A DNA stretch of 39,717 nucleotides from a virus, in the IMG/VR virus record IMGVR_UViG_3300006802_000208, positions 1 through 39,717 of that record. One strand, written 5' to 3'. Positions 1 through 39,717 of the stretch are shown here, piece by piece. Both the position numbers and the translations under genes were made by a program. Each line of letters opens with the position of its first letter. The first letter of the stretch is position 1. The notes below the pieces were generated by a model, which saw only the letters and a program-made list of their open reading frames with translations, had not been told where the DNA came from and did no database searches.

Positions 1-1050
1 ATAAACAAAACTAAAGATATAATTGACAGTTTAGAATTGCTACAGCAGTATGAGAAAGTTAACTACAATCAGCATCAAAGAGTCAAGCGTTTATCTTCAC
101 CGGTATTTACTCACGATCACGATACCCATGTTAGTGCTATCGACAATGATTTTGATTTTCCCTATGCTGTGTTTCAGTCAGAAACATTCGATTACAAAGA
201 TGAAGAACCAATGAATCTATGGACTAAAGAAGACAAAACAATATTGATAACTTCTACTGGTGGAACTAGGATAGTTGTGCCCAGAGAAGCGAGATCATAT
301 ATTAAGAAAGAGTTGTATGACTATCCATATATTAAAACTCAAAGTAAGTTGTTAGACAGCAAGCCACTAGATATAGTGTTTTTGAGTAACGGGGAAAAGT
401 ATGCTGATGATAACTACGAACATCTGTTAAGTGTGACTCATGGATTAAAGAATCGTGTAGTCAGGGTAGATGGAGTTAACGGTCGTGTTCAAGCATATCA
501 CGCAGCATTAGAAGCAAGTCATACTCCATGGGCATTTACTATCTTTGCTAAATTATTTGTCAGCAAACGATTTGACTGGGGCTGGCAACCAGATCGTTTA
601 CAAGAAGCAAAGCATTACATATTTCACGCAAAAAACCCAGTCAATGATCTAGAATACGGACATCAAGCCGCTATTGCTTATAATAAAAAATTAGTGTTAG
701 CAAATAAAGGTGGGGGACTAGACTTCACGCTAGATGATCTACATGAGACTGTACCTATGCTGTCTGGTATCGCTAACTTCAATCTAGATCCTTTCTCTAC
801 TTGGCGAACAGCATTTAGAGAAGCCATCAAATTAAATTATGATGAAACAGAAATAGGTAAGAAGAGATTAGAAACTTGGTTGAACGTAGGCAAGGGAGAT
901 TATGCTGACTGGTCCATCAAGGGCGCCAATGACGGTGTGAGATATTGTCAAGAAGTCAACAATGACATAAGCAAGTTAAAATTGAGTTATGAGTGGGCAA
1001 CTCTAAAAGACATTTTTAATACCTATAATACTAACCAAAAAGATAAATAA
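1..1050 (+). CDS. Glycosyltransferase-like conserved phage protein, 5' partial
   Basis: The reading frame is open from the first base of the window (349 residues visible), so the gene starts upstream; an internal TTG at 37 is not needed as a start. The middle part has the look of a nucleotide-sugar transferase domain found in large aquatic phages: a beta-strand followed by SNGE (PLDIVFLSNGE), then a segment around RVVRVDGVNGRVQAYHAA, then TPWAFTIFAKLFV, and later HYIFHAKNPVNDLEYGHQAA. I recognise the segment order as a recurrent phage family, but no catalytic residue can be assigned with certainty. It may modify a virion or cell-surface glycan, in keeping with the glycosyltransferase paralogues downstream. 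The function is inferred; that the gene is real is clear from its length and codon use. Confidence 0.7.
   Translation: MNKTKDIIDSLELLQQYEKVNYNQHQRVKRLSSPVFTHDHDTHVSAIDNDFDFPYAVFQSETFDYKDEEPMNLWTKEDKTILITSTGGTRIVVPREARSYIKKELYDYPYIKTQSKLLDSKPLDIVFLSNGEKYADDNYEHLLSVTHGLKNRVVRVDGVNGRVQAYHAALEASHTPWAFTIFAKLFVSKRFDWGWQPDRLQEAKHYIFHAKNPVNDLEYGHQAAIAYNKKLVLANKGGGLDFTLDDLHETVPMLSGIANFNLDPFSTWRTAFREAIKLNYDETEIGKKRLETWLNVGKGDYADWSIKGANDGVRYCQEVNNDISKLKLSYEWATLKDIFNTYNTNQKDK
1042..1049 (+). promoter_or_regulatory. T4-like late promoter motif GATAAATA upstream of a structured element
   Basis: GATAAATA matches the T4 late -10 octamer TATAAATA at 7 of 8 positions. By the T4 rule (+1 six bases after the last A) transcription would begin near 1055, just before the structured element at 1067-1167. 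It overlaps the stop codon of the preceding gene. In AT-rich DNA a single match could be chance. Confidence 0.4.
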
Positions 1051-1066
1051 AATCAGCCGCCTAACC

Positions 1067-1167
1067 TTTCGGTGTAGGGTATGTAGTAAGACTACGGCAG
1101 TATGTAGGATCTGTCCAGATTGCGCGATCTGGAACTAGTGGGGCCAACTAGTATAGATAAACCGAAA
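1067..1167 (+). ncRNA. Putative structured RNA (multi-hairpin element)
   Basis: A gene-free stretch that folds on inspection. A closing helix TTTCGGT (1067-1073) pairs with ACCGAAA (1161-1167). Inside it lie three hairpins: GTAGT/ACTAC (1083-1087 with 1091-1095), CCAGAT/ATCTGG (1115-1120 with 1127-1132, loop TGCGCG), and ACTAGT/ACTAGT (1134-1139 with 1147-1152). The arrangement recalls a multiway junction but does not fit a tRNA: the arms are the wrong size and there is no T-loop. A late promoter motif lies just upstream. It could be a small RNA, or a leader of the gene at 1267. I do not recognise the family. Confidence 0.35.
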
Positions 1168-1195
1168 CTTTCTTACCCAAAATACCCAAAAAAAG

Positions 1196-1224
1196 TTGAC
1201 ACTATGGATGATATCATGTATTGT
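1196..1224 (+). promoter_or_regulatory. Sigma70-like promoter for the secreted His-rich protein gene
   Basis: A perfect -35 TTGACA (1196-1201), 17-base spacer and TATTGT (1219-1224, 4 of 6). The spacer contains the perfect palindrome ATGATATCAT (1208-1217), a possible operator. The predicted start is near 1231, giving a leader of about 36 bases with a Shine-Dalgarno sequence (AGGAG, 1256-1260). Confidence 0.6.
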
Positions 1225-1227
1225 GTG

Positions 1228-1252
1228 TATACAGGTGATAAATATCTGTATA
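1228..1252 (+). promoter_or_regulatory. Leader hairpin with a late promoter motif in its loop
   Basis: TATACAG (1228-1234) is complementary to CTGTATA (1246-1252). The 11-base loop contains GATAAATA (1237-1244), a 7 of 8 match to the T4 late promoter. Late transcripts would start near 1250 and lose the left arm. The right arm ends just before the AGGAG ribosome-binding site (1256-1260) and does not cover it, so any effect on translation is uncertain. Confidence 0.4.
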
Positions 1253-1266
1253 TATAGGAGAAACTT

Positions 1267-1674
1267 ATGCGTATTTTTGCACTTTTAACGGTATCAGTTT
1301 TGGGTCTGATGTTTGCAGATGTATCTCATGCTGATCGTGTAGATTGCAGGCGCGGTGTAGATCATCCGCATCCCTCATGTAGGTATGTGAATCATCGTAA
1401 TCATTACAGTCATAATTATTATAGAAATTATCACAATCACGGACATCATCGCCGTCGTTCAGACAATGATGATTGGGCCTGGGCACTAGGTGGATTGATC
1501 CTCGGCGCAGCAATCGCTAATAACGCAAACGAGAATCAGGTTCAGTCTCAGCCAAATACGGTTGCACTTCCTCCTCCGCAGCAGCGCAGGGTAACTGTTT
1601 GTAGTGATGAAGTAGCATATGACGCTTCTGGTAAGCCATATGTTCTTCGTACTTGCACCGAAACGATGCGCTAA
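1267..1674 (+). CDS. Secreted or membrane His-rich small protein
   Basis: 135 residues. The N-terminus is a classical signal peptide (MRIF, hydrophobic core, cleavage plausible after SHA at residue 22). A His/Tyr/Asn/Arg-rich stretch follows (about residues 30-63). A short hydrophobic glycine-containing segment, WALGGLILGAAIA, comes next, then a Pro/Gln-rich linker and a C-terminal domain with two cysteines (TVCSDE and RTCTET) that could form a disulfide in the periplasm. The start is supported by AGGAG seven bases upstream and by a good promoter. It resembles small envelope proteins with a glycine-zipper-like segment, but I do not recognise a defined family. The histidines could bind metal; this is a guess from composition. 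It may act on the host envelope during infection. The next small gene overlaps its stop (TAATG). Confidence 0.75.
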   Translation: MRIFALLTVSVLGLMFADVSHADRVDCRRGVDHPHPSCRYVNHRNHYSHNYYRNYHNHGHHRRRSDNDDWAWALGGLILGAAIANNANENQVQSQPNTVALPPPQQRRVTVCSDEVAYDASGKPYVLRTCTETMR

Positions 1675-1790
1675 TGAGTAGGCGTTCTAGAGAAGATAAA
1701 ATCCGAGACTCGGAATTTATCGTTGGGGTATGTGGCTGCTTGATGCTACTAATCATTGTAGTAGCCACATTCAAAAGCATTTTGGAGTAG
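1674..1790 (+). CDS. Tiny single-pass membrane protein (38 aa)
   Basis: This frame begins at an ATG overlapping the TAA of the previous gene (TAATG), a typical translational-coupling arrangement. It encodes MSRRSREDKIRDSEF followed by an uncharged stretch (IVGVCGCLMLLIIVVATF) and a short tail. The basic N-terminus and roughly 18-residue hydrophobic core predict one transmembrane helix with the N-terminus inside. The next gene follows after six bases, so it fits the operon without overlap. No family is recognised. Small size, membrane helix and phage context allow a lysis or superinfection-exclusion role, but nothing in the sequence proves either. Confidence 0.55.
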   Translation: MSRRSREDKIRDSEFIVGVCGCLMLLIIVVATFKSILE

Positions 1791-1796
1791 ATAATA

Positions 1797-2180
1797 ATGG
1801 CAAACAAGCAATATTTTTTTGCAGGTAGAGTTGAGAGAGTAGTAGATGGTGATACATTTGATATCACTTGTGATCTGGGATTTGCTATCTATCACAGGAT
1901 TAGAGTCAGGCTTCGCGGTGTAGACACACCAGAAGTTTATGGTCCTAATGCTTGTGAAGAAGGACGACAAGTTTCAGAATATGTGAAAAGCATTTTAGAA
2001 GGCAAGATTGTAGTTATTCAAACATATAAGAACGCTCCTAGTTCTTTCAATCGCTGGGAAGCAGATGTTTTCGTTGATCTATTAAACGAAGACGGCTCAG
2101 TAGAAAAGCCAATGACTAATTTAGCAGAGCATTTAGTAGCCAATCAAATGGCTAGACAGGTTCTTTTAGAAAACAAGTAA
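1797..2180 (+). CDS. Thermonuclease (SNase-like) family nuclease
   Basis: 127 residues with the staphylococcal-nuclease OB-fold signature. VVDGDTFD (residues 15-22) supplies the Ca2+-binding Asp19. RLRGVDTPE supplies Arg38, Asp43, Thr44 and Glu46, equivalent to Arg35, Asp40, Thr41 and Glu43 of the S. aureus enzyme. An Arg in FNRWEADVFV is well placed for the Arg87 equivalent. All catalytic residues are therefore present, and the enzyme should be a Ca2+-dependent phosphodiesterase cutting DNA or RNA. No signal peptide is visible, so it likely acts in the cytoplasm. It could help degrade host nucleic acid for nucleotide recycling. It sits in a tight run of genes between tiny membrane-protein genes. 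Confidence 0.85.
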   Translation: MANKQYFFAGRVERVVDGDTFDITCDLGFAIYHRIRVRLRGVDTPEVYGPNACEEGRQVSEYVKSILEGKIVVIQTYKNAPSSFNRWEADVFVDLLNEDGSVEKPMTNLAEHLVANQMARQVLLENK

Positions 2181-2181
2181 A

Positions 2182-2271
2182 ATGAAATGGCTAGTAATCG
2201 CGTCCAGTACTCTCTGGATAGTGTATGCCGTTGTACTACTAGTTGTCTTGTTGATAGAAAAACATGAATAA
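2182..2271 (+). CDS. Tiny membrane protein (29 aa)
   Basis: Starts one base after the thermonuclease stop. It encodes MKWLVIASSTLWIVYAVVLL and a short tail ending in IEKHE. Nearly the whole peptide is hydrophobic with a charged C-terminus, so it should span the membrane once. It overlaps the next tiny gene by eight bases (start at 2264), suggesting coupled translation. No family is recognised. Tandem small membrane peptides in phages are often lysis or exclusion factors, but this is only context. It is short enough that chance is possible; the tight packing of start and stop sites argues for a real gene. Confidence 0.5.
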   Translation: MKWLVIASSTLWIVYAVVLLVVLLIEKHE

Positions 2272-2389
2272 TTCGGAATATAAATGGTATTCCATCTTGT
2301 TTCTAGCTGGTTCTGCATATCTTAGCGGATTGGAAGGATTGCTGATTGCCTCGGCAATATTGCTATTTTTATGGTTAGAACATGTTTGA
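2264..2389 (+). CDS. Tiny membrane protein (41 aa)
   Basis: It begins inside the previous tiny gene and ends inside the start of the next gene (ATG at 2382), so all three frames are chained by overlaps. The product starts MNNSEYKWYSILFLAG and carries two hydrophobic stretches (WYSILFLAGSAYLSG and GLLIASAILLFLWL) separated by a single Glu. It may be a hairpin-like or single-pass membrane peptide. Aromatic residues flank the hydrophobic segments, as expected at membrane interfaces. No family is recognised and no function is claimed. Confidence 0.5.
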   Translation: MNNSEYKWYSILFLAGSAYLSGLEGLLIASAILLFLWLEHV

Positions 2390-3503
2390 TGAAATAGAAA
2401 GATTTAAAAATAAAACTATCCAATATGACAATACAGTATTTAATTGGGATAATAGATTAGGAATAGAATTAGAACTTATTACATATATTTTGTCTCTTTT
2501 TGATAAAAATAAAAAATTATCTAAATTGGTATGGTATCATCTTACCGAGTTTGATTTTGATTTCGTAATGTGTAGAAATGAAAATGCAGCCGGTAATATG
2601 TTTAAATATTTAAGTGACAAAAATATAGAAATAGAAATTATCGGCACTGGTTCTGATTTCGTGGAACCTCTTCCTGTTAATAAGTGGGGATTCGTTCCTA
2701 AAATAACTTCTTTCAATTATGCCACATTTATTGCTTATAAGAATCATTTTCACTATCATAACTCAGTTATTAGAGACTATCTTATAAAAGTAAATAACAC
2801 ATTTTTAATTGATAATTGTGGTCTAAGACCCGATGTTACTGAATACAAACACTATTTTACTTCTTTAAATAACAAACCTCATCCTCATAGAATACAAACT
2901 ATGGATTTATTGGCCAAATACGATTTAATTGATAGTAACGCTATATCCTGGCATTCATATGACATACCTTTACAACATACAGATTTCCAAATTTGGAAAC
3001 CTAAAATGTTAAGACTTTCAGATGACTATCAATATCCATTTTCTTGTAACAATATACCTAATGAATATTTAGATTCTTTTGCTCAATTAATTACTGAAAC
3101 ATCTATGAGTTGTTTTTACATTTCGGAAAAAACATTATTACCACTTATGATAGGAAAACCTTTTATAGCATGTAACATTCAGGGTTTTCATAAAATCTTA
3201 AAAAGATTAGGTTTTGAACTATACGATGAAATCTTTGATTATTCGTTCGATGTAGAATCTGATCAAGAAAAAAGATTTGACATGGCTATACAAAACTTTG
3301 TAGAGTTATCTAAAATACCTAAAAAAGATTTAAAACATCTATATAACAAAGTAAGAGATAAGTTATTTTTTAATAGGACGAAGACACTAGCAATACCTAC
3401 TGACATAAATTCTTATCCAGATGAGATAAAAGAAGCAATTTATTATCAAATCAAAAATAACTTGCCTCTACTTCCGTTTGTAGATTCCGATATAAAATTG
3501 TAA
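2382..3503 (+). CDS. Glycosyltransferase-like protein, paralogue A
   Basis: 373 residues and extremely AT-rich. The C-terminal half carries FAQLITETSMSCFYISEKT, then LLPLMIGKPFIACNIQGFH, then GFELYDEIFDYSFD. This TEKT...GKPF...GF pattern resembles the donor-binding region of GT-B glycosyltransferases such as the GT10 fucosyltransferases, and recurs in phage proteins. The N-terminal half (strands, N(G)LRP and HRIQTMDLLAKY) is shared with the next two genes. It probably transfers a sugar onto a surface glycan, lipid or phage component; the acceptor is unknown. It shares blocks of 87, 92 and 98 identical bases with paralogue B. It overlaps the end of the previous tiny gene by eight bases. Confidence 0.65.
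   Translation: MFDEIERFKNKTIQYDNTVFNWDNRLGIELELITYILSLFDKNKKLSKLVWYHLTEFDFDFVMCRNENAAGNMFKYLSDKNIEIEIIGTGSDFVEPLPVNKWGFVPKITSFNYATFIAYKNHFHYHNSVIRDYLIKVNNTFLIDNCGLRPDVTEYKHYFTSLNNKPHPHRIQTMDLLAKYDLIDSNAISWHSYDIPLQHTDFQIWKPKMLRLSDDYQYPFSCNNIPNEYLDSFAQLITETSMSCFYISEKTLLPLMIGKPFIACNIQGFHKILKRLGFELYDEIFDYSFDVESDQEKRFDMAIQNFVELSKIPKKDLKHLYNKVRDKLFFNRTKTLAIPTDINSYPDEIKEAIYYQIKNNLPLLPFVDSDIKL
3132..3485 (+). repeat. Near-identical 3' blocks shared with 4336-4689 (gene conversion or duplication)
   Basis: Three stretches are identical by direct comparison: 3132-3218 with 4336-4422 (87 bases), 3270-3361 with 4474-4565 (92 bases), and 3388-3485 with 4592-4689 (98 bases). The sequences between them differ clearly. 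The alternation of perfect and diverged blocks points to recent gene conversion between paralogues A and B. Confidence 0.9.
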
Positions 3504-3523
3504 GAGTGGATACAAATCAATTC

Positions 3524-3550
3524 AAGAGAGGAACTAAATAAAAATTTATA
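3524..3550 (+). repeat. 27-base exact repeat, relic of a gene end (copy 1)
   Basis: Identical to 5803-5829, where it encodes the last residues REELNKNL of paralogue C. Here it lies between paralogues A and B. In the same frame it still reads SREELNKNLY before a TGA, so it looks like the leftover 3' end of a C-type gene. It also contains ACTAAATA (3534-3541), a possible late promoter for the gene at 3559. Confidence 0.85.
3534..3541 (+). promoter_or_regulatory. Possible late promoter ACTAAATA
   Basis: A 6 of 8 match to TATAAATA. The predicted start is near 3547, 12 bases before the ATG at 3559. No Shine-Dalgarno sequence is visible in between. It is a weak match in very AT-rich DNA. Confidence 0.3.
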
Positions 3551-3558
3551 TTGATATT

Positions 3559-4707
3559 ATGATTAATGAAATAGAAAAAAATAAAAATAAAATTTTTCAG
3601 TATGACAACACAGTACTTACTTGGGAGACAGATTTTGGGGAATATCCAAATAACCCCAATATAGAAAATATTAAATATATTTTATCTCTTTTTGATAAAA
3701 ATAAAAAATTATCGAAATTTTCATGGTTATTACTTAACGAATTTGACTTAGAAAATTTCGCTCTTTATACAAAACCTATTATCGAAGCGATCAAATATTT
3801 GTATAATAAAAAAATAGAGATTGAAATTATTACTTGTGGTTCTGATTATATAGTGCCTTTTAATGATTGGGGTTTTACTCCTAAAATAACTTATTTTAAT
3901 TATTGCATTTTTGTAACATATTGTAATTTTTTTTCAATAATATATCCAGAATTTCACATTACTGAACCACAAAATCTCAGAGATTGTTTGTTGAGTGACA
4001 ACTCTTTTTTAATAGATAACTGTGGTCTAAGACCTGGCATTACCGAATATAAACATTACTTTACTTCTTTAAATAACAGACCTCGTCCTCATAGAATACA
4101 AACTATGGATTTATTGGCCAAATACGATTTAATTGACGGTAATGCTATATCTTTCCTTGCGGAAGGTAGTAGCTTGAAAACTTTAAATTTTAGTATTTGG
4201 AAACCTAAAATTTTAAAACTTTCCGATGGTTATAAATATCCATCCGCTGTCTCTTTCACGGGAAACGAATATTTAGATTCTTTTGCTCAATTAATTACTG
4301 AAACAACTGATCAATGTTTTTTCCTCACAGAAAAGACATTATTACCACTTATGATAGGAAAACCTTTTATAGCATGTAACATTCAGGGTTTTCATAAAAT
4401 CTTAAAAAGATTAGGTTTTGAATTGTATGATGAGATTTTTGACTACTCGTTTGACTCAGAACCAGATCAAACGAAAAGATTTGACATGGCTATACAAAAC
4501 TTTGTAGAGTTATCTAAAATACCTAAAAAAGATTTAAAACATCTATATAACAAAGTAAGAGATAAACTGCTTTTTAACAGAATGAAAACATTAGCAATAC
4601 CTACTGACATAAATTCTTATCCAGATGAGATAAAAGAAGCAATTTATTATCAAATCAAAAATAACTTGCCTCTACTTCCGTTTGTAGATCACGATATAAA
4701 ACTATAA
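3559..4707 (+). CDS. Glycosyltransferase-like protein, paralogue B
   Basis: 382 residues, closely related to its neighbours. It has the same N-terminal pattern (IFQYDNTVLTWE, ILSLFDKNKKLSKFSW), the central LRP...HYFTSLNNRPRPHRIQ segment, and the GT-B-like C-terminal donor region with FFLTEKTLLPLMIGKPF and GFELYDEIFDYSFD. It is a mosaic at the DNA level. Most of its 3' third matches paralogue A exactly, but 4450-4484 is identical to 5534-5568 of paralogue C and unlike A at that place. The likely role is a sugar transferase with a variable acceptor- or donor-recognition part (residues about 60-130 and 195-230 differ most). No Shine-Dalgarno sequence is evident. The acceptor is not deducible. 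Confidence 0.65.
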   Translation: MINEIEKNKNKIFQYDNTVLTWETDFGEYPNNPNIENIKYILSLFDKNKKLSKFSWLLLNEFDLENFALYTKPIIEAIKYLYNKKIEIEIITCGSDYIVPFNDWGFTPKITYFNYCIFVTYCNFFSIIYPEFHITEPQNLRDCLLSDNSFLIDNCGLRPGITEYKHYFTSLNNRPRPHRIQTMDLLAKYDLIDGNAISFLAEGSSLKTLNFSIWKPKILKLSDGYKYPSAVSFTGNEYLDSFAQLITETTDQCFFLTEKTLLPLMIGKPFIACNIQGFHKILKRLGFELYDEIFDYSFDSEPDQTKRFDMAIQNFVELSKIPKKDLKHLYNKVRDKLLFNRMKTLAIPTDINSYPDEIKEAIYYQIKNNLPLLPFVDHDIKL

Positions 4708-4710
4708 ATA
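4703..4710 (+). promoter_or_regulatory. T4-like late promoter TATAAATA (perfect)
   Basis: A perfect match to the T4 late octamer, overlapping the end of paralogue B. The predicted start is 4716, one base from the A of the ATG at 4715, so the transcript would be essentially leaderless. Confidence 0.65.
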
Positions 4711-4714
4711 CGGT

Positions 4715-5830
4715 ATGCAAATAAATCAATATAGTGAATATTCAAAAATAGCAGTGCTTAACATATGGAAACGCGGTGGTGACGGCCACGATGAAGATGA
4801 GATTTTTCGATTATTAGATAGTGGGAAAGAAGTAAAAGAATACATATATGCGATGCCCCAAGAATGGGAATTACCACCCACCGAATATCTAGAAAAATTA
4901 AAAGAATACGCAGAAAAGTCAAAATTTAAAATGACTATAGTCACAGGTGGATTAGTAGACAGTTATGTAAAAAATCTATGGTTCTTGACCCCTGAAGAGA
5001 TAATGACCAAATATTCGTTTATCAAAGTAGTTTCTTATCCATGGTTTTGCCTTAAAAGAACTAGAGAACAATTGTTTTCTCAATCAATGAATAAAGAATA
5101 TGAAAATTACCCGTCACTCTTTTCTGATCAAGATTACAAATTTCATTTTATTACTATGAATCATGAACCTCATGTTTGGAGATGCGAGATGATGGACCTA
5201 CTAGCAAAATACAATTTATTAAATAATAATGCTGTTACTTGGAGATTGTTTAATTCTCGTTATAAATTTAAATACTGGGAACCCGAAACTAGAACTTTAT
5301 CAGATAATTTTTCAGAATTACATTGTACTGATGTATCTCTTCTACCACTAGAATATGATCAATCTTTTGCTCAATTAATTTCAGAAAGTACAGTTTATTG
5401 TACCTTTTTTACAGAAAAAACTACGAACGCACTGGCTAAAGGTAAACCATTCTTAGTTTGTGGTCCGGCTGGATACCATGAAAATTTGAGAAAATTTGGT
5501 TTTGAATTATATGATGAGATTTTTAACTATTCATTTGACTCAGAACCAGATCAAACGAAAAGATTTGAGAAATGCATTGCTAATCTTCTAAAATTGTCTA
5601 AGATACCAAAAGATCAATTGCATCTTTTACGCGATAAGATTAAGGACAAATTGATTCATAATCAACAACGTATAGAAAGTATTTATTTTGACACCAGTTT
5701 TATGTCAGAATATTCTTATAAAATTTGTGAACATTATGAAAAAACTGGGGAATGGTTAGATGATGGTTTATATTCAGAAAACTACGTATATATGAATAAG
5801 TTAAGAGAGGAACTAAATAAAAATTTATAG
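4715..5830 (+). CDS. Glycosyltransferase-like protein, paralogue C
   Basis: 371 residues. Its N-terminus differs from A and B (MQINQYSEYSKIAVLNIWKR), but it shares the middle (HFITMNHEPHVWRCEMMDLL) and the GT-B-like C-terminal donor region (FAQLISESTVYCTFFTEKTT, KGKPFLVCGPAGYHENLRKF, GFELYDEIFNYSFD). It most resembles the fourth paralogue at 21330 in having a longer C-terminal tail. A perfect late promoter abuts the ATG. Its stop codon (5828-5830) overlaps the predicted start of the tmRNA acceptor piece, and its last 27 bases recur at 3524. Function is inferred from family resemblance only. Confidence 0.65.
   Translation: MQINQYSEYSKIAVLNIWKRGGDGHDEDEIFRLLDSGKEVKEYIYAMPQEWELPPTEYLEKLKEYAEKSKFKMTIVTGGLVDSYVKNLWFLTPEEIMTKYSFIKVVSYPWFCLKRTREQLFSQSMNKEYENYPSLFSDQDYKFHFITMNHEPHVWRCEMMDLLAKYNLLNNNAVTWRLFNSRYKFKYWEPETRTLSDNFSELHCTDVSLLPLEYDQSFAQLISESTVYCTFFTEKTTNALAKGKPFLVCGPAGYHENLRKFGFELYDEIFNYSFDSEPDQTKRFEKCIANLLKLSKIPKDQLHLLRDKIKDKLIHNQQRIESIYFDTSFMSEYSYKICEHYEKTGEWLDDGLYSENYVYMNKLREELNKNL
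5803..5829 (+). repeat. 27-base exact repeat (copy 2), 3' end of paralogue C
   Basis: Identical to 3524-3550. It contains ACTAAATA at 5812-5819, a possible late promoter; its predicted start near 5825 would fall just before the first paired base of the tmRNA acceptor piece (5829). Confidence 0.85.
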
Positions 5831-6063
5831 TGGTATGAAGCGAAATGAAGGTGCTGCGGACTCGGGTTCAATTCCCGACATCTCCACCATCCGCGGGGAT
5901 GCACTGGCTTCGACGGGGCAAGATAGTTAAGCAGACCACTGGACAGGCGACTGACCTAATCAGCGCAAAACTAGTAAATGCAAACGATGACATTTACAAT
6001 GAGGATCTTCCGCTAGCAGCGTAAGACTCACGGGGTCAGAACAACCTTGTTACTCAACTGTTC
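5829..6063 (+). ncRNA. ssrA: Circularly permuted tmRNA (two-piece, ssrA)
   Basis: The acceptor part comes first. TCGGG-TTCAATT-CCCGA is a T-arm with 5-base stem and 7-base loop, followed by CATCTCC-A-CCA ending at 5889. After a 5-base spacer (5890-5894) comes GGGGATG (5895-5901), which pairs with CATCTCC over 7 bp including the G3-U70 wobble that marks alanine-tRNA-like ends. Then come the D-like loop (GGCTTCGACGGGG), a possible pseudoknot (AGG/CCT with CTGA/TCAG at about 5946-5964) and the AAAACTAGTAAAT approach to the resume codon. The tag reads ANDDIYNEDLPLAA (5980-6021) and ends at TAA (6022-6024). AGTGGT (5829-5834) can pair with ACCACT (5935-5940) as part of helix P2. Function: rescue of stalled ribosomes with SmpB. 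Both outer ends are approximate. Confidence 0.9.
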
Positions 6064-6093
6064 ATGGCAGGAACTTAGGTTCCTGCCATTTTT
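6064..6093 (+). terminator. Rho-independent terminator after the tmRNA
   Basis: An 11-bp perfect stem (6064-6074 with 6079-6089, ATGGCAGGAAC/GTTCCTGCCAT) with a 4-base loop TTAG and a run of T continuing to 6093. It ends tmRNA transcription before the next gene. Confidence 0.9.
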
Positions 6094-6115
6094 AATTACA
6101 TATTAAAGTATTTCA

Positions 6116-6123
6116 ATTAAATA
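6116..6123 (+). promoter_or_regulatory. Late promoter-like ATTAAATA abutting the ATG
   Basis: A 6 of 8 match to TATAAATA. The predicted start (6129) coincides exactly with the ATG of the dioxygenase gene, implying a leaderless mRNA. No Shine-Dalgarno sequence is present. Confidence 0.45.
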
Positions 6124-6128
6124 AATTC

Positions 6129-6602
6129 ATGAATAAAGTTGTTTATATAGATAAGTATCCAGATTTTAAAGTGGATCTTGAAAAATTACTGAATGAATTT
6201 AATAAAGCAGAATTAACAGCATCCCGCCACCATAGTAGTCATGTGTTAGTACAACGAAAATTTCATATATTGAAGTCTAATGGAGAATACACCGATAACT
6301 TAGATAGATTTCAGTACACATTAGAAATTGGTAAAAAGTTAGCAGAAACACTGGATTATAATAGCATATGTTACAGAAGTATAGAACCTAATACTTGCTA
6401 TAATTGGCATGTAGATTCAGGTAAAATATGCTATCATATACCTTTAATCACTAATCCAGGATCCTGGTTTGTATACGAGAATCGTTCATTTTACATGCCC
6501 GCTGATGGATCTATATACGTAGTCAACAATTCAAGACCTCACACCTTTGCTAATGCTGGAAAAACTCCTAGAGTGCATCTTACGTTTGAGATTTTAGAGT
6601 AA
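6129..6602 (+). CDS. Aspartyl/asparaginyl hydroxylase-like 2-oxoglutarate/Fe(II) dioxygenase
   Basis: 157 residues. The C-terminal half has the double-stranded beta-helix iron site: HxD as His94-Val-Asp96 (NWHVDSG), distal His138 (SRPHTFANAG) and Arg148 (TPRVHLTFE), a likely 2-oxoglutarate ligand. The HxD...H...R order and the NNSRPHTFAN segment fit the aspartyl/asparaginyl beta-hydroxylase group. The reaction would be oxidative hydroxylation of a protein or small-molecule side chain using O2 and 2-oxoglutarate; the target is unknown. The gene starts 36 bases after the tmRNA terminator with its own late-type promoter. A relative that seems to have lost the iron site lies at 23371. Confidence 0.75.
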   Translation: MNKVVYIDKYPDFKVDLEKLLNEFNKAELTASRHHSSHVLVQRKFHILKSNGEYTDNLDRFQYTLEIGKKLAETLDYNSICYRSIEPNTCYNWHVDSGKICYHIPLITNPGSWFVYENRSFYMPADGSIYVVNNSRPHTFANAGKTPRVHLTFEILE

Positions 6603-6605
6603 ATA
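6598..6605 (+). promoter_or_regulatory. Late promoter-like AGTAAATA abutting the ATG
   Basis: A 6 of 8 match to TATAAATA overlapping the stop of the preceding gene. The predicted start, 6611, is exactly the A of the ATG of the large modular protein gene. No Shine-Dalgarno sequence is visible. Confidence 0.45.
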
Positions 6606-6610
6606 CATAT

Positions 6611-9600
6611 ATGGATATTAAAGAACTAGAAGCGTTTTCCCTATCGGACGCGGTAAAATTTCACGACGAACTCAATCCCAGACTCTGGCAAGGAGATGAT
6701 TTGTTACCTGAAGTAAGGAAACAACTCAAAACTATAGCCCAAGATTTCATAACTTACATGGGTATTAGTAGTGATATCGTCAAAGATATTACTATTTCTG
6801 GTTCTAATGCGGCATACACTTATACAGATCAAAGCGACATAGATTTGCATATCATGATTGACATGGATGCATTACCTGAATCTGACATATACAAGGAACT
6901 ATTCAACTCTAAAAAGAGTTTGTATAACGACAGATACGACATTACTATCAAAGATACTCCAGTAGAGTTATATGTTCAAGACTCAAAGCAAAAATCCGTT
7001 ACTACGGGAGAATATAGCGTATTGAAAGACGCTTGGTTAAAGTTTCCTACCAAAAGAAAAGCCTCACTAGATCAAACATCAACTAAAGCAAAATATGAGA
7101 AACTAGGAGAAATGATAGAACTAGCCATATCAAATGATGATCTTGATAAAGTAAAGCAAGTAGTAAGCATTATTAAACGATATAGGCAAGCAGGCTTATC
7201 GAAAGCAGGTGAGTTTGGTCCTGAAAATCTAGCATTCAAAGCATTGAGAACTACGGGTTTGATAGGCAAACTCATGAAGCACAGAGACCATCTCAAGAGT
7301 AGCAAATTAAGTATTGAAGAACAAATTATAGAAGATGAACCCGAGAAAAAATTATCTGACCATGAAAAGTTAGAGCAAGCAGCCGGTGATCAACGCGGTG
7401 GTCCAGAATTGGCCATGGTTGCTGCTCAACATGTCCTGGGTGGGGGAGTTGTTCCTTTCGTTATAGAACACGTAGGTGATCTATATAACAGAATGCACAA
7501 CACTGGTTATGGTGATCTGGGGGATCACTATGCCGATGAAGAACGTAGACAAACAGTACTGGAAAAAATACGAAAAACTCTAAGGACATTGACTCAAGGT
7601 TACGGCTTTGAGCGAGAACACTTAGAGAACATGCGAGTTTCAGCCCAAATGGGAAATAAAGACTACGACGAGCATGTGGAAAAAGTCAGCAAAGCATTGA
7701 AAAAATATGCTGATGAACATAGTAAATTGCCTGTGTATAACAAAGCACAAAAGTATGCTAGAGCAGCATCAATAGCTTTAGGTATGCAAGACTGGGATGC
7801 AGCCGCAACATATCTTTTTCGGTTGCGAGATTTAGCCGATGATAAACAAAAATGGCATGAAACTATTAATGTGATAGACCCTAGTCTGTCACAAATAAAT
7901 GAAGTATTTGACACTAAACTAACCAAGGCAAACAAACCTAGATGGCATTCTGGTGGCGCCGCTACGCATACTTTAGATTTTTATATACCAAGTAATAAAT
8001 CAAAGTACGAATTAAACTTCTTTAATTTCTATGATTTAGGCGGAGATGTAGCACCTGAAAAAGCGCCAGATGAACTTCTAGATGACGATGATTGGATGGA
8101 CAATGGTAGGATCGTAGATTTTGAATTAGTGCAAGGACCAAAGGGTTCAGGATACACCGGATCAGACTTCGAGGGAACACAAGCAATCACAGGTACCGGA
8201 AGTCAATATGAAGTTTTTAGTATAGTAACAAATGCTGTACTTGATTACGTGAAAAAATACAAAACTACTTGGCTGGTGTTTCATGCGCGTGAACCAAGCA
8301 GAAGAAAACTATACAAAGCAATGGTACGCCGAATGTTAGTACAGTTACCTGGTTGGAAAGGATCAGGGCCTAACAGGCAGGGTCAGTTTGAAATGTGGAA
8401 TACTAAAATTCCTAAAAGTTCCGTAAATAAAAAAGATAAATGGTTAGAAGAAGTTTTTGATACACAATTAAGTGCTAAAAATAAACCACAATGGAAATGG
8501 ATAGATAGATTCGCAGAAGTAGAGTTTAAAGTAAGCAACGGACAAATATATAATTTGCAAGCATACCCTGCATTAGAAGCAGATCCCTTTGATGATCTGA
8601 TGAGCGGTGCTATAGAAAAACTGAAAAAAGAATATCCATTAGACGATGATAAGTATTGGAAAAGATATTATAAAAACGGATTATATATACATTTCATACA
8701 AGTTAACAACGACAAAGAGTCCCTTACTATTAAAGATAAAATAGAAGGTACAGGTGCTGCTGCTGAAGTGTTTAGTTTAGTAGTAGACGCTTTGACTAAG
8801 ATAGTTAAAAGATTGAAGCCTAGTTTCTTAATATTTGGTGCAAGAGAATCTAGTCGCAGAAGTTTGTACAAAAGAATGATCAGAAGCCTAGCACCTACAT
8901 TAGGCTATAAATTTTTAGATGTATCTGATTTACCTCACAGTTTCTCTAATGAAATAGAAGCATATTTTATATATAGAGTACCAGAAGATGTATCAGCAGT
9001 AAGAGATGTGGCTGAAAATGTATTGAACGAAGTTTCATCAGATGAGGCTTGGGAATTAGTAGGTCAACCTGTACCTGAAATACAACGATTTGTTAAACAA
9101 ATGGGTTATAGCGATGACAAACAAAGTGTAGAAAAAATAACTTCTATTATTGATAAAGCCCCGACTACTCAGATACCTGCTGCAATCATCCCTAAATTAA
9201 AAAATCTTGCTAACAAAGGCAATGATAATCAAACACTGAAAGCTGTTCAGAAGATTTCCGGCCGACCAGACGCAGAACAACAGTATATTAAATTAATGCA
9301 AGCAAGAGACTCCGGTGAAGGTCGCAAGCGTGACGTAAGTGGTTACCTTCAATATGTAAAGTCTGGAAATTACGACCCACCAATTTTGCTAAAATTGCCT
9401 TCTGGTTTATATGTAATAGGTGGAAGAACAAGACTATATGCTACAATAGCATTGGGAGTTCCTGCAACTGTAAAAATTCTTGACGACAATAGTTTTAAAC
9501 AAGATGTGGCAGAAGGACGAGTTCGATATAAAGAGATTGAATTTGTATGTGCTAATCCAGAGTTTGATGATGCCACAGATCCTGTTAAACAAAAACAATT

Positions 9601-10606
9601 ATATAAAGAATTAACAAATATTCCCGGGGTTATTCCGCTGTATCAAGATCAAGGTGAATATAGTAAAGGACAAATGAGTTTGACTGCAATCTTTAAAGAT
9701 CCGCAAGCAAAAAAACAAATACTACAAGCAGCAAAAAAAATAGGTGTTCTAGTTGATTTAGAACAAGAAGTCAGTGACGACTATGTTGATCGTGCTATTC
9801 GCGGTGAACATGAAGGGCAAATACAAGGTGTGGCAGAAGGCAATTTAGATGAACAAGAAGGATCAACAACATCTTTAGAACGATTGTACAATAGTGATTA
9901 TCCTGACCATGATGAATTATTTTGGAACTATGTTAATCGCGGGGATGAAGATAAACCATTGCAAATTAAAACGATGCCAAAACACATGGTAAAAATCATG
10001 TTATTAAGTCAATATAGAGCAGAACATATTGATGAACTATTAGATATGATGGAGGAAGATCAAAAAGAAATAGTAGATAGATATACAAATGATCCATCAT
10101 TGGCAAATAAAATTATCGTTGTAGCAGATAAACGTATTATAGACGGTAATCATAGAGCATTGGCAGCAGCAATTAAAGGAACATCTATTAGATATGTTGA
10201 TGTAGCAGAGTTGGATGATGAATCTTTAGCAGAAGGTGAAGATTTGTTAGACAAACTTACTATGGGTGTATCAAAATTAGCCAAGAAACATAATGTATCT
10301 GAGAAACATATTATCGATCAACTTAAAAAAGGGATCAAGGTAGAATTAGAACATACTAACACCAAAAAAATAGCAAAAGAAATAGCATTAGATCACTTAG
10401 GTGAAGATCCCAACTATTATACAAAGTTATCGAGTTTAAAATTGGAAGGTGCTTCAGGATATATTCCGAGTAAAAAAGAGGCTAATGATCCAAGATTTAA
10501 AACTGCTCTAACAGTAGATGTCAAGCCAGACACGATTCAAAAGAACGCTAAAGCGTTTGGTTTCAAAGTAAGTAGGGCAGGTATCCCGCCGAAGTTAAGG
10601 AAATAA
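6611..10606 (+). CDS. Large modular protein: nucleotidyltransferase, duplicated module, two ParB-like modules, DUF5661-like end
   Basis: 1331 residues in about eight modules. Residues 1-237 form a nucleotidyltransferase-like domain with Gly64-Ser65 and Asp76-x-Asp78 (the GS...DxD catalytic pattern). Residues 238-431 are mostly helical. Residues 432-614 and 615-807 are a tandem duplication: both open EVFDTxL, have GTG...EVFS and end near FxARE(P/S)SRRxLYKxM, vaguely acetyltransferase-like. Residues 808-968 end in a ParB-like motif (YVIGGRTRLYATIA). Residues 969-1076 are unassigned. Residues 1077-1208 carry a second ParB-like motif (IIDGNHRALAAAI). Residues 1209-1331 look like DUF5661 (KKGIKVELEHT, IALDHLGEDPNYY). 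Modules meet at [I/L/V]xE sites (E237, E431, E614, E807, E968, E1076, E1208), like T4 prohead protease sites. I infer a virion-packaged polyprotein. Confidence 0.7.
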   Translation: MDIKELEAFSLSDAVKFHDELNPRLWQGDDLLPEVRKQLKTIAQDFITYMGISSDIVKDITISGSNAAYTYTDQSDIDLHIMIDMDALPESDIYKELFNSKKSLYNDRYDITIKDTPVELYVQDSKQKSVTTGEYSVLKDAWLKFPTKRKASLDQTSTKAKYEKLGEMIELAISNDDLDKVKQVVSIIKRYRQAGLSKAGEFGPENLAFKALRTTGLIGKLMKHRDHLKSSKLSIEEQIIEDEPEKKLSDHEKLEQAAGDQRGGPELAMVAAQHVLGGGVVPFVIEHVGDLYNRMHNTGYGDLGDHYADEERRQTVLEKIRKTLRTLTQGYGFEREHLENMRVSAQMGNKDYDEHVEKVSKALKKYADEHSKLPVYNKAQKYARAASIALGMQDWDAAATYLFRLRDLADDKQKWHETINVIDPSLSQINEVFDTKLTKANKPRWHSGGAATHTLDFYIPSNKSKYELNFFNFYDLGGDVAPEKAPDELLDDDDWMDNGRIVDFELVQGPKGSGYTGSDFEGTQAITGTGSQYEVFSIVTNAVLDYVKKYKTTWLVFHAREPSRRKLYKAMVRRMLVQLPGWKGSGPNRQGQFEMWNTKIPKSSVNKKDKWLEEVFDTQLSAKNKPQWKWIDRFAEVEFKVSNGQIYNLQAYPALEADPFDDLMSGAIEKLKKEYPLDDDKYWKRYYKNGLYIHFIQVNNDKESLTIKDKIEGTGAAAEVFSLVVDALTKIVKRLKPSFLIFGARESSRRSLYKRMIRSLAPTLGYKFLDVSDLPHSFSNEIEAYFIYRVPEDVSAVRDVAENVLNEVSSDEAWELVGQPVPEIQRFVKQMGYSDDKQSVEKITSIIDKAPTTQIPAAIIPKLKNLANKGNDNQTLKAVQKISGRPDAEQQYIKLMQARDSGEGRKRDVSGYLQYVKSGNYDPPILLKLPSGLYVIGGRTRLYATIALGVPATVKILDDNSFKQDVAEGRVRYKEIEFVCANPEFDDATDPVKQKQLYKELTNIPGVIPLYQDQGEYSKGQMSLTAIFKDPQAKKQILQAAKKIGVLVDLEQEVSDDYVDRAIRGEHEGQIQGVAEGNLDEQEGSTTSLERLYNSDYPDHDELFWNYVNRGDEDKPLQIKTMPKHMVKIMLLSQYRAEHIDELLDMMEEDQKEIVDRYTNDPSLANKIIVVADKRIIDGNHRALAAAIKGTSIRYVDVAELDDESLAEGEDLLDKLTMGVSKLAKKHNVSEKHIIDQLKKGIKVELEHTNTKKIAKEIALDHLGEDPNYYTKLSSLKLEGASGYIPSKKEANDPRFKTALTVDVKPDTIQKNAKAFGFKVSRAGIPPKLRK

Positions 10607-10607
10607 A

Positions 10608-13600
10608 ATGAGAATTACGTTAGACGGTGGAGTAACTATTACAGGATCGATATCTTTAAATAGATTTATACAGCCGCCTTTTTCTGCTACGTTCGATACT
10701 TCGGTTTATTTAATTCCAGATACTGTAGATAATGAAGCGGTCGCTTCCGGAATATTAGGTGCTTCCACAGATGCAGAACCACAAAAATCTTTGTTTGCAA
10801 CTACTACGATAGATGGAAGACCATTAGGTGATATAGACAACAACGGTGACGTAAATTCATTTGATGCTGCTTTGTATCAGCAATATTATGTACTTGGTAG
10901 CACTACTTATGCAGATTATATAGAAAATGTATTACATCCATATTTGTTGGAAAACTCAACAACTTATTCAGATTACGTTTACAGAAGTGATCCCACACAA
11001 TATGCTGAAATTTATCTTTATTCAGGCAGTACTACAGAATATATAGACGCTATTATAGATTGGGGAGATGGAAACGCTACTATTATTTCCCCAGAATTAC
11101 AAGATTCTGAAGGGTACTTTTATCATGAATACAGCACCTCAGGCACATATGAAGTAACGATAACAGGTCTTGTCGGTTATCAATTAGGTATAGCAAGTCA
11201 GCCAGCCCTAACGAGTATTGGTGATTTTGGCGATCTTGATTTACAAACCGCGCAGTTCACTAATTGTGATAATTTAACAAGCATACCTGCATATATACCT
11301 AACACATTTACTTCTATGAGTTTGATGTTCGCGGGTTGTTCTAACTTGAATGATCCAAATATAAGATTGTGGGACACTAAAAATATTCAGTTTTTAGTTC
11401 AGACGTTTGATTCTTGTGATTCTTTTAATATAAATTTGTCTACTTGGAATACGTCAAATGTTACAAGTATGTTTAAAACGTTTGCTAATGCTACATCTTT
11501 CAACAATAATATTTCTACATGGAATACTGCTAACGTAGTTAACGCTGCACAAATGTTTGACAACGCTGCGTCTTTCAATCAAAATCTTAATAGTTGGGAT
11601 GTATCTAAAGTTCCTAGTCTTTATAGGATGTTTGCTAATAGTGCTTTTAACGGTAATATCATAGCTTGGGATACTTCTAATGTCTCTAACTTACAGCAGA
11701 CATTCCAATATTGCACTTCGTTCAATCAACCGATAGGTAACTGGAACACTTCTAAAGTTACTACCATGAATAATACTTTTGCTAATTGTTCTAGTTTCAA
11801 TGGTAACATTGAAAACTGGAACACTAGCAACGTTACTACTTTCGCATATACATTTAGTAACGCAACTAATTTTACAACTAACTTGCATTCTTGGAATACT
11901 ATAGCAACTAGTAATTTCGTGGGAATGTTCAATAACGTGTTATCATATAATAGTGACTTAGGTAATTGGTATACTGACAGATATCCAGGCAACACAGAAC
12001 CAACTAATTTCTCTACTAATGCATCTGGTTGGATTCAACCTAAGCCACCCTGGACTGCGGGAGGATTATTAATAGATTTCTCACCTGCTACTGCTCCGCA
12101 GACATTTAGTTTTACTGCTACATCATCAAATGGCTGGGTGAACTGGGGAGATGGTAGTTCTTCGACATTTACTTCAAGTGCATCTCATTCTTATAGTTCA
12201 ACAGGAAATGTTCAGATACAGATAAAGGGTGTCTTACCAACGTTTGATACGGGTACTAATTCAGTAAATCAATATATCTATGCTATAGATTCTTTTGGTA
12301 ATATGGGTGTAACTAACATTTATCTAGGTAACTGTTCTAATCTAACAAGTGTGCCTAATTATTTTCCTGGCAGCATAAGAGCGTTTAGATTTGGTAGGAC
12401 TACAGGAACATGCCCCATTAATGATGCTAACATAGTAGAGTGGGATGTAAGCAATGTAAACAACATGAGCAACATGTTCTTTAATTGTACTTCATTCAAT
12501 CAACCAATCGGCAACTGGAATACATCTAACGTTTTAACTATGTCTAATATATTCCAAGGTGCTACATCTTTTAATTCAGATATCACTAACTGGGACGTTA
12601 GCAATGTAGGAAGTTTTAATAATGCATTTAGAGATGCTACTTCATTCAATCAAGATATAGGAAATTGGGAAGTAGGACAAGCAGGTAATATGTCATTCAT
12701 GTTTGAGAACGCATCTGCTTTCAATCAAGATTTAAGTGATTGGTGTGTTATTAACTTCACTTCAGAGCCCGGCAACTTTAGTTATAATACGCCCGGTTGG
12801 GTCGCTTCTAAACCAAATTGGGGTACTTGTTCTTTAATACCAGCTAATGCTATGATAGTACAATACAATAGTTCTTCAACAGGTAACACTACTCTAGCAC
12901 GGTTTGATGGTGCTACTGATATAAGTTTATCTTTGTTGAATGGTGAAACATTTACTATCGATGATCCAAGTTTAACATCTCAAACTTTATCTAAAGCCTA
13001 TCTAGAAAGTTCTACAAAAACATTTTATGTTACTGGTAATTCTGAATCTATGAGTACAGGTAACCGCACTATACGAGTCATGCAATGGGGAGATATAGAA
13101 TTAAGAAATTATCGTTGCTCTACTTCAATAAACAGTTTCTTTACGGAGATACCAGACACGTTGCCTGCTACTTTTAATAACGGTTATCAAATGTTATCTG
13201 GTGCTACTAATTTTACTGATGGCAATGTCGCTAACTGGAATGTAAGCAATATCACTAATATGTCTAGTATGTTCGCAGATACTGATATAGATTCTTTCTT
13301 AGATTTATCTGGATGGGATATGAGTAATGTTACAGATACTTCTTATATGTTTGGTGGTTGTAATTTATTTGACAGCGACATAAGTATGTGGAACACCGGT
13401 AATGTTGCTAATATGAGAGGCATGTTTTATGCTGCTACAATTTTTAATCAACCTATAGGAACATGGGACGTTAGCAAAGTTACTGATATGTCAAGTATGT
13501 TCATGCTCACTAAAAATTTCCAGCAAGATATAAACGATTGGGACGTATCCAATGTCACTAATTTCGCAAATATGTTCTATGGAACTGCGAACACTGGCCC

Positions 13601-14834
13601 CACTTCGGTCAATGGATTTACTTCTAATTTGGCTAATTGGAATACTTCAAATGCTACTAACATGTCTAATATGTTCTACCAGGCTAACAATTTCAGCGGA
13701 AATGTAGAAACATGGGATGTTAGCAACGTTGCCAACATGTATAGAATGTTTGGTTATGCTAGAAAAGCCACAGACTTAGTTCTTGATAATTGGGATGTGA
13801 GTAAAGTAGCAAATATGCAAGGTATGTTCTATGATGCTGCTGGAGCAGATAGTAACTTAGATTTGTCTAATTGGAATACTTCTAACGTAACAAATACTAG
13901 AGAGATGTTTTTTGGTTGTATAAATTTTGATAGTAATATAGCATCATGGGACGTTAGTAAAGTTACTGACATGACCGGGATGTTTTATGTAGCACAAAGT
14001 TTCAATCAACCTATAGGTAACTGGAATACTTCTAATGCGATATATGGCATGAGCAGAATGTTTGAACTAGCCTCATCTTTCAATCAACCATTAAAGTATT
14101 GGGATGTTTCTAACGTTGATCCTAACTTAGGCGGTTTAGATGATATGTTTAACGGTGCTTCATCGTATAATCAAGACCTCAGTAGATGGTGTGTATCTCA
14201 ATTCGCATCTGAACCTTCAGGTTTCTCTACGGGTGCTGTGGCTTGGACAGAACCTAAACCTGTATGGGGTACTTGCCCACAACCAGACATGTATCTAACT
14301 TATAACTTCCCGCTACCTTCAGGTGAGGTAGAATTAACTGTAGAAGGCAATGTTGATCTTATCGTGTATTGGGGTGATGGCAGTGTAGATACTTACAATA
14401 CTAATACAGTTGCTACCCACACATACTCTTCAGCAGGTTCTTATACAGTAACTCTAGAAGGAAGCGTAGAAAAATTAGCAGCAGAGAATGTGCATTTAAC
14501 AGGTGTTACTTCGTTTGGTGATCTTGGCTTACTTGATCTATCATACGCATTCGCTAACAGTCCAGCCTTAACTGTCATGGCTAGCAATTTCCCAACTACT
14601 GTTACTAATCTAAATTCAACTTTCTTGAATTCAGGTAGCATCAATGACAGCAATATAGCATTGTGGGATGTTGGAAATGTTACAGACATGACTGCGCTAT
14701 TCAATGATGCTACGGTATTCAATCAAGATTTGTCAAACTGGTGTGTAACTAACATAGTAGCAGAACCAACTGACTTCGCTACAGGATCTAGTCTATCTCT
14801 AGCCAACTATCCTGTCTGGGGAACTTGTCCATAA
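10608..14834 (+). CDS. Giant DUF285 (BspA-like) repeat adhesin or tail fibre
   Basis: 1408 residues. An N-terminal virion-type region is followed by a dockerin-like Ca-binding loop (GDIDNNGDVNSFDAALYQQY, from about residue 74). There are three PKD-like segments built around WGDG (IDWGDGNATI, VNWGDGSSST, VYWGDGSVDT). Each leads into arrays of about 25-residue DUF285 repeats of the type MFxxATSFNQPIGNWNTSNV, a few dozen in total. DUF285/BspA-like leucine-rich repeats form solenoids in bacterial surface adhesins. In a phage this most likely is a long receptor-binding fibre, or less likely a head decoration. The array units end in WC(V)...EPxxFS...W...KPxWGTC, a Cys-bearing cap repeated four times. 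No signal peptide is present. It starts two bases after the preceding stop, with AAGGA upstream. Confidence 0.8.
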   Translation: MRITLDGGVTITGSISLNRFIQPPFSATFDTSVYLIPDTVDNEAVASGILGASTDAEPQKSLFATTTIDGRPLGDIDNNGDVNSFDAALYQQYYVLGSTTYADYIENVLHPYLLENSTTYSDYVYRSDPTQYAEIYLYSGSTTEYIDAIIDWGDGNATIISPELQDSEGYFYHEYSTSGTYEVTITGLVGYQLGIASQPALTSIGDFGDLDLQTAQFTNCDNLTSIPAYIPNTFTSMSLMFAGCSNLNDPNIRLWDTKNIQFLVQTFDSCDSFNINLSTWNTSNVTSMFKTFANATSFNNNISTWNTANVVNAAQMFDNAASFNQNLNSWDVSKVPSLYRMFANSAFNGNIIAWDTSNVSNLQQTFQYCTSFNQPIGNWNTSKVTTMNNTFANCSSFNGNIENWNTSNVTTFAYTFSNATNFTTNLHSWNTIATSNFVGMFNNVLSYNSDLGNWYTDRYPGNTEPTNFSTNASGWIQPKPPWTAGGLLIDFSPATAPQTFSFTATSSNGWVNWGDGSSSTFTSSASHSYSSTGNVQIQIKGVLPTFDTGTNSVNQYIYAIDSFGNMGVTNIYLGNCSNLTSVPNYFPGSIRAFRFGRTTGTCPINDANIVEWDVSNVNNMSNMFFNCTSFNQPIGNWNTSNVLTMSNIFQGATSFNSDITNWDVSNVGSFNNAFRDATSFNQDIGNWEVGQAGNMSFMFENASAFNQDLSDWCVINFTSEPGNFSYNTPGWVASKPNWGTCSLIPANAMIVQYNSSSTGNTTLARFDGATDISLSLLNGETFTIDDPSLTSQTLSKAYLESSTKTFYVTGNSESMSTGNRTIRVMQWGDIELRNYRCSTSINSFFTEIPDTLPATFNNGYQMLSGATNFTDGNVANWNVSNITNMSSMFADTDIDSFLDLSGWDMSNVTDTSYMFGGCNLFDSDISMWNTGNVANMRGMFYAATIFNQPIGTWDVSKVTDMSSMFMLTKNFQQDINDWDVSNVTNFANMFYGTANTGPTSVNGFTSNLANWNTSNATNMSNMFYQANNFSGNVETWDVSNVANMYRMFGYARKATDLVLDNWDVSKVANMQGMFYDAAGADSNLDLSNWNTSNVTNTREMFFGCINFDSNIASWDVSKVTDMTGMFYVAQSFNQPIGNWNTSNAIYGMSRMFELASSFNQPLKYWDVSNVDPNLGGLDDMFNGASSYNQDLSRWCVSQFASEPSGFSTGAVAWTEPKPVWGTCPQPDMYLTYNFPLPSGEVELTVEGNVDLIVYWGDGSVDTYNTNTVATHTYSSAGSYTVTLEGSVEKLAAENVHLTGVTSFGDLGLLDLSYAFANSPALTVMASNFPTTVTNLNSTFLNSGSINDSNIALWDVGNVTDMTALFNDATVFNQDLSNWCVTNIVAEPTDFATGSSLSLANYPVWGTCP

Positions 14835-14839
14835 TTTGG

Positions 14840-14868
14840 TTGACATTAGTTCCAGATCATGAGACAAT
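14840..14868 (+). promoter_or_regulatory. Sigma70-like promoter abutting an ATG
   Basis: TTGACA (14840-14845), 17-base spacer, GACAAT (14863-14868, 4 of 6). The usual start seven bases after the -10 would be 14875, the A of the ATG, so the mRNA would be leaderless. Confidence 0.6.
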
Positions 14869-14874
14869 CTTTGC

Positions 14875-15129
14875 ATGAATGAATTATTTACTGCGGTAGA
14901 AGCCAAGAATCACGTAGCAGAACTCAGGAAAGGGTTGAATGGCGTTTATAATCTAGACCTTTATAAACTGCTAGACAACATGGATGCTATGGTAACTGAC
15001 CTCAGTAAACTAGAAGTCAAGCACAGGCGCAACAATAAAGCCGGTTCTCTTGTGAAACAACGTGAGAAAATCACGCAAGCCATTGATTACTTTAATAAAA
15101 TGCTGTTGATGTATAAGTTGATGTATTAA
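14875..15129 (+). CDS. Small conserved-type phage protein, function unknown
   Basis: 84 residues, mostly helical and charged, with several heptad-like leucines (LYKLLDNMDAMVTDLSKLEV). No domain is recognised and there is no signal peptide or membrane helix. It is the first gene after the adhesin and begins a new transcription unit with its own early-type promoter, so it is likely expressed early, unlike the gene before it. No Shine-Dalgarno sequence precedes the ATG, as expected for the predicted leaderless transcript. I cannot assign a function. Confidence 0.6.
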   Translation: MNELFTAVEAKNHVAELRKGLNGVYNLDLYKLLDNMDAMVTDLSKLEVKHRRNNKAGSLVKQREKITQAIDYFNKMLLMYKLMY

Positions 15130-15136
15130 TCCTAAT

Positions 15137-15170
15137 AAAATCAACAAGTTACATAAGTCATTGATTTTTA
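15137..15170 (+). terminator. Weak AT-rich terminator-like inverted repeat
   Basis: AAAATCAA (15137-15144) pairs with TTGATTTT (15161-15168) around a 16-base loop, and a T follows. It lies between two small genes, each with its own promoter. TAAGTCATTGATTTT (15154-15168) recurs at 38492-38506, also just upstream of an early-type promoter. It is low in GC, so efficiency is doubtful. Confidence 0.35.
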
Positions 15171-15184
15171 AAGGTTTATAGTGG

Positions 15185-15213
15185 TTGACTTTGAATTGGA
15201 TTGGAACTATCAT
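15185..15213 (+). promoter_or_regulatory. Sigma70-like promoter abutting an ATG
   Basis: TTGACT (15185-15190, 5 of 6), 17-base spacer, TATCAT (15208-15213, 5 of 6). The predicted start, 15220, coincides with the A of an ATG. This decides the start of the downstream gene: the in-frame GTG at 15181 would lie upstream of the promoter. Confidence 0.65.
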
Positions 15214-15219
15214 TACTAT

Positions 15220-15492
15220 ATGATCAAAACTAATGTATTGCAGATTAAATTCTACTCGGACCCTGGTCACGGCTGGGGAGCAGTTAAGCGCAAGGTGCTG
15301 GATCAACTTGGTATCTCTGACCAGATCACCTCTTACTCTTACATGAAGGGCGAGACGGTGTACCTCGAGGAGGACCTGGATCTCGCTACTCTTGTCAATG
15401 CTCTCAAGGCGCGGGGCATCCCCTACTCTTTCAAAGAGAAGTCGGTGAATCAATATTCCCCGATCCGCAGTTATTCTCATTATCAGGCTTGA
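15220..15492 (+). CDS. Small conserved protein with YSDPGHGW motif
   Basis: 90 residues from the ATG at 15220. The sequence IKFYSDPGHGWGAVKRKVLD, then LGISDQITSYSY and VYLEEDLDLATLV, matches a recurrent small protein of phages and mobile elements whose function I do not know. The conserved order is strand, SDPGHGW, a helix, a SYSY strand and an acidic YLEEDxD segment. I chose this start because the promoter at 15185-15213 places transcription initiation exactly there and the GTG at 15181 precedes the promoter. Codon use is distinctly GC-richer than in neighbouring phage genes and matches the MoxR gene that follows. The MoxR promoter overlaps its stop codon. Confidence 0.7.
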   Translation: MIKTNVLQIKFYSDPGHGWGAVKRKVLDQLGISDQITSYSYMKGETVYLEEDLDLATLVNALKARGIPYSFKEKSVNQYSPIRSYSHYQA

Positions 15493-15527
15493 CAACAGGC
15501 AAGATATCGTGTAGGATTGATCTACAC
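15489..15527 (+). promoter_or_regulatory. Sigma70-like promoter with an inverted repeat over the -10
   Basis: TTGACA (15489-15494), 17-base spacer, TAGGAT (15512-15517, 4 of 6). GTGTAG (15509-15514) and CTACAC (15522-15527) form a 6-base inverted repeat covering the -10 and start site, a candidate operator. A good ribosome-binding site (TAGGAG, 15535-15540) precedes the MoxR ATG at 15549. Confidence 0.6.
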
Positions 15528-15548
15528 TAACTTATAGGAGACTCTCAC

Positions 15549-16643
15549 ATGGCATATACCTCTGATACATTGACTGTTACTACAGTCCAGGCACGTAAGG
15601 CGATTCTCGCCGCGTTCAAGGCAAAGCGTCCTATCTTTCTCTGGGGTCCTCCCGGCATTGGTAAGTCTGAGGTCGTTCAGTCTATCACCGATGAACTCGG
15701 TGGCGTCATGATCGACTTGCGTATGGCGCAGATGGAACCCACTGACATCCGTGGTATCCCCTACTACAACAAGGACACGGGTCGCATGGACTGGGCTCCC
15801 CCAGTTGATCTGCCTGATGAGGATATGGCTAAACAGTATCCCATCATTGTTCTGTTCCTTGATGAGATGAATTCGGCTCCGCCCGCTGTACAGGCGGCGG
15901 GTTATCAGTTGGTACTTAATCGTAGAATCGGCAAGTACCACTTGCCCGATAACGTAGTGCTGGTCGCGGCAGGTAACCGCGACTCTGACAAGGGCGTGAC
16001 TTATCGTATGCCCATGCCGCTGGCTAACAGGTTCGTTCACATTGAACTGCGCCCCGACTTTACTGTCTGGCAAGATTGGGCTGTGAACAACGACATCCAC
16101 GAGGACGTGGTAGGTTACTTGTCCTTCGCAAAGCAGGACTTGTATGACTTCGATAGCAAGTCTAGCAGCAAGGCGTTTGCTACTCCCCGTAGTTGGACTT
16201 TCGTTTCTGATCTGATCAAGGATGAAACGCTGGATTCCGATACTCAGTTGAATCTGCTGTCGGGTTCGGTTGGCGAAGGTATCGCGGTTAAGTTTATGGC
16301 TCACCGCAAGGTATCTAGCAAGATGCCCAAGCCCGAGGATATTTTGTCGGGCAAGGTAACCGATCTGAAGGTCAAGGAGATTTCGGCAATGTACTCTTTG
16401 ACTACTGCTATGTGCTACGAGCTCAAGGATGCTATCGACAACAAGGTCGATATGAAGAAGTTCCATCAGATGGCTGACAATTTCTTTGGCTACATGATGA
16501 AGAATTTTGAGACCGAGTTGGTAGTGATGGGTGCTAAGGTCGCTCTCAAGACATTTATGCTGCCCATCGAACCCACGCAGTTGAAGAACTTCGATGAGTT
16601 CCACAAGAAGTACGGCAAGTACATCGTGGATGCCAGCAACTAA
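15549..16643 (+). CDS. MoxR-family AAA+ ATPase
   Basis: 364 residues. Walker A GPPGIGKS is at residues 33-40, Walker B LFLDEMN at 102-108 (Asp105, Glu106) and sensor-1 Asn143 in AAGNRD. An FATPRSW segment near residues 210-216 is placed for sensor 2. The RMAQMEPTDIRGIPYYN segment after Walker A is typical of the MoxR/CbxX-type clade acting as a remodelling chaperone. MoxR ATPases normally work with a VWA-domain partner, and one is encoded at 18232. Together they may remodel or activate a host or phage protein complex using ATP. Codons are clearly GC-rich: 35 of 60 bases in 15601-15660 are G or C against 9 of 60 in 2461-2520. A strong promoter and Shine-Dalgarno sequence suggest high early expression. 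Confidence 0.88.
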   Translation: MAYTSDTLTVTTVQARKAILAAFKAKRPIFLWGPPGIGKSEVVQSITDELGGVMIDLRMAQMEPTDIRGIPYYNKDTGRMDWAPPVDLPDEDMAKQYPIIVLFLDEMNSAPPAVQAAGYQLVLNRRIGKYHLPDNVVLVAAGNRDSDKGVTYRMPMPLANRFVHIELRPDFTVWQDWAVNNDIHEDVVGYLSFAKQDLYDFDSKSSSKAFATPRSWTFVSDLIKDETLDSDTQLNLLSGSVGEGIAVKFMAHRKVSSKMPKPEDILSGKVTDLKVKEISAMYSLTTAMCYELKDAIDNKVDMKKFHQMADNFFGYMMKNFETELVVMGAKVALKTFMLPIEPTQLKNFDEFHKKYGKYIVDASN

Positions 16644-16655
16644 GAGTTGGTGAGT

Positions 16656-16710
16656 GTCCGCTAGCAGTTAGTATCTAGGTGTGAGAGTCGGATACTTTCT
16701 GTTAGCGGAC
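16656..16710 (+). terminator. Long stable hairpin after the MoxR gene (probable terminator)
   Basis: GTCCGCTAGCAG (16656-16667) pairs with CTGTTAGCGGAC (16699-16710), 12 bp with one G-U. A symmetric TT/TT internal loop and a second stem AGTATC/GATACT (16670-16675 with 16691-16696) lie inside, with a 15-base apical loop. Only a broken T tract (TATTTCCTTT) follows, so it may instead act as a 3' stabiliser or an RNA element. It lies between an early-type and a late-type gene. Confidence 0.6.
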
Positions 16711-16714
16711 TATT

Positions 16715-16740
16715 TCCTTTGTTAAATATAAAACAAAGGA
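16715..16740 (+). promoter_or_regulatory. RBS-sequestering hairpin with a late promoter in its loop
   Basis: TCCTTTGTT (16715-16723) is a perfect 9-base complement of AACAAAGGA (16732-16740). The right arm contains the ribosome-binding site AAAGGA for the ATG at 16751. GTTAAATA (16721-16728), a 6 of 8 late promoter match, spans the loop. Its predicted start near 16734 removes the left arm. Read-through RNA would hide the RBS; late-initiated RNA would expose it, as in T4 gene e. Confidence 0.6.
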
Positions 16741-16750
16741 TATTATTATC

Positions 16751-17356
16751 ATGGGTAATCTTACTATAGAAAAACTTAATAAGTGGGCTAAAGGCTCCAC
16801 TTTTGTTGAAACAGGTTCATGCGAGGGTTGGACGATACCTGTAGCATTGGAGCATGGATTTAAAAAAATACACGGTATAGAATTAAATCCAGAATTATAC
16901 AATTTTAGTTTAAATCTGTCTGGACCACTTTTTGACTCTAATGGAAATAATATAGGTAATGCTCCACTCAAAGATCATCCAAATGTTAAACTTTGGTTAG
17001 GAGATACAGTAGAACTGATGGATGAAATATGCGAAACCCTAGATGAACAAACTACTTTTTGGTTAGATGCTCATGAATCAGGGCCTACAATGCCTAGAGG
17101 TAAATATGGTCCGTGTCCGTTACTTCAAGAATTAAAGTCTATTAAAAAATCACCTAGGAATGATCATGTAATAATGATCGATGATGTAAGAATATTAGAC
17201 ACATGGGAATGGAATTTTATAACTAAGGAATCTGTCATTAAACTTATATATGAGATCAATAAAGATTATATTATCACTTATATTGATGGCACCGATCCTG
17301 ATTGTGAATATGGATATTTGCCAAATGATATATTGGTAGCCCATTTGGAGAATTAA
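16751..17356 (+). CDS. SAM-dependent methyltransferase-like protein
   Basis: 201 residues with a class I methyltransferase pattern: motif I FVETGSCEGWT near the N-terminus, an acidic residue ending strand 2 (HGIELNPE), a motif with Asp (VKLWLGDT), and FWLDAHESG followed by a Pro-rich loop and VIMIDDVR. The LDAHESG and IDDVR pair resembles the metal-assisted TylF/CmcI-like O-methyltransferases acting on small molecules or sugars. It may methylate a surface sugar made by the phage-encoded glycan genes, but the substrate is unknown. Codons are AT-rich, unlike the flanking MoxR and VWA genes, so it appears to have been inserted between them or to have a different history. Its predicted late promoter/hairpin switch suggests late expression. 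Confidence 0.65.
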   Translation: MGNLTIEKLNKWAKGSTFVETGSCEGWTIPVALEHGFKKIHGIELNPELYNFSLNLSGPLFDSNGNNIGNAPLKDHPNVKLWLGDTVELMDEICETLDEQTTFWLDAHESGPTMPRGKYGPCPLLQELKSIKKSPRNDHVIMIDDVRILDTWEWNFITKESVIKLIYEINKDYIITYIDGTDPDCEYGYLPNDILVAHLEN

Positions 17357-17357
17357 T

Positions 17358-18146
17358 ACGCTACACAAACAAATAACAAAATGGATCAAAGATTACGCCA
17401 AAAAGAACAAGATTGAAACTCTTGTTGTTGGAGTGTCCGGCGGGATCGACAGCGCGGTAGTTAGTACATTATGTGCTAATACAGGAATAGTGACCCGTGT
17501 GGTCACTATGCCTATCAGACAAAATAAAAAAACTCATGAACGTAGTTTGCGCCACATAGAATGGTTATTTAATAAACTGTCTGATGAAAAATCCGTTGCC
17601 CAGTGCACTGGTTCATTGTTACATCTTAACATTGATTTGACTAATACCTTTGCAGTATTTGAAAAGCAACTCAGGTTAGCAGGTCAAGATAGTGAACTTG
17701 CATTCGCTAACTCGCGTAGCAGATTGCGTATGATGACATTATATCAAATAGCACAAAGCAATAATGGTATAGTTGTAGGTACCGGTAATAAGGTTGAAGA
17801 TTTCGGTGTGGGATTTTTTACCAAATATGGTGACGGTGGTGTTGATATAAGTCCTATAGCAGACCTTACTAAAACTGAAGTTTGGGCTATGGGTCGTGAG
17901 TTGGGTATCATTGAAGATATCATCAACGCACCACCGACAGATGGATTATGGGATGACGGACGTGATGATGAGGATCAGCTTGGTATGAATTATACCGAGT
18001 TAGAACAAGCCATGATGTTAGACGAGTCACAACTGATTCCTAATAATAAGCAGGATAAGAAAAATTTGATTCACTACAGAAAATTAAGGGCTAAGAATCT
18101 ACATAAAATGATGCCAATACCAGTTTTTAAAAAATCCTCTGATTAA
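17358..18146 (+). CDS. nadE: NAD synthetase (ammonia-dependent type), with non-canonical ACG start
   Basis: 262 residues if begun at ACG 17358. The P-loop SGGIDSA lies at residues 27-33. GTGNKVEDFGVGFFTKYGDG, DISPIADLTKTEVW, APPTDGLWDDGRDDEDQLG and MNYTELEQ follow the NadE pattern, so it should amidate nicotinic acid adenine dinucleotide to NAD+. There is no glutaminase domain, so ammonia is the likely donor. The frame is open from 17340, but the first ATG or GTG in frame is GTG at 17433, which would cut off the helix and strand before the P-loop (WIKDYAKK, ETLVVGV). ACG at 17358 lies seven bases after GGAG (17347-17350) and gives a normal N-terminus, so I prefer it. The role may be to keep up NAD during infection or to counter NAD-depleting defence. 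Confidence 0.8.
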   Translation, partial: TLHKQITKWIKDYAKKNKIETLVVGVSGGIDSAVVSTLCANTGIVTRVVTMPIRQNKKTHERSLRHIEWLFNKLSDEKSVAQCTGSLLHLNIDLTNTFAVFEKQLRLAGQDSELAFANSRSRLRMMTLYQIAQSNNGIVVGTGNKVEDFGVGFFTKYGDGGVDISPIADLTKTEVWAMGRELGIIEDIINAPPTDGLWDDGRDDEDQLGMNYTELEQAMMLDESQLIPNNKQDKKNLIHYRKLRAKNLHKMMPIPVFKKSSD

Positions 18147-18173
18147 TCAACAACTTACGTAGCCAAATATTTC

Positions 18174-18202
18174 TTGACAAAAGTTGCGAAATCCTGTATT
18201 AT
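18174..18202 (+). promoter_or_regulatory. Sigma70-like promoter for the VWA gene
   Basis: TTGACA (18174-18179), 17-base spacer, TATTAT (18197-18202, 5 of 6). The predicted start near 18209 leaves a 23-base leader with TGAGGA before the ATG at 18232. An in-frame TTG at 18184 lies inside the promoter spacer and cannot be the start. Confidence 0.7.
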
Positions 18203-18231
18203 ATATAGTATATGACGTTGAGGATTTTGAT

Positions 18232-19524
18232 ATGACCACTACTACTGCAAACACAAAAAAGAAGTCGGATCGTAACAAAAATTTGGACCACGTAATTGGA
18301 CCAACTGATCCTAAGATTGACGCGCAGGCGCGTGAACGTTTGATAACCGCCCGCATATCTTTGCTACTCAGGCACTCTTTCTTTGGTAATATTGCTACCC
18401 GTTTGCAGTTGACTAATGCTGATGAATGGCTACCAACCGCAGCAACTGACGGCCGTAAATTCTACTACAACAGCCGCTTCATAATGATGCTCAAGCCTAA
18501 GGAGGTTGAGTTCCTTGTGGGGCATGAAGTATTGCACGTAGTCTATGATCATCTGGGCCGTCGCGGTGATCGTGATCCGCAGATATTCAATATCGCAAAT
18601 GACTACGCGGTCAACGCCGATCTTAAAAGGCACAAGGTTGGTACTTTCATCACTACTGTTCCTGCTCTCTACGAATTCAAGTATGACGGCATGGCTAGCG
18701 AAGAAATCTATGACGATTTGATGAAAAACGCCCAGCATATCAATATGGATGACCTAATTGATATGCTGCTAGACGAGCACCTGGACGACGAGAACGATGG
18801 TTCAAGTGAGGGTGAAGGCGAGAACGAGGGCAAGGGTCGCGGCAAACGGCCTACTATGTCTGAACAGGAACGTGAGGAGATCCGTCAGGAGATGAAGCAG
18901 GCTATCATCAATGCCGCTAGAAATTCTGATGCTGGTTCTATCCCACAAAACGTGCAGCGCATGATCAAGGAACTGACTGAGCCAGTCATGCCCTGGCGTG
19001 AATTGCTACAGACTAATCTTACTTCGGCTATCAAGTCGGACTTTAGTTTCATGCGTCCTTCCCGTCGAGGCTGGCACATGGACGCGATTCTCCCCTCGAT
19101 GAATCCAGGTGAGGAAATCGATGTTGACGTATTCATCGATCTTTCGGGTTCTATTTCTGATGCTCAAGGCAGGGAATTCTTGTCTGAGGTCGTGGGCATG
19201 GTCAAGTCCTTCACTGGGTTCAAGTTGCATATCGCTACGTTCGACACCCAGGTATACAATCCTAAGTCTTTTGATACTGACAGTCTGGATCAGGTCGAGG
19301 AATATGAATTGCTGGGCGGTGGTGGTACTGACTTCACTTGCATCTTTGAGCACCTCAAGAACGAGGGTCGAGTGCCCAACAGGCTGATCGTGTTTACTGA
19401 CGGTTACCCCTTTGGTAGTTGGGGTGACTCTGACTACTGTGACACTACTTGGATCATTCATGGAAACCCCAAACCAGACGTGCCGTTTGGTACTTGGGCG
19501 TTGTATGATGAACACAAGAAGTGA
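18232..19524 (+). CDS. VWA-domain, HExxH metallopeptidase-like protein (DUF2201-type), MoxR partner
   Basis: 430 residues. The N-terminal half carries a zinc-peptidase-like helix VGHEVLHVVYDH (HExxH at residues 98-102). The C-terminal half is a von Willebrand A fold with a MIDAS motif, DLSGS at 303-307, plus a later GGGGTDFTCIF and VFTDGYPF. Between them is an acidic, Gly/Glu-rich linker (about residues 185-210). This combination is the DUF2201 type that accompanies MoxR ATPases. I infer the pair acts as a chaperone or activator complex; whether the HExxH is proteolytically active is unknown. The ATG at 18232 is chosen for its Shine-Dalgarno sequence and the promoter upstream. Codon use is GC-rich like the MoxR gene. 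Confidence 0.85.
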   Translation: MTTTTANTKKKSDRNKNLDHVIGPTDPKIDAQARERLITARISLLLRHSFFGNIATRLQLTNADEWLPTAATDGRKFYYNSRFIMMLKPKEVEFLVGHEVLHVVYDHLGRRGDRDPQIFNIANDYAVNADLKRHKVGTFITTVPALYEFKYDGMASEEIYDDLMKNAQHINMDDLIDMLLDEHLDDENDGSSEGEGENEGKGRGKRPTMSEQEREEIRQEMKQAIINAARNSDAGSIPQNVQRMIKELTEPVMPWRELLQTNLTSAIKSDFSFMRPSRRGWHMDAILPSMNPGEEIDVDVFIDLSGSISDAQGREFLSEVVGMVKSFTGFKLHIATFDTQVYNPKSFDTDSLDQVEEYELLGGGGTDFTCIFEHLKNEGRVPNRLIVFTDGYPFGSWGDSDYCDTTWIIHGNPKPDVPFGTWALYDEHKK

Positions 19525-19525
19525 C

Positions 19526-19777
19526 ATGCCTTACATATACGAATCACCTGACAGGGGAGTAACTATTTACCGTAGAAATTCAGGTGAAGAGGAAAGGACA
19601 GAGATTAGCCGTGCTGTAAAGGATCCTGGCGGTAATGGTTGGTCTCTGCAAGAAGCCCTCAGGCTCAGCGAACAGTTTAGATTATGGAAAGACATACTTG
19701 CCCGTAGTTATGACGATCCTTATATACGAGATATGATTAATAAGATCGAAGTATATCATGAACTCAAATACAAATAA
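19526..19777 (+). CDS. Small phage protein, function unknown
   Basis: 83 residues from the ATG at 19526, one base after the VWA stop, so it should be co-transcribed and perhaps translationally coupled. It is a soluble, highly charged protein. Its first half is MPYIYESPDRGVTIYRR-like strand sequence; the second half is helical (SLQEALRLSEQFRLWKDILA). Longer upstream extensions of the frame lie inside the VWA gene and are not credible. I do not recognise a family. It overlaps the next gene by 20 bases. Confidence 0.65.
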   Translation: MPYIYESPDRGVTIYRRNSGEEERTEISRAVKDPGGNGWSLQEALRLSEQFRLWKDILARSYDDPYIRDMINKIEVYHELKYK

Positions 19778-20096
19778 CAAGTTTTTAGTGATGTGGGACA
19801 ACTTGGGTCTAGAGTGCCTCTTCAACCTTACTGAGGATAACAAGAAAAAAATGATGTCCGTCCTCAAAGAAGAAAAGTTTGCAAGCACCGTACCTTCGTT
19901 GGACGTTCTGCTTATCAGGGCTAGAGCCAATAGCCAAAGACATTATGAAATTTATGTTTTTGAGTCAGAGATCGATGAGGATTATCTTAGAGAAATACTA
20001 GAAAATGATCCTATGCTTGTAGTACCCTCGATCAGAGAAAAGGGACATAAGATTTTAGATATGAGAGAGAACAAACAACATGTCCGAATCTACTAA
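19758..20096 (+). CDS. Conserved-type phage protein, function unknown
   Basis: 112 residues starting inside the end of the previous gene. It contains KFLVMWDNLGLECLFNLT near the N-terminus and HYEIYVFESEIDEDYLREIL in the middle. The pattern of a predicted strand with MWDxLGLE recurs in small proteins of T4-like phages as I remember them, but no biochemical function is known to me. It has no membrane segment or nucleotide motif. The overlap at both ends places it in one operon with the VWA gene. Confidence 0.65.
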   Translation: MNSNTNNKFLVMWDNLGLECLFNLTEDNKKKMMSVLKEEKFASTVPSLDVLLIRARANSQRHYEIYVFESEIDEDYLREILENDPMLVVPSIREKGHKILDMRENKQHVRIY

Positions 20097-20319
20097 TCTT
20101 TCTCTTCCTGAAATTAATATCAACGACTGGTATACTGACAGGTTAGTTGATTTTGTACCCGAACATTTTGTCAAGGCTTCTGGCTTGCTAAACACGAATT
20201 CTATGGAATGGATACGTATTAATTTCACTGGACGTTTTGCTTTCAAGAGAATTTCATCAGGTGAAGTATATTTTGAAGATCCAGCCGAGGCTACTTTTTT
20301 CTCCCTGACTTGGGGATAA
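20080..20319 (+). CDS. Small phage protein, function unknown
   Basis: 79 residues overlapping the previous gene by 17 bases. The segment VEWIRINF-like (MEWIRINFTGRFAFKRISSG) suggests a small beta-rich domain. No motif is recognised. It is the last gene of the run that begins with the VWA gene; the next gene has a late-type control region. Confidence 0.55.
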   Translation: MSESTNLSLPEININDWYTDRLVDFVPEHFVKASGLLNTNSMEWIRINFTGRFAFKRISSGEVYFEDPAEATFFSLTWG

Positions 20320-20334
20320 ATTTTTCACTGCCTC

Positions 20335-20367
20335 ATCTCCTAAGTAAATACACTACTTCTAGGAGAT
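20335..20367 (+). promoter_or_regulatory. RBS-sequestering hairpin with a late promoter in its loop
   Basis: ATCTCCTA (20335-20342) is a perfect complement of TAGGAGAT (20360-20367), which contains the ribosome-binding site for the ATG at 20374. The 17-base loop starts with AGTAAATA (20343-20350), a late promoter-like octamer. Its predicted start near 20356 excludes the left arm. Early read-through RNA would mask the RBS and late RNA would not. Confidence 0.6.
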
Positions 20368-20373
20368 AATATT

Positions 20374-21033
20374 ATGGCGTTTATAAGACATGTTGGAAAG
20401 CAAGGTGATCGCAAGGTCGCGGTAGTTTTTCGTGAAGTGCCCGGTGACTCTCACATGTGCTTGATCGTGTATACAGAATTATTAAATCAAAATATACATG
20501 ATCCATTAATGACTACTATCGAAAGTGACATAGGACAGAATAGCGACAATCTAGCAGATGCATTGAATAGGACTTACACTAAAGATGGTAAGGTTATTCT
20601 ACAAGTTTTGCATAGTGAAGGAATGTTAAAGAGAGTGCAAACTGAATCAGTAGTGATGACTCCCGCACCCAATACTTCAATTAAATTAAGTGAACTAAAC
20701 AACTTATTGAATGAGATGCAAAAAGGTAGTGAAGCAACAAAAAAACTAGCAGAAATAGATTCTAGTATGGGTTATCAAGATCCTAAAGATGTTGCTAAGA
20801 GAAGGGATGCTGCCCGAAATCCTGCTAAAGAACCAGTCAAGGCTAGTACTAATCAAGCATTAGACGATTCTTCATTAGCAAATAACTTGAGGCAACAAGC
20901 AGAAAGAATGAGCCGAGAGGCTCAGGGATTATTAGCAGAATCTGAAAGACTACTATCAGAAGCCAACAAACTAGATCCTGTAGTAACAGAGGTCAAAACA
21001 AAGAAGGCAAAGAAATCTAAAGTATCTGCATAA
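20374..21033 (+). CDS. Conserved T4-like phage protein with C-terminal coiled coil
   Basis: 219 residues. The N-terminal domain opens MAFIRHVGKQGDRKVAVVFR and contains REVPGDSHMCLIVYTELL. A middle segment (VVMTPAPNTSIKLSELNNLL) leads into a long helical, probably coiled-coil region (about residues 165-205, QQAERMSREAQGLLAESERL). The C-terminus is Lys-rich (KTKKAKKSKV). I recognise the opening as a family shared among T4-like phages of marine and freshwater bacteria, but its role is not known to me. Control by a late promoter inside an RBS-masking hairpin suggests it is wanted only late, as for a structural or packaging component. Confidence 0.65.
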   Translation: MAFIRHVGKQGDRKVAVVFREVPGDSHMCLIVYTELLNQNIHDPLMTTIESDIGQNSDNLADALNRTYTKDGKVILQVLHSEGMLKRVQTESVVMTPAPNTSIKLSELNNLLNEMQKGSEATKKLAEIDSSMGYQDPKDVAKRRDAARNPAKEPVKASTNQALDDSSLANNLRQQAERMSREAQGLLAESERLLSEANKLDPVVTEVKTKKAKKSKVSA

Positions 21034-21329
21034 TGTCTCCTGAATTTTTGCGGAAATGGGAACATATACTTGCTGACGTAGAGAAATCAAGAATACCCGT
21101 CGAGTTCCTAAAAAAGATAGTACTTAGACTCGACGGACGCAAGCAGAAAACCATTAACATAAAAAAAATGTTAGATCAAGGATTGATATCAGATGAGATC
21201 GAAGATGTCTTAGGTAGGATCCTAACTGAATTCGACCACATAATAAAGTCTGTTGAGTTCATATTGAATGTTGAGTCAATAGCAGAAACAGTACAACCTG
21301 AAACAGATAAATTCTTGAAAAATCTTTAA
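21033..21329 (+). CDS. Conserved small T4-like phage protein, function unknown
   Basis: 98 residues; the start overlaps the stop of the previous gene (TAATG). It is all-helical by eye and rich in Lys and Glu: MSPEFLRKWEHILADVEKSR, then VLRLDGRKQKTINIKKML, then IAETVQPETDKFLKNL. I recall similar proteins in T4-like phages next to the previous gene, which supports a paired function, but none is known to me. No catalytic motif or membrane segment is present. The next gene starts immediately after its stop. Confidence 0.6.
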   Translation: MSPEFLRKWEHILADVEKSRIPVEFLKKIVLRLDGRKQKTINIKKMLDQGLISDEIEDVLGRILTEFDHIIKSVEFILNVESIAETVQPETDKFLKNL

Positions 21330-22481
21330 ATGTACTATTATACTAGTCATTGGAAACCACATATATATCGTAACTCAACACTTGATGGTGTTTTGCTGGA
21401 CGATATAAGTGACAAAAGAATGAGAGTTCTTAACTACCATGAAAAAAATCTCGATGACATTGCTATTGTTAATTTAGTACAAGAGCATTCAACAAATATA
21501 ACAAATCCATCTTATAGTCAGACTGAAATAAATTTAAGATCAAATGTTGATTTTTTTGTGAGTAAAGGTAACAAAATTATTTTTATTATAGAACGCAACA
21601 AAGAAGATGCTAAAATCTTAGCCCAAGATTATATATCTACATTTAAAAATAAAATTATAGTATTCAATACCAGAGCGTTTAACTTTAACTATATAGTAGC
21701 ATCTGAACAAGAAGAAAGAACAAGATATTTTTCTTTTCAAGAAAACTTCAGTAACCGTGATCCACTAAACAAACACTTTAGACATCTATTTGTATGTATT
21801 AATAGAATGGTCAAGCATCATAGAATAGTTGCTCTAGATGTTTTGCAACAAAAGGGAATATTTAATTTAGGTAAAACATCTTTTTCGGGTAGAAACTACT
21901 CAAATCTGGAATATGATGAATCATTATGTAATAGTTTGCAACATCTTTGTACACATTGGAAAATAGTACCATTGCCTCGCGTAAATTTAGAAGACTACGA
22001 TGATTCTTGGATAGATTTGGTGTCAGAAACTCATGAATACGCTGAAAACTATGAATGGATAACAGAGAAGACAGTTAGAGCATTTCTTTATGGAAAACCT
22101 TTTTTAATATTTGGTCCTAAAGGTATACATAAAAAATTGATTACTGATGGATTTGAGATGTTCGAAGAATTATTTGACTATTCTTTTGATATCGAAGACG
22201 ATACTAGAAAAAGATATGAAATGTTAGTAGACAACATAGTTGGATTAAAAGATACTGATTATGAAACTAGGAAAAAATTAACTTCGAAAATTTATGACAA
22301 ATTGTTGCACAATCAAAGATTAGCAATTGACATTATTCAAAATTATAAAAATTATACTTATATGGTAGATAAAAGCAAAAATTTTAATGATTCTGACATA
22401 CAAGAATCTTTAGATATAACTAATCATGTATTAGATAATATTATATTCATAGATCCGAACAAACAGTTTCCAAAAGATTAG
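21330..22481 (+). CDS. Glycosyltransferase-like protein, paralogue D
   Basis: 383 residues, AT-rich, beginning directly after the previous stop. The C-terminal donor-like region YEWITEKTVRAFLYGKPFLI, FGPKGIHKKLITDGFEMFEE and LFDYSFDIEDDTRKRYEML matches paralogues A-C at 2382-5830. The N-terminal part is different (MYYYTSHWKPHIYRNST). It stands alone here, about 15 kb from the cluster, among a run that also holds a sugar epimerase and aminotransferase. It probably transfers a nucleotide-activated sugar, possibly one made by the genes at 24127 and 25070. The identity of donor and acceptor is unknown. Confidence 0.65.
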   Translation: MYYYTSHWKPHIYRNSTLDGVLLDDISDKRMRVLNYHEKNLDDIAIVNLVQEHSTNITNPSYSQTEINLRSNVDFFVSKGNKIIFIIERNKEDAKILAQDYISTFKNKIIVFNTRAFNFNYIVASEQEERTRYFSFQENFSNRDPLNKHFRHLFVCINRMVKHHRIVALDVLQQKGIFNLGKTSFSGRNYSNLEYDESLCNSLQHLCTHWKIVPLPRVNLEDYDDSWIDLVSETHEYAENYEWITEKTVRAFLYGKPFLIFGPKGIHKKLITDGFEMFEELFDYSFDIEDDTRKRYEMLVDNIVGLKDTDYETRKKLTSKIYDKLLHNQRLAIDIIQNYKNYTYMVDKSKNFNDSDIQESLDITNHVLDNIIFIDPNKQFPKD

Positions 22482-22490
22482 CCATTTGTC

Positions 22491-22519
22491 TTGTAATTTT
22501 ATTATAATTTATCTATAAT
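22491..22519 (+). promoter_or_regulatory. Sigma70-like promoter abutting the thyA ATG
   Basis: TTGTAA (22491-22496, 4 of 6), 17-base spacer, perfect TATAAT (22514-22519). The usual start at 22526 is the A of the thyA ATG. A second TATAAT lies at 22503-22508. No Shine-Dalgarno sequence is present. Confidence 0.55.
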
Positions 22520-22525
22520 CAGACA

Positions 22526-23374
22526 ATGATACAGTATCATGATTTACTAGCATGGATCTTACAAAACGGTGACGATAGAAACGATAGAACAGGAGTAGGC
22601 ACATTAAGTGTGTTTGGTCAGCGACTACGTTTTAATCTTAATTCAGGCTTCCCCGCAATAACAACTAAGAAACTGGCTTGGAAAGCCTGTGTGGGAGAGT
22701 TACTTTGGTTCTTAGAAGGATCAGGTGACGAGAGACGCCTAGCAGAAATTACTCATGGTAGCAGTACTGGTAACGTTACTATCTGGACACCAAACGCATT
22801 AGCGCCTTATTGGAAAAGTAAAGCCAGATTTGAAGGTGATCTGGGAAGGATATATGGAGTCCAATGGCGTAACTGGCGAGCGCCTGATCTCACGAAGATT
22901 GATCAAATAGCCAACCTGATCGATGGTATAAAGAACGATCCTACTAGTAGGCGACACATTTTGTCAGCCTGGAACGTGGGAGAACTAGATCAAATGGCTC
23001 TGCCTCCTTGCCATATACTAGCACAATTTTACGTAGACACTACACTAAATGCTATATCTTGTCATATGTATCAGCGGAGCGTAGATGCTTTTCTAGGACT
23101 ACCTTTCAATATCGCTTCTTATGCTTTGCTTACTCACATGGTAGCGCAAGTCACTGGTTACAAAGTGTCCGAATTAATTATAAGCACGGGTGACACCCAT
23201 ATTTACAAAAATCACATAGATCAAGTACGGGAACAATTAACTAGGAAAGAGTATCCATTACCAACACTCTGGTTAAATCCGGACATCAAAGATATAGACA
23301 AGTTCACTATGAATGATATACAATTAGTTGATTATAAATATCATCCAAGTATCAAGGGGAGTATGGCGGTATGA
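22526..23374 (+). CDS. thyA: Thymidylate synthase (ThyA type)
   Basis: 282 residues, close to the usual length. It converts dUMP to dTMP with methylene-tetrahydrofolate. The N-terminal RTGVGTLSVFGQ holds the phosphate-binding Arg. The catalytic Cys162 lies in LPPCHILAQFYV, preceded by RRHILSAWNVGEL. YQRSVDAFLGLPFNIASYAL contains the dUMP-binding Arg and Asn, and STGDTHIYKNH the conserved His/Tyr pair. The C-terminus ends IKGSMAV, matching the closing tail of the family. It supplies dTTP for replication of an AT-rich genome. No intron is visible, unlike T4 td. The mRNA appears leaderless. It overlaps the next gene by 4 bases (ATGA). Confidence 0.95.
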   Translation: MIQYHDLLAWILQNGDDRNDRTGVGTLSVFGQRLRFNLNSGFPAITTKKLAWKACVGELLWFLEGSGDERRLAEITHGSSTGNVTIWTPNALAPYWKSKARFEGDLGRIYGVQWRNWRAPDLTKIDQIANLIDGIKNDPTSRRHILSAWNVGELDQMALPPCHILAQFYVDTTLNAISCHMYQRSVDAFLGLPFNIASYALLTHMVAQVTGYKVSELIISTGDTHIYKNHIDQVREQLTRKEYPLPTLWLNPDIKDIDKFTMNDIQLVDYKYHPSIKGSMAV

Positions 23375-23904
23375 TAACGAATTTTTTAAACAAAACAAAA
23401 GAACAACCAGTAAGAAAATTAAATCCAGACACTATTTACAGCAGATTAGCAGATTATATGTACATGATAATTGATCCAGAAATCAATCAAGTAAGTTTAC
23501 GCTGGGTTTTCAATGGATTTCAAGGGCTTTGTGATCTAAAGAATCATGATGTAAATCCACTTGGATTTCAAGAAAAAGACTTTGACTGCTGGGCACCTAA
23601 TACAGAATATGCACAACAGATAGCACGGTCTCTAAATCTTCCCGACAAGGGAAGGGTTTTCTTGAACAAACTAGCACCCGGAACGTGTACAGAAATTACT
23701 AGTGCTAGGGATGTATGCAGAGCATATATACCTTTATCTGACAATAAGGGAGCGTTCTTGATTAGTGATGGTAAGTTGACTAAATTTGAAGCCGGAGTAG
23801 TTCGTGTAATAGATGTATCAAATAACTATACTATCGTTAATTCAGATAAAGAAGATTTGATCTACTTAGTGTTTCATAACTGTATGTATCATTATAAATG
23901 GTAA
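23371..23904 (+). CDS. Dioxygenase-like beta-helix protein with degenerate metal site
   Basis: 177 residues. The C-terminal half (RVFLNKLAPGTCTEITSARD, RAYIPLSDNKGAFLISDG, FEAGVVRVIDVSNNYTIVNS and LIYLVFH) follows the same strand order as the dioxygenase at 6129: PGT.Y.WHVD, YHIPLITNPGSWF, DGSIYVVNNSRPHTFAN, RVHLTFE. The iron ligands do not line up: HVD is replaced by SARD and the RPHT histidine by NNYT. It may be a non-catalytic relative or use a different metal site. It overlaps thyA by 4 bases, so it is co-translated with it. No function is assigned. Confidence 0.6.
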   Translation: MITNFLNKTKEQPVRKLNPDTIYSRLADYMYMIIDPEINQVSLRWVFNGFQGLCDLKNHDVNPLGFQEKDFDCWAPNTEYAQQIARSLNLPDKGRVFLNKLAPGTCTEITSARDVCRAYIPLSDNKGAFLISDGKLTKFEAGVVRVIDVSNNYTIVNSDKEDLIYLVFHNCMYHYKW

Positions 23905-24134
23905 CATTTCTAGCATATTCATATAGGATCATAGATAGTCTCAGGCACGATGAAGCAGAGATACCTATGCGTGATTTCTTAGATACATCTGCGGGGAAAT
24001 TTTTAACTGAGCGTAGCGTTTTCCCTCCACGTATAAAAAGAGTTCACGATTACGAAGAGGATTCTTACATTTTCTCTTTGTTTGCTAGATTGACTAAAGA
24101 AGATTATTTGATTTATAAACTAAGATATGAGTAA
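23898..24134 (+). CDS. Small phage protein, function unknown
   Basis: 78 residues overlapping the previous gene by 7 bases and the following gene by 8. It is a soluble, charged protein (YRIIDSLRHDEAEIPMRDFL, FARLTKEDYLIYKLRYE) with no motif I recognise. The tight overlaps on both sides support a real gene in the thyA operon. Confidence 0.55.
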   Translation: MVTFLAYSYRIIDSLRHDEAEIPMRDFLDTSAGKFLTERSVFPPRIKRVHDYEEDSYIFSLFARLTKEDYLIYKLRYE

Positions 24135-25107
24135 ATTTTTAGTAACAGGCGGCTTAGGGTTCATAGGGCACAACGTAGTAGAGCAACTAGAACATCAGAA
24201 TAAAGAAGTTATCATAGTAGATAGCAGGACTAATTATGGTGTGATCCCAGAAGCAGAATTAACTTATCTCTTAAATTATAGAACCAGTAAGATTAAAACT
24301 ATTTTTAACTACAAGGTTGATGTATTAGATAGCAACTATGTCAACGTTGTTTTAAATTTGCACAAGCCAGATACTGTTATACACTTGGCTAGTTATCCCA
24401 GACAACAAGTAGTAAATCATGATACTATCCATGCTACTAAATTGATGTTGACAGGATTGCAAACTTTCTTAGAAGATTGCAAAAATAACGGTATCAAGCG
24501 ATTTGTCTTTATTAGCAGCAGCATGGTATATGGTAATTTCTATGCACCCGCTAGTGAAAGTCATGTGTGTTTACCTGTAAATTATTATGGCATATTGAAA
24601 CTAGCCGGAGAGCAGTTAGTAAGAAGTTACTGTGAATTAAATGACATTGATTGGATTATAGTAAGACCCAGTGCAGTTTATGGACCGGGAGACGTTACTG
24701 ACAGGCTAGTTAATAAATTTTTTCTAGGGTCTGCTAACAGAGAAAAATTGTCTGTATTTGGTCCTTCCGAATATTTTGACATGAGTTACGTTACTGACGT
24801 TGCTAAAGGTATTGTTTCTGCGGCGTCAGCCAAACATGTAAAAAATACTATTTTTAATATCACTAAGGGAACAGCAATCAATGTGTTATATATCGCACAG
24901 CAAGTAGATAAGATTGTTAGAAAAAATAATGTAAAAATGGGTGGTAGGATAGACACTAAAGAACGAGACAACAGGTATCCAACAAGAACATCACTTAATA
25001 TAGACAGGGCTAAGATAGAATTAAATTATGTTCCTGTAGTTGACATAGATACAGGGCTAGAAGAAACGTATGAATGGATATCGAATACCCCATTTTGGCC
25101 TAGATAG
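24127..25107 (+). CDS. NAD-dependent sugar epimerase/dehydratase (extended SDR)
   Basis: 326 residues. GGLGFIGHN near the N-terminus is the GxxGxxG dinucleotide-binding motif. FISSSMVYG holds the catalytic Ser region, and YYGILKLAGEQ the Tyr-x3-Lys catalytic pair. The motif VRPSAVYGPGD and a C-terminal Arg-rich substrate region follow the UDP-glucose 4-epimerase and dehydratase group. It would act on a nucleotide-activated sugar in the cytoplasm, using bound NAD+. The next gene is a sugar aminotransferase overlapping it by 38 bases. Together they suggest synthesis of an unusual amino- or deoxysugar, plausibly consumed by the phage glycosyltransferases. Confidence 0.85.
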   Translation: MSKFLVTGGLGFIGHNVVEQLEHQNKEVIIVDSRTNYGVIPEAELTYLLNYRTSKIKTIFNYKVDVLDSNYVNVVLNLHKPDTVIHLASYPRQQVVNHDTIHATKLMLTGLQTFLEDCKNNGIKRFVFISSSMVYGNFYAPASESHVCLPVNYYGILKLAGEQLVRSYCELNDIDWIIVRPSAVYGPGDVTDRLVNKFFLGSANREKLSVFGPSEYFDMSYVTDVAKGIVSAASAKHVKNTIFNITKGTAINVLYIAQQVDKIVRKNNVKMGGRIDTKERDNRYPTRTSLNIDRAKIELNYVPVVDIDTGLEETYEWISNTPFWPR

Positions 25108-26182
25108 GCAATATGCCTCATTAAAAGATGAGTTACTAGAGGCCACTCACGATTCCTTATCGTCTGGCCAATTAGTAGATGGTCCTCACACTGACTGGTT
25201 TGAGAAATGGTTAACGCTACGCACGGGATGTAGATACGCAGTAACAGTACATAGTGGAACCCAAGCACTAGAAATAATTGCCAGGCATGAGAGTTACAGA
25301 TTTTATGATATGTATAGACTAAAGCCTAGCATAGTCATACCAAATATAAGTTATCCTGCTACACTTAATGCTTTCCTCAGAGAAGGATTTGATGTTACTA
25401 TATGTGATACAGACAAGAATGGTTTGCTAGATTTAGAAAAATGTTTCCTTAAAAAAGATATTATCGCGGTTCCTTGTTTTGTAGGTTTGTTTGGTGCTCC
25501 GTTAAAGTATGCAAAGTATTTTGAAAATACAAATCCTCGCGATGAATTTATCGTAGATGGGGCGCAGCATTGGTTAGTATCTCAAGAATTTGAAACTGGT
25601 ATAGGTATGGCTATATCATTCGACCCCACTAAGAATCTTCCTTCTAGCGGAAACGGCGGCGCGATAGTAACTAATGACATTAATTTGTTTGAATTCGCGT
25701 TAGATTTTAGAAATAATGGTAAAGGTAGCCATGACAGGGTAGGCACTAATAGTAAAATGAGCGAACAAGATTGCGCTCAAATATTAGTCAGAACTAAGCA
25801 CATAGATAAATGGCAAGCACGTAGGAAACAAATAAGAAATTTTTACTTAGACGAGTTCAAAGATTTACCTATCAGATGTTTGAGCGATAACATGCCTAGA
25901 CATGCTGACCAAAAGTTTGTTATCTCTACGCCCCACAGAGATGAATTAGATGAATGCATGGCACAATATGGTATCGAGTGCAGGGTACATTACTCTTATA
26001 CTTTGTCTGATTTAGTCATAGCAAGAAATTTAATAAGGCCAGATTTTTTGAGCGTTAGTAAAATGTTAGTCAGGAGTTTGATTAGTTTACCCATGTATCC
26101 CGAATTAACTGATGCAGAAATAGAAACAATTGCTGATACTGTAAAGAAATTTTTCTCTACGATTAAGGATTCAGTTTTATAA
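25070..26182 (+). CDS. DegT/DnrJ/EryC1/StrS-type sugar aminotransferase
   Basis: 370 residues, fold type I PLP enzyme. The HSGTQALEI segment binds the cofactor phosphate, ISYPATLNAFLREG follows, and FDPTKNLPSSGNGGAIVTN holds the Schiff-base Lys. VDGAQHW carries the PLP-ring Asp. The C-terminal SLPMYPELTDAEIETIADTV is the usual DegT ending. It should transfer an amino group to a keto-sugar nucleotide, the product of an SDR dehydratase such as the preceding gene. The start at 25070 lies inside the preceding gene. Its 3' end overlaps the convergent SGNH hydrolase gene by 6 bases. Confidence 0.85.
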   Translation: MNGYRIPHFGLDRQYASLKDELLEATHDSLSSGQLVDGPHTDWFEKWLTLRTGCRYAVTVHSGTQALEIIARHESYRFYDMYRLKPSIVIPNISYPATLNAFLREGFDVTICDTDKNGLLDLEKCFLKKDIIAVPCFVGLFGAPLKYAKYFENTNPRDEFIVDGAQHWLVSQEFETGIGMAISFDPTKNLPSSGNGGAIVTNDINLFEFALDFRNNGKGSHDRVGTNSKMSEQDCAQILVRTKHIDKWQARRKQIRNFYLDEFKDLPIRCLSDNMPRHADQKFVISTPHRDELDECMAQYGIECRVHYSYTLSDLVIARNLIRPDFLSVSKMLVRSLISLPMYPELTDAEIETIADTVKKFFSTIKDSVL

Positions 26183-26899
26183 ATTAAAATGATTAATTAG
26201 TTCTTGTGCTAATACATGATGACAACTTATATTAGGATGTACCTCATCACTAAAAAGATGTGGCACATTTTGAGTAGCGTTTAATAATTCTAATTTTAAA
26301 TTTAATTCACGTTCTCTAACGTCTAGATCACAATTTTTTTCAACCCAGTCCCATCCGAAATCTAATGAGTGACAAGCAGGAACTTTAAATCCCAGCAACT
26401 CTGATCTCCAATCCTCTTTTATATAATCTGCCCATTGCCACTCATGCGGCTTATATAATGGAGCGTGTCCTCCTATAACTGCCCATGGCGTGTCTGGACA
26501 TACCTCTCGGATTAGGCTAATATATTTTTTTACGTCTAAGTATGAAAGTTCCAACATTTCATCATACTCACGTGGTAAGTCGGTTCTGGCAGCAATGTTA
26601 AAATTACTGACTGCATCTCTAAGCAATACTGTAAAAAAAAATACTATTAATTTTATTTTTGGTAATGTTTTTGGTCTAAATTTTGTATATAATAATGCAG
26701 ATGCCAATGTGCTGCAATTAGATGCACCCCACCAAGATTTGTTTACAATTTCATAGCCCTTTAGTTGAAAATTTATGTCTAAATTATATGATTCATCGGG
26801 ATTTGAAGGATCTAACTGATGTATTGGATTACAATGTGCAGGAGATAGATGACCTGATGCAGCCCAACTATCTCCTATAATTAAGATGGTTTCATTCAT
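26177..26899 (-). CDS. SGNH/GDSL-type hydrolase
   Basis: 240 residues on the reverse strand. Block I is LIIGDSWA (catalytic Ser11 in GDSW). A Gly-containing NKSWWGASNC follows, and AVIGGHAPLY may be block III. The terminal DEVHPN (Asp218, His221) is the DxxHP catalytic dyad. Family members are esterases or lipases, including O-acetyl esterases acting on cell-surface polysaccharide and peptidoglycan. No signal peptide is seen, so it is cytoplasmic or virion-borne. It lies downstream of the spanin genes in the only reverse-strand block, so it may be transcribed late with them. The substrate is unknown. Confidence 0.75.
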   Translation of the reverse strand: MNETILIIGDSWAASGHLSPAHCNPIHQLDPSNPDESYNLDINFQLKGYEIVNKSWWGASNCSTLASALLYTKFRPKTLPKIKLIVFFFTVLLRDAVSNFNIAARTDLPREYDEMLELSYLDVKKYISLIREVCPDTPWAVIGGHAPLYKPHEWQWADYIKEDWRSELLGFKVPACHSLDFGWDWVEKNCDLDVRERELNLKLELLNATQNVPHLFSDEVHPNISCHHVLAQELINHFNL

Positions 26900-26916
26900 T
26901 TCAGCAATATTTAATA

Positions 26917-27189
26917 TTATTCTAGTTCTTGGTTGATTTTCTTTACTTCGTTGTACCAGTTCACTAGTTGTTCATGTCTAGCAGCACATAGATGATACTC
27001 TGCATAGTTAATAGTGACTTTTTCTAGCACTACGCTTAACTGCGTTGTATCTTCAGGAACTACTACTAGATTAGGACATAATTCTAACAATTGTTCAGGT
27101 GGTGTGGGAAATTCTGGTTTAGTGGGAATCACTTTAAAGCAACCAGTGAGCATAACACTACTAACTAAAACTAGTGCTAAATTTTTCAC
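26917..27189 (-). CDS. o-spanin, Rz1-like outer-membrane lipoprotein
   Basis: 90 residues. A signal peptide ends in the lipobox LTGC (Cys17), followed by a Pro-rich stretch FKVIPTKPEFPTPPEQ. A short helical C-terminus (EYHLCAARHEQLVNWYNEVK) completes the Rz1-like pattern, which I recognise from phage o-spanins. It would be lipidated, sit in the outer membrane and bind the i-spanin from the next gene upstream to fuse membranes at the end of lysis. Its ATG overlaps the i-spanin stop by 4 bases, the usual arrangement of separated or overlapping spanin pairs. Confidence 0.75.
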   Translation of the reverse strand: MKNLALVLVSSVMLTGCFKVIPTKPEFPTPPEQLLELCPNLVVVPEDTTQLSVVLEKVTINYAEYHLCAARHEQLVNWYNEVKKINQELE

Positions 27190-27665
27190 GGTTGTTCCTC
27201 GGATTCTGTTGAAGCCTCCTCTGGCAGCGGTCTGTTAGAAATCATGAATGGATTGTTTCTGGCCATAGCATTTAATACTTGAATGCTGCTAGGAGTGATC
27301 TCGCACTTATCATCTATTTCAATAGCGATATCTTTGATTTTTTCTTGAACCACTACTTGAGTTTCTTTAACTACTTTAACACGATCTTTATATACTATCT
27401 CTACTTTGCCCGCGGCTTCTGCTGCTTTTGCTTCTGCTAGAGCAACTTTATGTTCGTAGTCTTTGACTTGACTGTCATGGAAGTTCCTGAAACTTATGAT
27501 ACCTTCCATGTATATTCCAAACATTAAAACTGCTAGGCATAACAATCTTGCTGCGGCAGTATATATTGTTTCTATAAAAAAACTGATAATTATACCAGTA
27601 AAACCTACGAATACTAGTCCGTGAACTAAGAATTCGGGGAAATAATTAAAAAATAGAGTTTCCAT
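27186..27665 (-). CDS. i-spanin-like inner-membrane protein
   Basis: 159 residues from the internal ATG at 27665. It has two hydrophobic N-terminal stretches (FLVHGLVFVGFTGIIISFF and AARLLCLAVLMFGIYMEGI). A long charged helical, coiled-coil-like region follows (HKVALAEAKAAEAAGKVEIV to about residue 115) and a Pro/Glu-rich tail. The order membrane anchor then periplasmic coiled coil, next to an o-spanin gene, fits an i-spanin; two membrane segments rather than one is atypical. A longer upstream frame to 27752 runs into the facing gene and is rejected. The minus-strand late motif GATAAATA (27678 to 27671) predicts a start at 27665, exactly this ATG. Confidence 0.65.
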   Translation of the reverse strand: METLFFNYFPEFLVHGLVFVGFTGIIISFFIETIYTAAARLLCLAVLMFGIYMEGIISFRNFHDSQVKDYEHKVALAEAKAAEAAGKVEIVYKDRVKVVKETQVVVQEKIKDIAIEIDDKCEITPSSIQVLNAMARNNPFMISNRPLPEEASTESEEQP

Positions 27666-27670
27666 AATAT

Positions 27671-27687
27671 TATTTATCTGATAAATA
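27671..27687. promoter_or_regulatory. Palindromic divergent late promoter
   Basis: TATTTATC-T-GATAAATA reads as GATAAATA, a 7 of 8 late-promoter match, on both strands. Reverse-strand initiation is predicted at 27665, the i-spanin ATG. Forward-strand initiation is predicted near 27693, leaving a leader with AAAGGA before the ATG at 27712. One 17-base site may thus drive both lysis and tail genes. Confidence 0.65.
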
Positions 27688-27711
27688 CAAAAAGATATAA
27701 AGGAAAAATCC

Positions 27712-28170
27712 ATGGCCGAACAAGAAATTGTCAATATAGGTACGTTACCCAATGATGGCTCTGGCGATACATTACGAGTAGCATTTGCTAAGATTAATAA
27801 TAACTTTACTAATCTGTTTGCTACTGCTACTAGTACTCAGTTAAGTTTTACTAGCGGTCTCGCCCCCAATCAAGTGATCTGGGAAGTACCTGTAACAGAC
27901 TTTGCTCATGGCGCTTTTCAAATTAGATCAGGTGATCCCGGGACGGCTAATAGTCAAGATATAACTATAACTGCACATATAATCAATGACTTGTCCGATG
28001 TAAAATTTTCTGGATTTGGTACTACATTTAATGGTGATCCAGTAAGTACATATGACATGGATGTGAGTGGTGGTAATGTCAGACTTCTAGCATCTCCATT
28101 AGTAAATGATGTAGTACAACATTTTATTTCTTCTACTATAGCATATGCCAACGTAGAGGCAGAAAGTTAA
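27712..28170 (+). CDS. Tail fibre/baseplate-type structural protein
   Basis: 152 residues. The opening VNIGTLPNDGSGDTLRVAFA followed by KINNNFTNLF is a motif widely seen at the N-termini of phage tail fibre and baseplate proteins, where it anchors subunits. The rest is beta-rich (ITAHIINDLSDVKFSGFG, YDMDVSGGNVRL). No enzymatic motif is present. It is driven by the divergent late promoter and has a clear ribosome-binding site. It likely belongs to the tail or fibre. Confidence 0.7.
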   Translation: MAEQEIVNIGTLPNDGSGDTLRVAFAKINNNFTNLFATATSTQLSFTSGLAPNQVIWEVPVTDFAHGAFQIRSGDPGTANSQDITITAHIINDLSDVKFSGFGTTFNGDPVSTYDMDVSGGNVRLLASPLVNDVVQHFISSTIAYANVEAES

Positions 28171-28172
28171 AA

Positions 28173-28550
28173 ATGAGAGCAAAAGAATTCATAACTGAGA
28201 GTGAAGTAGATTTAAAAGGTAAGTTCCCCGCTAGAGTACAAAAAGCAACTAGGGGAGCGCAAATTTTTACTGATACTAATTTTGATAGGATTTATACTTT
28301 GCAACGTGTAATGATGGCAGCAGCATCAACAGACGGTAAAACTGCACCTGATATAGATCCTGAATCTTGGATCGCTAAAAGAAACAGCGCACATCCTTAT
28401 TCGCAAGCAGATGCCGACAAATTAGATAAAGCATATAAAGCCGTTGGTATACCACATAAAGACCTCAATCATGGTGATCTAGAGAGCGGAGAACTAAATT
28501 TAGTTAACTCTAAGAGCCCAATCAAACCATTCAAAGGATATCCTAGATAA
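28173..28550 (+). CDS. Small modular phage protein with MRAKEFITE leader
   Basis: 125 residues beginning two bases after the previous stop. The opening MRAKEFITESE resembles leaders I associate with modular virion proteins of aquatic phages, and it has I-T-E, a T4 prohead-protease-like [IL]xE site at residue 9. The body (RVMMAAASTDGKTAPDIDPE, NSAHPYSQADADKLDKAYKA) is helical. It may be a packaged internal protein; evidence is the leader only. It overlaps the next ATG by one base (TAATG). Confidence 0.55.
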   Translation: MRAKEFITESEVDLKGKFPARVQKATRGAQIFTDTNFDRIYTLQRVMMAAASTDGKTAPDIDPESWIAKRNSAHPYSQADADKLDKAYKAVGIPHKDLNHGDLESGELNLVNSKSPIKPFKGYPR

Positions 28551-29002
28551 TGGCTGCATTAACAGTACAATACAAAGGGTTGACTGGTATAATCAGGACT
28601 TTAAATCTTGACACAGCCAACACTCTTTCAGAAACTTTTAGTGCTGCTATATCTGATGAGGGATTAACTTCTGGATATTATCTTGCTATGGCTTTAGAAG
28701 GAAATTCAGCCATTAATACTGATACAGAAGGATCAAATACTTTAGCAGATTTAAATATAACTTCTTCTGACATATTATATGTTGTTCCAGACCAAGAAGG
28801 TACTTTAGAATATAGACAAGTTCAAAGACTAGATATCGCTGAATTAAAAAGACAAGGAGGACCTGCAGGAAATAATAGTTTCCCTTGTTACAGAAATTTA
28901 AACACTTATAACATAGATTTACTACCATCTAAATATGTTGGTAATACTTCAACACCTAATCCTCATCCTTCGGGATTACAAGAAAGTAGACCATGGGAGT
29001 AA
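28550..29002 (+). CDS. Probable virion structural protein, function unknown
   Basis: 150 residues, beta-rich N-terminal part (ALTVQYKGLTGIIRTLNLD) and a Pro/Asn-rich C-terminus (GNTSTPNPHPSGLQESRPWE). Its position in a run of tail-type genes with a one-base overlap to the preceding gene and three-base spacing to the next supports a structural role. No family is recognised. Confidence 0.5.
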   Translation: MAALTVQYKGLTGIIRTLNLDTANTLSETFSAAISDEGLTSGYYLAMALEGNSAINTDTEGSNTLADLNITSSDILYVVPDQEGTLEYRQVQRLDIAELKRQGGPAGNNSFPCYRNLNTYNIDLLPSKYVGNTSTPNPHPSGLQESRPWE

Positions 29003-29005
29003 TAA

Positions 29006-30598
29006 ATGCCAATACCTGATCCATCTGAAGTACAACCCTGGTATCTTAGAAATATTAATCAAGCCCTTGCGCTAGATGAACCATCGGGAAATGTTTATCT
29101 CAGAACTTATACTACCGGAGCCATAGAAACAGCAACGTCGAAATCAGCATTTGGTGAAAATCTAGCAGTTACTATTACGCCGGTGGTACAACTAGATGCT
29201 ATATACGATCTTGATCCAACCAAGTTTGAAACATTTACTTATGGTGGAGGAACTGCACAGAGCGCAAACAGTAAATTTGAAGTAACTGCTGGCTCTACTG
29301 CTAATTCCTATGGAGTTATCCGCAGTAAAAAATTTATAAGATATCGTCCTGGTCAAGGATGTATTGCTAGGTTTACTGCAGGATTTACCGCTACTGATGG
29401 AGTTGGTCCTGCAGGTTTTACACAAAGAGCAGGGTTTTTCAACCAAGAGCAAGCAGTTCAAATTGGTTATGACACCAATGGCAAATTTGGAATTCTTCGA
29501 GCTAATGGTGGTAAGGCTCAAATTTCTCAGTATACATTCACAGTATTCAATGATGGCAGTGTAGTATTACAACTTAATGGTGTGACATTTTCGTCTGTTA
29601 CCGTAGCAGGTGGAAGTATTGCTGCCAATATCGCTGCTTTAGTTGCCGGATTGTTAGCACAGCCATTGTTTGCTGCTCTTTATACTGTCGAGTATGATGA
29701 AAATGACATCACATTTTTAGCAACATCTCTTGGGCCACAAACGGGAACCAATAGTATTACTGGAGCCACAGCAACTTATAGCAGTTTACAGAGTGGAGTA
29801 GCACAAACAGAGTACTGGACTTATCAAGAAGACTGGAACATTGATACCTTAGATGGTAATGGTCCCAGTGGTGCTGTTCTAGATACAACAAAACTCAACG
29901 TATATCAAATCAACTTTTGTTGGTTAGGAGCCGGTGAGCTGAGATTTGCCATAGAAAATCCATTGAATGGAGATATGATATTTTTTCATCATATTCACTA
30001 CGCTAATCAACATACTGCTCCCCATTTAGACAATCCATCTCTAAAGATTGGATACGTTGCTGCTAACTTAACTAATCCTGGTTCTGGATCAGTATCAGTA
30101 ATTGGGTCATCAATGATGGGTGGAATAGAAGGAACAGTAAAAACAACTACCAACCCTCAGGCAGCAACAGGTTCAAGAAATGATTCTATGAATAGTCCCG
30201 GATCTGTTTACCATTTGTTGACAATTAAAAATAGATTGGTATATAGAAATAAAATTAATACCAGAGATTTAATTATAAAAACTATTTCTGCTGGTGTTAC
30301 TGCCACAGCGGCTGCACCTGCAACTCTTTATGTTTATTATAGTCCAACCCTTCCTGGAAATAGGTTATGGCAAAGCATGGGTGAATGGAACGCTTCCTAT
30401 TATGCCACTGGGCAATTCATAATCACATCTCTACCCCAACCAATCGCTGTTTATCAGTTTGCTTCTGGCAGTGCTCTTAATACTGATATTTCTAATCTAG
30501 ATATTCACATTCCACCACAAGGTTACATTACTTTTGCTGTATCTTGCACCAGTAATATGAATGCTGCTAGTGCTGGCGTAACATTTATTGAAGATTGA
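29006..30598 (+). CDS. Large structural protein, beta-rich, probable tail or virion protein
   Basis: 530 residues. The sequence is rich in short beta strands and small residues (TGTNSITGATATYSSLQSGV, PGSGSVSVIGSSMMGG), typical of fibre or decoration proteins. An AIYDLDPTKFETFTYGGGTA segment near residue 65 and the FIRYRPGQGCIARFTAGFT region suggest a jelly-roll-like domain. No catalytic motif is visible. It follows the tail-type genes on the same strand and is the last of that group before a new promoter. A receptor-binding or tail-surface role is likely but unproven. Confidence 0.6.
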   Translation: MPIPDPSEVQPWYLRNINQALALDEPSGNVYLRTYTTGAIETATSKSAFGENLAVTITPVVQLDAIYDLDPTKFETFTYGGGTAQSANSKFEVTAGSTANSYGVIRSKKFIRYRPGQGCIARFTAGFTATDGVGPAGFTQRAGFFNQEQAVQIGYDTNGKFGILRANGGKAQISQYTFTVFNDGSVVLQLNGVTFSSVTVAGGSIAANIAALVAGLLAQPLFAALYTVEYDENDITFLATSLGPQTGTNSITGATATYSSLQSGVAQTEYWTYQEDWNIDTLDGNGPSGAVLDTTKLNVYQINFCWLGAGELRFAIENPLNGDMIFFHHIHYANQHTAPHLDNPSLKIGYVAANLTNPGSGSVSVIGSSMMGGIEGTVKTTTNPQAATGSRNDSMNSPGSVYHLLTIKNRLVYRNKINTRDLIIKTISAGVTATAAAPATLYVYYSPTLPGNRLWQSMGEWNASYYATGQFIITSLPQPIAVYQFASGSALNTDISNLDIHIPPQGYITFAVSCTSNMNAASAGVTFIED

Positions 30599-30640
30599 TT
30601 CTCAAATAAAATAACAATCATAGTTCACGATCATAAGTAG

Positions 30641-30649
30641 TGATATAAT
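30641..30649 (+). promoter_or_regulatory. Extended -10 sigma70-like promoter
   Basis: TGATATAAT is a perfect TGnTATAAT extended -10. No good -35 is seen upstream, which is usual for extended -10 promoters. The predicted start, about 30656, falls inside GAGGA, eight bases before the ATG at 30664. Confidence 0.55.
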
Positions 30650-30663
30650 ATTGAGGATGTTGC

Positions 30664-31368
30664 ATGGATATTATTGATATCAACAAAGTTATTGATCTAG
30701 TAAAAATCAAACTATACAATGAGTTTTTATATACTGCTCATATATATGATGAAGGAGATAGTCCTTTTCATAAAGACTTAACTATTTCAGTAGTTAAAAC
30801 ATATATAGATCCACTTGATCTGCCCAAAGATGCTAATATCTTAGATATGGGTTGCGGTCCGGGATACTTCCTAGATGAAATGAAAGAACGTGGATATACC
30901 AATTTAACAGGAATCACTCTTACTGAGGGTGATGCAAAGATTTGCACGGACAAAGGCCACAAAGTCAAGAAATATGATCTTAGTTTCTTGCCGCAGAAAG
31001 ATGGATATCATGATGAAAGTGTAGACTTCATATTTTTAAGACATGCATTAGAACATAGTCCATACCCTATTTTTACACTCATGGAATATAACCGAGTATT
31101 AAAGCAGGGAGGTAAGATGTACATAGAAGTGCCTGCCCCTGATTGCGAGAGGAAACATGAATGGAACTTAAATCATTATTCTATATTTGGTCCAAACATG
31201 TTAAGTGCTTTGTTGCAAAGAACAGGATTCAATGTTGATTCTTTTAATGCTATGGATTTCGAATTAGGCATCAAGCCAGAAGAAAATAAAGATCAAACTC
31301 CTAAAGTATATAAAGAAAAGTATTATATAGTAATGGTAACAAAAACTAGACCACTAGATTTGAAGTAA
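30664..31368 (+). CDS. Class I SAM-dependent methyltransferase
   Basis: 234 residues. Motif I is ILDMGCGPGYFLDEM (about residues 58-72). Motif II follows with GITLTEGD and motif III-like VKKYDLSFLP. DFIFLRHALEHSPYP is the post-motif common to Methyltransf_11/UbiE-like proteins, then LKQGGKMYIEVPAPD. The target could be a sugar, lipid or small molecule; nothing indicates DNA methylation (no DPPY or PC motif). It has its own early-type promoter and a strong terminator, so it forms a single-gene unit between the structural genes and the terminase. Confidence 0.8.
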   Translation: MDIIDINKVIDLVKIKLYNEFLYTAHIYDEGDSPFHKDLTISVVKTYIDPLDLPKDANILDMGCGPGYFLDEMKERGYTNLTGITLTEGDAKICTDKGHKVKKYDLSFLPQKDGYHDESVDFIFLRHALEHSPYPIFTLMEYNRVLKQGGKMYIEVPAPDCERKHEWNLNHYSIFGPNMLSALLQRTGFNVDSFNAMDFELGIKPEENKDQTPKVYKEKYYIVMVTKTRPLDLK

Positions 31369-31396
31369 CAAAGGGGCGAAAGCCCTTTTGTTTTTT
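31368..31396 (+). terminator. Rho-independent terminator
   Basis: ACAAAGGGGC (31368-31377) pairs with GCCCTTTTGT (31382-31391) with one G-U, closing a GAAA tetraloop, followed by six T (31391-31396). It overlaps the stop codon of the methyltransferase gene and isolates it from the terminase. Confidence 0.92.
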
Positions 31397-31409
31397 ACTG
31401 CCTATATCT

Positions 31410-31417
31410 TATAAATA
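31410..31417 (+). promoter_or_regulatory. T4-like late promoter TATAAATA (perfect) for terminase
   Basis: A perfect octamer. The predicted start, 31423, is exactly the A of the terminase ATG, so a leaderless mRNA is predicted. No Shine-Dalgarno sequence is present. Confidence 0.7.
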
Positions 31418-31422
31418 CAAGT

Positions 31423-32967
31423 ATGTCTACTAATGAATTGATAAAACCGCCTTATCAAAAAACGGTTTTTAAGACTCAACAAGAATTAGATGATTTCGTT
31501 AAATGTTGTGATCCTGATCAGGGTTATTTGCATTTCATGGATAATTTTTTCTACATACAACATCCCACTAGGGGAAGTATGACATATCATCCTTATGATT
31601 ATCAGAAACGATTGATACATTCATATCACAATTATAGATATAGCATAGCACTAATGCCTAGACAATCAGGTAAATCTACTTCTGCTGCTGGTTATTTGTT
31701 ATGGTATGCTATGTTCGTGCCTGATTCTACTATTTTGATAGCGGCTCACAAATATACTGGCGCACAAGAAATTATGCAGCGTATAAGATATGCATATGAA
31801 AATTGTCCTTATCATATAAAAGCAGGAGTGACTACTTACAATAAAGGTAGTTTAGATTTTGAGAATGGTTCACGCATAGTATCAGCAACTACTACTGAAA
31901 ATACAGGTCGTGGTATGTCTATCTCACTACTATACCTAGACGAGTTCGCGTTCGTGAGACCTACTATAGCAGAACAATTCTGGACTTCTATCACGCCAAC
32001 ATTATCTACAGGTGGTAAAGCCATAATCACTTCTACCCCAAACAGCGATGAAGACCAGTTCGCTCTTATCTGGAAAGGTGCTAACAAATGTGAAGATGAG
32101 TTCGGCAATAAAACAGATGTAGGGGTTAACGGGTTCAAGGCTTATCGTTCTTATTGGTACGAACAACCAGGCAGAGACGAGAAATGGGCAGAAGAAATGA
32201 AGAGCCAATTAGGCTTAGATCGTTTCAATCGTGAAATTGGTTGCGAATTTATTATCGCAGACGAGACTTTGATCAATCCTAACACGCTATTTGAATTGCA
32301 GGGCGTAGATCCCGTGTTTAAAATGGGGCAAGTGCGCTGGTACAAGCAGCCCGAACCCGGTAATATATATGTGGTAGCACTAGACCCTAGTTTAGGCACT
32401 GGCAGCGATCCAGCAGCCATACAAATTTTTGAAGCAAATACTACTACGCAAATAGGAGAATGGAAACACAACAAAACAGACATTCCCGGTCAAGTAAAAT
32501 TGCTGTCACAAATCAACAAACATATAATAGAAAAAACCAAAGAACCAAACAATTTATATTATTCTATAGAAAACAATTCTATAGGAGAAGCCGCTCTTAT
32601 ATCGTTATCCGAATATGGAGAATCTAACATAGAGGGTATTTTTATAAGTGAACCGGGAAAAAAGCGTAGGGGATTTAATACTACTCACAAAAACAAACTA
32701 ACTGCTTGCGCTAAATTCAAGACCCTTTTAGAAAGCAAGAAAATGAAAGTGCATAGCAAATCTCTAGTATCAGAACTAAAGACTTTTATAGCCTCAGGTG
32801 GCAGTTATGCTGCTAAAATAGGGGATACAGACGATCTAGTAATGGCAACTTTGCTTATTGTCAGGATCATGCAGCAATTAAGTGACTTCCATTTTGACTT
32901 AGAAAATCAAATGAAAGATCATGACGAGTTTATAGAACCACTGCCTTTCTTTGCTGTGCTAGGCTAA
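31423..32967 (+). CDS. terL: Terminase large subunit (gp17-like)
   Basis: 514 residues. The ATPase domain has Walker A PRQSGKST (residues 79-86) and Walker B LLYLDEF (Asp173, Glu174), then TSTPNSDEDQF as a coupling motif. The nuclease domain begins with VALDPSLGTGSD (Asp321), continues with SIENNS (Glu383), and ends with DTDDLVMA (Asp470/Asp471): an RNase H-fold triad. It packages DNA into proheads and cuts concatemers, working with a portal and small subunit not seen here. It is shorter than T4 gp17 (610 residues), mainly at the N-terminus. The perfect late promoter fits late expression. Confidence 0.95.
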   Translation: MSTNELIKPPYQKTVFKTQQELDDFVKCCDPDQGYLHFMDNFFYIQHPTRGSMTYHPYDYQKRLIHSYHNYRYSIALMPRQSGKSTSAAGYLLWYAMFVPDSTILIAAHKYTGAQEIMQRIRYAYENCPYHIKAGVTTYNKGSLDFENGSRIVSATTTENTGRGMSISLLYLDEFAFVRPTIAEQFWTSITPTLSTGGKAIITSTPNSDEDQFALIWKGANKCEDEFGNKTDVGVNGFKAYRSYWYEQPGRDEKWAEEMKSQLGLDRFNREIGCEFIIADETLINPNTLFELQGVDPVFKMGQVRWYKQPEPGNIYVVALDPSLGTGSDPAAIQIFEANTTTQIGEWKHNKTDIPGQVKLLSQINKHIIEKTKEPNNLYYSIENNSIGEAALISLSEYGESNIEGIFISEPGKKRRGFNTTHKNKLTACAKFKTLLESKKMKVHSKSLVSELKTFIASGGSYAAKIGDTDDLVMATLLIVRIMQQLSDFHFDLENQMKDHDEFIEPLPFFAVLG

Positions 32968-32975
32968 GTCTTTGG

Positions 32976-32983
32976 CATAAATA
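32976..32983 (+). promoter_or_regulatory. Late promoter CATAAATA abutting an ATG
   Basis: A 7 of 8 match to TATAAATA. The predicted start, 32989, is one base from the A of the ATG at 32988. No Shine-Dalgarno sequence is present. Confidence 0.55.
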
Positions 32984-32987
32984 CATT

Positions 32988-34586
32988 ATGCCAATAAATA
33001 AAGAAACCTTTAACAATCAACTTTTTAAAATGCTAAAAACTAAGGGTTTTAACCCAATACCTTTAGATTTGAAGGGAAAAAGTTCAAAATATCCAGAAGA
33101 CGCCGACGTATTCAGATTTGATTTCAACAAAGATGGAAAAAACTGGGGTTCTGGACATGTGGTTATAGGTGATCAAGAATTGATTTTGTACTACGATGAT
33201 GATATCGAAGATAGTCCAATAAATAAATCAGATGAAGACGACTTTTCTGACGATTGGAATGATTTCAAACGCCAACTAAAAAATTGGTCTAAATCCAGAC
33301 AACTTAGTTTCGATCTAAAAAATGCAGATCATCTGGGTAGTGACATGAAAAAAAGGGAATATATCAAAATGAAAGAGAATCTAAAAGAAGGATATTATCC
33401 TATAGGTAAAAAGGCTAGTTATAGCGATGCTGTGCCAAATGTAAAAATAGTGATTCAGCATTCTCGCCAACTAGAAGAAGGAGAACAAAGATTTCGCAAT
33501 GTATCCAAGATTTTTGTTGAGAACACAGAAGGCGAACGTTTTGTTTTACCTACTAAGAGACCTGGAATCGCTAGGGTATATGCCAGACACGTAGCAGAAG
33601 GTGGTACACCTTATGACGAGCGAGGCAAGCACATCACTTCTTTAGTAGAAGAATATACTAAGATGGCAGGATTCACTAGAGCAGTTAAGAATAAACAATT
33701 TAATGAATCTGCACAAAAACTAGTAGAAGAAGGATTAAAGCATTATTCTTCTTTACGCGAAACACTATCTAAGATGACTACTTTGAGAGGCTACAATAAT
33801 TATTTTGAGTCTTGGACACCTGTGCTAAACGAAGAAAGCGATGAAACAATTAATGATTATTTCGTTCAAGAAACTGTTGATCCAAGAATTGAAAGCGCGA
33901 TGCCTATCTTAAACCGCTTATCAAAAAATCTAACTGAGATGCAAGAAGTATCTGAGTTAGAAGAGTGGTCTAATGAAATATCAGAATCTTATCTAAAAGA
34001 TGAAGTCGAGCAGGTTGATGAAGGCATGATGAAAAGAGCCATGCACGATGATGCTGAAAGAATGTCATTAGAACAATTCTGCGATAAGTATGACGGCAAT
34101 CCCCACGATCCCGATGATATTGTTTCTCAGATGTGGAAAAATGTGAATGGGGATGAGGGAGATGAGGCCAAAGAAATAGATGAAAGCCAGTTCGCAGGCG
34201 TTCTTGATCTTATGGACAAATATGGTCCCCAAGACTCTAGAGAAGCAGTTAAAAACGCGATAACTAAACGAATAATGTCTAAGCACCTAGATTGGATACG
34301 TACACATGGCATAGAAGAAGTTACAAACGCGATTGAAAATGTTGCTGACTCCGTGGGTGATGTTGAAGAAATTGGCTCAAGTGATGTGAGCGGCTGGGTG
34401 GACGAAGTACAAAGAGAATTGGGTGTTGTGGATGGAGATTTAACTGTAGAAGATTTAGACGCTAATCAACGACGCGCAGGTCAATTAGGCCCAACTGATA
34501 AAGTAGGCCCCGAAGGTGCTGTAGGTAAATTAGTTGGCGCTAACGAAAGTGTTGACAGATTGAAGAAATTGGCTGGATTAAACTAA
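32988..34586 (+). CDS. Modular head-type phage structural protein
   Basis: 532 residues. The first about 130 residues (FNNQLFKMLKTKGFNPIPLD, VFRFDFNKDGKNWGSG, QLSFDLKNADHLG) form a module I associate with aquatic T4-like phages. Next is YYPIGKKASYSDAVPNVKIV and FRNVSKIFVENTEGERFVLP, then ARHVAEGGTPYDERGKHITS. The rest is acidic and mostly helical, ending ESVDRLKKLAGLN. Several module boundaries carry [LV]xEG or LxE sites (NLKEG, QLEEG, HVAEG, LVEEG, QVDEG), like prohead protease targets. Together with its place after the terminase this suggests a head or core protein, possibly cleaved during maturation. That role is inferred. Confidence 0.6.
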   Translation: MPINKETFNNQLFKMLKTKGFNPIPLDLKGKSSKYPEDADVFRFDFNKDGKNWGSGHVVIGDQELILYYDDDIEDSPINKSDEDDFSDDWNDFKRQLKNWSKSRQLSFDLKNADHLGSDMKKREYIKMKENLKEGYYPIGKKASYSDAVPNVKIVIQHSRQLEEGEQRFRNVSKIFVENTEGERFVLPTKRPGIARVYARHVAEGGTPYDERGKHITSLVEEYTKMAGFTRAVKNKQFNESAQKLVEEGLKHYSSLRETLSKMTTLRGYNNYFESWTPVLNEESDETINDYFVQETVDPRIESAMPILNRLSKNLTEMQEVSELEEWSNEISESYLKDEVEQVDEGMMKRAMHDDAERMSLEQFCDKYDGNPHDPDDIVSQMWKNVNGDEGDEAKEIDESQFAGVLDLMDKYGPQDSREAVKNAITKRIMSKHLDWIRTHGIEEVTNAIENVADSVGDVEEIGSSDVSGWVDEVQRELGVVDGDLTVEDLDANQRRAGQLGPTDKVGPEGAVGKLVGANESVDRLKKLAGLN

Positions 34587-34621
34587 TATTTTTTTACGCA
34601 GTAATTAGGTGATATATACTA

Positions 34622-34678
34622 TTGACACACTAAGAAATTGATGTACAATGACTAGTGTGTCAGTTGTCTCCGACAACT
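34622..34678 (+). promoter_or_regulatory. gp32-gene promoter with flanking inverted repeat and leader hairpin
   Basis: TTGACA (34622-34627), 16-base spacer, TACAAT (34644-34649). TGACACACTA (34623-34632) is a perfect inverted copy of TAGTGTGTCA (34653-34662), so a 10-base repeat brackets the promoter from -35 to beyond +1: a strong operator candidate. Directly after it AGTTGTC-TCC-GACAACT (34662-34678) makes a 7-bp leader hairpin, a possible translational operator. The ribosome-binding site AAAGGAG precedes the ATG at 34732. Confidence 0.65.
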
Positions 34679-34731
34679 CGACATTTTACACAAATAGGCT
34701 AACTTTAGGCACATTTTAAAGGAGAAACAAT

Positions 34732-35682
34732 ATGGCAAGTCTAGCAGAAATCCGGGCACGAATCGCTGCCCAAGAAAATAAGTCACAGGGCCCTCGCCCC
34801 GCATCTGATAATGCAATTTATCCGCATTGGAATATGGATGAAGGTACTACTGCTACCCTCAGATTCCTTCCAGATGCAGATTCTACCAATACATTTTTCT
34901 GGGTAGAACGTCAGATCATCAAGTTGCCATTTAATGGCGTCAAGGGTGATTCTAATGTCAGGCACTTACAAGTGCAAGTTCCATGCGTAGAAATGTATGG
35001 TGAGAATTGTCCTATCCTAGCAGAGGTTCGTCCTTGGTATAAGGATGAGACTTTGAAGGAAATGGCTAACAAGTATTGGAAGAAGCGTTCATATATCTTC
35101 CAAGGCTTTGTACGTCAGAACCCATTGGGTGATGATGTAACTCCTCCCAATCCTATCCGTAGGTTTATTATCTCTCCGCAGATTTTCACTATTATCAAGT
35201 CCAGTCTAATGGATCCTGAAATGGAAGAACTGCCAACAGATTATATGAAGGGTCTTGATTTCAACGTCAAGAAGACTTCTAAGGGTGGTTATGCTGATTA
35301 CAGCACTAGTAGTTGGGCACGCCGCGAAACGGCGCTAACTGAAGTTGAACAGGCTGCTATCGAAGCGCATGGTTTGTTCAATCTAGCAGACTTCTTACCC
35401 AAGAAGCCCAGCGAAGCAGAGTTGCGTGTTATGAAGGAAATGTTCGAAGCATCGGTTGATGGTAAGCCTTATGATCCCGACAAGTGGGGTGCTTACTATC
35501 GTCCATATGGTTTGGACGTTCCAGCAGCATCAGCAGCACCTCAGGTAGATAAGGTTCAAGACAGCAAGGTAGATGAAGTTGAAGAAAAGTCTGAACCAGT
35601 TGTTACTTCTAAGGGTACTTCAAGCGACAAAGCGCAAGACATCTTAGCGATGATCCGCGCTAGACAAAACAAGTCGGCTTAA
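34732..35682 (+). CDS. gp32: gp32-like single-stranded DNA-binding protein
   Basis: 316 residues with the three-part T4 gp32 plan. The basic N-terminal segment MASLAEIRARIAAQENK should mediate cooperativity. The OB-fold core follows (YPHWNMDEGTTATLRFLPDA, WKKRSYIFQGFVRQNPLGDD). The acidic C-terminal tail contains KVDEVEEKSEPV and ends KAQDILAMIRARQNKSA. In T4 a Cys/His zinc site lies in the core; here only RHLQVQVPCVEMYGENCP remains, so zinc binding may be reduced to His-Cys-Cys or altered. It coats ssDNA during replication and recombination, working with UvsX encoded just downstream. Promoter and leader structures suggest autoregulation. Confidence 0.9.
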   Translation: MASLAEIRARIAAQENKSQGPRPASDNAIYPHWNMDEGTTATLRFLPDADSTNTFFWVERQIIKLPFNGVKGDSNVRHLQVQVPCVEMYGENCPILAEVRPWYKDETLKEMANKYWKKRSYIFQGFVRQNPLGDDVTPPNPIRRFIISPQIFTIIKSSLMDPEMEELPTDYMKGLDFNVKKTSKGGYADYSTSSWARRETALTEVEQAAIEAHGLFNLADFLPKKPSEAELRVMKEMFEASVDGKPYDPDKWGAYYRPYGLDVPAASAAPQVDKVQDSKVDEVEEKSEPVVTSKGTSSDKAQDILAMIRARQNKSA

Positions 35683-35689
35683 GGTATTA

Positions 35690-35714
35690 GGGGGAGGATT
35701 TCCTCCCCCATTTT
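35690..35714 (+). terminator. Rho-independent terminator after gp32
   Basis: GGGGGAGG (35690-35697) pairs with CCTCCCCC (35702-35709) across a 4-base loop, followed by ATTTT and ATT. It separates gp32 from the downstream recombination genes, and some read-through is likely since no new promoter is obvious. Confidence 0.8.
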
Positions 35715-35729
35715 ATTAGGAGAAAAACA

Positions 35730-35963
35730 ATGTCACTACCAGAGGAAAGATTCCGAGCATTAAAACAAGGAAAGAAATTATTAGAAGAGTTGTGTGACCC
35801 AGGTAAGACTCCTAGGGTCCCTAGCATCGTGCGTGATCGTGCGCGAAGCGCATTGCGGCACTACCCAAATGACTATGAATTAGAACGTATCGCGGACAGT
35901 TGTCCAGACATGCTTGATAAAATTTCTACTTCAGATAAAATAATTAAATTAAAGAGGATATAA
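35730..35963 (+). CDS. BPSL0761-like small conserved protein
   Basis: 77 residues. The opening LPEERFRALKQGKKLLEELC followed by DPGKTPRVPSIVRDRARSAL and RHYPNDYELERIA matches a small family in bacteria and phages typified by BPSL0761-like proteins; function unknown. AGGAG precedes the ATG by about ten bases. It ends one base before the uvsX start, so it is translated in the same message. Confidence 0.7.
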   Translation: MSLPEERFRALKQGKKLLEELCDPGKTPRVPSIVRDRARSALRHYPNDYELERIADSCPDMLDKISTSDKIIKLKRI

Positions 35964-35964
35964 C

Positions 35965-37023
35965 ATGTCGAAACCGTTCGATGTTTCTAAGTTTAGGAAA
36001 GATATCACTAAGAGTATTGAAGGACTCAGTATTGGTTTCAATGATCCAACAGATTGGATCAGCACAGGAAATCACGCATTAAACTATCTAATCTCAGGGG
36101 ACTTCAACAAAGGAGTTCCCCTGGGTAAGGTAACAGTATTCGCGGGAGAGTCAGGATCAGGTAAGAGTTATATCTGTTCAGGAAATCTTGTTCGCGGAGC
36201 GCAAGAACAGGGTATTTTTGTTGTATTGATCGATACTGAAAATGCTCTAGATGAAGATTGGTTGAAAGCACTTGGGGTAGATACCAGCGAAGACAAATTG
36301 CTAAAACTCAATATGGCAATGATTGACGATGTAGCCAAGACTATCTCAGAATTCATGAAAGGCTACAAGGCAATGGCTGAGGATAGCAGGCCCAAGGTGC
36401 TGTTTATCATTGACAGTCTTGGCATGTTGCTGACTCCAACAGATGTCAATCAGTTTGAAGCAGGTGATATGAAGGGTGACATGGGACGCAAGCCCAAGGC
36501 TCTTACTTCTCTTGTTCGTAATTGCGTTAACATGTTTGGTTCGCACAATGTGGGACTGGTAGCAACTAACCACACATACGCTAGTCAGGACATGTTCGAT
36601 CCAGACGACAAGATCAGCGGTGGACAGGGCTTCATCTATGCTTCAAGTATCGTTGTTGCTATGAAGAAACTCAAACTCAAAGAAGACGAAGATGGCAACA
36701 AGATTAGCGAAGTGCGCGGTATCCGTTCAGCGTGTAAGGTAATGAAAACACGTTACGCGAAGCCATTCGAAAGTGTTCAAGTCAAGATCCCATATGAAAC
36801 AGGCATGAATCCATACAGCGGTTTGTTAGACCTTTTTGAGAAATCAGGTCTGCTAACTAAAGAAGGCAACAGACTCGCATATACTTGCGAAGACGGTAGC
36901 GTATTGAAGTTCTTTCGTAAAGCATGGGAAAGTAACGAAGATGGTTGCTTAGACAAAGTAATGTCTGAATATCAAAATAGTAAAGAAAAGATAAGTAATA
37001 CAAATTCTGAAACGGAGGAATAA
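35965..37023 (+). CDS. uvsX: UvsX-like RecA-family recombinase
   Basis: 352 residues. Walker A GESGSGKS is at residues 61-68, the LIDTENALDEDWL segment follows, and Walker B is VLFIIDSLGMLL. Later QFEAGDMKGDMGRKPKALTS, TNHTYASQDMFDPDD and KISGGQGFIYASSIVV are the UvsX-type DNA-binding loop regions. It forms filaments on ssDNA coated by gp32 and carries out strand exchange needed for recombination-dependent replication. A UvsY-like mediator is encoded at 37279. Its length and motifs are normal for the family. Confidence 0.93.
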   Translation: MSKPFDVSKFRKDITKSIEGLSIGFNDPTDWISTGNHALNYLISGDFNKGVPLGKVTVFAGESGSGKSYICSGNLVRGAQEQGIFVVLIDTENALDEDWLKALGVDTSEDKLLKLNMAMIDDVAKTISEFMKGYKAMAEDSRPKVLFIIDSLGMLLTPTDVNQFEAGDMKGDMGRKPKALTSLVRNCVNMFGSHNVGLVATNHTYASQDMFDPDDKISGGQGFIYASSIVVAMKKLKLKEDEDGNKISEVRGIRSACKVMKTRYAKPFESVQVKIPYETGMNPYSGLLDLFEKSGLLTKEGNRLAYTCEDGSVLKFFRKAWESNEDGCLDKVMSEYQNSKEKISNTNSETEE

Positions 37024-37027
37024 CAGA

Positions 37028-37279
37028 ATGAGTATAGCCGCTATTGTAGAAGTATGGGACATGCTTAAACATGAAATTACTGACAAAGCCGACATGGCTG
37101 ATTCATTGATTAATATCCTTGTGTCGCATGATTATTCTCATCAAGAGATCAAAGAAGCATTCTGGCAAGACGATCATGTCTTAGATGCTTTGAGTTATCA
37201 TACTGAATATGATGAGGAAGAAGATGAGGAAGAAGAAGAATATTATGAAGATGATGAAGAAGATGATGATTGGGATTAA
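37028..37279 (+). CDS. Small acidic-tail protein
   Basis: 83 residues. A short helical N-terminal part (MSIAAIVEVWDMLKHEITDK) leads to a run of Asp/Glu/Tyr that fills residues 57-83. Acidic tails of this kind are common in proteins that mimic DNA or modulate ssDNA-binding proteins; T4-like phages carry comparable small acidic genes near uvsX. No enzymatic motif is present. Its TAA overlaps the next ATG (TAATG). Confidence 0.65.
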   Translation: MSIAAIVEVWDMLKHEITDKADMADSLINILVSHDYSHQEIKEAFWQDDHVLDALSYHTEYDEEEDEEEEEYYEDDEEDDDWD

Positions 37280-37749
37280 TGAACTGGTATACTAAAATTA
37301 CTGCTGATCTTTCAGCAATACCTGACTTTATATCTCATTTTGAGAACGAGTTGATAGAAGCCAAACGCGATGCTAGTATATACGGCAACGTAGAGAAAAA
37401 TCTCTCTGCGTTGCCCGGTCTTACAGAAACTAGATTTAATCAGTTACAAGAGATAGAAGCGGTATTAAATTATCTCAATATCCAACTACGCAAATTACGC
37501 AGGAAATATTTCCAAAAGTACTTAGAAGGATACAACAGAGCCTTGACAAGCCGTGATGCCGAGAAGTATACTGACGGTGAAGATGAAGTTATTGACTTTG
37601 AAGTGTTGATCAACGAAGTCGCTTTATTGCGTAACAAATGGTTGGGTATTATGAAGGGTTTAGAATCTAAAAATTTCATGTTGGGCCACGTGGTTCGTTT
37701 GAGAACTGCTGGAATGGAAGACGTAACTGTGGGATGGAAAAATGACTAA
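37279..37749 (+). CDS. uvsY: UvsY-like recombination mediator (probable)
   Basis: 156 residues from the ATG at 37279; an in-frame TTG nine bases upstream is rejected because the ATG forms a TAATG junction. The second half has RKYFQKYLEGYNRALTSRDA, then DEVIDFEVLINEVALLRNKW and LGIMKGLESKNFMLGHVVRL. The ending with W..I..GLESK.F...H...L..AG is comparable to the C-terminus of T4 UvsY. UvsY loads UvsX on gp32-coated ssDNA, and its position two genes after uvsX supports this. It overlaps the next gene by 8 bases. I rate the family call as probable, not certain. Confidence 0.6.
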   Translation: MNWYTKITADLSAIPDFISHFENELIEAKRDASIYGNVEKNLSALPGLTETRFNQLQEIEAVLNYLNIQLRKLRRKYFQKYLEGYNRALTSRDAEKYTDGEDEVIDFEVLINEVALLRNKWLGIMKGLESKNFMLGHVVRLRTAGMEDVTVGWKND

Positions 37750-38494
37750 TATTAATCAGATAACTGATATACTAGATGGTATCGATGAATGGAACGAAGT
37801 CCAAAAATCGTGCGAACAAAAAATATTTCACTATCCAGATGACCTGCTAGTTATATCAGTAGCCAGTAAGAGATTGGGTATGCACATAGACCATATCATG
37901 AAAAAGGACATTACTGACGAAGATAGAGAACTAGCCAGCAAGATCAAAACTTTTTATAATCAAAAACTAGTATTAGTTAGTTTGAGGGAAGGATCTCTTA
38001 CTAAATTCAGAACTGCTCTTCATAAGTTTTTAAATACTGAAAAGATGGCTTTTCCTGATAATGGTGCCTACATATATACTGAAAACTATACTGGTATGGC
38101 TATATCCTTACCATATATGTATGAGGTAGATCAACATCTCATCAAAATTTTTGAAAATTATAAAATGCCAGACTACAATAGCATCAGGACGACTGGACAA
38201 TTTCTTGATTATAGGAGCCGTATCAAGGACAAAGTAAAATTTTTAAAATCATATAATGATCCAATCAAAAAAGAGTGCGTCTTTTGGTTCTCTGATGCTG
38301 AAGAAACGAGACTGTGCCTGAGGATAAGTAACAATAACGAATTGCTTACCTTCTTTCATGAAATGATTGGACAATCGACCGATTTTTATCTGACTTCTGA
38401 AGCGATACCCAGAACCCGTGATGGTCTAGTATTCCTAGAAATCTATAATCTAAAGTCTTTGATTCCCAATAACTTACGTTGGAATCCAGCGTAA
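37742..38494 (+). CDS. Conserved-type phage protein, function unknown
   Basis: 250 residues. It starts inside the preceding gene. Segments such as QKIFHYPDDLLVISVASKRL, NQKLVLVSLREGSLTKFRTA and LPYMYEVDQHLIKIFENYKM give no nucleotide-binding or catalytic signature I recognise. It is AT-rich, with no membrane helix. It closes the recombination operon; a hairpin terminator-like element overlaps its stop codon. Confidence 0.6.
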   Translation: MTNINQITDILDGIDEWNEVQKSCEQKIFHYPDDLLVISVASKRLGMHIDHIMKKDITDEDRELASKIKTFYNQKLVLVSLREGSLTKFRTALHKFLNTEKMAFPDNGAYIYTENYTGMAISLPYMYEVDQHLIKIFENYKMPDYNSIRTTGQFLDYRSRIKDKVKFLKSYNDPIKKECVFWFSDAEETRLCLRISNNNELLTFFHEMIGQSTDFYLTSEAIPRTRDGLVFLEIYNLKSLIPNNLRWNPA

Positions 38495-38506
38495 GTCATT
38501 GATTTT
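38472..38506 (+). terminator. Hairpin terminator-like element overlapping a stop codon
   Basis: ACTTACGTTGG (38472-38482) pairs with CCAGCGTAAGT (38486-38496), 11 bp with one G-U, around AAT, followed by CATTGATTTTATT. The TAA stop of the preceding gene (38492-38494) is inside the stem. The T tract is broken, so efficiency is uncertain. Confidence 0.6.
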
Positions 38507-38545
38507 ATTAGATTTAAAAATATTCAAAAAAGTGGCTAAAAAGGC

Positions 38546-38574
38546 TTGACTTTGGGTACGTTCGGTACTATACT
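38546..38574 (+). promoter_or_regulatory. Sigma70-like promoter
   Basis: TTGACT (38546-38551, 5 of 6), 17-base spacer, TATACT (38569-38574, 5 of 6). GGTAC occurs twice in the spacer. The leader has a GGGGA ribosome-binding site before the ATG at 38604. It drives another GC-rich gene. Confidence 0.7.
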
Positions 38575-38603
38575 ATCTATATAGTTGAGAAACGGGGACT
38601 TTT

Positions 38604-38972
38604 ATGATTGACTACAAGATGGAAACTGCACTGGACGCCCTCAAGACGGCGATCATCTCTGACTACACTAGTTCATACTCAGTTTATAGTTGGCAAGATT
38701 CTTCTGGTACGCCTCGCACCGAGATTCAGGCTAGGATGCTTGATCAGTTTATCAACGGTATCCGTTTCGACGAGGGTAGCAAATACGTCAAGGTCGTTAC
38801 CGGCGGTAGCGTCTGGGGTTTCATTGTCAAGGGCAAGGACGCTAAGTTCCAGCCCGGCGATATTCTCAAGGCTGCGAGTTGGGCTACGCCCGCCCGTAAC
38901 AAGGCGCGTGGTAACGTGTTGAACGGTGACTTTAGTTGGGTTAAGTGGACTGGTCCCGCGTATCTTATCTAA
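38604..38972 (+). CDS. GC-rich small phage protein, function unknown
   Basis: 122 residues. The middle contains YVKVVTGGSVWGFIVKGKDA followed by FQPGDILKAASWATPARNKA and GNVLNGDFSWVKWTGPAYL. The pattern of short strands around GGSVWGFIV and the closing NGDFSWVKWTGP is one I have seen in small proteins of aquatic phages, with no known function. Codons are GC-rich, as in the MoxR and VWA genes, unlike the AT-rich gene just upstream. Promoter and Shine-Dalgarno sequence are both clear, suggesting early, strong expression. Confidence 0.7.
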   Translation: MIDYKMETALDALKTAIISDYTSSYSVYSWQDSSGTPRTEIQARMLDQFINGIRFDEGSKYVKVVTGGSVWGFIVKGKDAKFQPGDILKAASWATPARNKARGNVLNGDFSWVKWTGPAYLI

Positions 38973-38991
38973 GGTTGAGGAGACTAGGATA

Positions 38992-39195
38992 ATGGCTTAC
39001 AGAATTCTTTCTGAAAATGAGCGGAAGTGGCAGCCCCGCAAGGGCCTCGAAGGTCCGTTCTTTTACCCCAGCGGTGCCGTTCTTTACTATGATCCCCGCG
39101 CAGGACAATATTGGGATCCTACTACTGACTTCTACGTGGATCATGATGAAGCCAGTCAGTTGAAGAACCAGATTTTCAACATCCTGAGGAAGTAA
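38992..39195 (+). CDS. Small GC-rich phage protein
   Basis: 67 residues from ATG 38992, preceded by GAGGAGACTAGGATA with a good ribosome-binding site. An upstream extension of the frame lies inside the previous gene and is rejected. The protein is short and aromatic (FFYPSGAVLYYDPRAGQYWD). No motif is recognised. It shares codon use with the gene before it and is probably in one transcript with it. Confidence 0.65.
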   Translation: MAYRILSENERKWQPRKGLEGPFFYPSGAVLYYDPRAGQYWDPTTDFYVDHDEASQLKNQIFNILRK

Positions 39196-39202
39196 TTTTA
39201 CT

Positions 39203-39717
39203 ATGACCACGATCAAAAGCCGCTTAATCAAGTTCGCTGCCGAAGACGTTTGGGCTGCTGCTGTTACCGCTCAGCGGATCAATAGCAGGTATGTACCAGT
39301 AAGCGGCGCTAAGGACGTAGAGGGCTTCAGACCTAACAGGGACATCATTGTTGACTTGTTACATGATGCACCAGAAAAGGTAACTCAGGAAGATAAGGAA
39401 AAGGGTGAAGAAGTACGTAAGTATTTCCAGGCCAAATCTTTCAATCTACTTTCTGGCAGGCACTTGTCAGATTTTGACATTAATATGATCAAGGTCACTC
39501 AAGTGGATATTGTAGATAATTTCTTGCAACTGGGAATGATCGCTAGCTCTGTGAGTTCATATCAACGCGGTAAGGAACAAGACCAAGCAAGAACTAGGAT
39601 CAATTTTTGTGATGCTGCTTATCTAGCACCGATAGGTGAAAAGGTTCAAGTCACTGGAGAAGTAGTGACTTGCATACTGTCTCATAAATGGCAGACCTAT
39701 TACATTACTTTTGTGAC
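39203..39717 (+). CDS. Phage protein of unknown function, 3' partial
   Basis: An ATG at 39203, seven bases after the previous stop, opens a frame without stops to the window edge: 171 complete codons. It begins MTTIKSRLIKFAAEDVWAAA, has a segment LLSGRHLSDFDINMIKVTQ and ends QVTGEVVTCILSHKWQTYYI. The reading frame continues beyond the window. No motif is recognised. It probably belongs to the operon driven by the promoter at 38546. Confidence 0.65.
   Translation, partial: MTTIKSRLIKFAAEDVWAAAVTAQRINSRYVPVSGAKDVEGFRPNRDIIVDLLHDAPEKVTQEDKEKGEEVRKYFQAKSFNLLSGRHLSDFDINMIKVTQVDIVDNFLQLGMIASSVSSYQRGKEQDQARTRINFCDAAYLAPIGEKVQVTGEVVTCILSHKWQTYYITFV

Follow-up and report, generated by a model that had tools for sequence, protein, structure and literature searches.

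Two-piece tmRNAs encoded by marine and aquatic phages were reported in 2022 in the Methylophilales phage Melnitz and the Pelagibacter phage Mosig (PMC9004378). The tmRNA of Melnitz is, like the one described here, phage-encoded, permuted and in two pieces. It groups with alphaproteobacterial tmRNAs and has a predicted glutamine riboswitch (PMC9004378), whereas the present copy, of the beta type, has a spacer of 5 nt, and an Rfam scan revealed no riboswitch in the window, that is, the whole 39,717-nt stretch of viral DNA analysed (IMG/VR record IMGVR_UViG_3300006802_000208). The permuted tmRNA of Menderavirus, a Stenotrophomonas phage, is also of the beta type (92.1 bits versus 47.8 bits with the alpha model), and one tree places it close to the copy of the window (91/97, unstarred); its spacer is a 56-nt hairpin and its tag is reported as VAANDDSYTVRIAA, compared with 5 nt and ANDDIYNEDLPLAA in the window. 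The permuted tmRNA of Rhodocyclales (Accumulibacter, Dechloromonas) shares with the window's both the beta type and a very short spacer (3-6 nt, mostly 4), but these copies lie on bacterial contigs and their tags are mostly ANDERFALAA or ANDEQFAIAA, in contrast to the longer acidic phage tag. Neither a phage-borne two-piece tmRNA nor a tiny spacer is unprecedented, and the preliminary description of this DNA, made from the sequence alone, had overrated the novelty of the locus in view of the 2022 report (PMC9004378) and of the recurrence of 3-6-nt spacers in phages and Rhodocyclales.

The large T4-like phage of the window carries a circularly permuted tmRNA gene in which the two halves are swapped, as the preliminary description had proposed and as ARAGORN and, independently, two Rfam models now confirm. 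ARAGORN identified a permuted tmRNA (tmRNA*) at 5797-6115 on the + strand, with the tag ANDDIYNEDLPLAA. With cmscan, RF04321 (tmRNA_permuted) matched 5829-6024 over the full model (1-213) at 142.7 bits (cut-off 47, E 2.9e-28), and RF01850 (beta_tmRNA) matched 5778-6088 at 130.9 bits (cut-off 84, E 7.7e-40), the initial ~50 bases of the latter match being upstream flank of poor similarity. The alpha model gave only 49.9 bits, which assigns the gene to the beta type, and other models of the clan scored lower than the beta permuted model. Direct reading showed that the acceptor half lies 5' of the tag half with TCCGC as the sole separation. The features of the locus are as follows.

4715-5830, + strand: upstream gene, 371 aa, with no match in Pfam or PHROG; belongs to a set of four similar genes in the window
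5829-5889, + strand: acceptor (3'-terminal) piece with one side of the outer helix, T-arm, CATCTCC, A73 and CCA (RF04321 alignment, sequence, fold, covariation)
5829-5834 with 5935-5940, + strand: outer helix, AGTGGT with ACCACT (sequence, fold)
5862-5878, + strand: T-arm, with T-stem TCGGG 5862-5866 / CCCGA 5874-5878 (sequence)
5879-5885, + strand: 3' strand of the acceptor stem, CATCTCC (sequence)
5886 and 5887-5889, + strand: A73 and CCA (sequence)
5890-5894, + strand: intervening segment TCCGC, expected to be removed (sequence, acceptor-stem pairing)
5895-5901, + strand: 5' strand of the acceptor stem, GGGGATG, giving a 7-bp stem with G3-U70 (sequence)
5895-6063, + strand: coding (5'-terminal) piece with GGGGATG, CTGGCTTCGACGG D-arm-like region, outer helix, pseudoknot-like region, tag frame and downstream structured region (RF04321 and RF01850 alignments, fold)
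5980-6024, + strand: tag frame from the resume codon GCA to TAA, ANDDIYNEDLPLAA (ARAGORN, sequence)
6064-6089, + strand: terminator-like hairpin of 11 bp with a 4-nt loop, then a T-rich tail (pattern scan; perfect helix in the fold)
6129-6602, + strand: downstream gene of the Asp/Arg beta-hydroxylase family (PF05118)

The elements expected of a two-piece tmRNA are in place. The region 5879-5901 holds the alanine identity pair G3-U70, A73 and a correctly positioned CCA, and the tag frame has a resume codon, a hydrophobic end and a stop. The earlier reading of a 7-bp acceptor stem with G3-U70 is thus borne out, and so is that of an acceptor piece starting in a gene's stop codon: a TAG at 5828-5830 closes the upstream ORF, and the outer helix opens within this codon at 5829, a coordinate that is the start of the Rfam model and not a mapped mature 5' end. 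The MFE structure of 5829-6095 has a z of -3.29 against shuffles; it holds the outer helix, the T-arm and the acceptor stem, the last as a hairpin over ACCA+TCCGC. Comparison of 89 distinct permuted tmRNAs, of phage and bacterial origin, revealed compensatory states at the acceptor pairs 5-68 (GC, AT, CG, TA) and 6-67 (TA, CG, AT, GC), and likewise at the T-stem pairs 49-65 and 50-64; the pattern scans put no constraint on these pairs, while ARAGORN and the placement score still favour pairing. G3-U70 is kept in 88 of the 89, the lone exception being apparently misread by the automatic acceptor-stem placement. Most of the acceptor stem was prescribed by the search patterns, and invariance in it therefore carries little weight.

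Direct reading and a pattern scan detected no conventional 3' half and no second acceptor half or CCA after the tag, where the hairpin and T-rich tail are found instead. The preliminary description would have given way to the lack of a covariance match or to a conventional 3' end past the tag; the match is strong and no 3' half lies downstream. The transcript likely ends at the terminator-like hairpin, one such pattern being found against a shuffle mean of 1.0. Directly upstream of the tmRNA, sigma-70-like promoter sites do not exceed chance. The T4 late consensus TATAAATA is absent at the tmRNA, and a partial match, CTAAATA at 5813-5819, is not significant.

The contig carries T4-like genes for the large subunit of the terminase, a gp32-like SSB, a UvsX-like recombinase, a thymidylate synthase and virion structural proteins. 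Its terminase (TerL) is 82% identical to that of the contig holding the related tmRNA L087, and 51-52% identical to those of Sinorhizobium phage Phosso (469 kb) and Pseudomonas phage PA5oct (287 kb). By these sequence comparisons, Phosso and PA5oct are relatives of this T4-like phage. The four similar genes (~370-380 aa; 2382-5830 and 21330-22481) have a common motif like GFELYDEIFDYSFD and relatives in L087 and L088. Elsewhere in the window (10608-14834), a 1408-aa protein with many 'WDTSNVTNMSxMF'-like repeats, resembling BspA-type (DUF285) repeats, is possibly a phage adhesin.

Homologues of the downstream hydroxylase-like gene in L087, L088 and L089 directly follow a permuted tmRNA, as in the window. 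Phosso, which belongs to the same wider lineage by its terminase, has its permuted tmRNA elsewhere in the genome, outside this slot. That gene (L113, PV764938.1 349596-350198, minus strand) is unannotated, is of the alpha type and is missed by ARAGORN; its intervening segment of 410 nt contains inverted repeats, and its tag, by reading, is ANDNVSTKVALAA. The search used here found no permuted tmRNA in PA5oct. Another T4-like phage group also carries a permuted tmRNA. Spacers in the window's relatives measure 31 nt (L087/L088), 9 nt (L089) and 410 nt (Phosso), versus 5 nt in the window.

The relatives also differ from the window in tmRNA type. The copies of L089 (84.2 bits with the alpha and 39.9 with the beta model) and Phosso (108 and 25.5) are alpha-like and that of L087 is intermediate (58.7 and 76.7), whereas the trees place the window's copy with the beta group. 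A single clade made of the window, L087, L089 and Phosso was rejected (p = 0.023). An exchange of tmRNA type within a fixed genomic slot, alpha in L089 and beta in the window, is suggested but not proven, because joining the window to the alpha set was not rejected (p = 0.128) and L087 is intermediate; a clean alpha-to-beta swap is supported in part only.

To place the 5-nt spacer, we surveyed spacer lengths in viral and cellular genomes. Single-pattern scans of IMG/VR contigs gave 30 with 0-30 nt (20 of these with 4-6 nt), 18 with 31-61 nt and 52 with 62-92 nt; the pattern is biased to beta-like sequences with an encoded CCA, and the counts are therefore lower bounds. Spacers of 3-6 nt occur in ~20 IMG/VR contigs other than the window, and the isolated Stenotrophomonas phage BUCTxx99 has a spacer of 4 nt. 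Its permuted tmRNA (OR529408.1, L010:1472-1797) is unannotated and encodes the tag ANDDVYVVALAA. The same pattern run with spacers of up to 10 nt on 84,980 bacterial and archaeal species matched 35, mostly Rhodocyclales or relatives of Accumulibacter, with 3-6 nt. In a separate sample of 31 copies, drawn mostly across Pseudomonadota and with 3 from the order of Dechloromonas, the spacer measured 22-55 nt in 30 and 5 nt in one. Thus the spacer of the window is shorter than nearly all those sampled in bacteria, in agreement with its earlier description as minimal where others are usually longer; that it is unique to the window is rejected, since 3-6 nt recurs in phages and Rhodocyclales. Very short spacers are uncommon in bacteria, and common but not dominant in phages. 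We also observed in Dyella sp. AtDHG13 (L026) a standard tmRNA together with a permuted one, whose spacer is 5 nt and whose tag is GAKPIDANDNVYDQAIAA; a viral contig (L054) has the identical tag and spacer, and the permuted copy of Dyella is probably a prophage-borne second tmRNA.

Spacer length can change between close relatives. One clade of T4-like phage tmRNAs, on contigs with endolysin genes nearby and in one case a gp32-like SSB, mixes spacers of 4-6 nt and 44-52 nt, with at least 4 changes on the tree. An AU test that had not been planned beforehand rejected a single clade of the minimal-spacer tmRNAs in one T4-like group (p = 0.0004), a result to which exchange within the gene may contribute. 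Two copies with spacers of 4 nt (L047) and 51 nt (L086) encode the same tag, and some short spacers resemble the final bases of long ones (TCTAC versus ...TATCTAC), as expected from hairpin deletion. Recombination inside the tmRNA gene probably also happens, because L080 and L086 have identical spacers and different tags. The long spacers of L073, L079, L080 and L086 have in common a conserved stretch that resembles a hairpin (GCCCAYCACCTCTGC...GTACGTGGTGGC) and that close relatives with spacers of 4-6 nt lack. Across the phages examined, spacer length is evolutionarily free, from 4 to 410 nt, save for an apparent floor near 4 nt: the shortest spacer found anywhere is 3 nt, in one case, although 0-2 nt was also searched. 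We infer that this floor would be set by processing. More tentatively, phages may repeatedly shrink the spacer to a physical minimum of ~4 nt, at which the loop between CCA and G1 would be just long enough for RNase P. It is conceivable but rather doubtful that this would be an end state reached repeatedly, with a hard floor and a processing mode of its own.

The locus is very probably a functional beta-type circularly permuted ssrA gene of a large T4-like phage, whose product would be processed to two pieces and work with host SmpB in infection. This reading is favoured because G3-U70, A73 and the encoded CCA are intact and the tag frame is complete, ending in LAA and a stop; because of the covariation across the 89 relatives and the retention of a permuted tmRNA before the same gene in L087, L088 and L089; and because many Rhodocyclales genomes have very short spacers in what is presumably a working copy. 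Gene anatomy, covariation, conservation in related phages and spacer lability are observations; transcription, processing, charging and use in infection are what we infer. A single transcript would run from the acceptor half through TCCGC to the tag half and the terminator. Host RNase P would cut 5' of G1 (5895), and the 5-base tail left after this single cut would be trimmed back to the encoded CCA by 3' exonucleases, by analogy with known two-piece tmRNAs (PMC3985003, PMC11915505). The two RNAs, joined by the acceptor stem and the outer helix, would then act with host alanyl-tRNA synthetase, EF-Tu and SmpB during infection to free ribosomes that have stalled on broken mRNAs. The stalled proteins would receive the tag ANDDIYNEDLPLAA; its LAA end is similar to known proteolysis tags.

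The preliminary description had called for a search for SmpB. On the phage side this gave nothing: SmpB (PF01668) is absent from the contig, which is a fragment, and from 16 other phage records, relatives included, so that any function would rely on the SmpB of the host. Such RNAs have been proposed to help maintain the hijacked translation machinery and to promote the breakdown of host proteins (PMC9004378). It is plausible that the window's tmRNA would re-tag host proteins and rescue ribosomes; the idea that rescue would serve 'many leaderless or damaged mRNAs' of the phage finds no support for such mRNAs in our analysis.

The closed acceptor hairpin into which the precursor folds raises the question of whether the RNA is cut at all. 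It might be made and stay uncut, the 9-nt loop ACCATCCGC being too small to process, and tie up SmpB or ribosomes as a decoy, thereby blocking trans-translation in the host. Such an action has been proposed for the tag-less tmRNA-like RNA of mycobacteriophage DS6A, which is reported to be inhibitory (PMC4131195, PMC11915505). However, permuted tmRNAs with 3-6-nt spacers occur in more than 30 bacterial genomes, mostly of Rhodocyclales, the tag frame of the window is intact, unlike in DS6A, and the CCA and G3-U70 needed for charging are retained, which makes an uncut decoy improbable. Slightly less probable still is a non-functional passenger acquired from a host ssrA gene by recombination. The passage of ssrA fragments from hosts into prophages has been discussed (PMC9004378), and the beta type of the window's copy, in the slot where its relative L089 has an alpha copy, would fit such an origin; yet every functional element is intact, and L087, L088 and L089, although strongly diverged, all retain a complete tmRNA in this slot. 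That a tRNA or a one-piece tmRNA of the conventional kind was misread as permuted can be dismissed almost entirely, as nothing was found in favour of this, the tag is followed by a hairpin and T-rich tail and not by a second acceptor half or CCA, and the other models of the clan score below the beta permuted model, with only 49.9 bits for alpha.

In the reading that we prefer, a functional two-piece tmRNA gene, these data extend the two-piece tmRNAs known from phages to a large T4-like lineage, whose copy is of the beta type and has a recurrent minimal spacer. The apparent floor in spacer length sets a limit, open to testing, on the way in which RNase P and the enzymes that trim to CCA deal with a closed acceptor loop. 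Host changes of such phages may be easier to trace where a single genomic slot holds tmRNAs of different types.
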